Source: Massiliimicrobium timonense (GTDB lineage: Bacteria > Bacillota_I > Bacilli_A > Erysipelotrichales > Coprobacillaceae). From it: 55,585 bases of DNA. Of this stretch, positions 1 through 55,585 are shown in pieces. The notes under the pieces are model-generated. The model did no database searches. It was given only the letters and a program-made list of their open reading frames with translations, and had not been told where the DNA came from. A program made the position numbers and the translations under genes. The stretch is taken from contig NZ_NFLJ01000018.1 of assembly GCF_002160865.1 (NCBI RefSeq), positions 1 to 55,585 on the forward strand, in the 5' to 3' direction. Within the stretch, counting starts at the first letter, position 1; the number at the start of each line of letters is the position of its first letter.

Positions 1-129
1 ATGAATGCAGATGATTTTGGATTTTCTAGAGGAGTGAATTTGGCTATATTAGAAGGATTTCAACATGGCATTTTGACTTCTACAAGTTTAATGGTTAATA
101 TGCCCGGATTTGAACATGCCCGTCTTTAG
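1..129 (+). pseudogene. Truncated 5' fragment of a ChbG/YdjC-type deacetylase gene
   Basis: Bases 1-119 are identical to 2181-2299, the start of the intact deacetylase gene at 2169-2909, from its fifth codon on. At base 120 the match ends and IS sequence begins; the frame then runs into a TAG at 127-129. The product would carry only the first metal-binding motif (NADDFG) and cannot be active. The real start codon would lie a few bases before the window. It reads as the left copy of a long duplication made by IS insertion, though a contig-end assembly overlap could look the same. Confidence 0.7.
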
Positions 130-188
130 AAGTTATCACTATATTTTTTAGGGCTTCTTTTTAACCAAATATTAAATTGTGCCGATTT

Positions 189-210
189 TGTCGGCTTTTT
201 TTGTGTTTTT
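189..210 (+). terminator. Hairpin plus T-run at the IS left end
   Basis: A short stem (GCCGA/TCGGC) followed by seven T lies between the IS left edge and the transposase promoter. In this place it would stop transcription entering the element from the interrupted gene. The stem is only 5 bp, so strength is doubtful. Confidence 0.4.
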
Positions 211-284
211 GTATTTTTTTAAATTATTTTTTATGTTATAATATTAATAGTGATAGTAGTGTTATATATTTTGGAGGTATTTTT

Positions 285-1964
285 ATGGCTTATTTTCTTA
301 AAAAAACTACTTTAAAGGGCAGGACTTATCTCTCTATCGTTGAAAGTTTCTATTCTCATGAAAAGCGCGGTGCTGCCCATCGTACCTATAAATCTCTTGC
401 TTCTGTTGAAACATGGAAAGCCAAAGGCATCGAAGATCCTATCGCCCACTTCCAGAAGGAAGTTGATGAACTGAACAGTCAGCGCAAAAATGAAGGTGTT
501 CCTAAAATCTCCACTGTTTCCCCTGAACTTTATCTTGGTTATTTTCCTTTTGTTTCTTTAATGAATAAAATGAATATTAAAAAATATGTTGATTATTTCA
601 ATCTTTCCAATTCTTTTGAATTTGATCTGTATGAACTGCTTTCTTCTCTGATCTATGCTCGTCTTGTGAATCCCTGCAGTAAACATAAAACTTTTCATGA
701 AGTTCTTCCTCAATTGAAAGATACCGCTCATTTTTCTTATGACCAGCTTCTAGACGGTCTTGCATTTATGGGCAATGATTATGGCAAGTTTATTGAGATT
801 TTTAATGAACAGATGAAGAAAGTCTATAATATCAATACTTCAAAAACTTATTTTGACTGTACTAATTTCTATTTTGAAATTGACAGAGAAGATGATTTCA
901 GACGTAAAGGTCCTTCAAAAGAAAATAGAAAAGATCCTATTGTTAGTTTGGGTCTATTGCTGGATGCCAATCAGATCCCTATTGGCATGAAGTTGTTTCC
1001 TGGCAATGAAAGTGAAAAGCCGATTTTAAGGGACGTGATTCAAGGCCTTAAAAAGAAAAATCAAATCGCAGGAAAAACTATACATGTAGCTGATAAAGGA
1101 CTGAACTGTACTCAAAACATTGCTTTTTCTAAAGAAAATGGAGATGGTTATTTATTTTCTAAATCCGTCAAGACTCTACCTGAAAAAGAAAAAAAGTGGG
1201 TATTATTAGATAATGAAGACTGGAAAGAAATAAAAAATGATGAGGGTGCATTATTATATAAATATAAGTCATGCATTGATAAATTTCCTTATCGTATAGA
1301 GATTGACGAAAAAAAGAAGACAATATATTTTACTGAGAAACGAGTAGTGACTTATAATCCAAAACTTGCATCTAAAAAAAGATATGAAATCAATAGACAA
1401 GTTGAAAAAGCAAAAAAATTATGTTACAGCCAAGCAAAAAGATCTGAATATGGAGATCTGGGAAAATACGTTAATTTTACTGATGAAAATGGAGAAAAAG
1501 CAAAAGCAACAATCAATGAGGACATCATAAAAAAGGAACTTGAACTAGCAGGCTATAATCTATTGATTACATCAGAAACAGATATGAAATCAATAGACAT
1601 CTATAATACCTATCATAATTTATGGAGAATAGAAGAATCATTTAGAATAATGAAATCCGATTTAGATGCCAGACCAGTATTCCTGCAAAAAGAAAACAGT
1701 ATAAAAGGACATTTTTTGATATGTTATTTGACAGTGTTACTGGAAAGAATATTCCAGTTCAAAGTCTTGGATAACAAATACAGTACTCAGGAAATCATAA
1801 AATTTGTAAAAAGTTTTAAGGCAGTAAAAGGAGAAAGTAAATATATTAACGTGACAGCATCGAGCAAATTCATAAAAGAATTTGAGCAAATGACAAAATT
1901 ACCACTAACAAATTATTACCTGACAGAAAGACAGATAAAGCAAATATTCAACTATAAAGTATAA
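285..1964 (+). CDS. IS1634-family (IS4-type DDE) transposase
   Basis: A 559-residue transposase that cuts and joins the ends of the surrounding element. The start is the ATG at 285, with GGAGG at 273-277; an upstream in-frame extension has no ribosome binding site. The DDE_Tnp_1-like core shows a first Asp in YFDCTNFYFE, a second in HVADKGLN, and the C-terminal WRIEESFRIMK signature with the catalytic Glu. The N-terminus (MAYFLKKTTLKGRTYLSIVE) and the length are typical of IS1634-type enzymes. The frame is intact, so the element could be active. Codon use in the 3' half is more A-rich than in the 5' half. Confidence 0.9.
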   Translation: MAYFLKKTTLKGRTYLSIVESFYSHEKRGAAHRTYKSLASVETWKAKGIEDPIAHFQKEVDELNSQRKNEGVPKISTVSPELYLGYFPFVSLMNKMNIKKYVDYFNLSNSFEFDLYELLSSLIYARLVNPCSKHKTFHEVLPQLKDTAHFSYDQLLDGLAFMGNDYGKFIEIFNEQMKKVYNINTSKTYFDCTNFYFEIDREDDFRRKGPSKENRKDPIVSLGLLLDANQIPIGMKLFPGNESEKPILRDVIQGLKKKNQIAGKTIHVADKGLNCTQNIAFSKENGDGYLFSKSVKTLPEKEKKWVLLDNEDWKEIKNDEGALLYKYKSCIDKFPYRIEIDEKKKTIYFTEKRVVTYNPKLASKKRYEINRQVEKAKKLCYSQAKRSEYGDLGKYVNFTDENGEKAKATINEDIIKKELELAGYNLLITSETDMKSIDIYNTYHNLWRIEESFRIMKSDLDARPVFLQKENSIKGHFLICYLTVLLERIFQFKVLDNKYSTQEIIKFVKSFKAVKGESKYINVTASSKFIKEFEQMTKLPLTNYYLTERQIKQIFNYKV

Positions 1965-1965
1965 A

Positions 1966-2003
1966 AAAACAGTAGTGATCAATTAAAAGATTACTACTGT
2001 TTT
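1966..2003 (+). terminator. Transposase terminator
   Basis: AAAACAGTAGT (1966-1976) pairs with ACTACTGTTTT (1993-2003), an 11-bp perfect stem starting 2 bases after the transposase stop. The A- and T-tracts make it potentially bidirectional. Confidence 0.7.
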
Positions 2004-2168
2004 CAGTTAAACTATCACTATGTTTTAATGCTGGATACCAAAGTCAGGTATTATACAACGCTTTGCTGATAGTTACGAGAATAAAATGATGTTTTAAAAA
2101 TAAACCTTTTTTATAAAGATACAAGATGATTTTGTGTTATGATAAAAGAAGAAAGCGAGGAATATCTT

Positions 2169-2909
2169 ATGAAAGTGATTATGAATGCAGATGATTTTGG
2201 ATTTTCTAGAGGAGTGAATTTGGCTATATTAGAAGGATTTCAACATGGCATTTTGACTTCTACAAGTTTAATGGTTAATATGCCCGGATTTGAACATGCT
2301 GTTTCATTAATGAAACAATATCCAGATTTATTGCATGTAGGTATTCATTTGGTGACAACAGTTCAATATTCTGTGGTCAAAGGGTTAAAAACTTTAACGG
2401 ATGAAAATGATCATTTTTATCGTGATCCAGAAATTATTGAAAAAAGTGATCAAAGTGAATTGGATAAAGAATATCAGGCACAGATGGATAAGTTTTTAGC
2501 GACAGGGCTTAAACCTGATCATATTGATTTCCATGTTTGTACGACACCAAAACAACTTAAGGCAGCTATGAAATTAGCTCAAAAATATCATTTACCTATG
2601 CGTGCTCAAGATCAGCAGATAGAAGGTATTTTAAAAGAACATGGTATTGTCTATGCACCATGCCATATTCCAGATTTTTATGATCATGGAACAGTTAACA
2701 CATTATTAAAATTATTTGAGAAAGCTCTTGATGAAAAAAGAGAAATGATTGAATTGGCTTTACATCCTGCTTATGTTGATCAGACTTTATTAGATTTGAG
2801 CAGTTATCATGTTCAAAGAGCAAGAGAATTTGCTTCACTCATGAACCCAGAGGTAGCTACATTTATTCAACAACATGATATAGAACTGATTTCTTTTGAA
2901 GATTTATAA
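2169..2909 (+). CDS. ChbG/YdjC-family carbohydrate deacetylase
   Basis: A 246-residue metal-dependent deacetylase of the YdjC/ChbG family, which removes acetyl groups from N-acetylated oligosaccharides such as chitobiose. Start ATG at 2169, preceded by AAAGCGAGG; an upstream in-frame ATG at 2139 has no such site. Visible motifs: NADDFG near the N-terminus (metal-binding Asp pair), GIHLV with a ligand His, and DHIDFHVCTTP with further His ligands; LHPAY near the C-terminus fits the family active-site rim. The gene stands alone. Its first part is duplicated on the left side of the IS, so the upstream region seen here may be the copied one. The substrate is not deducible. Confidence 0.85.
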   Translation: MKVIMNADDFGFSRGVNLAILEGFQHGILTSTSLMVNMPGFEHAVSLMKQYPDLLHVGIHLVTTVQYSVVKGLKTLTDENDHFYRDPEIIEKSDQSELDKEYQAQMDKFLATGLKPDHIDFHVCTTPKQLKAAMKLAQKYHLPMRAQDQQIEGILKEHGIVYAPCHIPDFYDHGTVNTLLKLFEKALDEKREMIELALHPAYVDQTLLDLSSYHVQRAREFASLMNPEVATFIQQHDIELISFEDL

Positions 2910-2918
2910 ATATATATG

Positions 2919-2954
2919 ATGAAAAAGTCTATTTTTAAAGATAGACTTTTTCAT
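2919..2954. terminator. Bidirectional terminator between convergent genes
   Basis: Perfect 14-bp inverted repeat (arms 2919-2932 and 2941-2954) with A- and T-rich flanks, placed between the ends of the deacetylase gene and the VanZ gene. Confidence 0.8.
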
Positions 2955-2963
2955 TATGGCTGA

Positions 2964-4352
2964 TTATTGGATAGCTGGAATATAAATCAGTTGATCATTT
3001 TCTATACCAAACTGATAAACAGGCTGGTAATATCCTTTTGAATCTTCTCTATATACAAGTTTGATTGAATGAATAATGATTTCGTTATCTAAAGAGAGCA
3101 TCCAATCTTGATTGAATTGTCCTTCTTTAATATATTGGAAAGCCTGTTTTTCGGAAATAATTGGATAAGATTTATAAATATCGTAGGAGTTTATTTGATA
3201 AGAAAGAGAGGAAAGAGAATGATCTTGATTGATTTGAACGGAAATATAACCTTGAATATATTGTTGACTTGTGTTTGTATTTATTGAAAATTCATAGGTG
3301 CCTGTATCTATTTGTGTAAAAGTTGCTTGTTCTGGAATAGAAATGCCTTCCTTTTCAATGATTTTTTTCACTTCTTGCCAAGATAAGTTTTGCGTGTTTG
3401 GTTGAAATTCTCCAGGATAGGTAATATCCATAGTGGCTTCTTGTTTATCAATAAAGATGTTTATGTCTTTGTTTTTGGATACAAAAGAAATGTTATGATT
3501 GTTTATTTCTGTTTTCTTGTCATCTATGATGTCCTGATGCTTTTGAAAAATAGTCTTTGCGAGAGTGTTATAGTCTTCATCGCTATATGTTTTGATTTTA
3601 TAAACGGGTTGTGAGCTTGTTTGATGAGAGAGTGGAACATGACTTATGACTTCGATATGTGACATATCTGCTTTTTTATAATAAGCTTGTGTTAAATTGC
3701 CTAATTCCTGATATGAATAAGATATAAATATATAAACAAAAGATAGGATTGTTAAAATGAGAGGAAACTGAGAAATAATGACAGGTCTTAATTTGATAGG
3801 TTTTTTCTTTGCTTTTTGGTATAAAGTATGACTTAAAATAAACAAACCAAAACCAATCATACATCCCAAAGTATTATTCAAAATATCATCCATTTCAAAA
3901 ATACCACGATGTGTGATCAGTTGTGTTGTTTCAATTAATAGTGTAAACAATAGTCCTGAAAGATATGTCAGCCACCAATGCCTCATTTTTTCAAATAAAC
4001 ATGGTAATAAGATGCCTAAAGGCACACCCATGATGATATTTAAAATGATATTACGCCATTCACGTAGTTGAAAATGATTGATAGCCATACGATAGGAACT
4101 GAATAGTTCGAAACTGAATTTTTGTTCATAAGAAAAATGAGATCTACTGGTCAGTGTAGCCAGAATCACAACAATCACATAACCAATAAGCATACCACTT
4201 AAAATCAATTTTTTGATTGAACAATGAATATCTTTACCCTGCTTTTTTTGATAAAGAAGATAAAATCCATATATTCCTCCCACGATCAAAACAATCAATC
4301 CTGCTAATCCTATTGAAGGAATGGCTAATCTTAAAAACTCTGTTAATCCCAT
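2964..4352 (-). CDS. VanZ-domain membrane protein with a large C-terminal extension
   Basis: A 462-residue protein. The start is taken as the second ATG (4352), which has AAGGAG at a 7-base spacing; the first ATG (4358) is too close. Residues about 10-200 hold several membrane segments and a VanZ-like core (NIILNIIMGVPLGILLPCLF, then LLIETTQLI and DDILNNTLGC). VanZ proteins are linked to low-level teicoplanin resistance, but most have no proven role. After one more membrane segment near residue 205 comes about 250 mostly hydrophilic residues, presumably outside the cell, which I do not recognise. That tail is unusual, since simple VanZ proteins end soon after the membrane core. Transcribed alone and divergent from the next gene. 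Confidence 0.75.
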   Translation of the reverse strand: MGLTEFLRLAIPSIGLAGLIVLIVGGIYGFYLLYQKKQGKDIHCSIKKLILSGMLIGYVIVVILATLTSRSHFSYEQKFSFELFSSYRMAINHFQLREWRNIILNIIMGVPLGILLPCLFEKMRHWWLTYLSGLLFTLLIETTQLITHRGIFEMDDILNNTLGCMIGFGLFILSHTLYQKAKKKPIKLRPVIISQFPLILTILSFVYIFISYSYQELGNLTQAYYKKADMSHIEVISHVPLSHQTSSQPVYKIKTYSDEDYNTLAKTIFQKHQDIIDDKKTEINNHNISFVSKNKDINIFIDKQEATMDITYPGEFQPNTQNLSWQEVKKIIEKEGISIPEQATFTQIDTGTYEFSINTNTSQQYIQGYISVQINQDHSLSSLSYQINSYDIYKSYPIISEKQAFQYIKEGQFNQDWMLSLDNEIIIHSIKLVYREDSKGYYQPVYQFGIENDQLIYIPAIQ

Positions 4353-4496
4353 TTGCATTCTCCTTTTTTATAGTGTCAAAATTATAACATATAATGATTT
4401 TATGAGGAAGTTTTAAAATATTGATTGTATTTTTATGATAATGTATGTCTATTAATGGAGATTATGTTACAATAAGGATGGGGAAGGTGAATAATT

Positions 4497-5300
4497 ATGA
4501 AGAAAATATTAAAAGTTTTCATGCTTGTATTGACTGTTTTTTTATTAACAGGTTGTATGAAAATGAAAATTAATTTTGAAGTGAATGCAGATAAAAGTGC
4601 TACAGGATCAATGGACTTGTTGTTTGAAGAATCTTTATTGTCAATGTCTGGGACATCGGCTGATGAGGCTATTGAAGATTTGAAAAATGAAATGTTGTCA
4701 TCTGAGGATATGAAAGATGCCAAGATCACAACGATTGAGGAAAGTATTGATGGTAAAGATTGGGCTGGAGTTCATATTGAAGGAGCTGACATGACATCGA
4801 GTGAAATGCAGGCGATGATCAGTGAAGAAACAATTGATGGTGAAGAATGCATTGTTTTTAGAATGCCTTTGGATGATTTTAAAAACGAGATGGATGCACA
4901 ATTGTCTGATGCTGCAGGTTATTCAGTAGATAAAATGAAGGCTTTAGGATTAGAAATGGTGATCAATGTCAAAATGCCAGGCAATGCCAAATCTAACATG
5001 GGAACAGTGGATGGACAAAATGTCACTATTGATTTATTGGAATTATCAGCTAATGGACATCAGGATAATGAACTTGTTATTTCATCTCCTAAATCAGTAG
5101 GAATGAATATGACATATGTTTATGTAGGTATAGGTATTCTTGTTGTGATTGGAATTATTGCTTTCATACTTAAAAATAAAAAGAAAACAAAACAAACTAT
5201 GATTGAGGATTATACAGATACTCACCCACAAGATGATATTCAGACTGAAACAATTGTACAAGAGACATCTCAAGAACAGGATGATGAAAATAACGGCTAG
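4497..5300 (+). CDS. LppM-like lipoprotein with C-terminal membrane anchor
   Basis: A 267-residue secreted lipoprotein. A signal peptide ends in a lipobox (LLTGC, Cys at residue 20). The following domain begins MKMKINFEVNADKSATGSMD and resembles the LppM/DUF3153 type, a beta-rich domain found in surface lipoproteins. A single membrane segment lies near residues 205-225, followed by Lys-rich then acidic residues, so the protein may be anchored at both ends with the tail in the cytoplasm. GGGGAAGG gives a good ribosome binding site, and an extended -10 (TGTTACAAT, 4465-4473) lies upstream. The stop codon sits in the loop of its own terminator. Function unknown. Confidence 0.7.
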   Translation: MKKILKVFMLVLTVFLLTGCMKMKINFEVNADKSATGSMDLLFEESLLSMSGTSADEAIEDLKNEMLSSEDMKDAKITTIEESIDGKDWAGVHIEGADMTSSEMQAMISEETIDGEECIVFRMPLDDFKNEMDAQLSDAAGYSVDKMKALGLEMVINVKMPGNAKSNMGTVDGQNVTIDLLELSANGHQDNELVISSPKSVGMNMTYVYVGIGILVVIGIIAFILKNKKKTKQTMIEDYTDTHPQDDIQTETIVQETSQEQDDENNG

Positions 5301-5312
5301 GCCGTTATTTTT
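5289..5312. terminator. Terminator whose loop is the lipoprotein stop codon
   Basis: AATAACGGC (5289-5297) and GCCGTTATT (5301-5309) form a perfect 9-bp stem around the TAG stop, followed by T. The minus-strand small ORF ends at 5311, so the hairpin can serve both directions. Confidence 0.8.
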
Positions 5313-5403
5313 AATATGCAAAGTGGTAATAAAGAATCATAATGATTAAAGTGAATAAAAAGATGGATAGGATTTGGTTGATTTTTTTAAACATATATTT
5401 CAT
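5311..5403 (-). CDS. Possible 30-residue small membrane protein
   Basis: This reading frame gives a 30-residue peptide: a Lys-containing N-terminus (MKYMFKKINQ) followed by one hydrophobic segment (ILSIFLFTLIIMILYY) and a short tail. AAGGTG lies five bases before the ATG. It fills the otherwise empty gap between the lipoprotein gene and dapF and would share the hairpin at 5289-5309 as terminator. The layout is typical of single-span membrane microproteins, but in AT-rich DNA hydrophobic short frames also arise by chance. Function unknown. Confidence 0.4.
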   Translation of the reverse strand: MKYMFKKINQILSIFLFTLIIMILYYHFAY

Positions 5404-5499
5404 AATGTCACCTTATTTTAATATATGTAATTCGTTTAAAAGACTTTTCATTATATTAAAAAAATGTTAATATATTTCAAAAAGATGAGGTGAAAAACA

Positions 5500-6342
5500 T
5501 TGAAATTTACAAAGATGGAAGGCATTGGAAATGATTATATTTATGTTGATGGTATTCATCAGGATGTCATTATGACACCAGCATTTATATCACGTATCAG
5601 TGATCGCCATTTTGGAATTGGCAGTGATGGGATGATTGTGATTCTTCCTTCTCAAAATTATGATTTTTTGATGCGTATGTTTAATCGTGATGGCAGTGAA
5701 GGAAAGATGTGTGGTAATGGGATTCGCTGTTTTGCGAAATTTGTTTATGACCATCATTTAACTGAGAAGACTTATCTGGAAATTGAAACATTGGCTGGAG
5801 TTAAAAGAGTCTGGTTAAAGGTTGAAAATGGAACGGTGCAATCTGTCAGAGTAGATATGGGAAAACCATCATTGGATGTGAAAATGATTCCTTGTCTTTT
5901 TGAAAAAACGGAAATGATTAATGAACCATTGCAAATTAATCAAAATATTTATTATTGTACCGCTGTTTCAATGGGAAATCCCCATGTTGTGACTTATGTT
6001 GATCAACTTGATTTTGCGATTGAGGACATTGGTCCTTGTTTTGAAAAAAATCAGATGTTTCCCGAATCTGTTAATACAGAATTTGTACAGGTCGTAAGTC
6101 CAGAGCGTTTAAAAATGCGTGTCTGGGAAAGAGGTTCAGGAGAAACAATGGCATGTGGAACAGGTGCCTGTGCAGTGATGTATGCCAGTTATGTTAATGG
6201 CTTATGTGGAAGGCAGGTTGATGTGGAACTGTTAGGTGGAGTATTACATATTGATTATGAAGATGGTCATATTTTCATGGAAGGACCAGCAAGAACGGTA
6301 TTTGAAGGAATCATAAATGAGGAGGATTTTAAAAATGTATAG
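5500..6342 (+). CDS. dapF: Diaminopimelate epimerase
   Basis: Converts LL-diaminopimelate to the meso form used for lysine and peptidoglycan cross-links; cytoplasmic. 280 residues, normal length. It starts with TTG at 5500, behind GATGAGGTG. The two catalytic cysteines are visible: Cys71 in [10 protein letters not shown] and Cys219 in MACGTGACA. First gene of a four-gene operon with dapH, the N-acetyl-DAP deacetylase and a class III aminotransferase, which together convert tetrahydrodipicolinate to meso-DAP through acetylated intermediates. Its stop overlaps the start of dapH by 8 bases. Confidence 0.95.
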
Positions 6343-7039
6343 TACAGCACAAGAAATCATTCAATATATCAGAGATGCAAAAAAACAAACACCAGTAAAA
6401 GTTTATGTCAATGGACATGACTTACCTTGTGATGAATCTATTCAAGTTTTTGGAACAGGAACAAGTCGTGTTTTAATTGGTGATTTAGAAAATGTTGAAA
6501 AATATTTAGAAACATATCAAGATCAAATTACAGATACTTATTTAGAACAGGATCGTCGTAATAGTGCGATTCCAATGTTGGATATGCGAAATATCAATGC
6601 ACGTATTGAACCGGGTGCATTTATTCGTGAAAATGTGACAATTGAAGATAATGCGGTCATTATGATGGGGGCTGTGATTAATATTGGAGCGAAAATTGGT
6701 GAAGGTTCAATGATTGATATGGGTGCTGTTTTAGGTGGACGTGCTGAAGTTGGAAGACATTGTCATGTTGGGGCCGGAGCAGTTTTAGCAGGTGTTATTG
6801 AACCACCTAGTGCCAAACCAGTTGTATTGGAAGATGATGTTTTAATTGGTGCGAATGCAGTTGTTGTAGAAGGTGTTCGTATTGGTAAAGGGGCTGTTGT
6901 TGGTGCAGGAAGTATTGTATTAAATGATGTGCCAGCTGGAGCTGTTGTTGCAGGAAATCCAGCACGTATCATTAAAGAAGAAAAAACAGATGAAACAAAA
7001 GAAAAGACACAATTAATGGATGATTTAAGAAAAATTTAA
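6335..7039 (+). CDS. dapH: Tetrahydrodipicolinate N-acetyltransferase
   Basis: Acetylates tetrahydrodipicolinate with acetyl-CoA, the first step of the acetylase branch of DAP synthesis. 234 residues. The start is the ATG at 6335, with GAGGAGG upstream and an 8-base overlap with dapF. From about residue 85 the sequence is a left-handed beta-helix of hexapeptide repeats ([19 protein letters not shown] and so on), ending in the AGNPARII cap typical of such acyltransferases. The N-terminal part matches DapH-type enzymes rather than succinyltransferase DapD. The acetyl pathway is confirmed by the neighbouring N-acetyl-DAP deacetylase gene. Confidence 0.93.
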
Positions 7040-7048
7040 GGTGAAATT

Positions 7049-8170
7049 ATGGAAGATGTCAAACGTTGGAGGAGAGAGCTTCATCAGATTCCTGAACTGG
7101 GATTAAAAGAATATGAAACAGCAAAGTATTTGCGTCATGAATTGGAAAAAATGGGATATCAATGGGAAAGTATTGTGGATACTGGAACAATTGTTTATAT
7201 TGATAATGGCTGTTTATCGACACTTGCTTTTCGCAGTGATATAGATGGTCTACCGATTGAAGAAAAAAATGAAGTCGATTATGTTTCTAAACATTCTGGA
7301 TGTATGCATGCCTGTGGGCATGATGGACATATGAGTGCATTATTGGGATTTGCAAAACGTTTAAAAATTATAAAAGAACCATTGAATTATAATATTCTTT
7401 TGATTTTTCAACCTGCTGAAGAATCACCGGGAGCTGCTCGTTTTGTCGTTGAATCTGGTATTTTTGAAAAATACAATGTCAAAGCGATTTTTGGTATGCA
7501 TTTGATGCCATTGATTGAAGAAGGAATGATTGCCTGTAAAAAAGGACCATTGATGGCAATGTGTGGAGAACTGGATGTCACTATTCATGGAAAAGGGGCT
7601 CATGCAGGATTACCTCAAGATGGTGTTGATAGTATTATGATAGCCAATCAGGCCTATATGCAATATCAGACAATGGTTTCTCGTCAGATTTCTCCTTTTC
7701 AGCCAGTTGTTTTGAATATTGGCCAAATAGAAGGAGGAACAGCCCGTAATAGTGTAGCGACACAAACAGTGATGCATGGAACTTTGCGTTGTTATGATGA
7801 ATCTCTTTTTCACCAAATGACAAAACATATTCAAGCGATTCATGAAAGCTTAATGCAAAGTTATCAATGTCAAATTGAGTGGAGTTGTCCACCAATGTAT
7901 CCACCAGTCATTAATTCTTCATCGTTGTATTTACAATGGAAAAAATGTGTTGATTTAGATCATTATATGGAATTAGATGAACCTTTGATGTTAGCGGAAG
8001 ATTTTGCTTTTTATCAAAAGGCTGTTCCAGGTATTTTCTTCTTTCTTGGAACAAAGTGTGATCGTTATCAAAGTGGACTGCATACGGAAACATTTAACTT
8101 TCATGAAGATGTATTAATCAAGGCGATTGATTTATATGAAAGAATTGTCAAAAATATAAAGGGGGTTTAA
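7049..8170 (+). CDS. dapI: N-acetyldiaminopimelate deacetylase (M20 family)
   Basis: Removes the acetyl group from N-acetyl-LL-DAP to give LL-DAP. 373 residues, M20D amidohydrolase fold. Metal and catalytic residues visible: ACGHDGHM (His and Asp ligands), QPAEESPGA (Glu pair), FGMHLMP (His) and the LAEDFAFY region near the C-terminus. M20 amidohydrolases also include hippurate and IAA-amino-acid hydrolases; the operon with dapF and dapH supports the DAP assignment, matching YkuR/DapI of B. subtilis. The stop overlaps or abuts the next start (TAATGATG). Confidence 0.88.
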   Translation: MEDVKRWRRELHQIPELGLKEYETAKYLRHELEKMGYQWESIVDTGTIVYIDNGCLSTLAFRSDIDGLPIEEKNEVDYVSKHSGCMHACGHDGHMSALLGFAKRLKIIKEPLNYNILLIFQPAEESPGAARFVVESGIFEKYNVKAIFGMHLMPLIEEGMIACKKGPLMAMCGELDVTIHGKGAHAGLPQDGVDSIMIANQAYMQYQTMVSRQISPFQPVVLNIGQIEGGTARNSVATQTVMHGTLRCYDESLFHQMTKHIQAIHESLMQSYQCQIEWSCPPMYPPVINSSSLYLQWKKCVDLDHYMELDEPLMLAEDFAFYQKAVPGIFFFLGTKCDRYQSGLHTETFNFHEDVLIKAIDLYERIVKNIKGV

Positions 8171-8172
8171 TG

Positions 8173-9360
8173 ATGGAAGGTTGGTATACAAGAGGGGAAG
8201 AAGCTTTTTTAAAAGCTTATGGACGTTATGATATTGTTTTAGAAAAAGGTGAAGGTGTTTATCTTTATGATACCAAAGGACGTCGTTATTTAGATTTTTA
8301 TGCCGGGATTGGTGTCAATTCGTTAGGTTATCGTTATCCAGCCTATGTTGAAGCATTGCAAAAACAAATAGATACTTTAATGCATGTTTCTAATTATTTT
8401 TATACACCAGTTGCTGTGGAGGCGGCCGAAGCAGTCAAAAAAGCCACACAGTTAGATGCTGTCTTTTTCTGTAATTCTGGAACTGAAGCCACAGAAGGGG
8501 CATTAAAACTGGCAAGAAAGTATTATTATTTAAAACATGGAAAGGCAGATAGTGAAATCATTTCTTTTCATCATTCTTTTCATGGGCGTTCTACCGGTTC
8601 AGTGAAGTTGACAGGAAATCCTGCCTATCAAAAAGCCTTTGGACCATTAATTGAAGGAGTTCGATATGCCACTTTGAATGATATTGAAAGTGTTAAGAAT
8701 CTCATCAATGAACGTACTGCTGCTATTATTGTGGAACCTGTTCAAGGTGAAGGTGGCGTTTATCCTTGTGATCAGGCTTTTATGAAAGCTTTAAGAGCAC
8801 TTTGTGATGAACATGATATCTGTCTGATTTTAGATGAAGTGCAAAGTGGTATGGGACGTACTGGAACAATCATGACATATTTTCAATATGATATCATGCC
8901 TGATATTGTTTGTCTGGCTAAAGGTATTGGTTGTGGGATTCCAGTAGGTGCTTTTGTCGCAAACCAAAAATGGGCACAGGCTATGCAACCTGGTGATCAT
9001 GGAAGTACTTATGGAGGAAATCCATTAGCTTGTATGGCTGTGAAAACTGTTTTTGAAATTTTGGAAAAAGAACACCTTTTAGACCATGTACAGGAAATTT
9101 CACAATACCTGATTCAGCGTTTAGATGAAGTTGTCAATGAATTTGATTGTGTGGTTGAACGTCGAGGTTTAGGTTTGATGCAGGGACTGGTATTGAATCA
9201 AGAAGCAAAACCAGTTGTGCATTCTTTATTGGATGATGGTGTGATTGTTGTGACAGCGGGGACAAATGTAATTCGTATGTTACCACCATTTATTATTCAA
9301 CGTGAACATGTCGATGCATTTATTGATATTTTGAAAAAAAATTTAAAAAAATTGTCATAA
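8173..9360 (+). CDS. Class III PLP aminotransferase (ArgD/N-acetyl-DAP aminotransferase type)
   Basis: A 395-residue fold-type I aminotransferase of the acetylornithine/succinyl-DAP group. The PLP lysine is in CLAKGIGCGIPVGAF; the cofactor-binding stretches NSGTEATEGALK and ILDEVQSGMGRTG are present. No arginine genes are nearby and it follows the deacetylase gene directly, so the likely job is the aminotransfer step of DAP synthesis (N-acetyl-L-2-amino-6-oxopimelate to N-acetyl-LL-DAP). B. subtilis uses the unrelated class I/II enzyme PatA for this. Two ATGs are possible (8170 overlapping the previous stop, or 8173, better spaced from GGGGG). Confidence 0.85.
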   Translation: MEGWYTRGEEAFLKAYGRYDIVLEKGEGVYLYDTKGRRYLDFYAGIGVNSLGYRYPAYVEALQKQIDTLMHVSNYFYTPVAVEAAEAVKKATQLDAVFFCNSGTEATEGALKLARKYYYLKHGKADSEIISFHHSFHGRSTGSVKLTGNPAYQKAFGPLIEGVRYATLNDIESVKNLINERTAAIIVEPVQGEGGVYPCDQAFMKALRALCDEHDICLILDEVQSGMGRTGTIMTYFQYDIMPDIVCLAKGIGCGIPVGAFVANQKWAQAMQPGDHGSTYGGNPLACMAVKTVFEILEKEHLLDHVQEISQYLIQRLDEVVNEFDCVVERRGLGLMQGLVLNQEAKPVVHSLLDDGVIVVTAGTNVIRMLPPFIIQREHVDAFIDILKKNLKKLS

Positions 9361-9367
9361 AAAGAAG

Positions 9368-9411
9368 AAAAACCTCTTACTTTTTGCGTATATAAAAGTA
9401 AGGGGGTTTTT
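9368..9411 (+). terminator. Dap-operon terminator that also contains the next gene's SD
   Basis: Arms 9368-9384 and 9394-9411 pair over about 17 bp with one bulge, ending in a T-run. The 3' arm carries AAGGGGG, the ribosome binding site for the exporter gene starting at 9414. The structure can therefore end the dap transcript or hide the start of the next gene in read-through RNA. Confidence 0.7.
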
Positions 9412-9413
9412 CT

Positions 9414-11441
9414 ATGTACAAATATCCAATAGAATTACAAGATGAAGAAAAAGCATGTGGTGCTTATTGTATTGCGATGATTTTAAAGTATTATCATTTT
9501 CATGATGAAATCAAAAACATTAAAAAGAAAGCCAGATTGAATCAAAATGGTATTTCAATCAAAGGAATGATTGAATGTTTAAAAAGCTATCAGATTGAAG
9601 CTAAAGCCTATGAAGCACATTTAGATGATGTGGAAAAAGAAGTAAAATGTCCTTGTATTTTATATATGATTGAAGCAGGACTAGGACATTTTGTTGTTTT
9701 GTATGAAATCAAAGATGATGAGTTTATCATAGGTGATCCAGCCAGAGGGTTAATCACTTTGTATCGTGAAGATGTGGAAGACATTTTCGGGCGTTTTGTG
9801 ATTGTGATTAAACATGTTGGTCGTGTTCCTGAACTACGTTATAAAAGTTATTTTCAGTTTTTAAAGGAAATGTTTTTGTCTTATCAAAAGTATCTGACAT
9901 CCTTTTTATGGAAAGGTTTATGGATTGCGTTGATTGGTTATGGCAGCAGTTACTTTTTTCAAATTTTAATTGATTATATTGATTTAAAGACACCTTTTTT
10001 CTATATGGCTGTGCTTTCTTTAGGTTATTGTTTTTTAGAAATGATGCGTACATATCTTTCTCAGTTAAAAATGAAAGAAATGATTCATTTACAAAAAGCA
10101 ATGGATGAAGATTATGTTTTTCAGTCTTTTATGAATATGTTGAAACAACCAGAAACTTTTTATCGTCAAGATGATGGTGTTATTCAAAGTCAATTATTAA
10201 GTTTATTTGAATTAACAGAAATGAGTTTAGAATGTTTTGAAAAGTTTTTTTTAGATGGTATGTTTTTTGTTGTCTTATGGATAGGAATGTGGTTTTTAAA
10301 TATTTGGATGACATGTATTGTGAGCGTTGTTTTATTGATTATTGTTTTGATGAGTTATCGTCGTTTAAAGGATTTTCAGACTTTGAATAAAAATTATCTG
10401 GAAGCCCATTTTCATTTTGGGCATCATGTCTTGGAATTGATTGAAAACCACCGTTTGATTTGTTATTTTGATTTGTTTCAAAGACAAAGAGAAAGAAGTT
10501 ATCATATTTATTTGGATGAAGCTTTATTAAAAGAAAAACAGGCATTATTCTTAAATCAATTTCATTCTCTTGTCCAATATATGATTGTTTTGTGTTATGG
10601 AATGATTTTATGTTTAGGATTTTATTTCTTTTCTCAAAAAACAATGACAATGGGGCAATTGATGATGTTTTATATGCTTGTATCTTATTGTATTCAACCA
10701 GTTTTAAATATCGTGACACTAGCAAGTCAGTATAAACAGGTCAGTTTGATTTATGAAAAATATAAGAATTTTGAAATTGATGAACAACCTTCTTTAGAAA
10801 CCTTGAATCAGTCTATTACATCTATTCGTTATGATGATGTTAGTTATGCCTATGGGTATCAAATGCCAGTTTTAGAACATATTGATTTAGATATTCATCA
10901 TCATCTTTGGATTAAAGGGGCAACCGGTAGTGGAAAATCTACACTTTTAAAACTGTTGATGGGACAGGATGATACATATCAGGGAGATATTTATATGAAT
11001 GGACAGGAATTAAGACAGATTGATTTATCATCTTTACATCAGCATATTGGTTATTTAAATGAAACACCAACTTTTTTACATATGACTTTAAAAGATAATT
11101 TTTTATGTCCTGATGAAAAGAAAATTCAATTTTATTTAAAAACTTTCAATCAAGAACAGCTTATAGATATGTTTCATATCGTCTTAAATGAAGATGGAAG
11201 TCCTTTGTCTTTAGGGCAAAGACAGGTTGTTGCGTTGATTCGTATGTTGTGTCGTGAATGGGATGTTTTGATTATGGATGAAGCTTTTTCGCATTTAGAT
11301 ACCCGTCTGGCTAATAAGATTTTACGATATTTATTGAAAAATGATGAGGGAAAGATTTATATTATGGTGAACCATCAAACAAAGATAGTGAACAAGGATA
11401 TGGAATGTGTTATAATTGAAAAAGGAAAAATAAAGAAATAA
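9414..11441 (+). CDS. C39 peptidase-containing ABC exporter (bacteriocin/peptide type)
   Basis: A 675-residue peptidase-containing ABC transporter, which clips a leader from a substrate peptide at a double-Gly site and exports it. Residues 1-135 form the C39 peptidase: Cys15 in EKACGAYC, His92 in GLGHFVV and Asp108 in GDPARG are the expected catalytic residues. About residues 150-450 hold membrane segments. The ATPase has Walker A GATGSGKST (about 502-510), signature SLGQRQ, Walker B DVLIMDEAF and a switch His in MVNHQ. No accessory protein, immunity gene or double-Gly precursor is visible nearby, so its cargo is encoded elsewhere or has been missed. It sits between housekeeping operons and shares the local base composition. 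Confidence 0.88.
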   Translation: MYKYPIELQDEEKACGAYCIAMILKYYHFHDEIKNIKKKARLNQNGISIKGMIECLKSYQIEAKAYEAHLDDVEKEVKCPCILYMIEAGLGHFVVLYEIKDDEFIIGDPARGLITLYREDVEDIFGRFVIVIKHVGRVPELRYKSYFQFLKEMFLSYQKYLTSFLWKGLWIALIGYGSSYFFQILIDYIDLKTPFFYMAVLSLGYCFLEMMRTYLSQLKMKEMIHLQKAMDEDYVFQSFMNMLKQPETFYRQDDGVIQSQLLSLFELTEMSLECFEKFFLDGMFFVVLWIGMWFLNIWMTCIVSVVLLIIVLMSYRRLKDFQTLNKNYLEAHFHFGHHVLELIENHRLICYFDLFQRQRERSYHIYLDEALLKEKQALFLNQFHSLVQYMIVLCYGMILCLGFYFFSQKTMTMGQLMMFYMLVSYCIQPVLNIVTLASQYKQVSLIYEKYKNFEIDEQPSLETLNQSITSIRYDDVSYAYGYQMPVLEHIDLDIHHHLWIKGATGSGKSTLLKLLMGQDDTYQGDIYMNGQELRQIDLSSLHQHIGYLNETPTFLHMTLKDNFLCPDEKKIQFYLKTFNQEQLIDMFHIVLNEDGSPLSLGQRQVVALIRMLCREWDVLIMDEAFSHLDTRLANKILRYLLKNDEGKIYIMVNHQTKIVNKDMECVIIEKGKIKK

Positions 11442-11452
11442 AGGGTGAGAAA

Positions 11453-11914
11453 ATGAATATTGATTTTGTATATGAAGATGAAAAACATTTATGTCAAGAA
11501 AGTTATGAAGATGTTTTTAAACAAATTATTGAAACAACTTTAAAAACTTTACAGTTGGATGATGATGTTGAATTATCTTGTGTGATTGTTGATGATGGGC
11601 AGATTCATCAAATCAATCGTGATTATCGTCATATTGATCGTGCGACAGATGTGATTAGTTTTGCCTTAGAAGATAATGAACAATATTATGTAGAAGGAAT
11701 GCCAAGAAGTTTAGGAGATATTTTTATTTCTTATGATCATGCTTGTGCTCAAGCCAAAGATTATGGACATTCTTTAAAGCGTGAAATGTGTTTTTTGATG
11801 ACGCATGGTCTTTTGCATTTATTAGGATATGATCATATGAATGAAGATGAAGAAAAAGAAATGTTTAGTTTACAAAAAGAAATTTTAAATCAGTTAGGAA
11901 TAGAAAGAGGTTAA
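11453..11914 (+). CDS. ybeY: rRNA maturation endoribonuclease YbeY
   Basis: Zinc-dependent endoribonuclease involved in 16S rRNA 3'-end maturation and ribosome quality control. 153 residues. The HGxxHxxGYDH zinc motif is present (His118, His122, His128), with the conserved TDVISFAL strand near residue 65. GGGTGAG precedes the ATG. First gene of the ybeY-cdd-era-recO run; dgkA, found between ybeY and cdd in B. subtilis, is absent here. Confidence 0.95.
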   Translation: MNIDFVYEDEKHLCQESYEDVFKQIIETTLKTLQLDDDVELSCVIVDDGQIHQINRDYRHIDRATDVISFALEDNEQYYVEGMPRSLGDIFISYDHACAQAKDYGHSLKREMCFLMTHGLLHLLGYDHMNEDEEKEMFSLQKEILNQLGIERG

Positions 11915-11916
11915 AT

Positions 11917-12312
11917 ATGGATTATCAAAAACTTGTAGATGAAGCGTTTGAAGCTTCTAAGAATGCTTATGTTCCTTATTCACATTTTCGTGTGGGAGCG
12001 TGTCTGTTGTTAAAAAATGGACAGAGAATATACGGGACAAATATTGAAAATGCAGCTTATGGTTCAACTATGTGTGCAGAGCGTAATGCGATTTTTCAAG
12101 CTTATTGTCAAGGATATCGTCAAGATGATATCGAAGCTTTAGCGATTGTGGGAGATTGTACACCTTTAATCTCTCCATGTGGAGCCTGTCGACAGGTACT
12201 GGCAGAATTAATGAATCCTCTCACACCTATTATTTTAGGAAACAAAGATTATTATGAAGTGACAAATATGCAGACGTTATTACCACGTGCATTTACAGGA
12301 GAAAGTTTATGA
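11917..12312 (+). CDS. cdd: Cytidine deaminase
   Basis: Deaminates cytidine and deoxycytidine to uridines in pyrimidine salvage. 131 residues, the short tetrameric form. Zinc ligands and the proton shuttle are visible: Cys53 and Glu55 in MCAERNA, Cys88 and Cys91 in SPCGACRQ. Starts 2 bases after the ybeY stop with AGAGG upstream and overlaps era by 4 bases, so translation is probably coupled. Confidence 0.95.
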   Translation: MDYQKLVDEAFEASKNAYVPYSHFRVGACLLLKNGQRIYGTNIENAAYGSTMCAERNAIFQAYCQGYRQDDIEALAIVGDCTPLISPCGACRQVLAELMNPLTPIILGNKDYYEVTNMQTLLPRAFTGESL

Positions 12313-13205
12313 CATTTAAATCAGGATTTGTAAGTATTGTTGGTCGTCCCAATGTTGGAAAATCAACGTTATTAAATCATATATTAAAAACAAAATTGGC
12401 GATTACATCATCAACAGCTCAAACAACACGTAATACCATTCAAGGGATTTATACGGATGATGAGGCACAGATTATTTTTATGGATACACCGGGTATTCAT
12501 AAACCACAGGATGGTTTAGGTTCATTTATGAATACTAATGCTTTAAATAGTATTTATGGTGTGGATATTGTTTTATTGATTGCGCCAGCTGATGAAAAGA
12601 TTGGTAAGGGAGATCGTTTTATTGTCAATCGTTTAAAAGAAGCTGATGGACCTGTTTATCTGATTTTAAATAAAATAGATTTATTGTCTAAAGAACAACT
12701 GGTTCAAAAATTGGCACAATGGAAAGAAATGTTTGATTTTAAAGAAATCATTCCTATCAGTGCATTAAATGGAGATAATGTAGAACATTTATTAGAAATT
12801 ATTAAAAGTGATCTTCATGAAGGTGTGATGTATTATCCTAAAGATCATATTACAGATCATCCAGAACGTTTTATTATGGCTGAATTTATTCGTGAAAAGA
12901 TTCTTTATTTTACGCATGAAGAAGTTCCACATAGTGTTGCGATTGTGATTGAAAGTATGACAGAAGATGAACAGGGAGTGCATGTCATGGCAGCGATTGT
13001 CGTGGATCGCCCAAGTCAAAAAGCCATTCTTATTGGAAAACAAGGCAGCATGATAAAAAAAATCAGACAAAATGCTCGTCGTGAAATGAAACGCTTTTTA
13101 CAGACACCAGTAACACTGGAATTATTTGTGAAAGTGGAAAAGAACTGGCGTAATAAACAAAAGTATTTAAGAGAGTTTGGTTATGATGAAAACGACTATT
13201 CATGA
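12309..13205 (+). CDS. era: GTPase Era
   Basis: Essential GTPase that binds 16S rRNA and helps 30S subunit assembly. 298 residues. G1 GRPNVGKST (residues 12-20), G3 DTPG, G4 NKID and the C-terminal KH RNA-binding domain (IGKQGSMIKKI) are all present. Its start overlaps cdd (ATGA) and its end overlaps the start of recO. Confidence 0.97.
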   Translation: MTFKSGFVSIVGRPNVGKSTLLNHILKTKLAITSSTAQTTRNTIQGIYTDDEAQIIFMDTPGIHKPQDGLGSFMNTNALNSIYGVDIVLLIAPADEKIGKGDRFIVNRLKEADGPVYLILNKIDLLSKEQLVQKLAQWKEMFDFKEIIPISALNGDNVEHLLEIIKSDLHEGVMYYPKDHITDHPERFIMAEFIREKILYFTHEEVPHSVAIVIESMTEDEQGVHVMAAIVVDRPSQKAILIGKQGSMIKKIRQNARREMKRFLQTPVTLELFVKVEKNWRNKQKYLREFGYDENDYS

Positions 13206-13923
13206 GGAAACAGTCGAAGCGATTATTTTAAAGAAAACACCTTATAAAGAAAATGATATGATTTTACATGTTTATACCCGTGAGTATGGAAAAATCAGTG
13301 TTCTGGCACGAGGCATTAGAAAGATGACAAGTAAAAATGCAAGAGGATGTCAGGAAATGATGTTAAGTGAGCTGACGATTCATCTTAAAAAAGGACTCAG
13401 TTCATTGATGAAAGCTTCACCCGTGAATTATTTTCGACATATTGAAGAAAACCTTGAAAGTGAGATTGTTGGACAATATATTTTAGAATATTATTATCGT
13501 TATGTAGAAGAAAATCAGCCTTTAGAAAAAGAATATGAAATCTTATATGAGGCTTTACATGCTTTAGATGTTGGTTATATGCCTTTGTTGGTTTATCTTG
13601 TTTTTAATGTTTTTATCTTAGATCATAATGGTGTTTCTTTAGATGTTGATGGATGTGTCTTTTGTCGTTCTCCACAGGTTGTTTCTATTTCATTAGAAGA
13701 TGGAGGATTTGTCTGTCGTGAACATCTGGGTCATCACCCATTATATTCTCATGAAGTTCTTAAGGCTTTTCGTCATATCCATAAAATTCCAATGAAAGCT
13801 ATTGATCATATTCATGTATCTTCATCTGTTATTTCTGTATTGGTTCCTTTAATGGAAACACTGATAGAGGAATATACGGGAATTCAGTTGAAAACATCAC
13901 GTTTTATTCATCAAATTGTGTAG
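13183..13923 (+). CDS. recO: DNA repair protein RecO
   Basis: Loads RecA at gaps together with RecF and RecR. 246 residues from the ATG at 13183; TTG at 13177 in the same frame is a weaker choice. An N-terminal OB-fold (EAIILKKTPYKENDMILHVY) is followed by a helical domain and a Cys cluster (CVFCRS...FVCREH) that may bind zinc. It overlaps era by 23 bases, as a tight operon. The stop codon lies inside the stem of the following terminator. Confidence 0.93.
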   Translation: MMKTTIHEETVEAIILKKTPYKENDMILHVYTREYGKISVLARGIRKMTSKNARGCQEMMLSELTIHLKKGLSSLMKASPVNYFRHIEENLESEIVGQYILEYYYRYVEENQPLEKEYEILYEALHALDVGYMPLLVYLVFNVFILDHNGVSLDVDGCVFCRSPQVVSISLEDGGFVCREHLGHHPLYSHEVLKAFRHIHKIPMKAIDHIHVSSSVISVLVPLMETLIEEYTGIQLKTSRFIHQIV

Positions 13924-13941
13924 AATTTCTACACAATTTTA
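13913..13941 (+). terminator. Terminator of the ybeY-recO operon
   Basis: Perfect 12-bp stem AAATTGTGTAGA (13913-13924) and TCTACACAATTT (13928-13939), loop ATT, T-rich tail. The recO TAG stop is part of the stem. Confidence 0.85.
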
Positions 13942-13963
13942 TTTTTCTTCAAAACAAATTGGT

Positions 13964-13970
13964 GTATAAT
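13964..13970 (+). promoter_or_regulatory. -10 element of the ygiQ-like gene
   Basis: TATAAT at 13965-13970, directly after the operon terminator and 25 bases before the ygiQ-like start, with GAAGGGGA as ribosome binding site. The -35 is poor. Confidence 0.5.
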
Positions 13971-13994
13971 AGGAACAAGTGAAGGGGAAATGAT

Positions 13995-15809
13995 ATGGGA
14001 CAATTTTTACCAGTGACAAGAGAAGAAATGTTAGAAAGAGGTTGGCAACAGCCTGATTTTGTTTATATTAGTGGTGATGCTTATGTAGATCATCCATCCT
14101 TTGGTGCAGCGATTATTACACGAATTTTAGAAAGTCGTGGTTTTAAAGTGTGTATGTTAGCCCAGCCAGACTGGCGTCGTTTAGATGATTTTCAGCGTTT
14201 TGGTAAACCACGTCTGGGATTTTTGATTTCCAGTGGGAATATTGATTCAATGGTGAATCATTATAGTGTATCGAAAAAAAGAAGAAAGAAAGATAGTTAT
14301 TCAAATAATGGTGAAATGGGACATCGTCCAGATCGTGCCGTGATTGTTTACAGCCAAAAAGTACGTCAGGCTTATCCCGATGCGACGATTTTAATTGGTG
14401 GAATTGAAGCCAGTTTAAGACGTCTGGCACACTATGATTATTGGGATGATAAAGTCAGAAAGTCTATTCTTGTAGATGCAAGGGCAGATTTATTAATGTA
14501 TGGTATGGGAGAAAACAGCATTATAGAGATTGCAGAAGCATTGGATTCGGGATTAGAGGCACGTTATTTAACATATTTGGATGGAACGGTTTTTAAAGTG
14601 AAGGATTTATCTATGATTTCACAAGACTATGTCATGTTACCTTCTTATCATGATATTACTCATGATAAAAGAGAATATGCGAAATCTTTTGGTATTCAAT
14701 ATCGCCATACTGATCATTACAATGCGAAAACATTGGTAGAACCTTATGAAGGGTTTTACATTGTACAAAACCGTCCAAATCGACCATTAACACAGATGGA
14801 AATGGATGATACATATGCTTTGCCTTATCAAAGAACATATCATCCAAGTTATGATTATATACCCGCTATTGAAGAAGTTCGTTTTTCATTAATTAGTAAT
14901 CGTGGTTGTTTTGGAGCCTGTAATTTTTGTGCATTGAATTTTCATCAGGGACGTATCATTCAGTCACGTTCACATGAATCTTTGATTGAAGAAGCGAAAA
15001 AGATGATTCAAGAGCCAGATTTCAAAGGATATATCCATGATGTCGGTGGACCAACAGCTAATTTTAGATTTCCTAGCTGTCAAAAACAAACCAGACATGG
15101 AGCTTGTCCAACTAGACAATGTCTATGGCCTCAGCCATGTCGTCAATTAAGAGTGGACCACCAAGATTATTTGAAGCTGTTAAGAAAATTAAGAAGCTTA
15201 GATGGTGTCAAAAAGGTCTTTATACGTTCGGGAATTCGCTATGATTATTTGATGTATGATCAAGATGACAGCTTTTTTAAGGAACTTGTACAATATCATA
15301 TCAGTGGACAATTAAAGGTGGCTCCAGAACATATTAGTAATCAAGTGTTAGACAAGATGGGAAAACCTCATCGTGAGTTATATGAAAAATTTGTTCAAAA
15401 ATATACACAACTCAATAAAGAGATGAATAAGAACCAATATCTTGTACCTTATCTTATGTCTTCACATCCGGGCAGTGATTTAAACAGTGCTATCGAACTG
15501 GCAGAGTATTTAAGAGATATTCATCATCAGCCAGAACAGGTTCAAGATTTTTATCCAACTCCTGGTACATTATCAACAGCGATGTATTATACCGAATTAG
15601 ATCCTCGTGATTTGAGTCCAGTCTATGTTGCGAAAACACCAAAAGAAAAAGCCATGCAAAGAGCTTTGATGCAGTATCGTCGTCCACAAAATTATCATCT
15701 TGTTTATGAAGCTTTAGTGTTGGCAAAAAGAACTGATTTAATAGGTTTTCAAAAGAAATGTTTAATTAAGCCTAAAGGACAAAAACGCCCACTTCAAAGG
15801 AGGTCATAA
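13995..15809 (+). CDS. YgiQ-family radical SAM protein
   Basis: A 604-residue member of the YgiQ/UPF0313 family: an N-terminal B12-binding-like region, then a radical SAM core with the cluster motif CFGACNFC near residue 305 and a long C-terminal region. Family members are widespread but the reaction is not established. A Cys-rich stretch (CQKQTRHGACPTRQCLWPQPC) after the core could hold a second metal site; this motif recurs in the family. Own promoter; the alpha/beta hydrolase gene follows after one base, so the two are probably co-transcribed. Confidence 0.88.
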   Translation: MGQFLPVTREEMLERGWQQPDFVYISGDAYVDHPSFGAAIITRILESRGFKVCMLAQPDWRRLDDFQRFGKPRLGFLISSGNIDSMVNHYSVSKKRRKKDSYSNNGEMGHRPDRAVIVYSQKVRQAYPDATILIGGIEASLRRLAHYDYWDDKVRKSILVDARADLLMYGMGENSIIEIAEALDSGLEARYLTYLDGTVFKVKDLSMISQDYVMLPSYHDITHDKREYAKSFGIQYRHTDHYNAKTLVEPYEGFYIVQNRPNRPLTQMEMDDTYALPYQRTYHPSYDYIPAIEEVRFSLISNRGCFGACNFCALNFHQGRIIQSRSHESLIEEAKKMIQEPDFKGYIHDVGGPTANFRFPSCQKQTRHGACPTRQCLWPQPCRQLRVDHQDYLKLLRKLRSLDGVKKVFIRSGIRYDYLMYDQDDSFFKELVQYHISGQLKVAPEHISNQVLDKMGKPHRELYEKFVQKYTQLNKEMNKNQYLVPYLMSSHPGSDLNSAIELAEYLRDIHHQPEQVQDFYPTPGTLSTAMYYTELDPRDLSPVYVAKTPKEKAMQRALMQYRRPQNYHLVYEALVLAKRTDLIGFQKKCLIKPKGQKRPLQRRS

Positions 15810-15810
15810 T

Positions 15811-16725
15811 ATGAAACGTCATGCAGTTTTCACATCATCCATGCATATCAGCATTCATTATTTTATTTATGAACCTCAAGTTGTTTTGCGTGTGAAAGGC
15901 ATTGTTCAGATTCATCATGGTTTAGGTGAACATGCGGGTCGCTATGAACATTTTGCATCTTTTTTAGCTAGTCATGGCTATGTTGTTGTGGTGAGTGATT
16001 TTGCCGGTCATGGACGTTCTTTGATTGATTTTGAACAGGGCTATTTTGGTGAACATGATGGACCTATTCATTTGATTGAAGACATGCATCGTTTACAGAT
16101 GATTATTAGAGAAAAATATCCAGATTCTCCTTATTTTATGCTAGGAACAGATTTGGGTTCTATTCTCATTCGCCAATATATGAGTGATTTTGGTGATTTT
16201 ATTGAAGGAGCTTTATTATTAGGAACACTTTCGCAGGTGGATTTCTTTTATTTCAAACGCATCTATTTGTGGTTATTAAAGTTTTGGAAAGGACCTGCTT
16301 ATAAGGCACAGCAATATTCTCGTTATATACGTCATTATTTGAATAAAAGAGTTCATATGACAAATGATATGGATTGGTTAACAAGTGATGAAGATGAAAG
16401 AAAGAAGTTTTTAGATGATCCAATGGCTCATTTTGCTTATACTGTTCAGGGTTATCGTGATATGACTGAGATGATTAAAGATGTCAATAGTGATAAATCC
16501 ATCATGAAGATTCCTGCTTATTTATCTATTTATATTGGTGTAGGTGAAAATGATCCTATGAATGCTCATATTCAAAAATTGATTCAAAAATATAAAAAAA
16601 TACCAATTGAAGATTTAACTTTCCATATTTTCAAAGGGCAACGTCATGCATTGCTTTTTGAAAAAGAAAAAAAGAAAGTTTATCAAAGTATTTTAGATTG
16701 GCTTGATGAGAGAACGTATTTATAG
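15811..16725 (+). CDS. Alpha/beta hydrolase, monoacylglycerol-lipase-like, with Asp at the nucleophile position
   Basis: A 304-residue serine-aminopeptidase/lysophospholipase-type fold. The oxyanion region HHGLGEHAGRY and the following strand SDFAGHGRS are typical. The nucleophile elbow, normally GHSMG, reads GTDLG (residues 112-116), with Asp114 where Ser is expected. The acid is probably in GVGENDP and the His in FKGQRHALLFE. An Asp nucleophile is known in haloalkane dehalogenases and epoxide hydrolases of this fold, but the rest of this protein looks lipase-like. It may have another reaction or have lost esterase activity. AGGAGGT overlaps the end of the ygiQ-like gene, so the pair is an operon. 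Confidence 0.8.
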   Translation: MKRHAVFTSSMHISIHYFIYEPQVVLRVKGIVQIHHGLGEHAGRYEHFASFLASHGYVVVVSDFAGHGRSLIDFEQGYFGEHDGPIHLIEDMHRLQMIIREKYPDSPYFMLGTDLGSILIRQYMSDFGDFIEGALLLGTLSQVDFFYFKRIYLWLLKFWKGPAYKAQQYSRYIRHYLNKRVHMTNDMDWLTSDEDERKKFLDDPMAHFAYTVQGYRDMTEMIKDVNSDKSIMKIPAYLSIYIGVGENDPMNAHIQKLIQKYKKIPIEDLTFHIFKGQRHALLFEKEKKKVYQSILDWLDERTYL

Positions 16726-16742
16726 GGTACACTCATCGTTGG

Positions 16743-16771
16743 TTGACAAATGACTACTATAAGGGTATAAA
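16743..16771 (+). promoter_or_regulatory. Strong SigA promoter upstream of glyS
   Basis: TTGACA (16743-16748), 17-base spacer, TATAAA (16766-16771). Near-consensus housekeeping promoter. Confidence 0.8.
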
Positions 16772-16793
16772 TACGAAGTAAATATAAAAATAA

Positions 16794-16819
16794 AAAGACT
16801 TGGCTATTGCTAGGTCTTT
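16794..16819 (+). promoter_or_regulatory. Leader hairpin between glyS promoter and start
   Basis: An 11-bp stem with two G-U pairs (16794-16804 with 16809-16819, loop TATT) lies about 15 bases after the predicted transcription start. It is followed by CCTATTTTATA, a poor T-run. No T-box (specifier loop plus T-box sequence) is recognisable, and the leader of about 85 bases is short for one. It could be a weak attenuator or an RNA-stabilising 5' hairpin. Confidence 0.45.
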
Positions 16820-16862
16820 CCTATTTTATATAGGTATAAAATGAGATAAAAGGGGTATAAAT

Positions 16863-18233
16863 ATGGCAAATAAAGATATGGATAAATTAATTGCTCATGC
16901 GAAAAATTCAGGTTTTGTCTATCAGGGATCAGAGATTTATGATGGACTTGCAAACACTTGGGATTATGGTCCTTTAGGTGTTGAAATGAAAAATAATATC
17001 AAAAAATTATGGTGGAAACGTTTTATTCAAGAGTCACCATATAACGTGGGATTGGATTCGGCTATTTTTATGAATCCACGTGTCTGGGAAGCCAGTGGTC
17101 ATGTGGGTGGATTTAGTGATCCATTGATTGACTGTAAACAATGTAAAACAAGACATCGTGCTGATAAATTAATTGAAGATTATGATCCTGACATTCATAG
17201 TGATGGATGGTCACCAGAAAAAATGATGTCATTTATTAGAGAACATCATATTCAATGTCCAGATTGTGGAAGTGAAGATTTTACAGATATTCGTGAGTTT
17301 GAATTGATGTTTAAAACATATATGGGTGTTGTCAAGGATGCAAAAAGTGTTGTTTATTTGCGACCAGAAACAGCTCAGGGAATTTTTGTCAATTTTAAAA
17401 ATATTCAAAGAACTTCACGTAAAAAAGTGCCTTTTGGAATAGGGCAAATTGGAAAATCTTTTAGAAATGAAATTACACCAGGTAATTTCATCTTTAGAAC
17501 AAGAGAATTTGAACAGATGGAATTAGAATTCTTTACAAAACCAGATACGGATTTAGAATGGTTCCATTATTGGAAAGAACAATGTATGCAATTTTTGTTG
17601 GATTTAGGTTTAAATAAGGATCATTTACGATTTAGAGATCATGAACAGGAAGAATTATCATTCTATTCTAAAGCAACAAGTGATATTGAATATTTATATC
17701 CATTTGGATGGGGTGAATTATGGGGAATTGCTGATCGTACAGATTATGATTTAGGAAGACATCAGGAATATTCTAAAAAGAATCTTGAATATTTAGATCC
17801 TGAAACGAATCAGAAATACTTACCATATGTTATTGAACCATCAGTAGGAGCAGATCGTTTATTCTTGTCTGTTTTAGCAGATGCCTATGAAGAAGAACAA
17901 TTAGAAAAAGAAACACGTTTAGTTATGCATTTTCATCCAGCTGTGGCACCTGTGAAAGTGGCTGTTTTACCACTAACAAAAAAACAGAGTGCAAAAGCAA
18001 CAGAAGTTTATCAGCTTTTAGCTAAAGAATTTAATGTGGAATATGATGTGGCTGGACAAATTGGAAAACGTTATCGTCGTCAAGATGCGATTGGAACACC
18101 TTATTGTGTAACTGTTGATTTTGATAGTGAAAATGATCAGTCTGTCACATTAAGAGATCGTGATACAATGGAACAGATTCGTTTACCAATTGATGAATTG
18201 GTTGACTATATTGCAAAAAAGATTCGTTTTTAA
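16863..18233 (+). CDS. glyS: Glycyl-tRNA synthetase, dimeric class II type
   Basis: Charges tRNA-Gly. 456 residues, the single-chain alpha2 form (also called glyQS) rather than the GlyQ/GlyS pair of B. subtilis. Class II motif 2 is in [11 protein letters not shown] with [13 protein letters not shown]; motif 3 is [12 protein letters not shown] zinc-binding insertion is suggested by CKQCKTRH and CPDCGSEDF. The anticodon-binding domain forms the last 100 residues. RBS AAAGGGG. Followed by dnaG after 15 bases. Confidence 0.96.
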
Positions 18234-18248
18234 TGAAGGAGGGCATAT

Positions 18249-19991
18249 ATGGCACGTCTATCACAAGAGAAAATTAATGAAATTAGACAAAGTGTTGATA
18301 TTGTTGATGTGATTGGCGAATATCTTTCTTTACAAAAAAAGGGAAGAAACTACGTGGCATTATGCCCTTTTCATGACGATAAAAATCCTTCTATGTCGAT
18401 TTCACCAGATAAACAGATTTTTATGTGTTTTGTTTGTGGAACAGGGGGTAATGTTTTTACCTTCTTACAGAAATATTTGAAAATATCATACATAGAAGCC
18501 GTGAAGAAAGTTGCCGAAATGGGTCATATTGATTTGAGTGATTATCATTTAGATGTCGAAACAAGACCGATTTCTAAAGAAAATGCCACACTCTATCAAA
18601 TGCACGAGGAGGCACAGAAAATTTATAGTTATTATTTGAATACAAAACTTGGGCTTGAAGCCAAAACATATTTAATGAAACGTCATTTCTCTGATGAATT
18701 AATAAAGGAGTTTCAAATTGGTTATGCTCCTTTACAGTCAACATTATATCAAGCTTTTGAAAAACTAGGTTTTCAAGAAATAGATATGGTTAAATCTGGT
18801 TTGATTGTAGAATCCTATCAGCATTTTGATCGTTTTCAAGATCGTATTATGTTTCCCCTCTATAATCAGCAAGGACAGGTGGTTGGCTTTAGTGGTCGTA
18901 TTTATAAACCAACACAGACTGAAAGCAAATATATGAATTCGCCCGAATCAGATATCTTTATCAAAGGGCAGGTTTTATATCATTATCACCAATGTAAAGA
19001 AGCTGTTAAAGAAGCAGGGTTTATTTATTTGCTGGAAGGATTTATGGATGTTATTGCGATGTATAAAGCAGGTATTGAAAATACAGTGGCGATTATGGGA
19101 ACCGCTTTAACAAAAGGTCATATTCAAGCTTTACGTCGTTTAACGCATCATGTTCGTCTTTGTCTGGATGGAGATCAGGCAGGACAGGCAGCAATGGGTA
19201 AAGCAGCCAGAGAACTGGAAGAAGCTGGATTTCAAGTTTCCATTGTTGTTTTACCAGATGGACATGATCCCGATGAAATTTATGAAGAACATGGTCAAGA
19301 GGGATTACATGAAGCACTTAAAAAGATTTTAAAACCAATAGAGTTTTTAATGGATTTTGAATATCAGAAAATTGATTCACAGAACTATGATGATCGTAAA
19401 AATTACTTAGAAAAAATGTGTTATGAAATTGCGAAAATTCATGATCCTATAGATCAAGATTATTATATTCATGTTTTATCGAAACAATCAGGTTTTTCTG
19501 TTGATTTGATTCATCAACAAATCAATGGTCTACAACCTCAATTTCATCATGAAGTCAATGTTCCTAAAAAAAAGGTAGTTCATTTAAAAGATAAATATCA
19601 ACAAGCTGAACATGATTTGTTGTTTTATATGTTAAATCATAAAAGCGTAGCTTTAAAATATGAAGCAAAAGCTGGATTTATGTACAATGATCGATATCGT
19701 ATCATTGCTTCTTATATTATTGACTATTATCGTCATCATAATCAATTAGAGATTGCTGATTTTATTAATAGTATACAAAAAGAAGAATTGATACAAACTG
19801 TGATAGAGATTTCTCAATCACCGTTACCTGCAAAATATGAGGAACAAGCTATAGATGACTATATTCAAATGATAGAACAGAATGCAAAAAGAATGAAAAA
19901 AGAACAGTTATTAGAACAATTTCGTTATATTTTGGATCCTCAACAAAAGGCTCAAATATTAAATGAAATTGTAAAATTAGGAGGTCACTAA
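18249..19991 (+). CDS. dnaG: DNA primase
   Basis: Makes RNA primers at the replication fork. 580 residues. N-terminal CHC2 zinc finger (CPFHDDKNP ... CFVCGTGG), then the TOPRIM core ([18 protein letters not shown], with CLDGDQAGQ as the acidic metal site), and a C-terminal helicase-binding region. AAGGAGGG precedes the ATG. Head of the macromolecular-synthesis block dnaG-rpoD, with glyS in front. Confidence 0.96.
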
Positions 19992-19999
19992 AAAGGAAT

Positions 20000-21280
20000 A
20001 TGAAAAAAGATATGAAGAAGAAAGCAACACCTGTTACATTGGATGATTTAAAAAATTTAATCAAAGAAACAGCTGAAGCAATGGGTGGAAAGTTATCACA
20101 GGATGATTTGGATGCCTTTTTAACAAAATATGATTTAGATGATGAATCAGCAGAAGATTTACTTGCTTTCATTACAGATAATGATATTTTAATTGAAGAT
20201 GGTTTTGATGCTTTAGATGATCTTGATGATGAACAGCTTATGAGTGGTATGACAAGTGATTTGGATGATCTGGAAGCTTTAGAAGGTTTAGATGATTTGG
20301 ATAATTTAGATGATTTGGATTCTGATATTGATAATGATGTCAATGATTTAGATTTTGGTGGAGATTTTGATATGTTAACAGGGGATACTGTTAATATGTA
20401 TAATAATGAGGAAGAAGATGACTCTAATCAATTAGGAAGCAATGTGAAAATTAATGATCCAGTCAAAATGTATTTAAAAGAAATTGGACGTGTGGAATTA
20501 TTGAGTCATGATGAAGAAATTTCATTAGCAAAACGTATTTTAGATGGTGATGAAGATGCGAAAAAGAAATTGGCAGCAGCCAATTTACGTCTAGTTGTTT
20601 CTATTGCGAAAAGATATGTGGGTAGAGGAATGTTGTTCCTTGATTTGATTCAAGAAGGAAATATGGGGCTTATTAAAGCTGTTGAAAAATTTGATTATAC
20701 GAAAGGATTTAAATTCTCTACTTATGCAACTTGGTGGATTCGTCAGGCTATTACACGTGCAATTGCTGATCAAGCCAGAACAATTCGTATTCCCGTACAT
20801 ATGGTAGAAACGATTAATAAACTGACAAGAGTTCAAAGACAGTTGATTCAAGAACTTGGTCGTGAACCTTCAGCTGAAGAAATTTCAGAAAAAATGGATG
20901 GCATGACACCTGAGAAAGTACGTGAAATTCAAAAGATATCATTAGAACCTGTATCTTTAGAAACACCTATTGGTGAAGAAGATGACTCTCATTTAGGTGA
21001 TTTTATTGAAGATGAAGGGGCTATGTCACCAGATGATTATGCAGCCAATGAATTATTAAAAGATGAATTAAATGAAGTCTTATTAGAATTAACAGATCGT
21101 GAAGAAAAAGTATTACGTTTACGTTTTGGTCTTGATGATGGACGTACCAGAACATTAGAGGAAGTTGGAAAAGAATTTAATGTCACACGTGAACGTATTC
21201 GTCAGATTGAAGCGAAAGCTTTAAGAAAGTTAAAACATCCATCACGTTCAAAACGTTTAAAGGATTTCTTAGATCGTTAA
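20000..21280 (+). CDS. rpoD: Primary sigma factor RpoD (SigA)
   Basis: Housekeeping sigma-70 factor. 426 residues. The N-terminal 130 residues are strongly acidic with many Asp-Asp-Leu repeats. Region 2 ([21 protein letters not shown] and the WWIRQAI -10-reading helix), region 3 and the region 4 HTH ([17 protein letters not shown]) are intact. Only 8 bases after dnaG, which is the normal macromolecular-synthesis operon order. Confidence 0.97.
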
Positions 21281-21281
21281 T

Positions 21282-21965
21282 ATGAAACTATCAAAAAGAT
21301 TACAAGCCATTGCGGACTTGATTATCAAATATAAACATGGACATATTTTAGGGGATATTGGAACAGATCATGCTTATTTACCTTGTTATTTGGTAAGTCA
21401 GCATGACTTTTCAAAGGCTTATGCCTGTGATATTGCAAAAGGACCGATACAGGCATCTATAGAAACGATTCAAAGTTATCATCTAGAAAATAAGGTTATT
21501 CCATTATTAGGAAGTGGAATACAGCCACTTCTTGATAAAAAAGTAGATATGATCAGTTTATGTGGTATGGGAGGTAAACTGATTGTTGATATTCTCAATG
21601 AATATCCTGATTATATAAAAGATCAGCGATTATTCCTACAGGCGAATGTTGGTTTGGAAGTTTTACGTGAGTATCTGTCTTTACATCATTTTGAAATTCT
21701 TGATGAAGATATTGTGAAAGATGCTCATCATATCTATGAAATTATTGTATGTCAAAAGACAACAAAAACATTATCCTATAACGAAAATGATTTCTATTTT
21801 GGACCATGTTTAAGACAAAAGAAAAATGCTTTATTTTATCAAAAATGGCAAAGACAATTAGAAATTCATCAAAATATATTGACTTCTTTAGAACCGACAC
21901 ATCCTCGTTATCAGGAAGTATCACATATGATTGAAATGATAGAAGGTGAAATCAATGAAAGCTAA
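21282..21965 (+). CDS. trmK: tRNA (adenine22-N1)-methyltransferase
   Basis: SAM-dependent enzyme that methylates A22 of tRNA. 227 residues. The Rossmann motif GDIGTDHAYLP near residue 25 and CGMGGKLI near residue 90 are typical of the TrmK/YqfN family. Directly follows rpoD by one base and overlaps nif3 by 11 bases, as in many Bacillota. Confidence 0.92.
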   Translation: MKLSKRLQAIADLIIKYKHGHILGDIGTDHAYLPCYLVSQHDFSKAYACDIAKGPIQASIETIQSYHLENKVIPLLGSGIQPLLDKKVDMISLCGMGGKLIVDILNEYPDYIKDQRLFLQANVGLEVLREYLSLHHFEILDEDIVKDAHHIYEIIVCQKTTKTLSYNENDFYFGPCLRQKKNALFYQKWQRQLEIHQNILTSLEPTHPRYQEVSHMIEMIEGEINES

Positions 21966-22698
21966 ACAGATTATAGAAATCATGGAAAAACATTATCCTT
22001 TAGAATTACAGGAAGAATGGGATAAATGTGGATTGCAGATTGGTGATCAAGACACAGAAGTTTCAAAGTTAATGATTGCTTTAAATGCCGATTTACAGAC
22101 AATCAATGAAGCCATTGAAAAAGGGTGTCAAATGTTAATCACACATCATCCATTTTTATTAGATCCTATTGTGAATATTGATCAGGATGATTTTATGGGT
22201 GCATTTATTTTTAAAGCGATTGAACATCATATTGTTGTGTATAGTTCACATACAGCTTTAGATAATGTATCCATGAATCAGTGGTTGATTGAAGCATTAG
22301 GGGTTCATGATATCAAACGTGGAGAAGATCAGATTACACGTATAGCCACATTGAATCAACCAATGGCTATGAATGAATTCCTTGATCATGTTCAAGATAC
22401 ATATCATTTAGAGCATTTTCAATATGCTGGGCAGGTAGATCAAGTATCGCGCATAGCCATATGTGGTGGCAGTGGAGCTGATTTTATGCATCAGTTCTAT
22501 GGAAAAGTGGATGCTTATTTAACAGGTGATACAAAATATCGCCATGCGAAAAATGCGATTGATTATCATCTTTTACTCGTTGATATTCATCATCATGCTG
22601 AAAAAATAATGGTTAAAAAATTAAAAGAAGTTTTAGAAAAGGAAGTGAATGTAGAGATAATAGAGGGAAGTTCTCCTGATTATTATCACTACCGTTAA
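21955..22698 (+). CDS. Nif3-like dinuclear metal-binding protein
   Basis: A 247-residue Nif3/YqfO family protein. ATG at 21955 with GAAGGTG upstream; an in-frame ATG at 21946 lacks a site. Metal ligands are visible in LITHHPFLLD, SSHTALD and LLVDIHHHAE. The insert domain of longer YqfO proteins is missing, so this is the short form. It is widely linked to trmK; the family has been proposed to act on nucleotides or as a GTP cyclohydrolase-like hydrolase, but the function is unsettled. Confidence 0.9.
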   Translation: MKAKQIIEIMEKHYPLELQEEWDKCGLQIGDQDTEVSKLMIALNADLQTINEAIEKGCQMLITHHPFLLDPIVNIDQDDFMGAFIFKAIEHHIVVYSSHTALDNVSMNQWLIEALGVHDIKRGEDQITRIATLNQPMAMNEFLDHVQDTYHLEHFQYAGQVDQVSRIAICGGSGADFMHQFYGKVDAYLTGDTKYRHAKNAIDYHLLLVDIHHHAEKIMVKKLKEVLEKEVNVEIIEGSSPDYYHYR

Positions 22699-23157
22699 AT
22701 GATTTTAACAACAATGTGCTATATCCAAAAAGGAAATCAGACATTAATGCTTCATCGTAATAAAAAAGAAAATGATATTAATGGTGGAAAATGGATAGGT
22801 GTTGGTGGTAAATTTGAGGCTGGTGAAAGCGTGGAAGAATGTATGAAAAGAGAAATTTATGAAGAAACGGGTTTAACTGCGCTAAAGCTTCAGCTTCATG
22901 GCTTTGTTGTGTTTCCACAATTGTATCATGGACAAGATGAGGGCATGTTTGTTTATACGTGTTCTGAATTTAGTGGCGAACTTCATGAGTGTGATGAAGG
23001 TGATCTTCAATGGGTTGATAATGAGAAAATTCCTCATTTACCAATGTGGGAAGGAGATTATCATTTCTTTGAATGGATTCAAGATGATCGTTTTCATAGT
23101 GCTAAAATTTATTATCAAAATGATCATGTTATAGAATATCAGGAAAGCTGTTATTAA
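22699..23157 (+). CDS. NUDIX hydrolase (MutT/8-oxo-dGTPase-like)
   Basis: A 152-residue NUDIX protein. The complete box is at residues 37-59 (Gly37, Glu43, Arg51-Glu52, Glu55-Glu56, Gly58). The sequence around it (MCYIQKGNQTLMLHRN) matches the 8-oxo-dGTP diphosphatase group, so oxidised-nucleotide clean-up is likely. The ATG follows the nif3 TAA with no gap and no clear ribosome binding site, so translation probably depends on coupling to nif3. Confidence 0.85.
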   Translation: MILTTMCYIQKGNQTLMLHRNKKENDINGGKWIGVGGKFEAGESVEECMKREIYEETGLTALKLQLHGFVVFPQLYHGQDEGMFVYTCSEFSGELHECDEGDLQWVDNEKIPHLPMWEGDYHFFEWIQDDRFHSAKIYYQNDHVIEYQESCY

Positions 23158-23166
23158 GGTTTAAAG

Positions 23167-23739
23167 ATGAAGAAAATAATGATTGGTTTGATTGCTGCCT
23201 TTTTTTTATCATTGCTTATTTTTATTTGTCAAGTCAAAAAATTTCACCATTAGAAAAAGAAATAGCCACAGATATTTTTCGTGGAATTTAAGAATCAAAA
23301 GAACCATTAGAAGATATTTTCAATCAGAATATGACTGAAGAATCGGTAGATCAAGTCTGGTTAAGAATATCTGAACTTTGTGATTATGGCTATGATTTGG
23401 ATCGGTTAAATGAATATCAAAGGAATTTTTGGCTGATGTTTCATTTTCTTGGAGAAACAGGGAATGGTGGTATTGAACAATTTTTTATAATGGTTATGAA
23501 TTTGTTGAATCTACACTTCATACTTTACAAACTTTAAAGTTGAATGATAGCTATCAATACTTAAAGAACGCACAGGAGATTTATCCTCGTGAGATTGTAG
23601 AAATGTATAGTGACTCGAAAATGTCTGAGCAGTTAAATAAAATAGATGCGTACTACTACAATGATGTAGAAGAAGAATGTTATCATTTTCTTATTCAATA
23701 TCTTCAAGAATATAAAGATGAATTTATAGAAAAATGAAT
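23167..23739 (+). pseudogene. Broken DMP19 (DUF4375) family gene
   Basis: Read with corrections, this encodes a protein of about 190 residues with an N-terminal membrane segment and a DMP19-like domain containing the GNGGIEQFFYNGYEF motif. It is broken in three places: one T appears missing in the T8 tract near 23200, there is an in-frame TAA at 23289-23291, and one T appears missing in the T6 tract near 23485. The remaining open pieces are 23331-23537 and 23540-23737. The family is poorly characterised. The two tract losses could be sequencing errors, but the nonsense codon could not be of the same kind. Confidence 0.7.
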
Positions 23740-23763
23740 TGATGAAATAACAATTTGAATTTT

Positions 23764-23785
23764 AACACTCTTAGGAGTGTTTTTC
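23764..23785 (+). terminator. Terminator after the DMP19 pseudogene
   Basis: AACACTC (23764-23770), loop TTAG, GAGTGTT (23775-23781), then T-run. Confidence 0.75.
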
Positions 23786-23851
23786 TTTATAGTGTCGTTT
23801 GTCTTGAGTGTGGTCAAGGTTTCATCTATAATATTTATGGAGGTATGGAAT

Positions 23852-24409
23852 ATGAAAGATTTATATTTAATGAGGCATGGTGAAACATTATTTAATCAAA
23901 GAAGAAAGATACAGGGATGGTGTGATTCTCCATTAACTAAAAAGGGTATAGAACAAGCTAAAAAAGCAAGAGAATTATTAAAAGATATTCATTTTGATCA
24001 TTGTTATAGCTCTACGGCTGAAAGATGTTGTGATACACTTGAACTTGTGACTCATCAACCTTATCAAAGATTAAAGGGAATTAAAGAAAGATATTTTGGT
24101 GTGTTTGAAGGTGAAAGTGAAGATTTAAATCCTCCTGTTGATAAATATGATGATTTCTTTCCTATTTATGGAGGAGAAACAAGATTACAGGTTATGGAAA
24201 GAATGGTAACAACGCTAAAGGATATTATGGAACAGGATGCATGTCAAACTGTTTTAGCTGTATCACATGCTGGAGCTTGTCGCTGTTTTTTATCACATTT
24301 AGGGAAACCTGAACAATTATTGAATGGTCAAAAATTAGGGAATTGTAGTATTTTACATTTTCATTATGATCAAGGTCAATTTACATTTGTTGAAATGCTG
24401 AATATTTAA
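23852..24409 (+). CDS. Histidine phosphatase family protein
   Basis: A 185-residue phosphoglycerate mutase-like phosphatase. The start is the ATG at 23852 with TGGAGG upstream; the longer in-frame extension is part of the intergenic region. The catalytic motif LMRHGETLFN is at residues 6-15, the second His is in VSHAGACRCF near residue 150, and the phosphate-binding Arg is in STAERC. The likely substrate is a small phosphate ester and cannot be named. The TAA stop lies inside the 8-bp target duplication of the ISL3-like element, which separated the gene from its terminator (now at 26868-26890). Confidence 0.85.
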   Translation: MKDLYLMRHGETLFNQRRKIQGWCDSPLTKKGIEQAKKARELLKDIHFDHCYSSTAERCCDTLELVTHQPYQRLKGIKERYFGVFEGESEDLNPPVDKYDDFFPIYGGETRLQVMERMVTTLKDIMEQDACQTVLAVSHAGACRCFLSHLGKPEQLLNGQKLGNCSILHFHYDQGQFTFVEMLNI

Positions 24410-24412
24410 GAA
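24405..24412 (+). repeat. Left 8-bp target duplication of the ISL3-like element
   Basis: TTTAAGAA, repeated at 26857-26864, just outside the terminal inverted repeats. Confidence 0.85.
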
Positions 24413-24456
24413 GGTAATCTAAAATAACACGGGGTTGTGGGGTTTTGGATTATAAG

Positions 24457-24488
24457 AAATTGTGGGAAGGCTGTTCTTCCCACAATTT
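24457..24488. terminator. Bidirectional terminator at the element's left end
   Basis: Perfect 13-bp stem (24457-24469 with 24476-24488, loop GCTGTT). Ends the element's minus-strand transcript and would also stop read-in from the phosphatase gene. Confidence 0.8.
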
Positions 24489-24724
24489 TAAAACTGTATA
24501 GGAGAATCATGATCTGATGATGGGTCATGGTTCTTTTTTTCTGCTTTTTCTATCAGTTTATCTAACTTCAGATTGATTTCCTGAGTCAAGTCATCCAGTT
24601 CATCTGCATATTCGTATATCATATTGAGTCTGTATAGTATGTCTTCCAGCAGACGTTGTCTGCTGATAATGCTTACATCATGATTGTCCACAATCAGTGT
24701 ATAAATCTTTTTTCTTGTCATCAT
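24488..24724 (-). CDS. Small accessory protein of the ISL3-like element
   Basis: A 78-residue charged protein, mostly helical in appearance, with a Leu/Ile heptad-like region (QRLLEDILYRLNMIYEYADE) that suggests a coiled coil. Its ATG overlaps the transposase stop (ATGA), so it is translationally coupled and belongs to the element. No family recognised. It may dimerise or regulate transposition; that is a guess from position. Confidence 0.6.
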   Translation of the reverse strand: MMTRKKIYTLIVDNHDVSIISRQRLLEDILYRLNMIYEYADELDDLTQEINLKLDKLIEKAEKKNHDPSSDHDSPIQF

Positions 24725-26142
24725 TCTGTAAAATCCCCCTTGTTTTTGATTGGATACAGGTGATATGTTGAGTCTTTATTGAGACTGTACATGATTCTTG
24801 TCTTGAAACGATGCCAGTTGAGGTATCCGTTTGAACTGTGTTTCAGCAGCTTGATGGATTTGTTTCTGTTTTCAATCAGGCCGTTTGATATGCGTCTTCC
24901 ATTTGCCGGCACAAATGAATTCACAATCTCATATTTCCATTTGACCAGTGTATTCCCAAAATCCATCATTTCCTTGATCTGGGAATTCCTGAAGGATATG
25001 ATCAGCTCTTCTATGTTCTTCAATGCGTTTTTTTCATTGGATCTGCTGTAAAATTCATCCAGCTCATATTTAAGATCATAGGCTAGATCCAGTACAGAGT
25101 CATGTCTGACCATGAACTCAAGGATATCATAATAGTTGTAATACCCCTCAAGGGTATGATTGTATATCTTCTTTTCGTTAGGGTCGAATATTCTATTGTC
25201 ATTGGAGAAGAACATCCAGTTGCATTTCTTTAATGCATAGTAATGCTTGGATGCTTCCTTTAACTCAAGCTTTTCAGTCTTGGTTTTTTCTTTTTTCTTC
25301 TCAAGATATTTTTTTCTGGAATAATACTTATTCATGACATCGATTCTCACTCTGTCAATTTTTCTTCCAAATTCCTGCTTCACATGAAAATGGTCGGTTG
25401 CACATATTGCATTTGGAAACATGATTTTCGATACGATTCTGTATGTTTCCCACATGTCAAAGGAAACAATTTTGACATTCTTCCTTTCCTCAAGAGGAAT
25501 GGAGAAGAAATAATCCATGAGTGTTTGCTTTCTTCTTGACGGAAGGACATCGACTATATTTTGTGTTTCGAAGTCGACAAGAACGCATACGTACTTACTG
25601 TGAGCAGACTTGAATGCATAGACCTCATCTATCAGCAGATACTCAGGCAGAGGTCTTCTTGATATGGAGACAAATGAGTCAAATACATGTGCAGCTGTTG
25701 TCTGGGATATGTGGTATCGTTCGGCCACATCCCTGAATGTCATGTTTGGCTTTCTCAAATCCTCCAGGATATTATATACAGTCGCCAGAGAGATTCTTGA
25801 GCCAGCAACGGTAAAGGGATTGGACTCCATAAATGTCTTATGGCATTTTGGACATCTATATCTGCGAGCTCTGTAATTGATGATGCATTTCTTGTTTGTC
25901 AGTATGGAATGGTTGATATGCTTGACACTATAGTCCTTGACTCTGTCTGTCATGTTGAGGCAGACAGGACACTGGTGGGGCTTCTTCTTCAGTGTCACAT
26001 CAATATAGATACCATCCTTTTGATGATGGATATCGAATGTTTCGATATCCTTGTCCTCGATATTGAAGAAAACAAGGAAATCATTCTGGGAAATGATGCA
26101 GCTGGACATGGTCGTGGTATTATCACACATCGTCATCACCAT
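24721..26142 (-). CDS. ISL3-family transposase
   Basis: A 473-residue DDE transposase. An N-terminal zinc ribbon (CPVCLNM ... CPKCHKTF) and a helix-turn-helix region (NMTFRDVAERYHISQTTA) are followed by the catalytic core: Asp in YLLIDEVYA, Asp in IVSFDMWETYR, and Glu in GLIENRNKSIK, the last being the usual ISL3 C-terminal signature. The start is somewhat uncertain: MVMTMCDNTTTM has several Met codons. Flanked by two accessory frames within the same element. Confidence 0.9.
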   Translation of the reverse strand: MVMTMCDNTTTMSSCIISQNDFLVFFNIEDKDIETFDIHHQKDGIYIDVTLKKKPHQCPVCLNMTDRVKDYSVKHINHSILTNKKCIINYRARRYRCPKCHKTFMESNPFTVAGSRISLATVYNILEDLRKPNMTFRDVAERYHISQTTAAHVFDSFVSISRRPLPEYLLIDEVYAFKSAHSKYVCVLVDFETQNIVDVLPSRRKQTLMDYFFSIPLEERKNVKIVSFDMWETYRIVSKIMFPNAICATDHFHVKQEFGRKIDRVRIDVMNKYYSRKKYLEKKKEKTKTEKLELKEASKHYYALKKCNWMFFSNDNRIFDPNEKKIYNHTLEGYYNYYDILEFMVRHDSVLDLAYDLKYELDEFYSRSNEKNALKNIEELIISFRNSQIKEMMDFGNTLVKWKYEIVNSFVPANGRRISNGLIENRNKSIKLLKHSSNGYLNWHRFKTRIMYSLNKDSTYHLYPIKNKGDFTE

Positions 26143-26238
26143 CCAAAGCCAATAGAATCTGTAATTTCATAAAACATCCCGTCCTTTCTTTTTCTACATC
26201 TTCATGATAGAGGAAATGGAAGCAGAAAGACATAAAGG

Positions 26239-26655
26239 TCATGTGGTTTGAAAAGAGAAATACAGTTTTCTGGAAAATTTCTTATAGATGAGCAGTTCAT
26301 CTATTGGGCAGTTGCCAAGCTTAACGATGAAATAGTATATGTGAGACAGTTCGATAATAAGATGATCTGTTGAATCAGAAAGAATGGAAACAATATCATC
26401 GAAGGAGACAGCAGATAGGAAAGGAATCATGGGAAAAAGAAGCAGCGCATGAGTTTTGCCGCAATGAGGGCATATGACTCTCTGGATGTTGATGGAGCTG
26501 TCCTTGAAGTTTCTTTTATAGTAGCCATGAACAGACAAGCCTCTATGAGAGCATTTTGGACATGACAGAAGAGACAAATCCAGTGAAAAGATAACATTGG
26601 AATAATTTTTTTGATTAATGGTATTGATTTTTCTGCTGGTTTTTAATATTATCAT
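26239..26655 (-). CDS. Zinc-ribbon accessory protein of the ISL3-like element
   Basis: A 138-residue protein, first gene of the element. Two Cys pairs (CPKCSHRG and CPHCGKTH, about residues 32-65) form a zinc ribbon similar to the N-terminus of ISL3 transposases; the rest is hydrophobic-helical. It resembles the DUF6431 proteins that accompany ISL3 elements in gut Bacillota, an assignment made from memory. It probably binds the element ends or its promoter. Confidence 0.65.
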   Translation of the reverse strand: MIILKTSRKINTINQKNYSNVIFSLDLSLLSCPKCSHRGLSVHGYYKRNFKDSSINIQRVICPHCGKTHALLLFPMIPFLSAVSFDDIVSILSDSTDHLIIELSHIYYFIVKLGNCPIDELLIYKKFSRKLYFSFQTT

Positions 26656-26756
26656 ATTGTCGTTAGGACAAGATGAGACTCAACTTTGGTCGGGAGGGTT
26701 TCATCTTTTTTTCTTTCTATAGATTTCAGAAGATATATCCTGATAATACCATTATA

Positions 26757-26845
26757 GAATTTCCCGTGATTTTAAACCAGCATAAGAGAAAACAAAAAAA
26801 GAGATTTCCCGTAAAACTTATTCGTTTTGGGAAACCCCGTGACTT
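26757..26845. repeat. Subterminal repeats at the element's right end
   Basis: Three related motifs in one orientation: GAATTTCCCGTGA near 26757, GATTTCCCGT at 26803-26812 and GGAAACCCCGTGAC around 26830-26842. The left end has the matching CACGGGG. Likely transposase-binding sites; they lie upstream of the first element gene, so they might also control its transcription. Confidence 0.5.
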
Positions 26846-26856
26846 CTTAGACTATC

Positions 26857-26864
26857 TTTAAGAA
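26857..26864 (+). repeat. Right 8-bp target duplication of the ISL3-like element
   Basis: TTTAAGAA, same as 24405-24412. Confidence 0.85.
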
Positions 26865-26867
26865 ATG

Positions 26868-26890
26868 AAGCACTCTTAGAAGTGCTTTTT
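26868..26890 (+). terminator. Original terminator of the histidine phosphatase gene
   Basis: AAGCACT (26868-26874) and AGTGCTT (26881-26887), loop CTTAGA, then T-run. Before the ISL3-like element inserted it would have followed the phosphatase stop by about 10 bases. Confidence 0.75.
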
Positions 26891-26898
26891 ATTGTGAA

Positions 26899-27168
26899 AT
26901 GATTTTTGGTAATGATTCAAAAGCGATTCCATTATATCAATCATTAAGTATTGATTTTCAAAAAAATATACAGTCTTATTTAGTGGGATTACGCACTTTA
27001 TCTATTTATGAAAGATGGATTGAACATCATGAAAAAGAAGCTTTAATGATTGATCAAAAATTAGAAGCACATCAATCATCTTATCCATATAGTGTTGAAA
27101 TAGAAATGCAACAAGCTCTTATCCAAAATATAAATTCTTTAAGAACCATAGATTTTGTAGATTTATAG
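26899..27168 (+). CDS. Hypothetical 89-residue protein or gene remnant
   Basis: An open frame beginning MIFGNDSKAIPLYQSLSIDF. Charged, helical-looking, no signal or membrane segment, no recognised family. It has no ribosome binding site and starts 9 bases after a terminator, so it may be the 3' remnant of a larger gene rather than an expressed one. The composition is protein-like and a good stop is present, so a real small gene cannot be excluded. Confidence 0.35.
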   Translation: MIFGNDSKAIPLYQSLSIDFQKNIQSYLVGLRTLSIYERWIEHHEKEALMIDQKLEAHQSSYPYSVEIEMQQALIQNINSLRTIDFVDL

Positions 27169-27229
27169 TATTGTAAAAATAAAAAACAGGAGTACAATAA
27201 TTGATTGTATAGGGAAAGGGGAGAAAAGG

Positions 27230-28573
27230 ATGGATCAGAGTCGAAAATCTACAGATTTAATTTATGGGAGTATAGCAAAATCTATATTCTGGTTTTCTAT
27301 TCCTTTGTTGATAGGAAATTTATTTCAACAATTATACAATACCGTTGATGCATATGTTGTAGGAAATTATGTTTCTAAACAGGCATTAGCTGCTGTGGGG
27401 GCATCTTCACCCATTACCAATATGTTAATTGGTTTCTTTATGGGTCTAGCAACAGGAGCAGGTGTTGTTATTGCACAATATTATGGTGCTAACGATAAAA
27501 AAAGATTAAAGCAGTCAATTCACAGTTCAGCAGCTTTAACCCTCGTGATGGCTATATTTTTAACGATATTAGGTGTACTTTTGACAAATCCACTTTTACA
27601 TCTCATTGGTATACCTGCTGATGTTTTTCCAGAATCATCCACATATTTAACGATTTATTTTGGAGGTATAACTTTTGCATTGATTTATAATATGGGAGCT
27701 GGAGTCTTACGTGCAATCGGTGATTCCAAAAGACCACTTTATTTTTTAGTTGTTGCCTGTTTAACAAATATTGTTTTAGATTTATTATTTGTAAGAGTCT
27801 TTCATATGGGTGTTGCCGGAGCAGCCATTGCGACAGATATTTCTCAAGCATTAAGTGCATTGCTTGTTTGTATTGTTTTGATGAAAAGTGATGAAGTTTA
27901 TGCTTTAAAAGTCAAAGATATACGTTTTCACTTACCTATTTTAAAACGTATTATCACTATTGGTTTACCAACCGCATTACAACAAAGTATTGTGTCTTTA
28001 TCCAATGTTGTGGTTCAATCCTATGTCAATGCCTTTGGTTCAGATGTTGTCGCAGGATATTCAGCAACTATTCGTATTGATGGTTTTGTGAATTTACCTT
28101 TACAAAGTTTCAATATGGCGATTACAACATTTGTTGGACAAAATATTGGTGCTAAACGTTTTGATCGTGTCAAACGTGGTTCAAAGATTGCATTGTGGAT
28201 GACATTTGCAGTTGTTGGAGCGATGGCTATTTTCTTATTCTTCTTTGGTAAAAACGTTATTAGTATTTTTAATAGTGATCCAGCTGTTGTTGAGGCAGGA
28301 TGGAAGATGTTATTTGCCTTTATCACTTGTTATATTGTTTTACCAATTGTCCAAATTTATAATGGTGTTTTAAGAGGAGCAGGAAAATCATCAATTCCAA
28401 TGTATATTATGGTTTTTAACTTTGTGATATTACGTCAAATTTATTTAGCCATTATCACCTCTATAACAAATGATGTGTTTTTTGTATTCTTTGGATGGCC
28501 TGTCACATGGATCAGTGCAGCTATTATGTTTATGATTTATTATCACAAAGTCAAATGGTTACCTGAACAATAA
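27230..28573 (+). CDS. MATE-family efflux transporter
   Basis: A 447-residue, 12-span membrane transporter of the MATE/DinF superfamily, which exports drugs or metabolites using a Na+ or H+ gradient. The first helices (WFSIPLLIGNLFQQLYNTVDAY) and the repeat-half motif PTALQQSIVSLSNVVVQSYV are typical. GGGGAG precedes the ATG. Monocistronic; it ends at a hairpin shared with ispH from the other strand. The substrate is not deducible. Confidence 0.9.
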   Translation: MDQSRKSTDLIYGSIAKSIFWFSIPLLIGNLFQQLYNTVDAYVVGNYVSKQALAAVGASSPITNMLIGFFMGLATGAGVVIAQYYGANDKKRLKQSIHSSAALTLVMAIFLTILGVLLTNPLLHLIGIPADVFPESSTYLTIYFGGITFALIYNMGAGVLRAIGDSKRPLYFLVVACLTNIVLDLLFVRVFHMGVAGAAIATDISQALSALLVCIVLMKSDEVYALKVKDIRFHLPILKRIITIGLPTALQQSIVSLSNVVVQSYVNAFGSDVVAGYSATIRIDGFVNLPLQSFNMAITTFVGQNIGAKRFDRVKRGSKIALWMTFAVVGAMAIFLFFFGKNVISIFNSDPAVVEAGWKMLFAFITCYIVLPIVQIYNGVLRGAGKSSIPMYIMVFNFVILRQIYLAIITSITNDVFFVFFGWPVTWISAAIMFMIYYHKVKWLPEQ

Positions 28574-28574
28574 A

Positions 28575-28596
28575 AAATGCATGTTTCCATGCATTT
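28575..28596. terminator. Shared terminator of MATE gene and ispH
   Basis: AAATGCATG (28575-28583) and CATGCATTT (28588-28596), loop TTTC, A/T flanks on both sides. Confidence 0.75.
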
Positions 28597-29506
28597 AATC
28601 AAGAATTTTTGTAAAGTCAATAGGTTGCTTATCAAAAGTCTGAGAGTTCGATTCATCAAACTGTTTTAAAAAATCAATGACCTGATTAGTCAGATAGGTT
28701 GGTGTTGATGCTCCTGATGATACAGCAGCCTTTTTTTTGCCTTTTAACCATTCAATATTCAAATCATCCAGACATTCAATCATATGAACTTCTTTGTTTT
28801 GACTGGCAATACTTGCCAGTTTTTGTGTATTGTTAGAATGAGGATCACCAACAATAAAAACAATATCAATATCCTCATCCATATTCTTAATCGCTTCCTG
28901 TCTAATTTGTGTTGCTTTACAAGTTTCTTTTTCAATCTGGACATGAGGAAGAATGGTTTTGGCATATTCACATAAATCATAGACATCATATAATGACATT
29001 GTTGTCTGATTGGTTATGACATATTTTTGATTGGCAGGTATCTTCTGTAAATCTTCTTTCTTTGTGATAAGATGCACTTTTTTCTCATTAATAGAAATAG
29101 CTCCTTCGGCTTCAGGATGACCTTTTTTTCCAATATATAAGATTTCATATCCTTCATCAAGTCTTGCTTTTATCAAATCATGCGTTTTAATGACGTCTAA
29201 ACATGATGCATCAATAATATTTAAACCTTTTTCTTTGGCTTTTTGAAAAACCTTTTCACTTGCTCCATGAGCGGTAATAATAACAGTACCTTCATGGACA
29301 TGATCTAAAAGTTCTAGACGTGTCAAATGAGGGATATCAATTGTTTGAATACCTCTTTTCTTTAGTGCATCAACAATATATTGGTTATGAACAATCATAC
29401 CTAAAATATAGATAGGTTGTTTTTCATTTTGAGCATTTTTAGCCATTTGGATGGCACGAACAACGCCTTTGCAGTAACCTCTAGGCGTAATTGCTTTCAC
29501 TTGCAT
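28595..29506 (-). CDS. ispH: 4-hydroxy-3-methylbut-2-enyl diphosphate reductase
   Basis: Last step of the MEP isoprenoid pathway; a cytoplasmic iron-sulfur enzyme. 303 residues from the ATG at 29506, preceded by GAGGTG; the GTG 9 bases upstream is part of that site. Cluster cysteines are visible in PRGYCKGV, DASCLDVI and KETCKATQ, and the TGH-type substrate motif region is VITAHGAS. With ispG at 38072-39133 it shows use of the MEP route. Position before yqfQ-cshB-nfo matches B. subtilis yqfP. Confidence 0.94.
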   Translation of the reverse strand: MQVKAITPRGYCKGVVRAIQMAKNAQNEKQPIYILGMIVHNQYIVDALKKRGIQTIDIPHLTRLELLDHVHEGTVIITAHGASEKVFQKAKEKGLNIIDASCLDVIKTHDLIKARLDEGYEILYIGKKGHPEAEGAISINEKKVHLITKKEDLQKIPANQKYVITNQTTMSLYDVYDLCEYAKTILPHVQIEKETCKATQIRQEAIKNMDEDIDIVFIVGDPHSNNTQKLASIASQNKEVHMIECLDDLNIEWLKGKKKAAVSSGASTPTYLTNQVIDFLKQFDESNSQTFDKQPIDFTKILD

Positions 29507-29586
29507 GTTTTTCACCTCATCAACATTGTAACATAATTTCTTGTGATGATGAAGAAATCTTTATATAATGGAATGAGGTGATAAAA

Positions 29587-30189
29587 ATGCATATACAACA
29601 AGTTTCTCAACAACTCAATTTATCTAAAAAAGCAATAATGCTTTATGAACAAAAAGGATTAATTCAGTCTCAAAAAGATCAATATGGTTATCGTGTTTAT
29701 CAAGACAAAGATATTGAAAGATTAATACAGATTAAATGTTTAAGACAACTTGATTTTTCTATTTCTCAAATCAAAGATATCCTTTTTCATCATCAATATG
29801 ATATCTTTGATTTTAAAAAAGAAGAATATGAAAAAAAGATTTTTGAGATGGAAACATCTTTACAATATATTGATGAGGTCAAAGAAAATCTCATGCAAAA
29901 ACAGTCATTAGAATATTTAAGTCATCACTTAGAACAAGCTAAGCAATTGAAAGAAATCAATTCTTCTACCCAAACAATTCTCCCCTTTGAAAAAATAGTG
30001 GTGGGGTTATCACTTTTGATTTATGCTTTATTTTTATTTGTTGATGATTCTTTTTTATCTCTTTTTGCTTCTTTCGCTATACTTTTGATTTTAGCAATCC
30101 ACTTTTCTTCTAGATTGAGATTGCTTTTATATGAAATCTATCAAAAGTATAAAAAGGAGTTGCTTTACCCTAAGGGCAGGGATATATAA
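29587..30189 (+). CDS. MerR-type regulator with C-terminal membrane segments
   Basis: A 200-residue protein. Start ATG 29587 with GAGGTG upstream. An N-terminal MerR winged helix (IQQVSQQLNLSKKAIMLYEQ ... YRVYQDKDIERL) and a dimerisation helix (about 75-125) are followed by two hydrophobic segments (about 138-178), so the regulator is probably membrane-tethered. It lies 20 bases before a membrane MutS-like ATPase gene, so the two are probably one operon. The signal sensed is unknown. Confidence 0.8.
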   Translation: MHIQQVSQQLNLSKKAIMLYEQKGLIQSQKDQYGYRVYQDKDIERLIQIKCLRQLDFSISQIKDILFHHQYDIFDFKKEEYEKKIFEMETSLQYIDEVKENLMQKQSLEYLSHHLEQAKQLKEINSSTQTILPFEKIVVGLSLLIYALFLFVDDSFLSLFASFAILLILAIHFSSRLRLLLYEIYQKYKKELLYPKGRDI

Positions 30190-30209
30190 TTAAGATGAGG
30201 TGAAATGAT

Positions 30210-31778
30210 ATGTGGATTTTTTGGACAGTTGTTATTTTGATGATTTTAAGTGTTATGATTTTAAAAGGGTTATGGAATCTTTGGATGCATCAAAGATTAT
30301 TGCATCTTTTCCGTTATCAGATGGCAAAAAATGATGTAGAGTGGAATCAGGAATATGCGAAAAAACTGAATCAATATGCTTTGACACAACAAGAAATTGA
30401 TGATTTTCAGTTGTGCCAAGTTTTACAAAAATGTGATTATACTTATACGAATATTGGTAGAGAATATATGTATGGACGTATGGTTTCAGGAAAATATGAA
30501 TATCAGCTTTTAGAAACTATGATTGAACGTTATAAAGATCAAAAGATTTTATCACATACTTTATATGAATTATATCAGTTAAGCAAAGAATATGATCGTT
30601 GTTTAGGATTGTTTGATCATCATGATGTTTTTACATTATGGGAAAAAAGATTGATTCAAGTTTTAAGTTTTGGTCCACTTTTATTTCTTTTAGCATTTTT
30701 TGTGTTTGGTCACAATATTTGGCTCCCTTTTTCTTTATATCTTGGGATAATGGTTGCTTTACATACTTATTTTAGTCAGCGTATACAAACAATAATGAGT
30801 GAAACCATGAGTTATTGTTGTATGGTTGAAACATTTTCACGTCTTATCAATCATCATGTTTTTCCAGAGTCTATCATTCAAGATGCCCTTTGTTTTATAA
30901 AAAAAGAAAAAAGATATACTTTTTTGACACGCATGATTTCTAAAGTTTCAAAAATTGATGTCTTTTATTTCACCCAAACTATCCAAAGTTTTCTTTTTAT
31001 ATCTTTACACCAGTATTTTACGCTTTTAAAACATCGCCAAGATATAGAAAAACATATGATGTTGATTTATGAGTATATTGGTATCGCTGATTTAGCTTTA
31101 AGTGTCTTGTTGTTACGTGAACATGAACAGACATGTTTACCAGTATTTGTTGATGAGAAAAAAATATCGTTTGTCGAAGCATATCATCCATTGATTAAAA
31201 ATCCTGTGAAAAATAGTTTTACAACATCTCATTCATGCATGATTACAGGCTCAAATGCTTCGGGGAAATCAACGTTTTTAAAAGTGATAGGTGTCAACAT
31301 GGTTATGGCAAAAACTTTACATACTTGTTTTGCTGATGAATGGATATGTTATGATTTTACGATTCATAGTGCTATCCATATGAAGGATGATTTAACATCA
31401 GGAGATAGTTATTATGTCAAAGAAATTAAAACATTAAAAACGATGATTGATGATGTGAAAGTGAAAGATTGTCTTATTTTTATTGATGAAATACTAAGGG
31501 GAACAAATGAAACAGAACGTGTCATGATTTCACAGGCTATTTTAAATTATTTATTTCAATCATCATCCATTGTTTTGGTAACAACCCATGATTTATCATT
31601 AGTTGAAAAATTTCAAGATATTGATCAATACTGTTTCCGTGATGCAATTATCAATCAACAGCTGTCTTGTGACTATAAAATTCATAAAGGACGTTGTACA
31701 GTAGGGAACGCTATCGCATTATTGGAAATTTATGGTTATCATCAAGATATATTGTGTCATTTAAAAAAGCCTAACTAG
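30210..31778 (+). CDS. Membrane-anchored MutS-like ATPase
   Basis: A 522-residue protein with an N-terminal membrane segment (residues 1-20), two more in the middle (about 155-190), and a C-terminal MutS ATPase domain: Walker A ITGSNASGKSTF (about 345-356), Walker B CLIFIDEILRGTNETE and the H-loop VTTHD. Mismatch-recognition and clamp domains of true MutS are absent. Such proteins are common in Bacillota but uncharacterised; a role in mismatch repair is unlikely. Paired with the membrane MerR gene just upstream. Confidence 0.8.
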   Translation: MWIFWTVVILMILSVMILKGLWNLWMHQRLLHLFRYQMAKNDVEWNQEYAKKLNQYALTQQEIDDFQLCQVLQKCDYTYTNIGREYMYGRMVSGKYEYQLLETMIERYKDQKILSHTLYELYQLSKEYDRCLGLFDHHDVFTLWEKRLIQVLSFGPLLFLLAFFVFGHNIWLPFSLYLGIMVALHTYFSQRIQTIMSETMSYCCMVETFSRLINHHVFPESIIQDALCFIKKEKRYTFLTRMISKVSKIDVFYFTQTIQSFLFISLHQYFTLLKHRQDIEKHMMLIYEYIGIADLALSVLLLREHEQTCLPVFVDEKKISFVEAYHPLIKNPVKNSFTTSHSCMITGSNASGKSTFLKVIGVNMVMAKTLHTCFADEWICYDFTIHSAIHMKDDLTSGDSYYVKEIKTLKTMIDDVKVKDCLIFIDEILRGTNETERVMISQAILNYLFQSSSIVLVTTHDLSLVEKFQDIDQYCFRDAIINQQLSCDYKIHKGRCTVGNAIALLEIYGYHQDILCHLKKPN

Positions 31779-32103
31779 GCTTTTTTGTTGGATACATATT
31801 TTCAAATGGCTGTGTTTCCACATGTACATTTTTATCAATATCTTCATCTATATCATCAAATTGCATACTTTTCACAGCTTTGACAACACGAAAAGCTGTT
31901 TTGGCATTGTGTAAAACAGGCTGCAACTGATGAATGATTGGAATGAGTTGATTAGCTGTATATAATGTTTTTTGAGCAGTTTGAATTGTTGAAGCTAAAT
32001 TCATTTGATGAAGTGAATATCGCATAGATTGTAAAAGAGATGGTTTTTGATACATCATAGGATAATATGGATAAAAATCATAGGGTGGATATTGTGGATA
32101 CAT
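31771..32103 (-). CDS. yqfQ: YqfQ/VrrA-like protein (spore-coat associated family)
   Basis: A 110-residue protein from the ATG at 32103 with AGGAGGTG upstream. The N-terminus is Pro/Tyr-rich (MYPQYPPYDFYPYYPMMYQ), as in spore coat and YppG/YqfQ-like proteins, followed by helices (TANQLIPIIHQLQPVLHNAK) and an acidic tail. Assigned to YqfQ mainly because it sits between ispH and cshB, as in B. subtilis, although the orientation relative to cshB is reversed here. Its 3' end overlaps the MutS-like gene by 8 bases, convergently. Confidence 0.6.
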   Translation of the reverse strand: MYPQYPPYDFYPYYPMMYQKPSLLQSMRYSLHQMNLASTIQTAQKTLYTANQLIPIIHQLQPVLHNAKTAFRVVKAVKSMQFDDIDEDIDKNVHVETQPFENMYPTKKPS

Positions 32104-32304
32104 AGTGAACACCTCCTATGTTAAGATATGCCAAAAGAAAAAAGATGATACTTGTGTCTTCATAAAGAAAATTATGATTTTTTATACCTTTAGTTTGTCA
32201 ATTAAAAGATTGATACTACTGCCTAACATGATATAAATAATTCAATATACAAGACAAAATAATGTTACAGAAATAATATTATCATTTTTACATGTTGATA
32301 TCAT

Positions 32305-32408
32305 TTGAAAAGAAAGCAGAAATATTGTATATAATCGCGTTGTCATGATTGATATCTTTTCTTTGATAGATTCGTTAAAGAAAAGATAAGATTGTATCAA
32401 AGTTTTTT
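32305..32408 (+). promoter_or_regulatory. Possible upstream promoter and attenuator-like hairpin before cshB
   Basis: A promoter-like pair (TTGAAA 32305-32310, TATAAT 32330-32335, long 19-base spacer) is followed by a nested hairpin: TTGATA/TATCAA (32349-32354, 32395-32400) around ATCTTTTCTTT/AAAGAAAAGAT (32354-32364, 32377-32387), then six T at 32403-32408. This reads as a short terminated RNA or an attenuated second leader of cshB. The rest of the 32104-32462 gap shows no gene. Confidence 0.4.
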
Positions 32409-32435
32409 GCATTTTTATTTATTTTAGTGTATAAT
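32407..32435 (+). promoter_or_regulatory. cshB proximal promoter
   Basis: TTGCAT (32407-32412), 17-base spacer, TATAAT (32430-32435), about 28 bases before the start codon; AAAGGAGG at 32447-32454. Confidence 0.7.
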
Positions 32436-32462
32436 CATATGGCTTAAAGGAGGCGATATTAT

Positions 32463-33833
32463 ATGAAATTATTTGAACAGTATCAATTTCAACCTTTTAT
32501 CAAGGAAACATTACAAAAACTACAGTTTCAAGAACCAACAAAAATTCAAAAAGCTGTTATTCCTCTTGTGTATAAACATCGTGATGTCATTGGTATTTCG
32601 CAGACAGGAACAGGAAAAACACATGCTTTTTTAATACCTATCATGGATATGATTGAAACATCAATGGATTGTGTTCAAGCAGTTATTACTGCACCAACAA
32701 GAGAACTGGCACAACAAATCTATGAACAAGCCAAAATATTTATTGAGTTTAATAAAGATTTACGAGTTTCTTTAATTATTGGTGGGAAAGATAAACAAAA
32801 AACCATTTCAAAGTTAAATGTTCAACCTCATTTAGTTATTGGAACACCGGGTAGAATTAAAGACTTATCTTTAGATGAACAGGCTTTAAAGATTACAACA
32901 GCAGATATATTCGTTGTTGATGAAGCAGATATGACTTTAGAATATGGTTATTTAGAAGATATTGATGCAGTACTGGGAAAGATGAAAGACAATTTGCAGA
33001 TGCTTGTCTTTTCAGCAACCATTCCTCAAATGTTAAGACCTTTCCTTAAAAAATATATGGATGCACCAAAAATCATTGAAATAGATGAACATCTTTCTAC
33101 ATCACGAAATATTTCCCACTATTTATTACCAACAAAACATCGTGATCGTTATGATGTGTTAAAGCGTCTTATTGATGTGATTGATCCTTATATTTGTATT
33201 ATTTTCTGCAATAAACGTGAAGAAGTTGAGAAACTTAGTCATCAGTTACGTGAAGATGGTTATAAAGTTGGAGAAATTCATGGAAATCTGGAACCAAGAG
33301 AAAGACGTCAAATGATGCGACGTATTCAAAACATGGAATATCAATATATCGTGGCGACAGATATTGCCGCAAGAGGTATTGATATTGATGGAGTCAGTCA
33401 TATTATCAATATGGAATTTCCAACTGAACTTGATTTTTATATTCATCGTAGTGGTCGTTGTGGTCGAGGAAAATATACAGGTGAATGTTATAATATGTAT
33501 GATACATCTAATCAATCTATTGTTGAAGAATTGGAAAAGAAAGGGATTCATTTTGAAGTTAAGGAATTAAAGGGACAACAATTTGTTCAAACAAAAGAAC
33601 GTCAAAAACGTAAAAATCGTGTGAAACATCAAACGGAACTGGAAAAGAAGATTTCAGCTATTGTAAGAAAGCCAGTGAAAGTCAAACCGGGATATAAGAA
33701 GAAACGTAAAAGACAAATTGAAGAAATGGTTCATAAAGAAAAAAGAGCTATTATTAAACAGGATATCAGAAGACAGAAAAAAGAACGTGCAAAACAGGCA
33801 CAAAGAGAAAAAAGAGAAAGAGAGGCACAATAA
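32463..33833 (+). CDS. cshB: DEAD-box RNA helicase (CshB type)
   Basis: ATP-dependent RNA helicase, probably for ribosome assembly or cold adaptation. 456 residues. Q motif ([13 protein letters not shown]), motif I SQTGTGKT, Ia [10 protein letters not shown] as DEAD in VVDEADM, III SAT and [11 protein letters not shown] are present. The C-terminal 80 residues are very rich in Lys and Arg, a typical RNA-binding tail. cshB followed by nfo matches yqfR-yqfS of B. subtilis. The stop overlaps the nfo start by one base (TAATG). Confidence 0.93.
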
Positions 33834-34696
33834 TGTTGAAAATTGGAAGTCATGTTTCCATGAGTGGAAAAGAGATGTTATTGGGTTCTGTTAAAGAAGC
33901 TGTATCTTATGGTGCAAATACTTTTATGTTTTATACTGGAGCACCACAAAATACTGCTCGTAAGCCTGTTAGTCAATTGCGTGTTGAAGAAGCAAAAGAA
34001 TATATGAAAGAACATCATATATCAATTGATGATGTGGTTGTTCATGCACCTTATATTATTAATCTAGCTAATACTGTTAAACCTGAAACATATGAACTTG
34101 CCGTGCGCTTTTTAAAAGAAGAAATTGCCCGATGTGAAGAAATCGGTGTCAGTCGTCTTGTTTTGCATCCGGGTTCTCATGTCAAAGCTGGAGATGAAGC
34201 AGGATTAAAGCAGATTGTTAAGGGATTAAATGAGGTTTTACGTGAAGATCAAAAAGTTCATATTGCTTTAGAAACAATGGCTGGTAAAGGCAGTGAAATG
34301 GGAAGAACGTTTGATCAGATTCAATATATGATTGAAAATACAAAGCATAGTTCATTATTAGGTGTTTGTCTGGATACATGTCATATTCATGATGCGGGTT
34401 ATGATTTGACACATTTTGATGATATTTTAGAGGAATTTGATCAGAAGATAGGATTGGATCGTTTACTTGTTGTTCATGTGAATGATTCTAAAAATGAGCG
34501 TGGTGCTCATAAAGATCGTCATGAGAATATTGGTTATGGTTATATCGGATTTGAAACATTGAATCAAATTGTCCATCATCCTAAATTAAAAGATGTTCCA
34601 AAGATTCTTGAAACACCTTATATTGATGGAAAAGCACCTTATCGTGAAGAAATAGAGATGTTTATGCATCAGACATTTAATAGTGGTTTAAAATAA
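33833..34696 (+). CDS. nfo: Endonuclease IV (AP endonuclease)
   Basis: Cuts DNA at abasic sites in base excision repair; in spore formers it also protects germinating spores. 287 residues, TIM barrel with three zinc ions. Ligand motifs visible: [46 protein letters not shown] and the Glu in ILETPYID. Coupled to cshB. The last bases overlap a convergent small gene. Confidence 0.95.
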
Positions 34697-34929
34697 CTAT
34701 TGAGTAATACAAATATTTTTTGACAAGTGAATTCACTTGTCAATTTTTTTATATAGTTTTCTAGAATAAAATGATATTGTTCATGTGCTAAAGCATATTG
34801 ATTGTTTTTGATCATATTGAGAATGCTTTGTTGTGTAGATTGGTCTAGTTCAATATCAAATTCTTTTAAAAGAACTTGAAAATCATCTAATTGTAGTCTT
34901 GATATATACTCGTTATTTTGATTTCTCAT
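34669..34929 (-). CDS. DUF2624 (YqfT-like) small protein
   Basis: An 86-residue helical protein with a good start (AAGGGGG five bases before the ATG). Its pattern, a helix ending [11 protein letters not shown], then IKNNQ and a C-terminal [15 protein letters not shown], resembles DUF2624, the family of YqfT that lies next to nfo in B. subtilis. Here it is convergent with nfo and overlaps its end by 28 bases. A perfect 24-bp palindrome with T-run, apparently the nfo terminator, lies inside its coding sequence. Function unknown. Confidence 0.6.
34720..34750. terminator. Palindromic terminator of nfo within the DUF2624 gene
   Basis: A perfect 24-bp palindrome at 34720-34743 (TTGACAAGTGAA and its inverse, centre GAATTC) followed by seven T on the plus strand. 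On the minus strand the same bases encode LTSEFTCQ of the small protein. Confidence 0.75.
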
Positions 34930-34993
34930 ATTTGCCCCCTTAAATATATCCTATGTTGACTCCAGAAAAAAAGAACACTTTTTTGAAATAAGC

Positions 34994-35023
34994 TTGAAGT
35001 GATGATAAAAAATATGATAGAAT
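34994..35023 (+). promoter_or_regulatory. Promoter of the trigger-factor gene
   Basis: TTGAAG (34994-34999), 18-base spacer, extended -10 TGATAGAAT ending at 35023; AAAGGATT precedes the ATG at 35055. Confidence 0.6.
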
Positions 35024-35054
35024 ATGGACGTTTTTAAAAGAAAGGATTCAGATT

Positions 35055-36008
35055 ATGAGTAAAGTTAATCAATTAGGTAATTATAAAGGGATTGAAGTGA
35101 CAATTTCTTCACGTCAAGTCAATCAAGAAGATGTAGAAAGAGAAATTCAACAGTTATTGTCACAAAGAAGTCAACTTGTTGAAAAAGATGGAACAGTTGA
35201 AAATGGTGATGTCACAACAATTGATTTTAAAGGATTAAAAGATGGCGTTGCTTTTGATGGAGGGACAGCTGAAGGATATCAGTTAGAAATTGGTTCTGGT
35301 TCTTTCATTCCTGGTTTTGAAGAACAAATGATTGGTATGGCCAAAGGAGAAACAAGAGATTTAAATCTGACTTTCCCAGAAAATTATGGGGCAAAAGATT
35401 TGGCTGGAGCAGATGTTGTTTTTCAAGTGACAGTTCATCATATTGCTTCAAAAGTCAAAGCACAGCTTGATGAGGAATTTGTAAAATCATTACAAATTCC
35501 AGATGTGGAAACAGTAGATGATTTGAAGATGAAAATTCGTGAAGGTTTAGAAAATCAAAATATTCAAGCTTTAAATGCTGAAAAAGAAAATAAAGTTTTA
35601 GGTGTATTAATTGAAAATAGTGATGTAGAAGTAGAAGATGAAGATATTCAAAGAGCTTTAGATCAACATGTTCAGTATGTAACAAATGAATTAGCAAAAC
35701 AAGGAATGGCTTTAGAACAATATCTTCAAATGATGTCAATGGATCAAGATGCTTTACATGCTCAATTAATGCCAGCTGCAAAACAACAAGCTATTTTTGA
35801 AGCAATTATTGATGAAATTGTTAAAGTTGAAAACTTGATGACAAGTGATGAAGATGTTGATCGTCAAGTTGATTTAATGGCACAACAATATCAAATGGAT
35901 AAAAAAGATATTTTAGAAAAAATTGATTTAGAAGGATTAAGACGTGATTTAAATCGTATTCAAGCAAGTCAATTGATTTTAAACAGTGCAAAATTTATAG
36001 TAGAGTAA
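35055..36008 (+). CDS. Trigger factor-like chaperone lacking the ribosome-binding domain
   Basis: 317 residues, against about 430 for standard trigger factor. The N-terminal ribosome-binding domain and its GFRxGxxP signature are missing. The protein begins just before an FKBP-type PPIase domain (about 48-130: VTTIDFKGLKDGVAFDGG, GSGSFIPGFEEQMIGM) and continues into the trigger-factor C-terminal chaperone domain (about 135-317). The start is firm: promoter and SD lie directly upstream and no in-frame coding precedes it. No signal peptide, so cytoplasmic. A full-length tig may exist elsewhere. It may be a free folding factor rather than a ribosome-bound one. Confidence 0.85.
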   Translation: MSKVNQLGNYKGIEVTISSRQVNQEDVEREIQQLLSQRSQLVEKDGTVENGDVTTIDFKGLKDGVAFDGGTAEGYQLEIGSGSFIPGFEEQMIGMAKGETRDLNLTFPENYGAKDLAGADVVFQVTVHHIASKVKAQLDEEFVKSLQIPDVETVDDLKMKIREGLENQNIQALNAEKENKVLGVLIENSDVEVEDEDIQRALDQHVQYVTNELAKQGMALEQYLQMMSMDQDALHAQLMPAAKQQAIFEAIIDEIVKVENLMTSDEDVDRQVDLMAQQYQMDKKDILEKIDLEGLRRDLNRIQASQLILNSAKFIVE

Positions 36009-36032
36009 GATTGTCTAAGGGCAATCTTTTTT
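36007..36032 (+). terminator. Terminator of the trigger-factor gene
   Basis: AAGATTGTC (36007-36015) pairs with GGCAATCTT (36020-36028), followed by T. It begins within the TAA stop. Confidence 0.8.
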
Positions 36033-36477
36033 AATAAGAGTTTCATTTAAAAATGATATTTTCTGTGTATATCGTTTAATAGAATCTATTTCTCAAACAA
36101 TTGGACTTCAAAAAAGTTAGACTGTTGATACATTGGCAGGAAAAAATGAAATCATCTGTATAAATTTGTAGAAAGATGAGATATTTTTATGAAATTCGTC
36201 AATATTTGACTTCTTTAATATGACAGAAATCGGATGATTATAAGTTTTGGGTGAATCAAGATTCTGTCATTTATGATTGTAATATATTCTCGTAAGCATA
36301 AACCATTCATTGAGTTTTAGCAAGATTCATGACATCTTACATGATATGATTACTTTGCAACAAAAGTTTGATATGTTTATTATTTTGAGATATTTAAATA
36401 TCCACAAAAAATTCACTTTTTCTCCACAAAATATACAAATTTATTTGCATAATTATGAATGTGGAGGAATGATATAT
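36033..36477. other. Intergenic gap with no supported gene
   Basis: About 445 AT-rich bases. The plus strand has a short protein-like stretch (about 36228-36290, ending at TAA) that could be the decayed end of a gene, but it has no start and no recognisable family. No RNA gene seen. The only clear signal is GTGGAGG at 36461-36467 for the next gene. Confidence 0.5.
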
Positions 36478-37502
36478 ATGAAAAAATACTTTGTATTTTT
36501 AATGACTATTATCATGTTATGTGGATGTACACATAATAAACAATACGACAAGGATTTTCAGGTTGGATTTATTATAACAACTGAAAAGAAAAAAGATTCT
36601 GATATTGTTTATTTGGACAATGATCTTAATGAGATTTATAGACAAAATGAAAAATTGCCGACTTTAGGTGATTCTATGAATATTCCAATGATTAAAGATG
36701 GTAAAATGACTCTTGTTCCTAATGGATTGTATCTTGATAATAATGAACAAAAAGTTACATCGTTAGATTTTAAAACTGGGAAATTGGAAACGTATGACGT
36801 TCCAAAATTTAATATATTAAATGCAATAATTAAAAATGATTATATACATTAAATAATAGTAATGGTATAGAATATCTAACATTATCAGATAAAAAAGGTC
36901 ATATAATAAAAGAAATAACGGATAAAGATTATATTATGACTGAAATTCTTGATTATAATGATAAAATATTAGTATTTAAGAGCATAAATAATGAAGAACA
37001 TATTAAATCATATATATGTGTTTATGAGTTGAATCTTCATTTGATAAAAGAAATCAATATTTCTGATTATGGTTATAGTCAATCAAAAGCAATAATACAT
37101 AATCATAAATTATACTTTGTTAATTCTTCAGATAATAATCATTCAATTGGAATCCTTGATTCAGACAATGAGCAATTAGAAAAAATAGAACTAGATATGA
37201 TTCCTAATGAAATAGCCATTTTTAAAAATAAATTATATGTATCTTCTGGCATTCACAGTCAACCGGGTAATAAAATTTGTATTATACAACTCGATGATAG
37301 AAAAATGAAAATCGTAGAGGTTAATACATTTATTGATAAAATGATTTCTAACCAAGATGGTATATATACAATGTATTCAGAAGATGGAAAAATAGATATT
37401 AGAAAATATGATTTGGATTCATGTAAAGAATTATACAAAGCAACATTTCAATATGATAGCAATACACCATATTATCCATCAGTGTTATTTTCTAACCAAT
37501 AA
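36478..37502 (+). pseudogene. Frameshifted lipoprotein gene (beta-propeller-like)
   Basis: The start ATG at 36478 follows GTGGAGG. A signal peptide ends in the lipobox LCGC. The frame stops at 36852 (TAA at 36850-36852); the coding continues in another frame through 36936 to 37502. The two parts join naturally if one TA unit is missing in the TATATA tract at about 36841-36846. The repaired protein would have about 341 residues with repeating short beta-type segments (DNDLNEIYRQN, DFKTGKLETYD, LDSDNEQLEK), suggesting a propeller-like surface lipoprotein. It may be a pseudogene, a slipped-strand switch, or a sequencing error. Confidence 0.65.
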
Positions 37503-37510
37503 AATAAATT

Positions 37511-37558
37511 AAGCTGTATCAACGAAAATAAAGTATATTTTCGAAGGTACAGCTTTTT
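37511..37558 (+). terminator. Long terminator after the lipoprotein gene
   Basis: Outer arms AAGCTGTATC (37511-37520) and GGTACAGCTT, inner arms CGAAAATA (37523-37530) and TATTTTCG (37536-37543), then T. Confidence 0.8.
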
Positions 37559-37659
37559 AATGACAATGAAAAAGGTGTATCAAATCATAATTAAATATCC
37601 ATAGCAAACTAAGAAATTTTAAAAATAATAGTATCTATCTTTATTAAAATGAAAATATT

Positions 37660-38062
37660 TTTAAACAAAATATAGAACTTACACATTATTGTGCTAAAAC
37701 TGTTTATAAAATAGCTAAAGCTTTGGATTTAACAGTAGAGTATTTAATAGAAGATACTTTAAGATGTGATTTTGAGTTATTTAAAAGTAATGTTTGTCAT
37801 AAATTCAAGGAATAACAGATACAAACTTTGTTGTAGAGCTTTTAGAAAGTAATCAGATTAGAATTGATTATGAAAAAAATGGTATCCTGATTTTTTTATT
37901 TATTAGCGACTTTGGATTATATTTCTAGAATAAATAATATTCCTCTTTGCAAAGAATATAACGATATAAAACAGAATAAGCTTAAAGTCGTACTTTATCC
38001 AAGTAGTATTATTGCTATGTCTTTAGCAATGCAAGATGAAAGTTTCAAAGAAAAAGCAATGA
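37660..38062 (+). pseudogene. Decayed XRE-type regulator/antitoxin-like gene
   Basis: Protein-like pieces in different frames: HYCAKTVYKIAKALDLTVEYL (about 37683-37750), ending at a TAA near 37815; then NFVVELLESNQIRIDYEKNG (about 37822-37880); then LLATLDYISRINNIPLCKEY through SFKEKAMIFF (about 37900-38070). Together they resemble a common Bacillota protein with an N-terminal HTH tail and a YLLA-LDYL-NNIP motif. The true N-terminal HTH is missing, there are at least two frame changes, and the 3' end is cut at the ispG terminator. Non-functional; the family is recalled only loosely. Confidence 0.6.
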
Positions 38063-38080
38063 TTTTTTTCATCATTGCTT
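38054..38080 (-). terminator. ispG terminator containing its stop codon
   Basis: AAGCAATGAT (38054-38063) and ATCATTGCTT (38071-38080). On the minus strand the T-run follows the stem. The ispG TGA stop (38072-38074) is in the stem. Confidence 0.75.
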
Positions 38081-39133
38081 CTCAACCATTTTTAATATTT
38101 CTTCTTTTAAAACTGAAACCATATCTTCTTGTTTTACTTTTTTAATAATTTCTCCTTTTTTAATAAGCAGTCCTTCTTTAACACCACCAGCAATACCAAT
38201 ATCTGCATGTTTGGCTTCACCTGGACCATTGACAGCACATCCCATAATCGCAACCGTAATATCGCTATGAATGTTATTTAAGAAATCTTCAATTTCATTA
38301 GCGACAGGAATGAGGTCGTATTGAATACGTCCGCATGTTGGGCATGATACCAGTGTAGGCACATGATCAATCAGTTCTAATTCTTTGAGTAATGTTTTGG
38401 CAACTTTGATTTCTTCAACGGGATCGGCACTTAAAGAAACACGAATTGTATTTCCAATTCCCTGATAAAGTAATGTTCCAATACCTAAGCTTGATTTAAT
38501 CGTTCCGCCAAGCTTTGTTCCTGCTTCCGTAACTCCTATATGTAATGGACAATCAAAAGTTTGACTGGCAAGAGTATAAGCTTCTATTGTGAGTAAAGTG
38601 TTAGATGATTTTAATGAAATCGCATAATCATGAAAATTGAGTGACTCCAAAATATCAACGTGCTTTTGAGCACTTTCAATCATCCCTTGTGCAGTTGGTT
38701 TGCCATATTTTTCTAAAATATCTTTTTCCAAAGAACCACCATTGACACCAATGCGAATAGGAATATGATGTTTTTGACATGCTTCCACCACAGCTTTGAT
38801 TTTATCCATAGAACCAATATTACCCGGATTAATACGAATTTTATCAATACCATTTTCAATAGCTAATAAAGCTAAACGATAATCAAAGTGAATATCGGCA
38901 ATTAATGGGATATGAATTTGTTTTTTAATGTCTTGAATAGCATAAGCATCTTCTTGATCAAAGATAGCAACTCTTACCATTTCACAACCTGCTTTTTCTA
39001 ATGCATGAATCTGTTGAACTGTTGCTTGAATATCTTTTGTTTTGGTATTGCACATAGACTGGATAATGACATGATTATTTCCACCCATTGTGATATGACC
39101 GACTTGAAATGATCTTGTTTGTGTTCTTAACAT
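38072..39133 (-). CDS. ispG: 4-hydroxy-3-methylbut-2-enyl diphosphate synthase
   Basis: Iron-sulfur enzyme of the MEP isoprenoid pathway (formerly GcpE). 353 residues, the bacterial two-domain form: TIM barrel at the N-terminus ([34 protein letters not shown]) and a C-terminal cluster domain with CPTCGRIQ and [20 protein letters not shown] precedes the ATG. With ispH it completes the last two steps of the pathway. Confidence 0.96.
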
Positions 39134-39301
39134 AATCTTACCTCGTTTCTTTTTTTATTATACACGAACTTCTTTAAAAAATAAATGAGTTGTAATGGAA
39201 TCTTACTAAGTGCAGATTTTGACATCAAATTATCTAATAATGATTACGTTCAGTATTTTATGAATAAATATGATATAGTGTAAAAATAGGAGAGGATAAT
39301 T

Positions 39302-40945
39302 GTGGTAGATTTAAAAGAAATATTGGATTTTAAAGATCAACATCTTGTGGATGAATTATATAAAAGATTAAAGGAAACAGAAGAATATGAGCATTTAGAA
39401 GAAGTTTATGTTGACATCACTCACAAAAATAAGACAAAAATGCAGATGTTTCAATATCAATATGCAAAGATTATTCAAAGAGTATGGGATGTATTGAATA
39501 TTATTGGGTGGATCTTTTTTGCATGTCTTTTTATTATATGTGGTGCATTTATTAGTGCTACTTTTGTGAATTCTATTTTAACTACAAGTCATGTTTTTGA
39601 TGGAATTTATCAGTTTTGTTTTGATTTAGGTGTTTCGTTACAAAAAACTGTTTTTCCTGCATTATCAAATCTTTTTAATTATACAGAGCAATCAACATCA
39701 TTTTTGTTTTGTGTTTTAGGTTTAACAATCCTTTTGATTTTGTTTTATACATCATTATATATATGGAGTCTTTTTAAAAAGAACGATACTAAGAAAAAGA
39801 AAAGAGAACTAAGTTTAAAAGATAGCTATCATTATCTCAATTGTTGTGAAGATGATACATGGTTATATATCAAATCATCATTTGAAAAAATGATTCATAA
39901 AAGACATCGTAAGGATTTTTTTGAATTTTATTATCAAGCTTATCTTTTGATTGCAAAACATCATGAAGATATGAAAGGAACAATCAAAGATTTAACAAAA
40001 CATGAACAGATGATTTTATGTTTAAGAACATGCACCAATACGATCAAAAATATCTTAGGAAGTATGGCTATGCCAATGTATATTTCATTTGCTTTGCTGA
40101 TCTTTTATCAGCAAAATTTTAATGCAGTCAGTAACTTGAAACTTAAAACAGTTTTAGAGATGATTCCATTCGGAAATATTTTCTATAGTTGTTTAGATAT
40201 ATGTTATCATATTATGTCATACTTTCCTGTTTCTAAGTATTTTGCAGCGATTGATTTAGAATTAGCAATGGTTATTTCTTTTTGTATATGTATGATTGTT
40301 GTTTGGAGTTTATATACAATTTTAAAGACTCGTCTTCAAGAAATCAAAAGACAATATTTACGACGTATTCAATTTTATTTGAAACAACATCAAGGTATTT
40401 ATAAACCAAAACAGAAATATCCATCTGAATATTTATATGGGGTGCAGTTTACTTTCTTCTTGTTTTTTGTAGGAATAATGATAGGGATATCTCAGTTTTT
40501 TATTGCATCTCTACCTTATCCTTTAGAGGATATACGTATTATTATGGAACATCGACAAAACGTTTTAAGACAAATTCAACCCTATGTTGAAAAAGAAAAT
40601 CATATTTTAGGAAATTGGAATGAGTATTTTTCAGATACATATGCAACAATTGATTCACTGACAGATATACAAGTGACAGGTACACATAATCGACCATATT
40701 TAAAAATATATACTTATTATACACAAGAGGATGCTAAAAAAGCTTTTATGAGTGAACAAAATCAATATACACATCATGGAAAAGATCATGAAGTTCAATA
40801 TGTTTATTCATCTAAAGGATTTATGATTTTAGATCATACATCACTTATGAAGATGAAAAATGATCAAGATCTTATTGGAAAAAGATTAAGTCAAAAAGAA
40901 ATCAAAGCATTGATGAAACAGATGGGGTATGTCGTTAATGAATAA
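39302..40945 (+). CDS. Large multi-span membrane protein, unknown
   Basis: 547 residues starting with GTG after GGAGAGG. Predicted membrane segments near residues 65-95, 135-160, 250-270, 315-345 and 375-400, with a basic cytoplasmic-type loop between the second and third. The last 130 residues are hydrophilic (GNWNEYFSDTYATIDSL, YYTQEDAKKAFMSEQ). No family recognised. The following DUF6512-like gene appears to have started inside its stop codon, suggesting an operon. Confidence 0.7.
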   Translation: MVDLKEILDFKDQHLVDELYKRLKETEEYEHLEEVYVDITHKNKTKMQMFQYQYAKIIQRVWDVLNIIGWIFFACLFIICGAFISATFVNSILTTSHVFDGIYQFCFDLGVSLQKTVFPALSNLFNYTEQSTSFLFCVLGLTILLILFYTSLYIWSLFKKNDTKKKKRELSLKDSYHYLNCCEDDTWLYIKSSFEKMIHKRHRKDFFEFYYQAYLLIAKHHEDMKGTIKDLTKHEQMILCLRTCTNTIKNILGSMAMPMYISFALLIFYQQNFNAVSNLKLKTVLEMIPFGNIFYSCLDICYHIMSYFPVSKYFAAIDLELAMVISFCICMIVVWSLYTILKTRLQEIKRQYLRRIQFYLKQHQGIYKPKQKYPSEYLYGVQFTFFLFFVGIMIGISQFFIASLPYPLEDIRIIMEHRQNVLRQIQPYVEKENHILGNWNEYFSDTYATIDSLTDIQVTGTHNRPYLKIYTYYTQEDAKKAFMSEQNQYTHHGKDHEVQYVYSSKGFMILDHTSLMKMKNDQDLIGKRLSQKEIKALMKQMGYVVNE

Positions 40946-40982
40946 AAAAATATAGAAAGCATACAATACATTGGTGATTATT

Positions 40983-41495
40983 ATGGCTGTTTTATTGTCT
41001 TTTTTAGAGTTTTTAGTAGGAACACTTTTACATTTTCTTTATGATTTTTTTCCTTATCCTTTTATAGCTATTTTTTCAGCAACGAATGAAAGTGTTTTTG
41101 AACATTTAAAACTATTTGTTTACCCAATGTTATTAGGTTATTTATGGATTTATATTTTCAAGGATATTGATATCAAAAAATATATGAAAGCTATGTTTTA
41201 TGGCCTTTTGAGTGGTTTACTCTCTTTGTTATTCATTTATTATTTTGTTCGTTATGGTTTAGGGATAGAGAGTCTTGTTTTTGATATTTTATTGTTGTTG
41301 ACTTCAATCATTGTAGGAAATAGTCTATCTTATTATGTCTATTTCTATGTTGATACATCATCATGGATTATTTATGTTGCCGCTTTTGTTTTATTGATGA
41401 TTTTACTTGTTTTAGGGACTTTTTATCCTTTGGATATACCGTTATTTCAAGAAGAAAAAGCAGTGGAAACACTGCTTCAGTCATTAATAGAATAA
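40983..41495 (+). CDS. DUF6512-like membrane protein with an amber codon near its original start
   Basis: 170 residues from the ATG at 40983, five membrane spans. The N-terminal motif GTLLHFLYDFF and SATNESVFEHLKL match DUF6512. An in-frame ATG at 40938 overlaps the previous stop (ATGAATAA) and would give MNKKI, then TAG at 40953-40955, then KAYNTLVIIMAVLLSFL in the same frame. The natural start is therefore probably 40938, interrupted by an amber codon. Translation would need re-initiation at TTG 40971, GTG 40974 or ATG 40983, none with a good binding site. Function unknown. Confidence 0.6.
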   Translation: MAVLLSFLEFLVGTLLHFLYDFFPYPFIAIFSATNESVFEHLKLFVYPMLLGYLWIYIFKDIDIKKYMKAMFYGLLSGLLSLLFIYYFVRYGLGIESLVFDILLLLTSIIVGNSLSYYVYFYVDTSSWIIYVAAFVLLMILLVLGTFYPLDIPLFQEEKAVETLLQSLIE

Positions 41496-41771
41496 TATAA
41501 AAAGAGCATATAATTCAATAAGAAAGCCTAAAATACGTCCAATTTGAGTGCTTTTAAGATAACCCAATTTTTGATAAGTTTCAGGTGTACAAAAGGGAAA
41601 TAAAATGAGTGTCATTCCAAGACATAACATGCCACATCCAGTTGTAATATTCTTTTGAAAAGGTAAAAGAGATAAAGCACTTGTGAATAAAAGAAGGTGG
41701 AGTCTGATAAATATGACTTCATTCATAAGAAAGAGATATAAAGAAAATAACACAAATTTATCTAAGTGCAT
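41484..41771 (-). CDS. Hypothetical small membrane protein
   Basis: An open frame of 95 residues with three hydrophobic stretches and the segment CTPETYQKLGYLKSTQIGRI. It starts directly after the pepF terminator on the minus strand, has no ribosome binding site at either ATG, and overlaps the convergent DUF6512-like gene by 12 bases. It may be a remnant. No family recognised. Confidence 0.3.
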   Translation of the reverse strand: MHLDKFVLFSLYLFLMNEVIFIRLHLLLFTSALSLLPFQKNITTGCGMLCLGMTLILFPFCTPETYQKLGYLKSTQIGRILGFLIELYALFILFY

Positions 41772-41775
41772 AAAA

Positions 41776-41806
41776 AGAAGTGGTAGATTAAAAAGTCTAC
41801 CACTTT
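41776..41806 (-). terminator. pepF terminator
   Basis: The inverted repeat AAGTGGTAGA (plus strand about 41779) with TCTACCACTT (about 41795) sits just after the pepF stop, with a T-rich tail on the minus strand. Confidence 0.75.
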
Positions 41807-43598
41807 ATGATAAAGTGCTTGATGAATCATCTAAGACAATGTTTTCAAATTCATTAAGAATTGTTTCAAAATAATGGAAAGCATCATCATATAGCTGATC
41901 TTCTAATGGATTGACTAAAGCATCTTTTAAAAGATCCACAGGGTCCTTGCTGCCACCAGATTTTAAGAAGCGAAGATAAGCTTCTTTTTGTTTTTCATCA
42001 CCATTTAATAAACGTGACACAATCGCTAATGCGACAGTCATACCAAGAGTATACTTATAAACATAATAATTATAATAGAAATGTGGAATATAATAACAAG
42101 AATAACCCACATATTCATCCATTGTGATTTCTGGCCCATAATACTCAGCATTCTTTTTGTCATACAAATCTGTTATCATTTGTGATGACATTGGTTTTCC
42201 TTCTTTGGCCCATGTGTGTAAAATATGTTCAAAATCAGCATACATAGGTTGTCTAAAAATTAAACCAACACAGTTTTCTAAAAGTTCATATAGGAAATAG
42301 GCTTTTTCTTGAGGTGATGAAGCATGTTCTAGCATATAGTTGATTAATAGTGTTTCATTCACTGTAGAAGCCACTTCCGCCACAAAGATACGATAATCAC
42401 AATTGACAGGTGATTGATTGTGACATGATAAATAAGTATGTGCACTATGTCCTAATTCATGAATCATGGTAGAGAGTGAATTATAATCTCCAATAAAGTT
42501 CATTAGAATATAAGGATTTGTATCATAACATCCACTTGAATAAGCACCAATGCGTTTACCTGAGTGTGGATAATAATCTATCCATCTTTCTTCTTTGGCT
42601 TTTTTGATGATATTGACATAGTCTTCTCCAAAGATTTTAACAACATCTAAAATAATATCGAAACATTCATCAATTGTATATTTCTTTGTTTTGTATTGAA
42701 CCAAAGGAATATTGAGATCGTAATTATACATTGTTTCTAATTTTAAAACTTTCTTTTTTAAAGCATTATAACGATGAAATAAAGGACGATATTGATTGTT
42801 TGCTTTATCTAAAATCTTAAAGAATAATGATGTTGGAACATTATCATCAAATAGACTGGCTTCTAATGGTCCATCGAATTTTTTCACATCTGCATAGAAA
42901 GCATCTTTTTTCATGACTCCAGAAAGTGTAGCAGCATAAACATTTTCAAATTTCTTATATTCTTTAAAGAAGTTATGATAAGCTTCTTTTCTGACTTCAG
43001 GGTTCTTATTTTTAAGAAATTCAGTTAAAGTTGCACTATTCAATGTTTTTTCTTGACCATCAATATGAACAGGGTCATAGTCTAGTCTTAAAGCATCAAA
43101 AACTTGTGATGATATATCTGCAATCGTAGATGTTTTTGATACCAATGTTTCTAATTCCTGTGATAAAACATGTTTCTTTTGACGTAAAATTTCTTGAATT
43201 GTATAACGATAATCACTTAATTGTTCGTCTTGTAAATACTGTGTCACTTTTTCACTGTTTTCAATCATCATGACAGTATAGAAATCTAATGACGAAGAAA
43301 CTTGATCATAGAATGACAAAATTGCAGCATACATTGTCTGGTATTCTTGATTGTTTGGTTCAACATCACAATGAAGATGTGCAAAACAATGTAATTTCTG
43401 GATATAACGTGATAACATTGTTTCTTCTTGATGAAATTTTAAGAATTGATTCACATCTTTTAAGAATAAATCTTTTTGTTGTAGTAGTGAAGTGAGCAAT
43501 TCTTTTGCTTTATCTAAATCTTTATAAAAATCTTGATGATGAGCATAAATAGGGGATAAATCCCATGTATATTGGATATCTATATTTTGACGTTCCAT
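41805..43598 (-). CDS. pepF: Oligoendopeptidase F
   Basis: Cytoplasmic zinc peptidase (M3B) that degrades oligopeptides. 597 residues from the ATG at 43598, preceded by AAGGAGG; the in-frame upstream extension is not needed. The active site HELGH is in STMIHELGHSAHTYL, with the third ligand Glu in EVASTVNE. The N-terminal helical domain begins IDIQYTWDLSPIY, the usual PepF opening. Monocistronic. Confidence 0.94.
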   Translation of the reverse strand: MERQNIDIQYTWDLSPIYAHHQDFYKDLDKAKELLTSLLQQKDLFLKDVNQFLKFHQEETMLSRYIQKLHCFAHLHCDVEPNNQEYQTMYAAILSFYDQVSSSLDFYTVMMIENSEKVTQYLQDEQLSDYRYTIQEILRQKKHVLSQELETLVSKTSTIADISSQVFDALRLDYDPVHIDGQEKTLNSATLTEFLKNKNPEVRKEAYHNFFKEYKKFENVYAATLSGVMKKDAFYADVKKFDGPLEASLFDDNVPTSLFFKILDKANNQYRPLFHRYNALKKKVLKLETMYNYDLNIPLVQYKTKKYTIDECFDIILDVVKIFGEDYVNIIKKAKEERWIDYYPHSGKRIGAYSSGCYDTNPYILMNFIGDYNSLSTMIHELGHSAHTYLSCHNQSPVNCDYRIFVAEVASTVNETLLINYMLEHASSPQEKAYFLYELLENCVGLIFRQPMYADFEHILHTWAKEGKPMSSQMITDLYDKKNAEYYGPEITMDEYVGYSCYYIPHFYYNYYVYKYTLGMTVALAIVSRLLNGDEKQKEAYLRFLKSGGSKDPVDLLKDALVNPLEDQLYDDAFHYFETILNEFENIVLDDSSSTLS

Positions 43599-43649
43599 AA
43601 TTTCCTCCTTTTCAATATACATCTATGATAAAATGAACGGATTGAAAAG

Positions 43650-43875
43650 TCAAACTGATAACTCAAAATAAAACATATCTTCAAATTTTTGATCTAAGGC
43701 AATACATAAAATTAAGGCAAGTTTTGCGGTAGGGTTAAATTGACCATTTTCAATGGAAGAAATAGTTTGTCTGGAAACACCAACAATCTGAGCTAATTCA
43801 CTTTGAGAAAGTCCTTTTTCATTTCTCATTTCTCATTTCTCTTAAACGATTTTTAAATATTAATTTTTTATTCAT
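43650..43875 (-). pseudogene. XRE-family regulator broken by a 7-bp tandem repeat
   Basis: Starts MNKKLIFKNRLREMRNEK and then hits TGA. After a frame shift it continues GLSQSELAQIVGVSRQTIS, SIENGQFNPTAKLALILCIA to a normal stop, giving a short HTH regulator of about 72 residues. The shift is caused by three tandem copies of GAGAAAT (plus strand ATTTCTC, 43821-43841); two copies would restore the frame. It follows a membrane-protein gene that is itself broken. Either a phase-variable off state or decay. Confidence 0.65.
43821..43841. repeat. Three tandem copies of a 7-bp repeat in a coding region
   Basis: ATTTCTC at 43821-43827, 43828-43834 and 43835-43841. A copy-number change by one alters the reading frame of the regulator. 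Confidence 0.85.
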
Positions 43876-43876
43876 A

Positions 43877-44523
43877 TTAAACTCCGACCATGATAGATAT
43901 ATATTGATAACCATTGATAAGACACAGAACAATTAAACTAAGACCGCATAAAAGATAGAGTTTATTTTTATCATACCATCCACGCATACTTAATGATAGT
44001 CCAGCCATTGGCATAATTAAAATGTAAATAGTATAGTACACTGCAGGAATTTCTTGAAATTCAAATGAAAAGAATATAAATGTAAAAGCCACAATCATAA
44101 TAAAAGACATTCCTTTCAATAATGCTTTTCTTTGACATTGGATTTGTCTTTCATCTCTTTCGTGACGATATAAATCAAGAATTTTATTTTTATCCATATG
44201 TTTCACCCACCAAATTAATAACCAAAGATAACTTATAGAAAATATAAAGAGAATAAGAAAAATAAGTCCAATATATAAGTACTTAGATAAATGTAGATAA
44301 TAGTAGTAAGCTAGAAAATATGATGAAAGAAAACTGAGTAGAAGAGTCGTTGTTGTATAAAAGATTTCTTGTTGAAAAGATGTAAAAAAGGATAATATCA
44401 TTATTAAGAAGCATAAAATGATAAAAACTGATATTAAAATGGGAATTGTTTTTTGGTCAAGAAAAAAATCATATTCTTTATTTATTGTTTTTTGATTTTT
44501 TTTAAAATATCTTCTTTATTCAT
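43877..44523 (-). pseudogene. Broken multi-span membrane protein gene upstream of the XRE regulator
   Basis: The good start is at 44523 (MNKEDILKKIKKQ, with GAGGTG upstream), but the frame stops after 13 codons. Coding resumes in other frames: NKEYDFF, then after a second shift DQKTIPILISVFIILCFLI and on into the open stretch 44401-43877. The apparent cause is one missing A in CAATAAAT near 44482 and one missing T in the T6 tract near 44465. The repaired protein has about 215 residues with about six membrane spans and a cytoplasmic loop HMDKNKILDLYRHERDERQ. Such membrane proteins commonly pair with small XRE regulators. Decay or sequencing error. Confidence 0.6.
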
Positions 44524-44534
44524 TTTATCACCTC

Positions 44535-44598
44535 TGACAAGTTTTCTTTACACTTTTATTTTAGAACATAAATGAAAGTGTGTCAGGAAAACTTGACA
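44535..44598 (-). promoter_or_regulatory. Inverted repeat upstream of the broken membrane protein/XRE operon
   Basis: TGACAAGTTTTC (44535-44546) is matched inversely by GAAAACTTGACA (44587-44598), 11 of 12, with a further TGTCA at 44581. The two sites are 52 bases apart. They could be operators for the adjacent XRE regulator. Confidence 0.35.
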
Positions 44599-44613
44599 TA
44601 TTAAACAAATAAA

Positions 44614-44642
44614 AAACTCTATCTCATTAAGCGATAGAGTTT
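44614..44642 (-). terminator. rpsT terminator with stop codon in the loop
   Basis: AAACTCTATC (44614-44623) and GATAGAGTTT (44633-44642); the rpsT TAA (44627-44629 on plus) lies in the loop. T-run follows on the minus strand. Confidence 0.8.
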
Positions 44643-44890
44643 ACTAATTTAGCTAATTTAGATTTTTGTCTACTAGCATAGTTTTTATGATGAATTCCTT
44701 TGCTGACAGAAGCATCTAATTTAGATGCAGCTACATTATATGCAGCAACTGCAGCTTCTTTATTTCCAGCTTCAACTTCAGCTCTTACATTTTTAATTGC
44801 TGTTTTTAAAGCACTTTTATAAGAATTGTTGATTAAACGTTTTTTGTTGTCGTTTTTATAACGTTTGATTTGTTGTTTCATGTTTGCCAT
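44627..44890 (-). CDS. rpsT: 30S ribosomal protein S20
   Basis: 87 residues, Lys/Arg-rich helical protein that binds 16S rRNA early in 30S assembly. MANMKQQIKRYKNDNKKRL and SALKTAIKNVRAEVEAGNK are typical. Divergent from gpr, the same neighbourhood as in B. subtilis (rpsT-gpr-spoIIP). Confidence 0.97.
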   Translation of the reverse strand: MANMKQQIKRYKNDNKKRLINNSYKSALKTAIKNVRAEVEAGNKEAAVAAYNVAASKLDASVSKGIHHKNYASRQKSKLAKLVNSIA

Positions 44891-45012
44891 TCTTTTTCAC
44901 CTCGCTTTGACTTATGCTTTGTTATTCTATCAAAAATAGATGATAAATGCAATGTTTTATTGATAATTGATTAGATTTTTTTTGTTTTGGTAATGCTTAT
45001 TATGGTGAGAAT

Positions 45013-45981
45013 ATGAACAAATATTATACACGCAGTGATTTAGCGATTGAATCATTAGCCTATGCAACAAAAGATAAGGATTATAAACATAATCAAAAAA
45101 AGGATGGAAATGTCACAATTGAAATCTTTGAGATTTTACAGACAAGTTCACTTTATCCTCATGATATTGGAAAATATATCGAAATTAGTTTTCCAGACTA
45201 TCAAGAATATGAAACAGTGTCTAAACATTTTCAAAAACAGTTATCACAACTTATTAAGGATAAAGTCAAGAAAATTGATCCACTGATTTTATGGATAGGA
45301 TTGGGTAATCCAACATTAACGAGTGATGCGATTGGACCACGAACATTACATCAAATACGTGCCACACATCATTATCCTATTGAAGAAAGGCATCGTCATC
45401 AATATTATGATACTATGTGTATTGCACCCGGAGTGATGGCACACACAGGAATGGAAACAGCTAATATTTTACTTTCTTTGATTGAAGAATTTCAACCTGA
45501 TCTTGTGATTGCGATTGACGCTTTATGTGCGCAAAGTTATGAAAAAATCTGTCGTGTCATTCAAATGAATAATGTGGGTATATATCCAGGAAGTGGAATT
45601 GGCAATCATCGTAAAAATATAAGTGAAGCCACAATGGGTATACCAGTTCTTGCGATTGGTGTACCAACAGTTATTCATGTTTCAAGTCTTGTCAGTGATG
45701 TTTATAATTTATTGGAGGGCTATTTTAAAGAGTCTTTAGACCCGTCTACAGCTTTAAAGGTAGGAAAAAGAAAAAGGTATGAGGGACGACTTAATGAAGT
45801 GCAAAGGCGTTTAATTTTAGGTGAGATAGGACAACTGAGTGAACAAAAGCGAATACAATTATTAAATGAAGTTTTAAATCCTATTGAAGATCAGTTTATT
45901 ATGAGTGATAAACAGATTGATTTTGATATTGAAATGTTAGCAAAACTATTATCAACAAGCATCAATGAGTTAACTTATTAG
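45013..45981 (+). CDS. gpr: Germination protease
   Basis: A4x aspartic-type protease that degrades small acid-soluble spore proteins at germination. 322 residues. The N-terminus YYTRSDLAIESLAY matches the propeptide, whose cleavage site resembles that in the spore proteins. Core motifs GLGNPTLTSDAIGPRT, APGVMAHTGMET and VIAIDALCA are present. Expected to be made in the forespore under SigG; I could not define a convincing SigG promoter. Shows that the organism forms spores. Confidence 0.95.
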   Translation: MNKYYTRSDLAIESLAYATKDKDYKHNQKKDGNVTIEIFEILQTSSLYPHDIGKYIEISFPDYQEYETVSKHFQKQLSQLIKDKVKKIDPLILWIGLGNPTLTSDAIGPRTLHQIRATHHYPIEERHRHQYYDTMCIAPGVMAHTGMETANILLSLIEEFQPDLVIAIDALCAQSYEKICRVIQMNNVGIYPGSGIGNHRKNISEATMGIPVLAIGVPTVIHVSSLVSDVYNLLEGYFKESLDPSTALKVGKRKRYEGRLNEVQRRLILGEIGQLSEQKRIQLLNEVLNPIEDQFIMSDKQIDFDIEMLAKLLSTSINELTY

Positions 45982-46069
45982 GAAATTCAAAATGAATTTC
46001 CTTTTTATGTACTAAAAAGAACTTTTTTTGCATATATTTCATTGTATAGTTAAAAGGAGGGAAGGATTC

Positions 46070-46780
46070 ATGAATAAGAATATGAAAATTGTTTTAAAGC
46101 TGATTGTGGTGATTGTTATTTTATTGAATCTTCCTTTTCAAAATATTTATAGTGAGAGTGTCGAAAATGTTGTTTCATCATTAACAACAACAAATGTCAA
46201 AAAACAGCTTAATGGAAAATCAATTTATATTTATAATACGCATCAAGGTGAGAAATATGCGACAAAGTCGGTTAAGGAAGGGAGTCGTTATTTAATGCAA
46301 TTATTGGAAAACAAAGGATATGAGGTAGATTATGAAACAACGGATTTTGAGTTGTATAAAACTAAAAATCATATAGATTATGCAAAATCATATACAGTAT
46401 CACAAAAATATTTATCACAGGCTGTCAAGGAACATGGTGAATACGATTTGGTTATTGACTTTCATAGAGATTCTATTAAAAAAAGTTTATCTACTATAAC
46501 AGTAGATAATAAAAGTTATGCTAAACTCATGTTTGTAGTAGGAAAAGGAAGTTCTCATTATAGTGAAGTTAATAAGCGTTGTGAAAAACTGGCTGATATG
46601 TTGAATGAAAAAATTCCTAAAATATGTCGAGGTGTTTATCTTAAACAAAGTCATTATAATCAAGGTGTCACTGATAATATGATGTTAATAGAAGTGGGAG
46701 CAAATGAAAACACATATGAAGAAGTACAAAACTCATTAAATATTTTAGCAATGGTTTTAGATGAATATTTGAGTGCATGA
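46070..46780 (+). CDS. spoIIP: Stage II sporulation protein P
   Basis: Peptidoglycan amidase/endopeptidase of the SpoIIDMP engulfment machine in the mother cell. 236 residues, short for the family, from the ATG at 46070 with AAGGAGGG upstream. N-terminal membrane anchor (about 8-25), then the catalytic domain: YIYNTHQGEKY (zinc His), VIDFHRDS (His) and MMLIEVGANENT (Glu). CATATATT at 46030-46037 resembles a SigE -10 but lacks a clear -35. Overlaps the next gene by ATGA. Confidence 0.93.
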   Translation: MNKNMKIVLKLIVVIVILLNLPFQNIYSESVENVVSSLTTTNVKKQLNGKSIYIYNTHQGEKYATKSVKEGSRYLMQLLENKGYEVDYETTDFELYKTKNHIDYAKSYTVSQKYLSQAVKEHGEYDLVIDFHRDSIKKSLSTITVDNKSYAKLMFVVGKGSSHYSEVNKRCEKLADMLNEKIPKICRGVYLKQSHYNQGVTDNMMLIEVGANENTYEEVQNSLNILAMVLDEYLSA

Positions 46781-47079
46781 AACAGTTTTGGATTGATTTA
46801 TGTTGTGTCTTACTTCTAATATGTGTCATCAGTCTGTTTTTTGGTGATCATCAAGTTTCGCAGACATTGTTTGAAAGAGAAATTCAGCAGTTTGAAGAAG
46901 ATGTCGCTTCACAAAAAGAAATTCAATCACCGATGACTTTACAAGATACAAGCGATAATCAAATTTCTTCTTTAATGAAAACAACAAGTCAGTTTTGTGT
47001 CAATGTGATTGAATTTTTTGCCAAAATATTTTCTGATTTTATAAGTTTGTTTTTATTGAAAATAATTTATATTCTTTAA
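46777..47079 (+). CDS. Small membrane protein coupled to spoIIP
   Basis: 100 residues with an N-terminal hydrophobic segment (about 5-22), an acidic/Gln-rich middle and a C-terminal hydrophobic segment. Its ATG overlaps the spoIIP stop. In B. subtilis the small membrane gene yqxA follows spoIIP; this may be the counterpart, but I see no clear sequence likeness. A sporulation role is inferred only from coupling. Confidence 0.6.
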   Translation: MKQFWIDLCCVLLLICVISLFFGDHQVSQTLFEREIQQFEEDVASQKEIQSPMTLQDTSDNQISSLMKTTSQFCVNVIEFFAKIFSDFISLFLLKIIYIL

Positions 47080-47091
47080 TGGTTATAGATG

Positions 47092-47126
47092 GAATCCTTT
47101 ATTTTGAATGAAAGGATTCTTTTTTT
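47092..47126 (+). terminator. Terminator of the spoIIP operon
   Basis: GAATCCTTT (47092-47100) and AAAGGATTC (47111-47119), then seven T. Confidence 0.85.
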
Positions 47127-47146
47127 ATAAGGATATTAAAAAGTGT

Positions 47147-48760
47147 TTATTCTTGAAAGATAGAGTTGCCAATAAACTCAGCTAAAATGGATATTTGAGG
47201 AACATCAACTTTGGCAGCTATAAAATAATCTAAGAGTTTATAAAGACGATGTGCTTCTATATATTCTTTTTCCTTTGGTGATACTTGTAATAATAATTTT
47301 TGAACAATAGGTTTTAAGATGGCTAATTCATAGACCATAGATGTATTAAAAATAACATCTGCCTGTTCCTGATAAGGGTAAATGTACTGTTCTTCACCTT
47401 TTTGAACATTTTTCCAGCGACGGATTGTTTCTGTCGCATCAGCATTTCTAAACTGATAATCTCTTGCTATACGGCGAATGAGGCGATAATCTGATGTCGG
47501 GATACGATTATGATTATCATAATTGAGATGAGTTAAAGCATTAATATATATTTTCATTTTCATATTTTCGGGAATATAGTATGACGTACGAGGATTCAGT
47601 CCATGAATGCCTTCGATAATAAGAATTTGACGTGGAGATAATACAGTAGGCTGCTGGTTGTATTCTCTTAATCCTGTTTGAAAATGATAATGTGGTAAGT
47701 AAACGGGTTTATGATGTATCAGTTGAAGCATTGTTTCATTGAATAATTTTAAATCTATAGCTTCAATGTTTTCAAAATCATAACTACCATCTAGGAGGCG
47801 TGGAGTCTGTGTTCTGTTTAAATAAAAATCGTCCATAGAAATTGTGATAGGATCCATTCCTAAGATTTTTAAATGAATACCTAAACGTTTAGAAAATGTT
47901 GTTTTACCAGCAGAGCTGGGACCAGCAATTAAAATCATTTTTAAATGTTCTTTTTCTTTCGCAATATATGATGCCAGTTCAGATAACTTCTTTTCAATCA
48001 TCGCTTCTGACATTAACATCAATTCATTGGTTTGACCATTCATAATCTTTTCATTCATTTTCGCAACATTAGCCACATCAATAAGTTTACCCCATTCTTC
48101 ATATTCTTTCATGACTTGAAAGAGTTTATAATGTTGAAATGTGACATCATAACGTCCTAAGCGTAATCCTGGAGCAAAGAATTGAAGTGAAATATCGTGA
48201 AGATAAGAAGCATCTGGCAGCATGAAACCATAAAAATAGTCATAGATACCTTCCATTTCATAAATGCTGCATATATCTTTTGAACGATATTGTAATAAAT
48301 CGGCTTTATCTTCTAAATGATTCTTTTTCAAAAAATCAATGGCTTGATTTTTTGGTAATATATGACGAGTTATTTTTGCTTTTTTATGAATGATTTCTAA
48401 CATTTTTTGTTTGATCTTATTGACATCCTGTGGTGTCAAACTTTCATTTTTTTGAATAGAACAATATAATCCATCTTGAAATGTAAATTCAATATGTATA
48501 TTTGCATTTTTAAAGAGATGTTTGACTGCAACAATAAATACAAAAGTCAAAGTTCTTTCATAGATTTGTTTACCGATCATACTATCTTTTTTAACCCATT
48601 CAATGGATGCATTTTTTTCAATCCTATATGTGAGTTCACATAGTTTTCCATCAACAATTCCTGCATAAATTGACTGATTAGAATCATATGTTTTGATAAT
48701 GTCTTCTAAACGCATGGGTTTTTCTATTTCAATCTGTTGATTTTGAATATTTAATAACAT
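47147..48760 (-). CDS. Nucleoside (uridine-type) kinase fused to ThrRS-like N-terminal domains
   Basis: 537 residues. The N-terminal 60 residues look like a TGS domain (MRLEDIIKTYDSNQSIYAGI). About 60-270 resemble the editing/SAD region of threonyl-tRNA synthetase but lack the full zinc motif. The C-terminal half is a P-loop uridine kinase: GPSSAGKTTFSKRL (about 284-297), SMDDFYLNRT, IIEGIHGLN and RRIARDYQFR. This architecture is a known but little-studied family in Bacillota. The kinase probably phosphorylates uridine or a related nucleoside; what the tRNA-synthetase-like part senses is unknown. Confidence 0.85.
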   Translation of the reverse strand: MLLNIQNQQIEIEKPMRLEDIIKTYDSNQSIYAGIVDGKLCELTYRIEKNASIEWVKKDSMIGKQIYERTLTFVFIVAVKHLFKNANIHIEFTFQDGLYCSIQKNESLTPQDVNKIKQKMLEIIHKKAKITRHILPKNQAIDFLKKNHLEDKADLLQYRSKDICSIYEMEGIYDYFYGFMLPDASYLHDISLQFFAPGLRLGRYDVTFQHYKLFQVMKEYEEWGKLIDVANVAKMNEKIMNGQTNELMLMSEAMIEKKLSELASYIAKEKEHLKMILIAGPSSAGKTTFSKRLGIHLKILGMDPITISMDDFYLNRTQTPRLLDGSYDFENIEAIDLKLFNETMLQLIHHKPVYLPHYHFQTGLREYNQQPTVLSPRQILIIEGIHGLNPRTSYYIPENMKMKIYINALTHLNYDNHNRIPTSDYRLIRRIARDYQFRNADATETIRRWKNVQKGEEQYIYPYQEQADVIFNTSMVYELAILKPIVQKLLLQVSPKEKEYIEAHRLYKLLDYFIAAKVDVPQISILAEFIGNSIFQE

Positions 48761-48899
48761 AGTTTCACTTCCTTATTCATATCTTAACATGTTTTGATAT
48801 CTATTGACATCTTTCTTTTGATGGTTAATACGTTTATTTTCAATAGGGATGAATTATAGTTGATGATAAAATATATTTTCAATAAAACTATTTTTTTTG

Positions 48900-48905
48900 T
48901 ATAAT
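48900..48905 (+). promoter_or_regulatory. -10 element before the first DUF62 gene
   Basis: TATAAT at 48900-48905 with a weak T-rich -35; GAAGGAGG follows at 48922-48929. The leader of about 25 bases leaves no room for a riboswitch. Confidence 0.6.
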
Positions 48906-48936
48906 AGAATACGTTAGAAAAGAAGGAGGAAAAAAT

Positions 48937-49794
48937 ATGTCAAAACCATTAATATTACAGACGGATTTTGGTTTAGTTGATGGAGCTGTCAGTGCTATGT
49001 ATGGTGTTGCATTTAGTGTCGATGAGAATTTAAAGATATTTGATTTAACACATGATATACAACCTTATAATGTATGGGAAGCTTCTTATCGTCTGATTCA
49101 AACTGTGAATTATTGGAAAGAAGGGAGTGTTTTTGTTTCGGTTGTTGATCCTGGTGTTGGGTCTTCAAGAAGAAGCATTGCGGTTAAAACAAAAGGTGGG
49201 CAATATGTGATTACACCTGATAATGGAACATTAACACATATTAAAAAAATAATTGGAATTGAAGAAGCAAGAGAAATTGATGAAACTAAAAATAGATTAC
49301 CTCATTCAGGGGAAAGCTATACTTTTCATGGGAGAGATATTTATGCCTATACTTCTGCTAAGTTAGCAGCTGGTATTATTTCTTTTGAAGATATTGGTTC
49401 AAAAGTGGATGTGGCTTCTATTGTTGAGTTAACGACAATTCCAGCAACGATGGATCATGATATCATCAATGGAACGATTGATGTTTTAGATGTTCGTTTT
49501 GGTAGTCTATGGACAAATATTCCTAGAGAGATGTTTAAAAAGTTACATGTGTCTTTTGGTGAACGTGTTGAGATTTGTATTGAACATGAACATCGCATTG
49601 TTTATAAAAATATTTTAGTTTATGCAAAAAGCTTTGCTGATGTATCAACAGGAGAAACATTGTTATACACAAATAGTTTAGATCATATGGCAGTCGCTAT
49701 TAATCAAGGAAGCTTTGCAAAAGCTTATAACATTGGGACGGGTATTCATTGGAAAATCAGCATTCGTCGTGCACCTAAAGTAATTTATGAATAA
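48937..49794 (+). CDS. SAM hydrolase (SAM hydroxide adenosyltransferase, DUF62), copy 1
   Basis: 285 residues. The family hydrolyses S-adenosylmethionine to adenosine and methionine using an Asp-Arg-His set, and is related to SAM-dependent fluorinases and chlorinases. Visible: TDFGLVDGAVSAMYGV at the N-terminus, VVDPGVGSSRRSI (Asp and Arg), TPDNGTLTHI, TFHGRDIYAYTSAKL (His), and a C-terminal barrel with AKSFADV and INQGSFAKAYNIG. First gene of a five-gene cluster with an ECF transporter and a second DUF62 gene. Confidence 0.88.
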   Translation: MSKPLILQTDFGLVDGAVSAMYGVAFSVDENLKIFDLTHDIQPYNVWEASYRLIQTVNYWKEGSVFVSVVDPGVGSSRRSIAVKTKGGQYVITPDNGTLTHIKKIIGIEEAREIDETKNRLPHSGESYTFHGRDIYAYTSAKLAAGIISFEDIGSKVDVASIVELTTIPATMDHDIINGTIDVLDVRFGSLWTNIPREMFKKLHVSFGERVEICIEHEHRIVYKNILVYAKSFADVSTGETLLYTNSLDHMAVAINQGSFAKAYNIGTGIHWKISIRRAPKVIYE

Positions 49795-49821
49795 CAATGA
49801 GGCTTGTTAGAGATAAATTTA

Positions 49822-49850
49822 TTGACAAAAAAATGAGAAAGATTTACTAT
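49822..49850 (+). promoter_or_regulatory. Internal promoter before the ECF genes
   Basis: TTGACA (49822-49827), 17-base spacer, TACTAT (49845-49850). Allows the transporter to be expressed independently of the first DUF62 gene. Confidence 0.65.
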
Positions 49851-49894
49851 TTTGTTGTATTTTAAAAATAATTAAAAAGAGAGGGGCGTGTCTT

Positions 49895-50473
49895 ATGAGT
49901 AAGAAGACAACTTTAGAAAAATTTATAGGTGTTTGGAATACAAAAACAATTGTAGGGGTTGCCATTGGGGCAGCATTATTTGGTGTATTGATGAATTTTG
50001 GTTCAATTAGAATCTTTACAAATACCAGTTTAACAACAGCTATGGTTGTTCCTGTTATTGTTGGGGGATTATTTGGACCACTTCCAGCTGCAGTCGCTGC
50101 GGGAGTAGGAAATGTAATTGCTGATTTAATCAGTGGTTCAGGTTTCTGGTTTGACTGGTCTATTGGAAATGCATTTTTAGGATTGTTTATTGGAGCACTT
50201 CCATTATATGGGGCATATATTGAAGATGGTATTTTTGAAGTCAAACATATGATTATTTATGCTATTCTTTGTGTGATTGGATGTGGTATTAGTTTTGGAT
50301 TGGTGACACCATTCTTTACATATTTATGGTATGGTGGAGAATTAACAATTACTTTATATCAATCTGTTGTTGGGTCTATTTCTAATATTATTGTTTTATT
50401 GGTTATTGGTATTCCAGTTTTAAAAGTTTTAGCTAGTAGAAATTCTCGTGGTCGAAACTTAAAAGCTGAATAA
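49895..50473 (+). CDS. ECF transporter substrate-binding S component (UPF0397-like)
   Basis: 192 residues, about six membrane spans. The opening VGVAIGAALFGVLMNF and the stretch GGLFGPLPAAVAAGVGNV IADL match the UPF0397 group of S components, which are usually followed by a double-domain ABC gene and EcfT, as here. Databases often label the group a riboflavin-type carrier, but binding residues cannot be judged. GAGAGGGG precedes the ATG. The stop overlaps the next start by one base. Confidence 0.85.
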   Translation: MSKKTTLEKFIGVWNTKTIVGVAIGAALFGVLMNFGSIRIFTNTSLTTAMVVPVIVGGLFGPLPAAVAAGVGNVIADLISGSGFWFDWSIGNAFLGLFIGALPLYGAYIEDGIFEVKHMIIYAILCVIGCGISFGLVTPFFTYLWYGGELTITLYQSVVGSISNIIVLLVIGIPVLKVLASRNSRGRNLKAE

Positions 50474-52176
50474 TGAAAAAACCTGTCATTGAATTTAAAG
50501 ACTTTAGTTTTCGATATAAATCTCAAACTGAAGATACTTTAAAGCATATTAATCTAACGATTTATGAAGGAGAAAAAGTGTTGTTACTTGGACCAAGTGG
50601 TTGTGGGAAATCAACACTTGCTCATTGTATCAATGGATTAATTCCGTTTTCATATGATGGGGAATGTCAGGGATCTTGTAAAATTGCTAGTTTGGAAGTT
50701 GTTCAATCTAGCATTTTTCAGTTAAGTAGTCAAGTTGGAACAGTTTTACAGGATTCTGATGCTCAGTTCGTTGGATTGTCTGTTGGTGAAGATATTGCAT
50801 ATGCACTGGAAAATGAGAATATGCCACGAGAAGAAATGATTCCACGTGTATATCAATCAGCCAAAATGGTAGACATGCATGAATTCTTAAATCATGTTCC
50901 TTATGATTTAAGTGGTGGACAAAAACAGCGTGTTGCTTTAGCTGGTATCATGCATGATGATGTGAAAATATTACTGTTCGATGAACCTTTGGCGGCTTTG
51001 GACCCTATGATGGGAAATGATGCTATTGATTTGATTGACCGTATTTATAGAGAACAAAAGAAAACAGTTGTGATTATTGAGCATCGTTTAGAAGATGTTT
51101 TATATCGTCATGTTGATCGTGTCATTTTACTGCAGGAAGGAAAAATTATTGCTGATATGACACCTGATGAACTTTTATTAAGTCCATTGTTAAAAGAAAA
51201 TGGTATTAGAGAACCTTTATATATTACAGCATTAAAAAATGCCGGATGTCAATTACAGCCTGATCATATTAGTCATATCCAGGATATTGATCTTGAGCCT
51301 TATCGTCAACAGCTTATTGATGATTTTCATCAGTCAATACCATCAAAACCTCAAGAGCCACAAGATGTGATTATTGAGGTAAAAGATTTATCTTTTGCAT
51401 ATCAGTCTGATCATCAGATCCTTGACAATGTTTCTTTTGAGATAAGAAAAGGTGAAAAAATTGCCATTGTTGGAAAAAATGGTGCTGGTAAAAGTACAAT
51501 CGCTAAACTCTTATGTGGTATTTTAAGACCAACAAAGGGACAAATTTTGTTGAAAGGTCAAGATTATATGCAATATTCCATTAAAGAAATAGGTGGAATG
51601 ATTGGATATGTGATGCAAAATCCTAATCAGATGATTGTCAAAGATATGATTAAAGATGAAGTGGCTTTAGGTTTGACATTGCATGATTATTCAAAAGAAG
51701 ATATTGAAAAGAATGTTGAAGAAGCGTTGAAAATGTGTAATCTCTATGCGATGAGAAATTGGCCTGTTTCTGCTTTGAGTTATGGACAGAAAAAGCGTAT
51801 GACAATAGCTTCTATTTTAGCAATGAAACCAGATGTGATGATTTTAGATGAACCAACGGCAGGGCAGGATTATCGTGTCTATACGGAAATTATGACGTTT
51901 TTAGATTATTTAAATAAAGAATATGGAATCACAATATTATTCATTACTCATGATATGCATTTGGCAATTGAATATACAGACAGAGCGATTGTCTTTAGTG
52001 AAGGAACTTGCATTGGTGATGATAGTGTCTTTAAAATATTAAGTGATGAGGATATTATTCAAAGAGCTCATTTGAAACAGACATCTTTATTTACTCTAGC
52101 AAAACGCATAGGTCTTCCTTGTGATGCATTTACACAACATTTTATTGAACATGAAAGGATGAACCGTCATGAATAA
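50473..52176 (+). CDS. ECF transporter double ATPase (EcfA-EcfA' fusion)
   Basis: 567 residues carrying two ABC ATPase domains in one chain. First: Walker A GPSGCGKSTLA (about 37-47), signature LSGGQKQR, Walker B ILLFDEPLAALDP. Second: GKNGAGKSTIA (about 335-345), LSYGQKKR, VMILDEPTAGQD. The second signature has Tyr in place of Gly at the third position (LSYGQ), a modest deviation. It energises the S/T membrane parts. Coupled to both neighbours. Confidence 0.93.
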   Translation: MKKPVIEFKDFSFRYKSQTEDTLKHINLTIYEGEKVLLLGPSGCGKSTLAHCINGLIPFSYDGECQGSCKIASLEVVQSSIFQLSSQVGTVLQDSDAQFVGLSVGEDIAYALENENMPREEMIPRVYQSAKMVDMHEFLNHVPYDLSGGQKQRVALAGIMHDDVKILLFDEPLAALDPMMGNDAIDLIDRIYREQKKTVVIIEHRLEDVLYRHVDRVILLQEGKIIADMTPDELLLSPLLKENGIREPLYITALKNAGCQLQPDHISHIQDIDLEPYRQQLIDDFHQSIPSKPQEPQDVIIEVKDLSFAYQSDHQILDNVSFEIRKGEKIAIVGKNGAGKSTIAKLLCGILRPTKGQILLKGQDYMQYSIKEIGGMIGYVMQNPNQMIVKDMIKDEVALGLTLHDYSKEDIEKNVEEALKMCNLYAMRNWPVSALSYGQKKRMTIASILAMKPDVMILDEPTAGQDYRVYTEIMTFLDYLNKEYGITILFITHDMHLAIEYTDRAIVFSEGTCIGDDSVFKILSDEDIIQRAHLKQTSLFTLAKRIGLPCDAFTQHFIEHERMNRHE

Positions 52177-53011
52177 TTTCATCATTAATCTGATTCCCGG
52201 TAAAACTTTTTTACATCAGTTGTCCGGAACAACAAAAGTTCGTTTATTCTTTGTTCTCATTGTATATTTAATTATGTCTTTTGATTTAAGATTAATTCTA
52301 CCGGTTTTTATTTTAGGTATCATTGGATTGATTTCATTAAGACCTAAGTTAAAATCAGTACGATATATTATTATCTTTGTTGTTGTGATGAATTTGGTGA
52401 ATATTCTTTTATATTATTTAGCGAATCCTCATTTAGGTATGCTTTATTTTGGTCATGAAACTATCTGGTTTCAATTTAATGATTATTATATTGTGACTTA
52501 TGAAGAAGTCTGGTTTTTATTATCAAGATTTTTAAAAATGATTGCGTCTTTCTTGATTTCTTTAGATTTTATTTTAGCGATTACACCAAGTGAATTTGCA
52601 GCTGGCCTTTACTCATGCAAAGTTCCATATAAAATTTGTACAATTGTAGAAATGGCTTTTCGTTATATTCCTGATATTGCCAGAGATTATCAGAATATTA
52701 AAGTTTCTATGCAGGCACGAGGAGTCGAACTGGATCCTAAGAAAACAGGACTACTGAAACGTATTAAACAAAATATTTTGATTTTAATCCCTTTAGTCAT
52801 CACTTCTTTTGATCGTATTGGTAATATTTCTAATGCTATGGATTTAAGAGGATTTGGTAAAGGAAAGAAACGTAGTTATTATGCAGAACATGAAGAAACA
52901 CCAAATGATAAAAAAGTGAAAATTGTTTATATTTTATTAGGATTATTTGTTGTAGGATATATTATTGGGAGAATATTTTTTAATGTATCTGAAGTTTGGT
53001 ATCCATTTTAA
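52169..53011 (+). CDS. ECF transporter transmembrane component EcfT
   Basis: 280 residues, about five to six membrane spans. The two Arg-containing coupling motifs that contact the ATPases are visible: SMQARGVELDP and MDLRGFGKGKKRS. AAAGGATG lies in the end of the ATPase gene, overlapping by 8 bases. With the S component and double ATPase it makes a dedicated ECF complex. Confidence 0.92.
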   Translation: MNNFIINLIPGKTFLHQLSGTTKVRLFFVLIVYLIMSFDLRLILPVFILGIIGLISLRPKLKSVRYIIIFVVVMNLVNILLYYLANPHLGMLYFGHETIWFQFNDYYIVTYEEVWFLLSRFLKMIASFLISLDFILAITPSEFAAGLYSCKVPYKICTIVEMAFRYIPDIARDYQNIKVSMQARGVELDPKKTGLLKRIKQNILILIPLVITSFDRIGNISNAMDLRGFGKGKKRSYYAEHEETPNDKKVKIVYILLGLFVVGYIIGRIFFNVSEVWYPF

Positions 53012-53025
53012 CAAGGAGGAAGAAA

Positions 53026-53874
53026 ATGAAACCATGTATTGTATGGCAAACTGATTTTAGTTTGGATTGGCCTTTTGTCGCAACAATGAAAGGTGTTTGT
53101 AAGCAAGTAGATGCTTCTTTAGAATGTGTTGACAGTACACATACGATTGAAAAATTTAATGTTTTAGAAGCAAGTCAACAATTAAATTATGTAGAGCCAT
53201 TTTGGCCAAAAGGAACAGTTTTTGTTTCTGTTGTTGATCCAGGTGTTGGAACACCTAGAAAAGCCAGTGTTGCTTTATTAAAAGATGGGAATTATGTAGT
53301 CACACCAGATAATGGAACATTAACACATATGTATTATAATATTGGTATTGAGGCAATAAGAGAAATTGATGAAACAAAGAATCGTTATCAGGGAACAGAA
53401 AGTGTATCTGTTTTCCATGGTCGAGACTTATTTGCTTATACAGCTGCAAAACTAGCGAGTGGACAAATCACATTTGAAGAAGTGGGGGAAAGTTATTCTC
53501 TTGATGATATTGTTTTATTGGATTATGAATATTTAAAAGCTGATGTGAAAAATGAAGATATTCAAGGCATTGTTTCTAATGTTTCTGATCCATTTGGAAG
53601 TATTGTTTTTAATGTTTTGACTGAAGACTTTAATCGTGTTGGTTATCATGAAGGAGATTATATTCATGTTGTTTTAGAAAATGAACAAGGTGTTTATTTT
53701 GATGAAACGGTTCCTTATGCGAAATCCTTTGGATTTGTAGATATTGGACAACCTGTTATCTTTAATTCTTCATCTAATTATATTTCGATAGGATTAAATC
53801 AAGGAAGCTTTAAAGATGTTTATCAGGTGAAAGCTGGACTTCAGTGGAAAGTTCAATTTCATAAAGTTGATTAA
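53026..53874 (+). CDS. SAM hydrolase (DUF62), copy 2
   Basis: 282 residues from the ATG at 53026, with AAGGAGG upstream. Same domain layout as copy 1 (VVDPGVGTPRKAS, TPDNGTLTHM, FHGRDLFAYTAAKLASG, QGSFKDVYQV), so paralogous but clearly diverged. The N-terminal motif is TDFSLDWPFVATMKGV, where copy 1 and most of the family have TDFGL; this region lines the SAM site. The Asp, Arg and His of the catalytic set appear conserved. The two copies could form a mixed complex or use different adenosyl substrates. Confidence 0.87.
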   Translation: MKPCIVWQTDFSLDWPFVATMKGVCKQVDASLECVDSTHTIEKFNVLEASQQLNYVEPFWPKGTVFVSVVDPGVGTPRKASVALLKDGNYVVTPDNGTLTHMYYNIGIEAIREIDETKNRYQGTESVSVFHGRDLFAYTAAKLASGQITFEEVGESYSLDDIVLLDYEYLKADVKNEDIQGIVSNVSDPFGSIVFNVLTEDFNRVGYHEGDYIHVVLENEQGVYFDETVPYAKSFGFVDIGQPVIFNSSSNYISIGLNQGSFKDVYQVKAGLQWKVQFHKVD

Positions 53875-53887
53875 TAAAAATAAATTT

Positions 53888-53930
53888 TAAAGCTGCATTC
53901 TGAGATTTGTTGATAAAGGAATGCAGTTTT
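53888..53930 (+). terminator. Terminator of the DUF62-ECF cluster
   Basis: CTGCATTC (53893-53900) and GAATGCAG (53919-53926), extended by A/T pairs, then T. Confidence 0.75.
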
Positions 53931-53979
53931 CTTATGTCTATGATTATTTGAATTTGTTATTTCATCATAAGCTATTATG

Positions 53980-54012
53980 TATAATATGGACTTGTCAAAA
54001 TGTTTTGACAAG
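53980..54012 (+). promoter_or_regulatory. Promoter and palindromic operator of the membrane XRE gene
   Basis: TATAAT at 53980-53985. CTTGTCAAAA (53991-54000) and TTTTGACAAG (54003-54012) form a perfect 10-bp inverted repeat with a 2-base centre, covering the predicted transcription start. Probable autoregulatory operator. Confidence 0.6.
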
Positions 54013-54093
54013 GTCAAAAACAGGATGTCAAAGAAATTAGATAGAATGAAAAGCCTCAATGGATTATTATGAAGTTGTCAAGGAGGGAATTGA

Positions 54094-54672
54094 ATGCAAG
54101 TTGGAAATCAAATTAAAAAATATCGTGATCAATTACATTTGTCACAGGAACAGTTAGCTGAGAAAATTTATGTAACGCGACAGACAATATCCAATTGGGA
54201 AACAAATAAAAGTTATCCAGATATTCATAGTTTGGTTTTACTAAGTCAGATTTTCAATGTCTCTATTGATCAATTAGTGAAAGGAGATTTAGAAATGATG
54301 AAATATCAAATTGAAAAAGAAGAAGTGAATAAGTTCAATAAAAATGCTGTTATTTATGGAGCTTTATTACTTATCGCTGTTTTATCACTTGTCCCATTAT
54401 GGACTTATTTACAAGCTGCAGGTATCTTTATTTGGATACTGATTTATGGAGTTGCTATTTATTATGCATTTCAATTAGAAAAGCAAAAGAAGAAATATGA
54501 TATTCATACCTATAAAGAAATCCTGGCATTTACGGAAGGAAAAACATTAGATGAAATTCAAAAAAATCAGGAAATAGGGAAAAGACATTATCAAACATTT
54601 TTGTTAGTAGTGGGTGTTGGGGTAGCGTCATTTTTTATCACTTATATGATTGCATATCTTTTGCAAATTTAA
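54094..54672 (+). CDS. XRE-family regulator with C-terminal membrane segments
   Basis: 192 residues. The HTH (IKKYRDQLHLSQEQLAEKIY, VTRQTISNWETNKSYPD) occupies residues 7-50. The C-terminal half has hydrophobic segments near 87-130 and 168-190, so the regulator is likely membrane-bound. AAGGAGGG precedes the ATG. It resembles the common membrane-associated XRE proteins of Bacillota, whose signals are mostly unknown. The palindrome over its promoter suggests self-regulation. Confidence 0.82.
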   Translation: MQVGNQIKKYRDQLHLSQEQLAEKIYVTRQTISNWETNKSYPDIHSLVLLSQIFNVSIDQLVKGDLEMMKYQIEKEEVNKFNKNAVIYGALLLIAVLSLVPLWTYLQAAGIFIWILIYGVAIYYAFQLEKQKKKYDIHTYKEILAFTEGKTLDEIQKNQEIGKRHYQTFLLVVGVGVASFFITYMIAYLLQI

Positions 54673-54693
54673 AAAGACCAAAAGGTCTTTTTT
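54673..54693 (+). terminator. Terminator of the XRE gene
   Basis: AAAGACC (54673-54679), loop AAAA, GGTCTTT (54684-54690), then T. Confidence 0.85.
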
Positions 54694-54845
54694 GTTATAG
54701 GCTTTAATTTTCATGAATATAAATTTGACTAACAACACTATTAACTCTTTATTTTACTTTTCATTTAAAAAATGAGTTATAATATATAGATAATTATCAT
54801 ATCTATAAGAAATGAAAAATAGATTTCAAAAATCAAGAATTGGAG

Positions 54846-54851
54846 TATAAT
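54846..54851 (+). promoter_or_regulatory. -10 element of the ProX-like gene
   Basis: TATAAT at 54846-54851, with TTTCAA near 54824 as a weak -35. The predicted transcript start makes the in-frame GTG at 54860 an unlikely start codon. Confidence 0.5.
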
Positions 54852-54886
54852 GTTCTTATGTGAATGAAAAAGGATGTGATAATCTT

Positions 54887-55420
54887 ATGGTATTAATGAA
54901 AGGAAGACCGATAGATATAGAGAATAGATTAAAAAAAGAAATCAAGGTTTATGATTTATTAGATTCTCTTTCTATAGAATATATGCGTGTTGATCATGAG
55001 AGTGCTATGACCATGGAAGACTGTGTGAAAATTGAAGAGGAATTAGATGCAGCAATATGCAAAAATTTATTTTTAGTCAATTCTAATAAGAGTCAATATT
55101 ATTTATTGATGTTATTAGGACATAAAAAGTTTAAAACAAAAGATATATCAAAACAGATTCATAGTTCAAGGTTAAGCTTTGCGAGTGATGATAAAATGCT
55201 TGAATATCTTGATATAACGCCTGGCTCAGTGAGTGTCATAGGATTAATCAATGATACGGATTGTCATGTACAACTCATTGTAGATGAGGATATTCTCAAA
55301 GAGGAATATATTGGTTTTCATCCTTGTATCAATACAACAAGTATGAAAATAAAGACAAAAGATTTATTTGAGAAAGTCCTGCCTTCTATTAAGCATGATT
55401 ATTATATCATTCAATGTTAA
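54887..55420 (+). CDS. YbaK/ProX-type aminoacyl-tRNA deacylase
   Basis: 177 residues from the ATG at 54887 (ATG 54896 also possible). It resembles the prolyl-tRNA editing proteins ProX/PrdX, which hydrolyse Ala-tRNA(Pro): the opening VYDLLDSLSIEYMRVDHE, the KNLFLVNSNKSQYYL strand, the LGHKKFKTKDI segment and TPGSVSVIGL match the YbaK-domain fold. It acts in trans in the cytoplasm to correct mischarged tRNA. Monocistronic. Confidence 0.82.
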   Translation: MVLMKGRPIDIENRLKKEIKVYDLLDSLSIEYMRVDHESAMTMEDCVKIEEELDAAICKNLFLVNSNKSQYYLLMLLGHKKFKTKDISKQIHSSRLSFASDDKMLEYLDITPGSVSVIGLINDTDCHVQLIVDEDILKEEYIGFHPCINTTSMKIKTKDLFEKVLPSIKHDYYIIQC

Positions 55421-55429
55421 AAGATGTTG

Positions 55430-55478
55430 TGAAAAAATGAGGAAGATAGAGTTTTTATTTATCTTTCTCATTTTTTAT
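55430..55478 (+). terminator. Terminator of the ProX-like gene
   Basis: AAATGAGGAAGATA (about 55435) pairs with ATCTTTCTCATTT (about 55461) with one mismatch, followed by T. Confidence 0.7.
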
Positions 55479-55585
55479 TGATATAATATTACCTATGAAT
55501 ATGTGCTATATTTTAACAACAAATATGATATTCTTTTTATTTATTTTCTTGATTTTTATTGGCATATTTTCTTGAGTCTTTTTGT

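Follow-up and report, generated by a model that had tools for sequence, protein, structure and literature searches.

A candidate S-adenosylmethionine salvage operon that links an ECF transporter to diverged DUF62 hydrolases

The window, by which we mean the whole stretch of DNA analysed (55,585 nucleotides of Massiliimicrobium timonense), contains a run of five plus-strand genes. The run opens with DUF62-1 (48937-49794, 285 aa), a SAM_HAT-type S-adenosylmethionine (SAM) hydrolase of clade I recognized by Pfam families PF01887 (1.4e-50) and PF20257. Next come an ECF S component, a membrane substrate binder that is putatively a SAM binder (49895-50473, 192 aa; PF07155, 1.9e-26), and a fused A-A' ECF ATPase (50473-52176, 567 aa) with two ABC_tran domains, a DUF3744 linker, and matches to TIGR04520 in two stretches. 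The transmembrane component EcfT (52169-53011, 280 aa; CbiQ, PF02361, 1.1e-22) and a second SAM_HAT hydrolase, DUF62-2 of clade II (53026-53874, 282 aa; PF01887, 3.5e-43, and PF20257), complete the set. The five unidirectional genes (DUF62, S component, double ATPase, EcfT, DUF62) that an earlier note on this DNA had read from the letters are present at the coordinates given there, and Pfam and NCBIfam verify their families. The start of DUF62-2 is likely ATG 53026, which lies behind AAGGAGG; the alternative listed start, TTG 52996, falls within EcfT.

The tight coupling described in the note is borne out by the gene junctions: the S and ATPase genes overlap by 1 bp (TAATG), the ATPase and EcfT genes by 8 bp, and DUF62-2 begins 14 bp after EcfT. 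The gap between DUF62-1 and the S gene is 100 bp, and a consensus scan finds a promoter-like site in it (TTGACA-17-TACTAT, 49822..49850, plus strand), making it plausible that the S gene has its own promoter. The earlier claim of a separate transporter promoter holds in that the consensus match exists, but such matches are no commoner in the region than in shuffled sequence (35 versus 29.1, sd 5.2; no excess). DUF62-1 likewise has a promoter-like site in the consensus scan (TTTTCA-18-TATAAT, 48876..48905, plus strand), which lies about 30 bp 5' of the start codon and so would leave a leader too short for a riboswitch. A search of the whole window with Rfam at gathering thresholds gave zero matches and hence no riboswitch; the leaders are very short, and the note too had seen none there. 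Upstream of the operon are genes for the spore germination protease GPR and for SpoIIP (45013-46780), from which the organism is probably spore-forming. A minus-strand gene divergent from the operon (47147-48760) codes for a protein that resembles uridine kinase and whose N-terminal part weakly matches threonyl-tRNA synthetase.

How old is this pair of hydrolases? DUF62-1 and DUF62-2 are 41% identical and, in a tree of 127 DUF62 proteins that separates old clades, one falls in clade I (supports 99/96) and the other in clade II (100/98). The pair is, to judge from this tree, an old duplication that has been maintained across families, and the two copies are as diverged as had been supposed. Both have the N and C domains of the SAM_HAT family and an intact Asp-Arg-His triad. 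The triad is also complete throughout clades II and III, whereas some clade I and IV proteins have Tyr or Asp in place of its His. The FGN motif reads FGS in both window copies, whereas characterised relatives have Asn, the residue that contacts adenine in fluorinase and chlorinase structures. This position is Ser in clades I and II, Gly in clade IV, and still Asn in clade III. The substrate of the window enzymes may therefore differ from plain SAM; the domain assignment is unaffected. Because of the FGS motif we also considered whether both hydrolases have moved off adenosyl substrates, an idea weakened by the clade III partners with FGN and by SAM regulation in relatives. The changed motif TDFSL that the note had pointed out in the SAM site of the second copy is real but not special, for clade II reads TDFG or TDFS and the change is clade variation. 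The NCBIfam equivalogs for characterised (R)-SAM hydrolases, NF058624 and NF053629, give scores far under their cut-offs (131.3 of 350 and 129.4 of 470).

The S component was modelled with AlphaFold (pLDDT 89.5) and has the S-component fold. All confident Foldseek matches of the model are S components (FolT, RibU, BioY, ThiT and PanT); the nearest is FolT, with a TM of about 0.6, and RibU scores lower. The comparison gives the fold but no pointer to the ligand, and a sequence search found no relative of solved structure. With an S fold, ECF ATPases and EcfT encoded together, the system has the make-up of a dedicated ECF transporter of the group I type.

Relatives of the S component were scanned in one genome per species, giving 45 loci. 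By clustering, 44 of these have the ATPase, 41 have EcfT and 38 have at least one DUF62 gene, and most retain the S-A-T order. Four of the seven loci without DUF62 end at contig ends (L006, L031, L034, L037); the other three (L008, L033, L047) have room for it, and their lack of DUF62 counts against a SAM salvage function. So do distant relatives of the S component in other families (L184-L188), which have A and T but are without DUF62; small genomes are among them. Most of the hosts belong to the Erysipelotrichaceae and Lachnospiraceae and were sampled from the gut; Oscillospiraceae also occur, as do some contigs of Treponema and Brevinematales. Within the window's own order, 196 genomes divide into 65 with both S component and DUF62, 2 with the S component alone, 8 with DUF62 alone and 121 with neither. 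DUF62 thus occurs in 65/67 genomes that have the S component and in 8/129 that lack it, so that the association seen in the window is widespread and far beyond chance (Fisher 4e-40, uncorrected for kinship).

The DUF62-S-A-T-DUF62 arrangement, described earlier as a bracketing of the transporter, is common to the window and its close relatives, but other arrangements exist. Most relatives have their DUF62 genes 3' of EcfT, often with an M20 peptidase gene before them. This peptidase, of the Sapep/PepV type and with conserved motifs such as HLDVV, is encoded between EcfT and the DUF62 genes in 27 of the 45 loci (e.g., L009:9733-11139). In a Treponema locus (L035:8069-8851) the M20 slot is taken by a relative of N-formylglutamate amidohydrolase (FGase).

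Several genomes carry a tandem array of five DUF62 genes (a-e) after S-A-T, and in G113 a clade I copy comes behind the array. EcfT and then five consecutive DUF62 units are found in L107, L108, L110, L111, L112, L123 and L183, and in G170 and G159 units a and b are fused into one 550-aa protein. An AlphaFold model of the natively fused double DUF62 of L112, made from a single sequence, had a pLDDT of 31. All five clade b proteins have lost the entire triad together with its loops and have kept the C domain; clade e has kept the triad and has no C domain. DUF62 active sites sit between the protomers of a trimer (PMC12120602). These complementary losses, in enzymes whose active sites are shared between protomers, imply that the array proteins would form hetero-oligomers. 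For DUF62-1 and DUF62-2 of the window a hetero-oligomer would be only an analogy.

DUF62 genes also occur singly. A lone clade I gene lies near metH- and metF-like genes in G387 (L191:7056-7901), with no ECF genes in the stretch fetched. Lone clade IV genes are found near a gene whose membrane-like product of 555 aa matches no Pfam family (L117:6381-7217 and L118:6115-7032), or directly 3' of a PyrR-like phosphoribosyltransferase gene and without ECF genes (L120:6579-7457 and L121:6430-7320). On one contig of G131 (L113) the entire operon is present twice as an inverted repeat, which is probably an assembly artefact.

Regulatory elements in relatives are informative. Rfam places a SAM riboswitch directly 5' of the S gene in G113 and G184, and a covariance model derived from the sequences of this analysis does so in G144, G157, G134 and G099 (L044 and G184 are one genome). 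G100 has a weak SAM riboswitch match (E 0.0026) 5' of a metK-S-A-T-DUF62-DUF62 run. In G082 an Rfam T-box with AUG at the specifier position is directly 5' of the S gene, and T-box-like leaders with AUG, identified by motif and alignment, precede it in G189, G169, G088, G053, G147, G183 and G054; the specifier triplets were assigned by eye. G116 has a Met T-box ahead of metQ, metN, metI, a hydrolase gene and the S gene, all on one strand. Altogether at least 14 relatives have a SAM riboswitch or a Met T-box on the operon, and the window itself has none. Rfam found no riboswitch in the 27 loci of the first batches; the signals came from other genomes. Since the S proteins of the regulated relatives fall in the same alignment as the window protein or match its profile, the window operon would belong to a Met/SAM regulon by orthology.

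Gene neighbours concern the same pathway. In G100, G119 and G177 metK, encoding SAM synthetase with all three MetK domains, adjoins the operon, and metNIQ or metNI adjoins ECF or DUF62 genes in L040, L109, L111 and L197. We searched genomes that were at least 90% complete for SAM synthetases of the bacterial, archaeal and compact types. No recognisable synthetase was found in 10/57 genomes with the S component versus 3/112 without it (Fisher 0.0012, a guide only because the genomes are related). Discovery of a compact MetK-like protein and of one fragmentary metK had reduced the total of metK-less genomes from 24 to 17, and absence from draft genomes could mask an unfamiliar SAM synthetase. 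Four of the genomes without a synthetase (G184, G144, G134 and G099) are ones with a SAM riboswitch on the S gene; G044 and G088 are also metK-less carriers of the S component. In mixed genera (g23, g28, g30 and g59) the genomes without any recognisable synthetase are carriers. The genome of the window has metK, and there the system would supplement SAM synthesis. The compact MetK-like proteins (L175-L179) are ORFs of about 260 aa, 65-79% identical among genomes, in which Pfam recognises only the N domain; they stand beside a normal metK in some genomes and are the sole MetK-like gene in others.

What the earlier note had suggested was a pathway centred on some adenosyl or sulfur compound and served by its own uptake system. 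The riboswitches, T-boxes, neighbouring genes and metK loss support this and narrow the compound to methionine or SAM. Specifically, SAM riboswitches and Met T-boxes, metNIQ and metK neighbours, and the loss of SAM synthetase among carriers point to SAM/methionine salvage, and we consider it probable that the five genes encode an ECF importer of SAM together with SAM hydrolases that yield methionine and adenosine. The transported ligand would be SAM itself, the DUF62 hydrolases would act on imported SAM with a preference between its epimers, and the window operon would do the same job as its regulated orthologues.

SAM is the main cellular methyl donor and epimerises spontaneously. In the salvage scheme, low SAM or uncharged Met-tRNA would, in relatives, induce the operon; the S component would capture SAM from the gut, and its ECF module would import it. 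Part of the imported SAM would be used intact as a cofactor, which metK-less carriers would need, and DUF62 would split the remainder into methionine and adenosine. Among the DUF62 substrates would most plausibly be the inactive (R,S) epimer, which builds up as extracellular SAM ages. DUF62 enzymes hydrolyse SAM and StDUF62 favours (R,S)-SAM (PMC12120602, PMC10491745), although (R,S)-SAM hydrolysis or disposal as the physiological role has been doubted for StDUF62 (PMC12120602). Given the StDUF62 preference and the epimerisation of SAM, editing of the wrong epimer, which would still yield methionine, is the most economical reason for pairing an importer with a hydrolase. For metK-less carriers it would be self-defeating to break down (S,S)-SAM, which favours a stereoselective hydrolase. 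We tentatively go one step further, to a proposal that we hold to be less likely than not: some gut Erysipelotrichia-like bacteria would have lost SAM synthesis altogether and live on ECF-imported SAM, with DUF62, in several lineages as hetero-oligomers of diverged or half-dead paralogues, editing epimers and releasing methionine. The salvage reading leaves the M20 peptidase unexplained; if it freed methionine from dipeptides, that would suit a Met/SAM regulon.

That peptidase, which is present in many of the operons and could free methionine, also suits a rival in which the S component takes in methionine itself or one of its precursors or by-products (S-methylmethionine, methylthioadenosine or methylthioribose) and DUF62 only trims intracellular SAM. 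SAM riboswitch and Met T-box control would be expected of such an importer too. It would not, however, account for carriers that have lost SAM synthetase or for SAM hydrolases being the partners found most constantly, and metNIQ beside the operon already brings in methionine; we judge this rival rather unlikely. Lower still is our estimate for the import of some other nucleoside-sulfonium compound or SAM analogue (an antimetabolite or an amide conjugate), whose amide the M20 or N-formylglutamate-type amidohydrolase would open and whose nucleoside DUF62 would remove. In its favour, clades I, II and IV have Ser or Gly where Asn would contact adenine, and two amidohydrolase families occupy one slot. 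But clade III retains this Asn, control by SAM itself suggests that SAM is the substrate, and no known compound of this kind fits, which makes the idea improbable.

A vitamin ligand with no link to SAM would be a different matter, and a database name does suggest one: the window S component passes the cut-off of NCBIfam PRK13661, 'ECF-type riboflavin transporter substrate-binding protein' (113.6 versus 99). Yet no FMN riboswitch was present in any locus searched, the window included, while SAM and Met elements recur, and the fold model is closer to FolT than to RibU. As the regulation of relatives points elsewhere, we judge the riboflavin name unsuitable for this protein, and riboflavin import is very improbable indeed.

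Is SAM salvage by such an operon new? Neither ECF transporters nor DUF62 enzymes are new in themselves. A literature search, with subscription papers mostly outside it, gave no report of an ECF-DUF62 or ECF-SAM system or of a SAM-specific S component; in the same search the combination of DUF62 with an importer, its control by SAM or Met, the link to SAM synthetase loss, and the DUF62 arrays were not found described. Should SAM be the ligand, the system would, within the literature searched, be a first ECF importer of this compound, and SAM would be a traded gut nutrient on which some bacteria depend. The riboflavin name that the database gives the S-component family also seems to be wrong. 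The physiological role of DUF62 is an open question, which the link to an importer in SAM- or Met-tRNA-sensing operons makes directly testable; were the epimer-editing proposal for SAM-auxotrophic gut bacteria true, DUF62 would gain its missing role.

Three known systems offer comparisons. Obligate intracellular bacteria such as Rickettsia and Chlamydia import SAM through secondary carriers of another family; the shared idea is SAM import where SAM synthesis is defective, whereas here the system is an ATP-driven ECF transporter and the hosts are gut bacteria. The DUF62 hydrolases PH0463 and StDUF62, the fluorinase and the chlorinase have both domains in common with the window copies, and the hydrolases share their Asp-Arg-His triad; unlike the PH0463/StDUF62 type, the enzymes described here come in diverged pairs or arrays linked to an importer and, in three clades, have exchanged the base-contact Asn for Ser or Gly. 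Finally, dedicated ECF transporters (S, A-A' and T) for riboflavin, folate, thiamine, biotin and B12 have the same gene set, S fold, ECF-type ATPases and EcfT, but the window type differs from them in being tied to SAM hydrolases and, in relatives, in being under a SAM riboswitch or a Met T-box.
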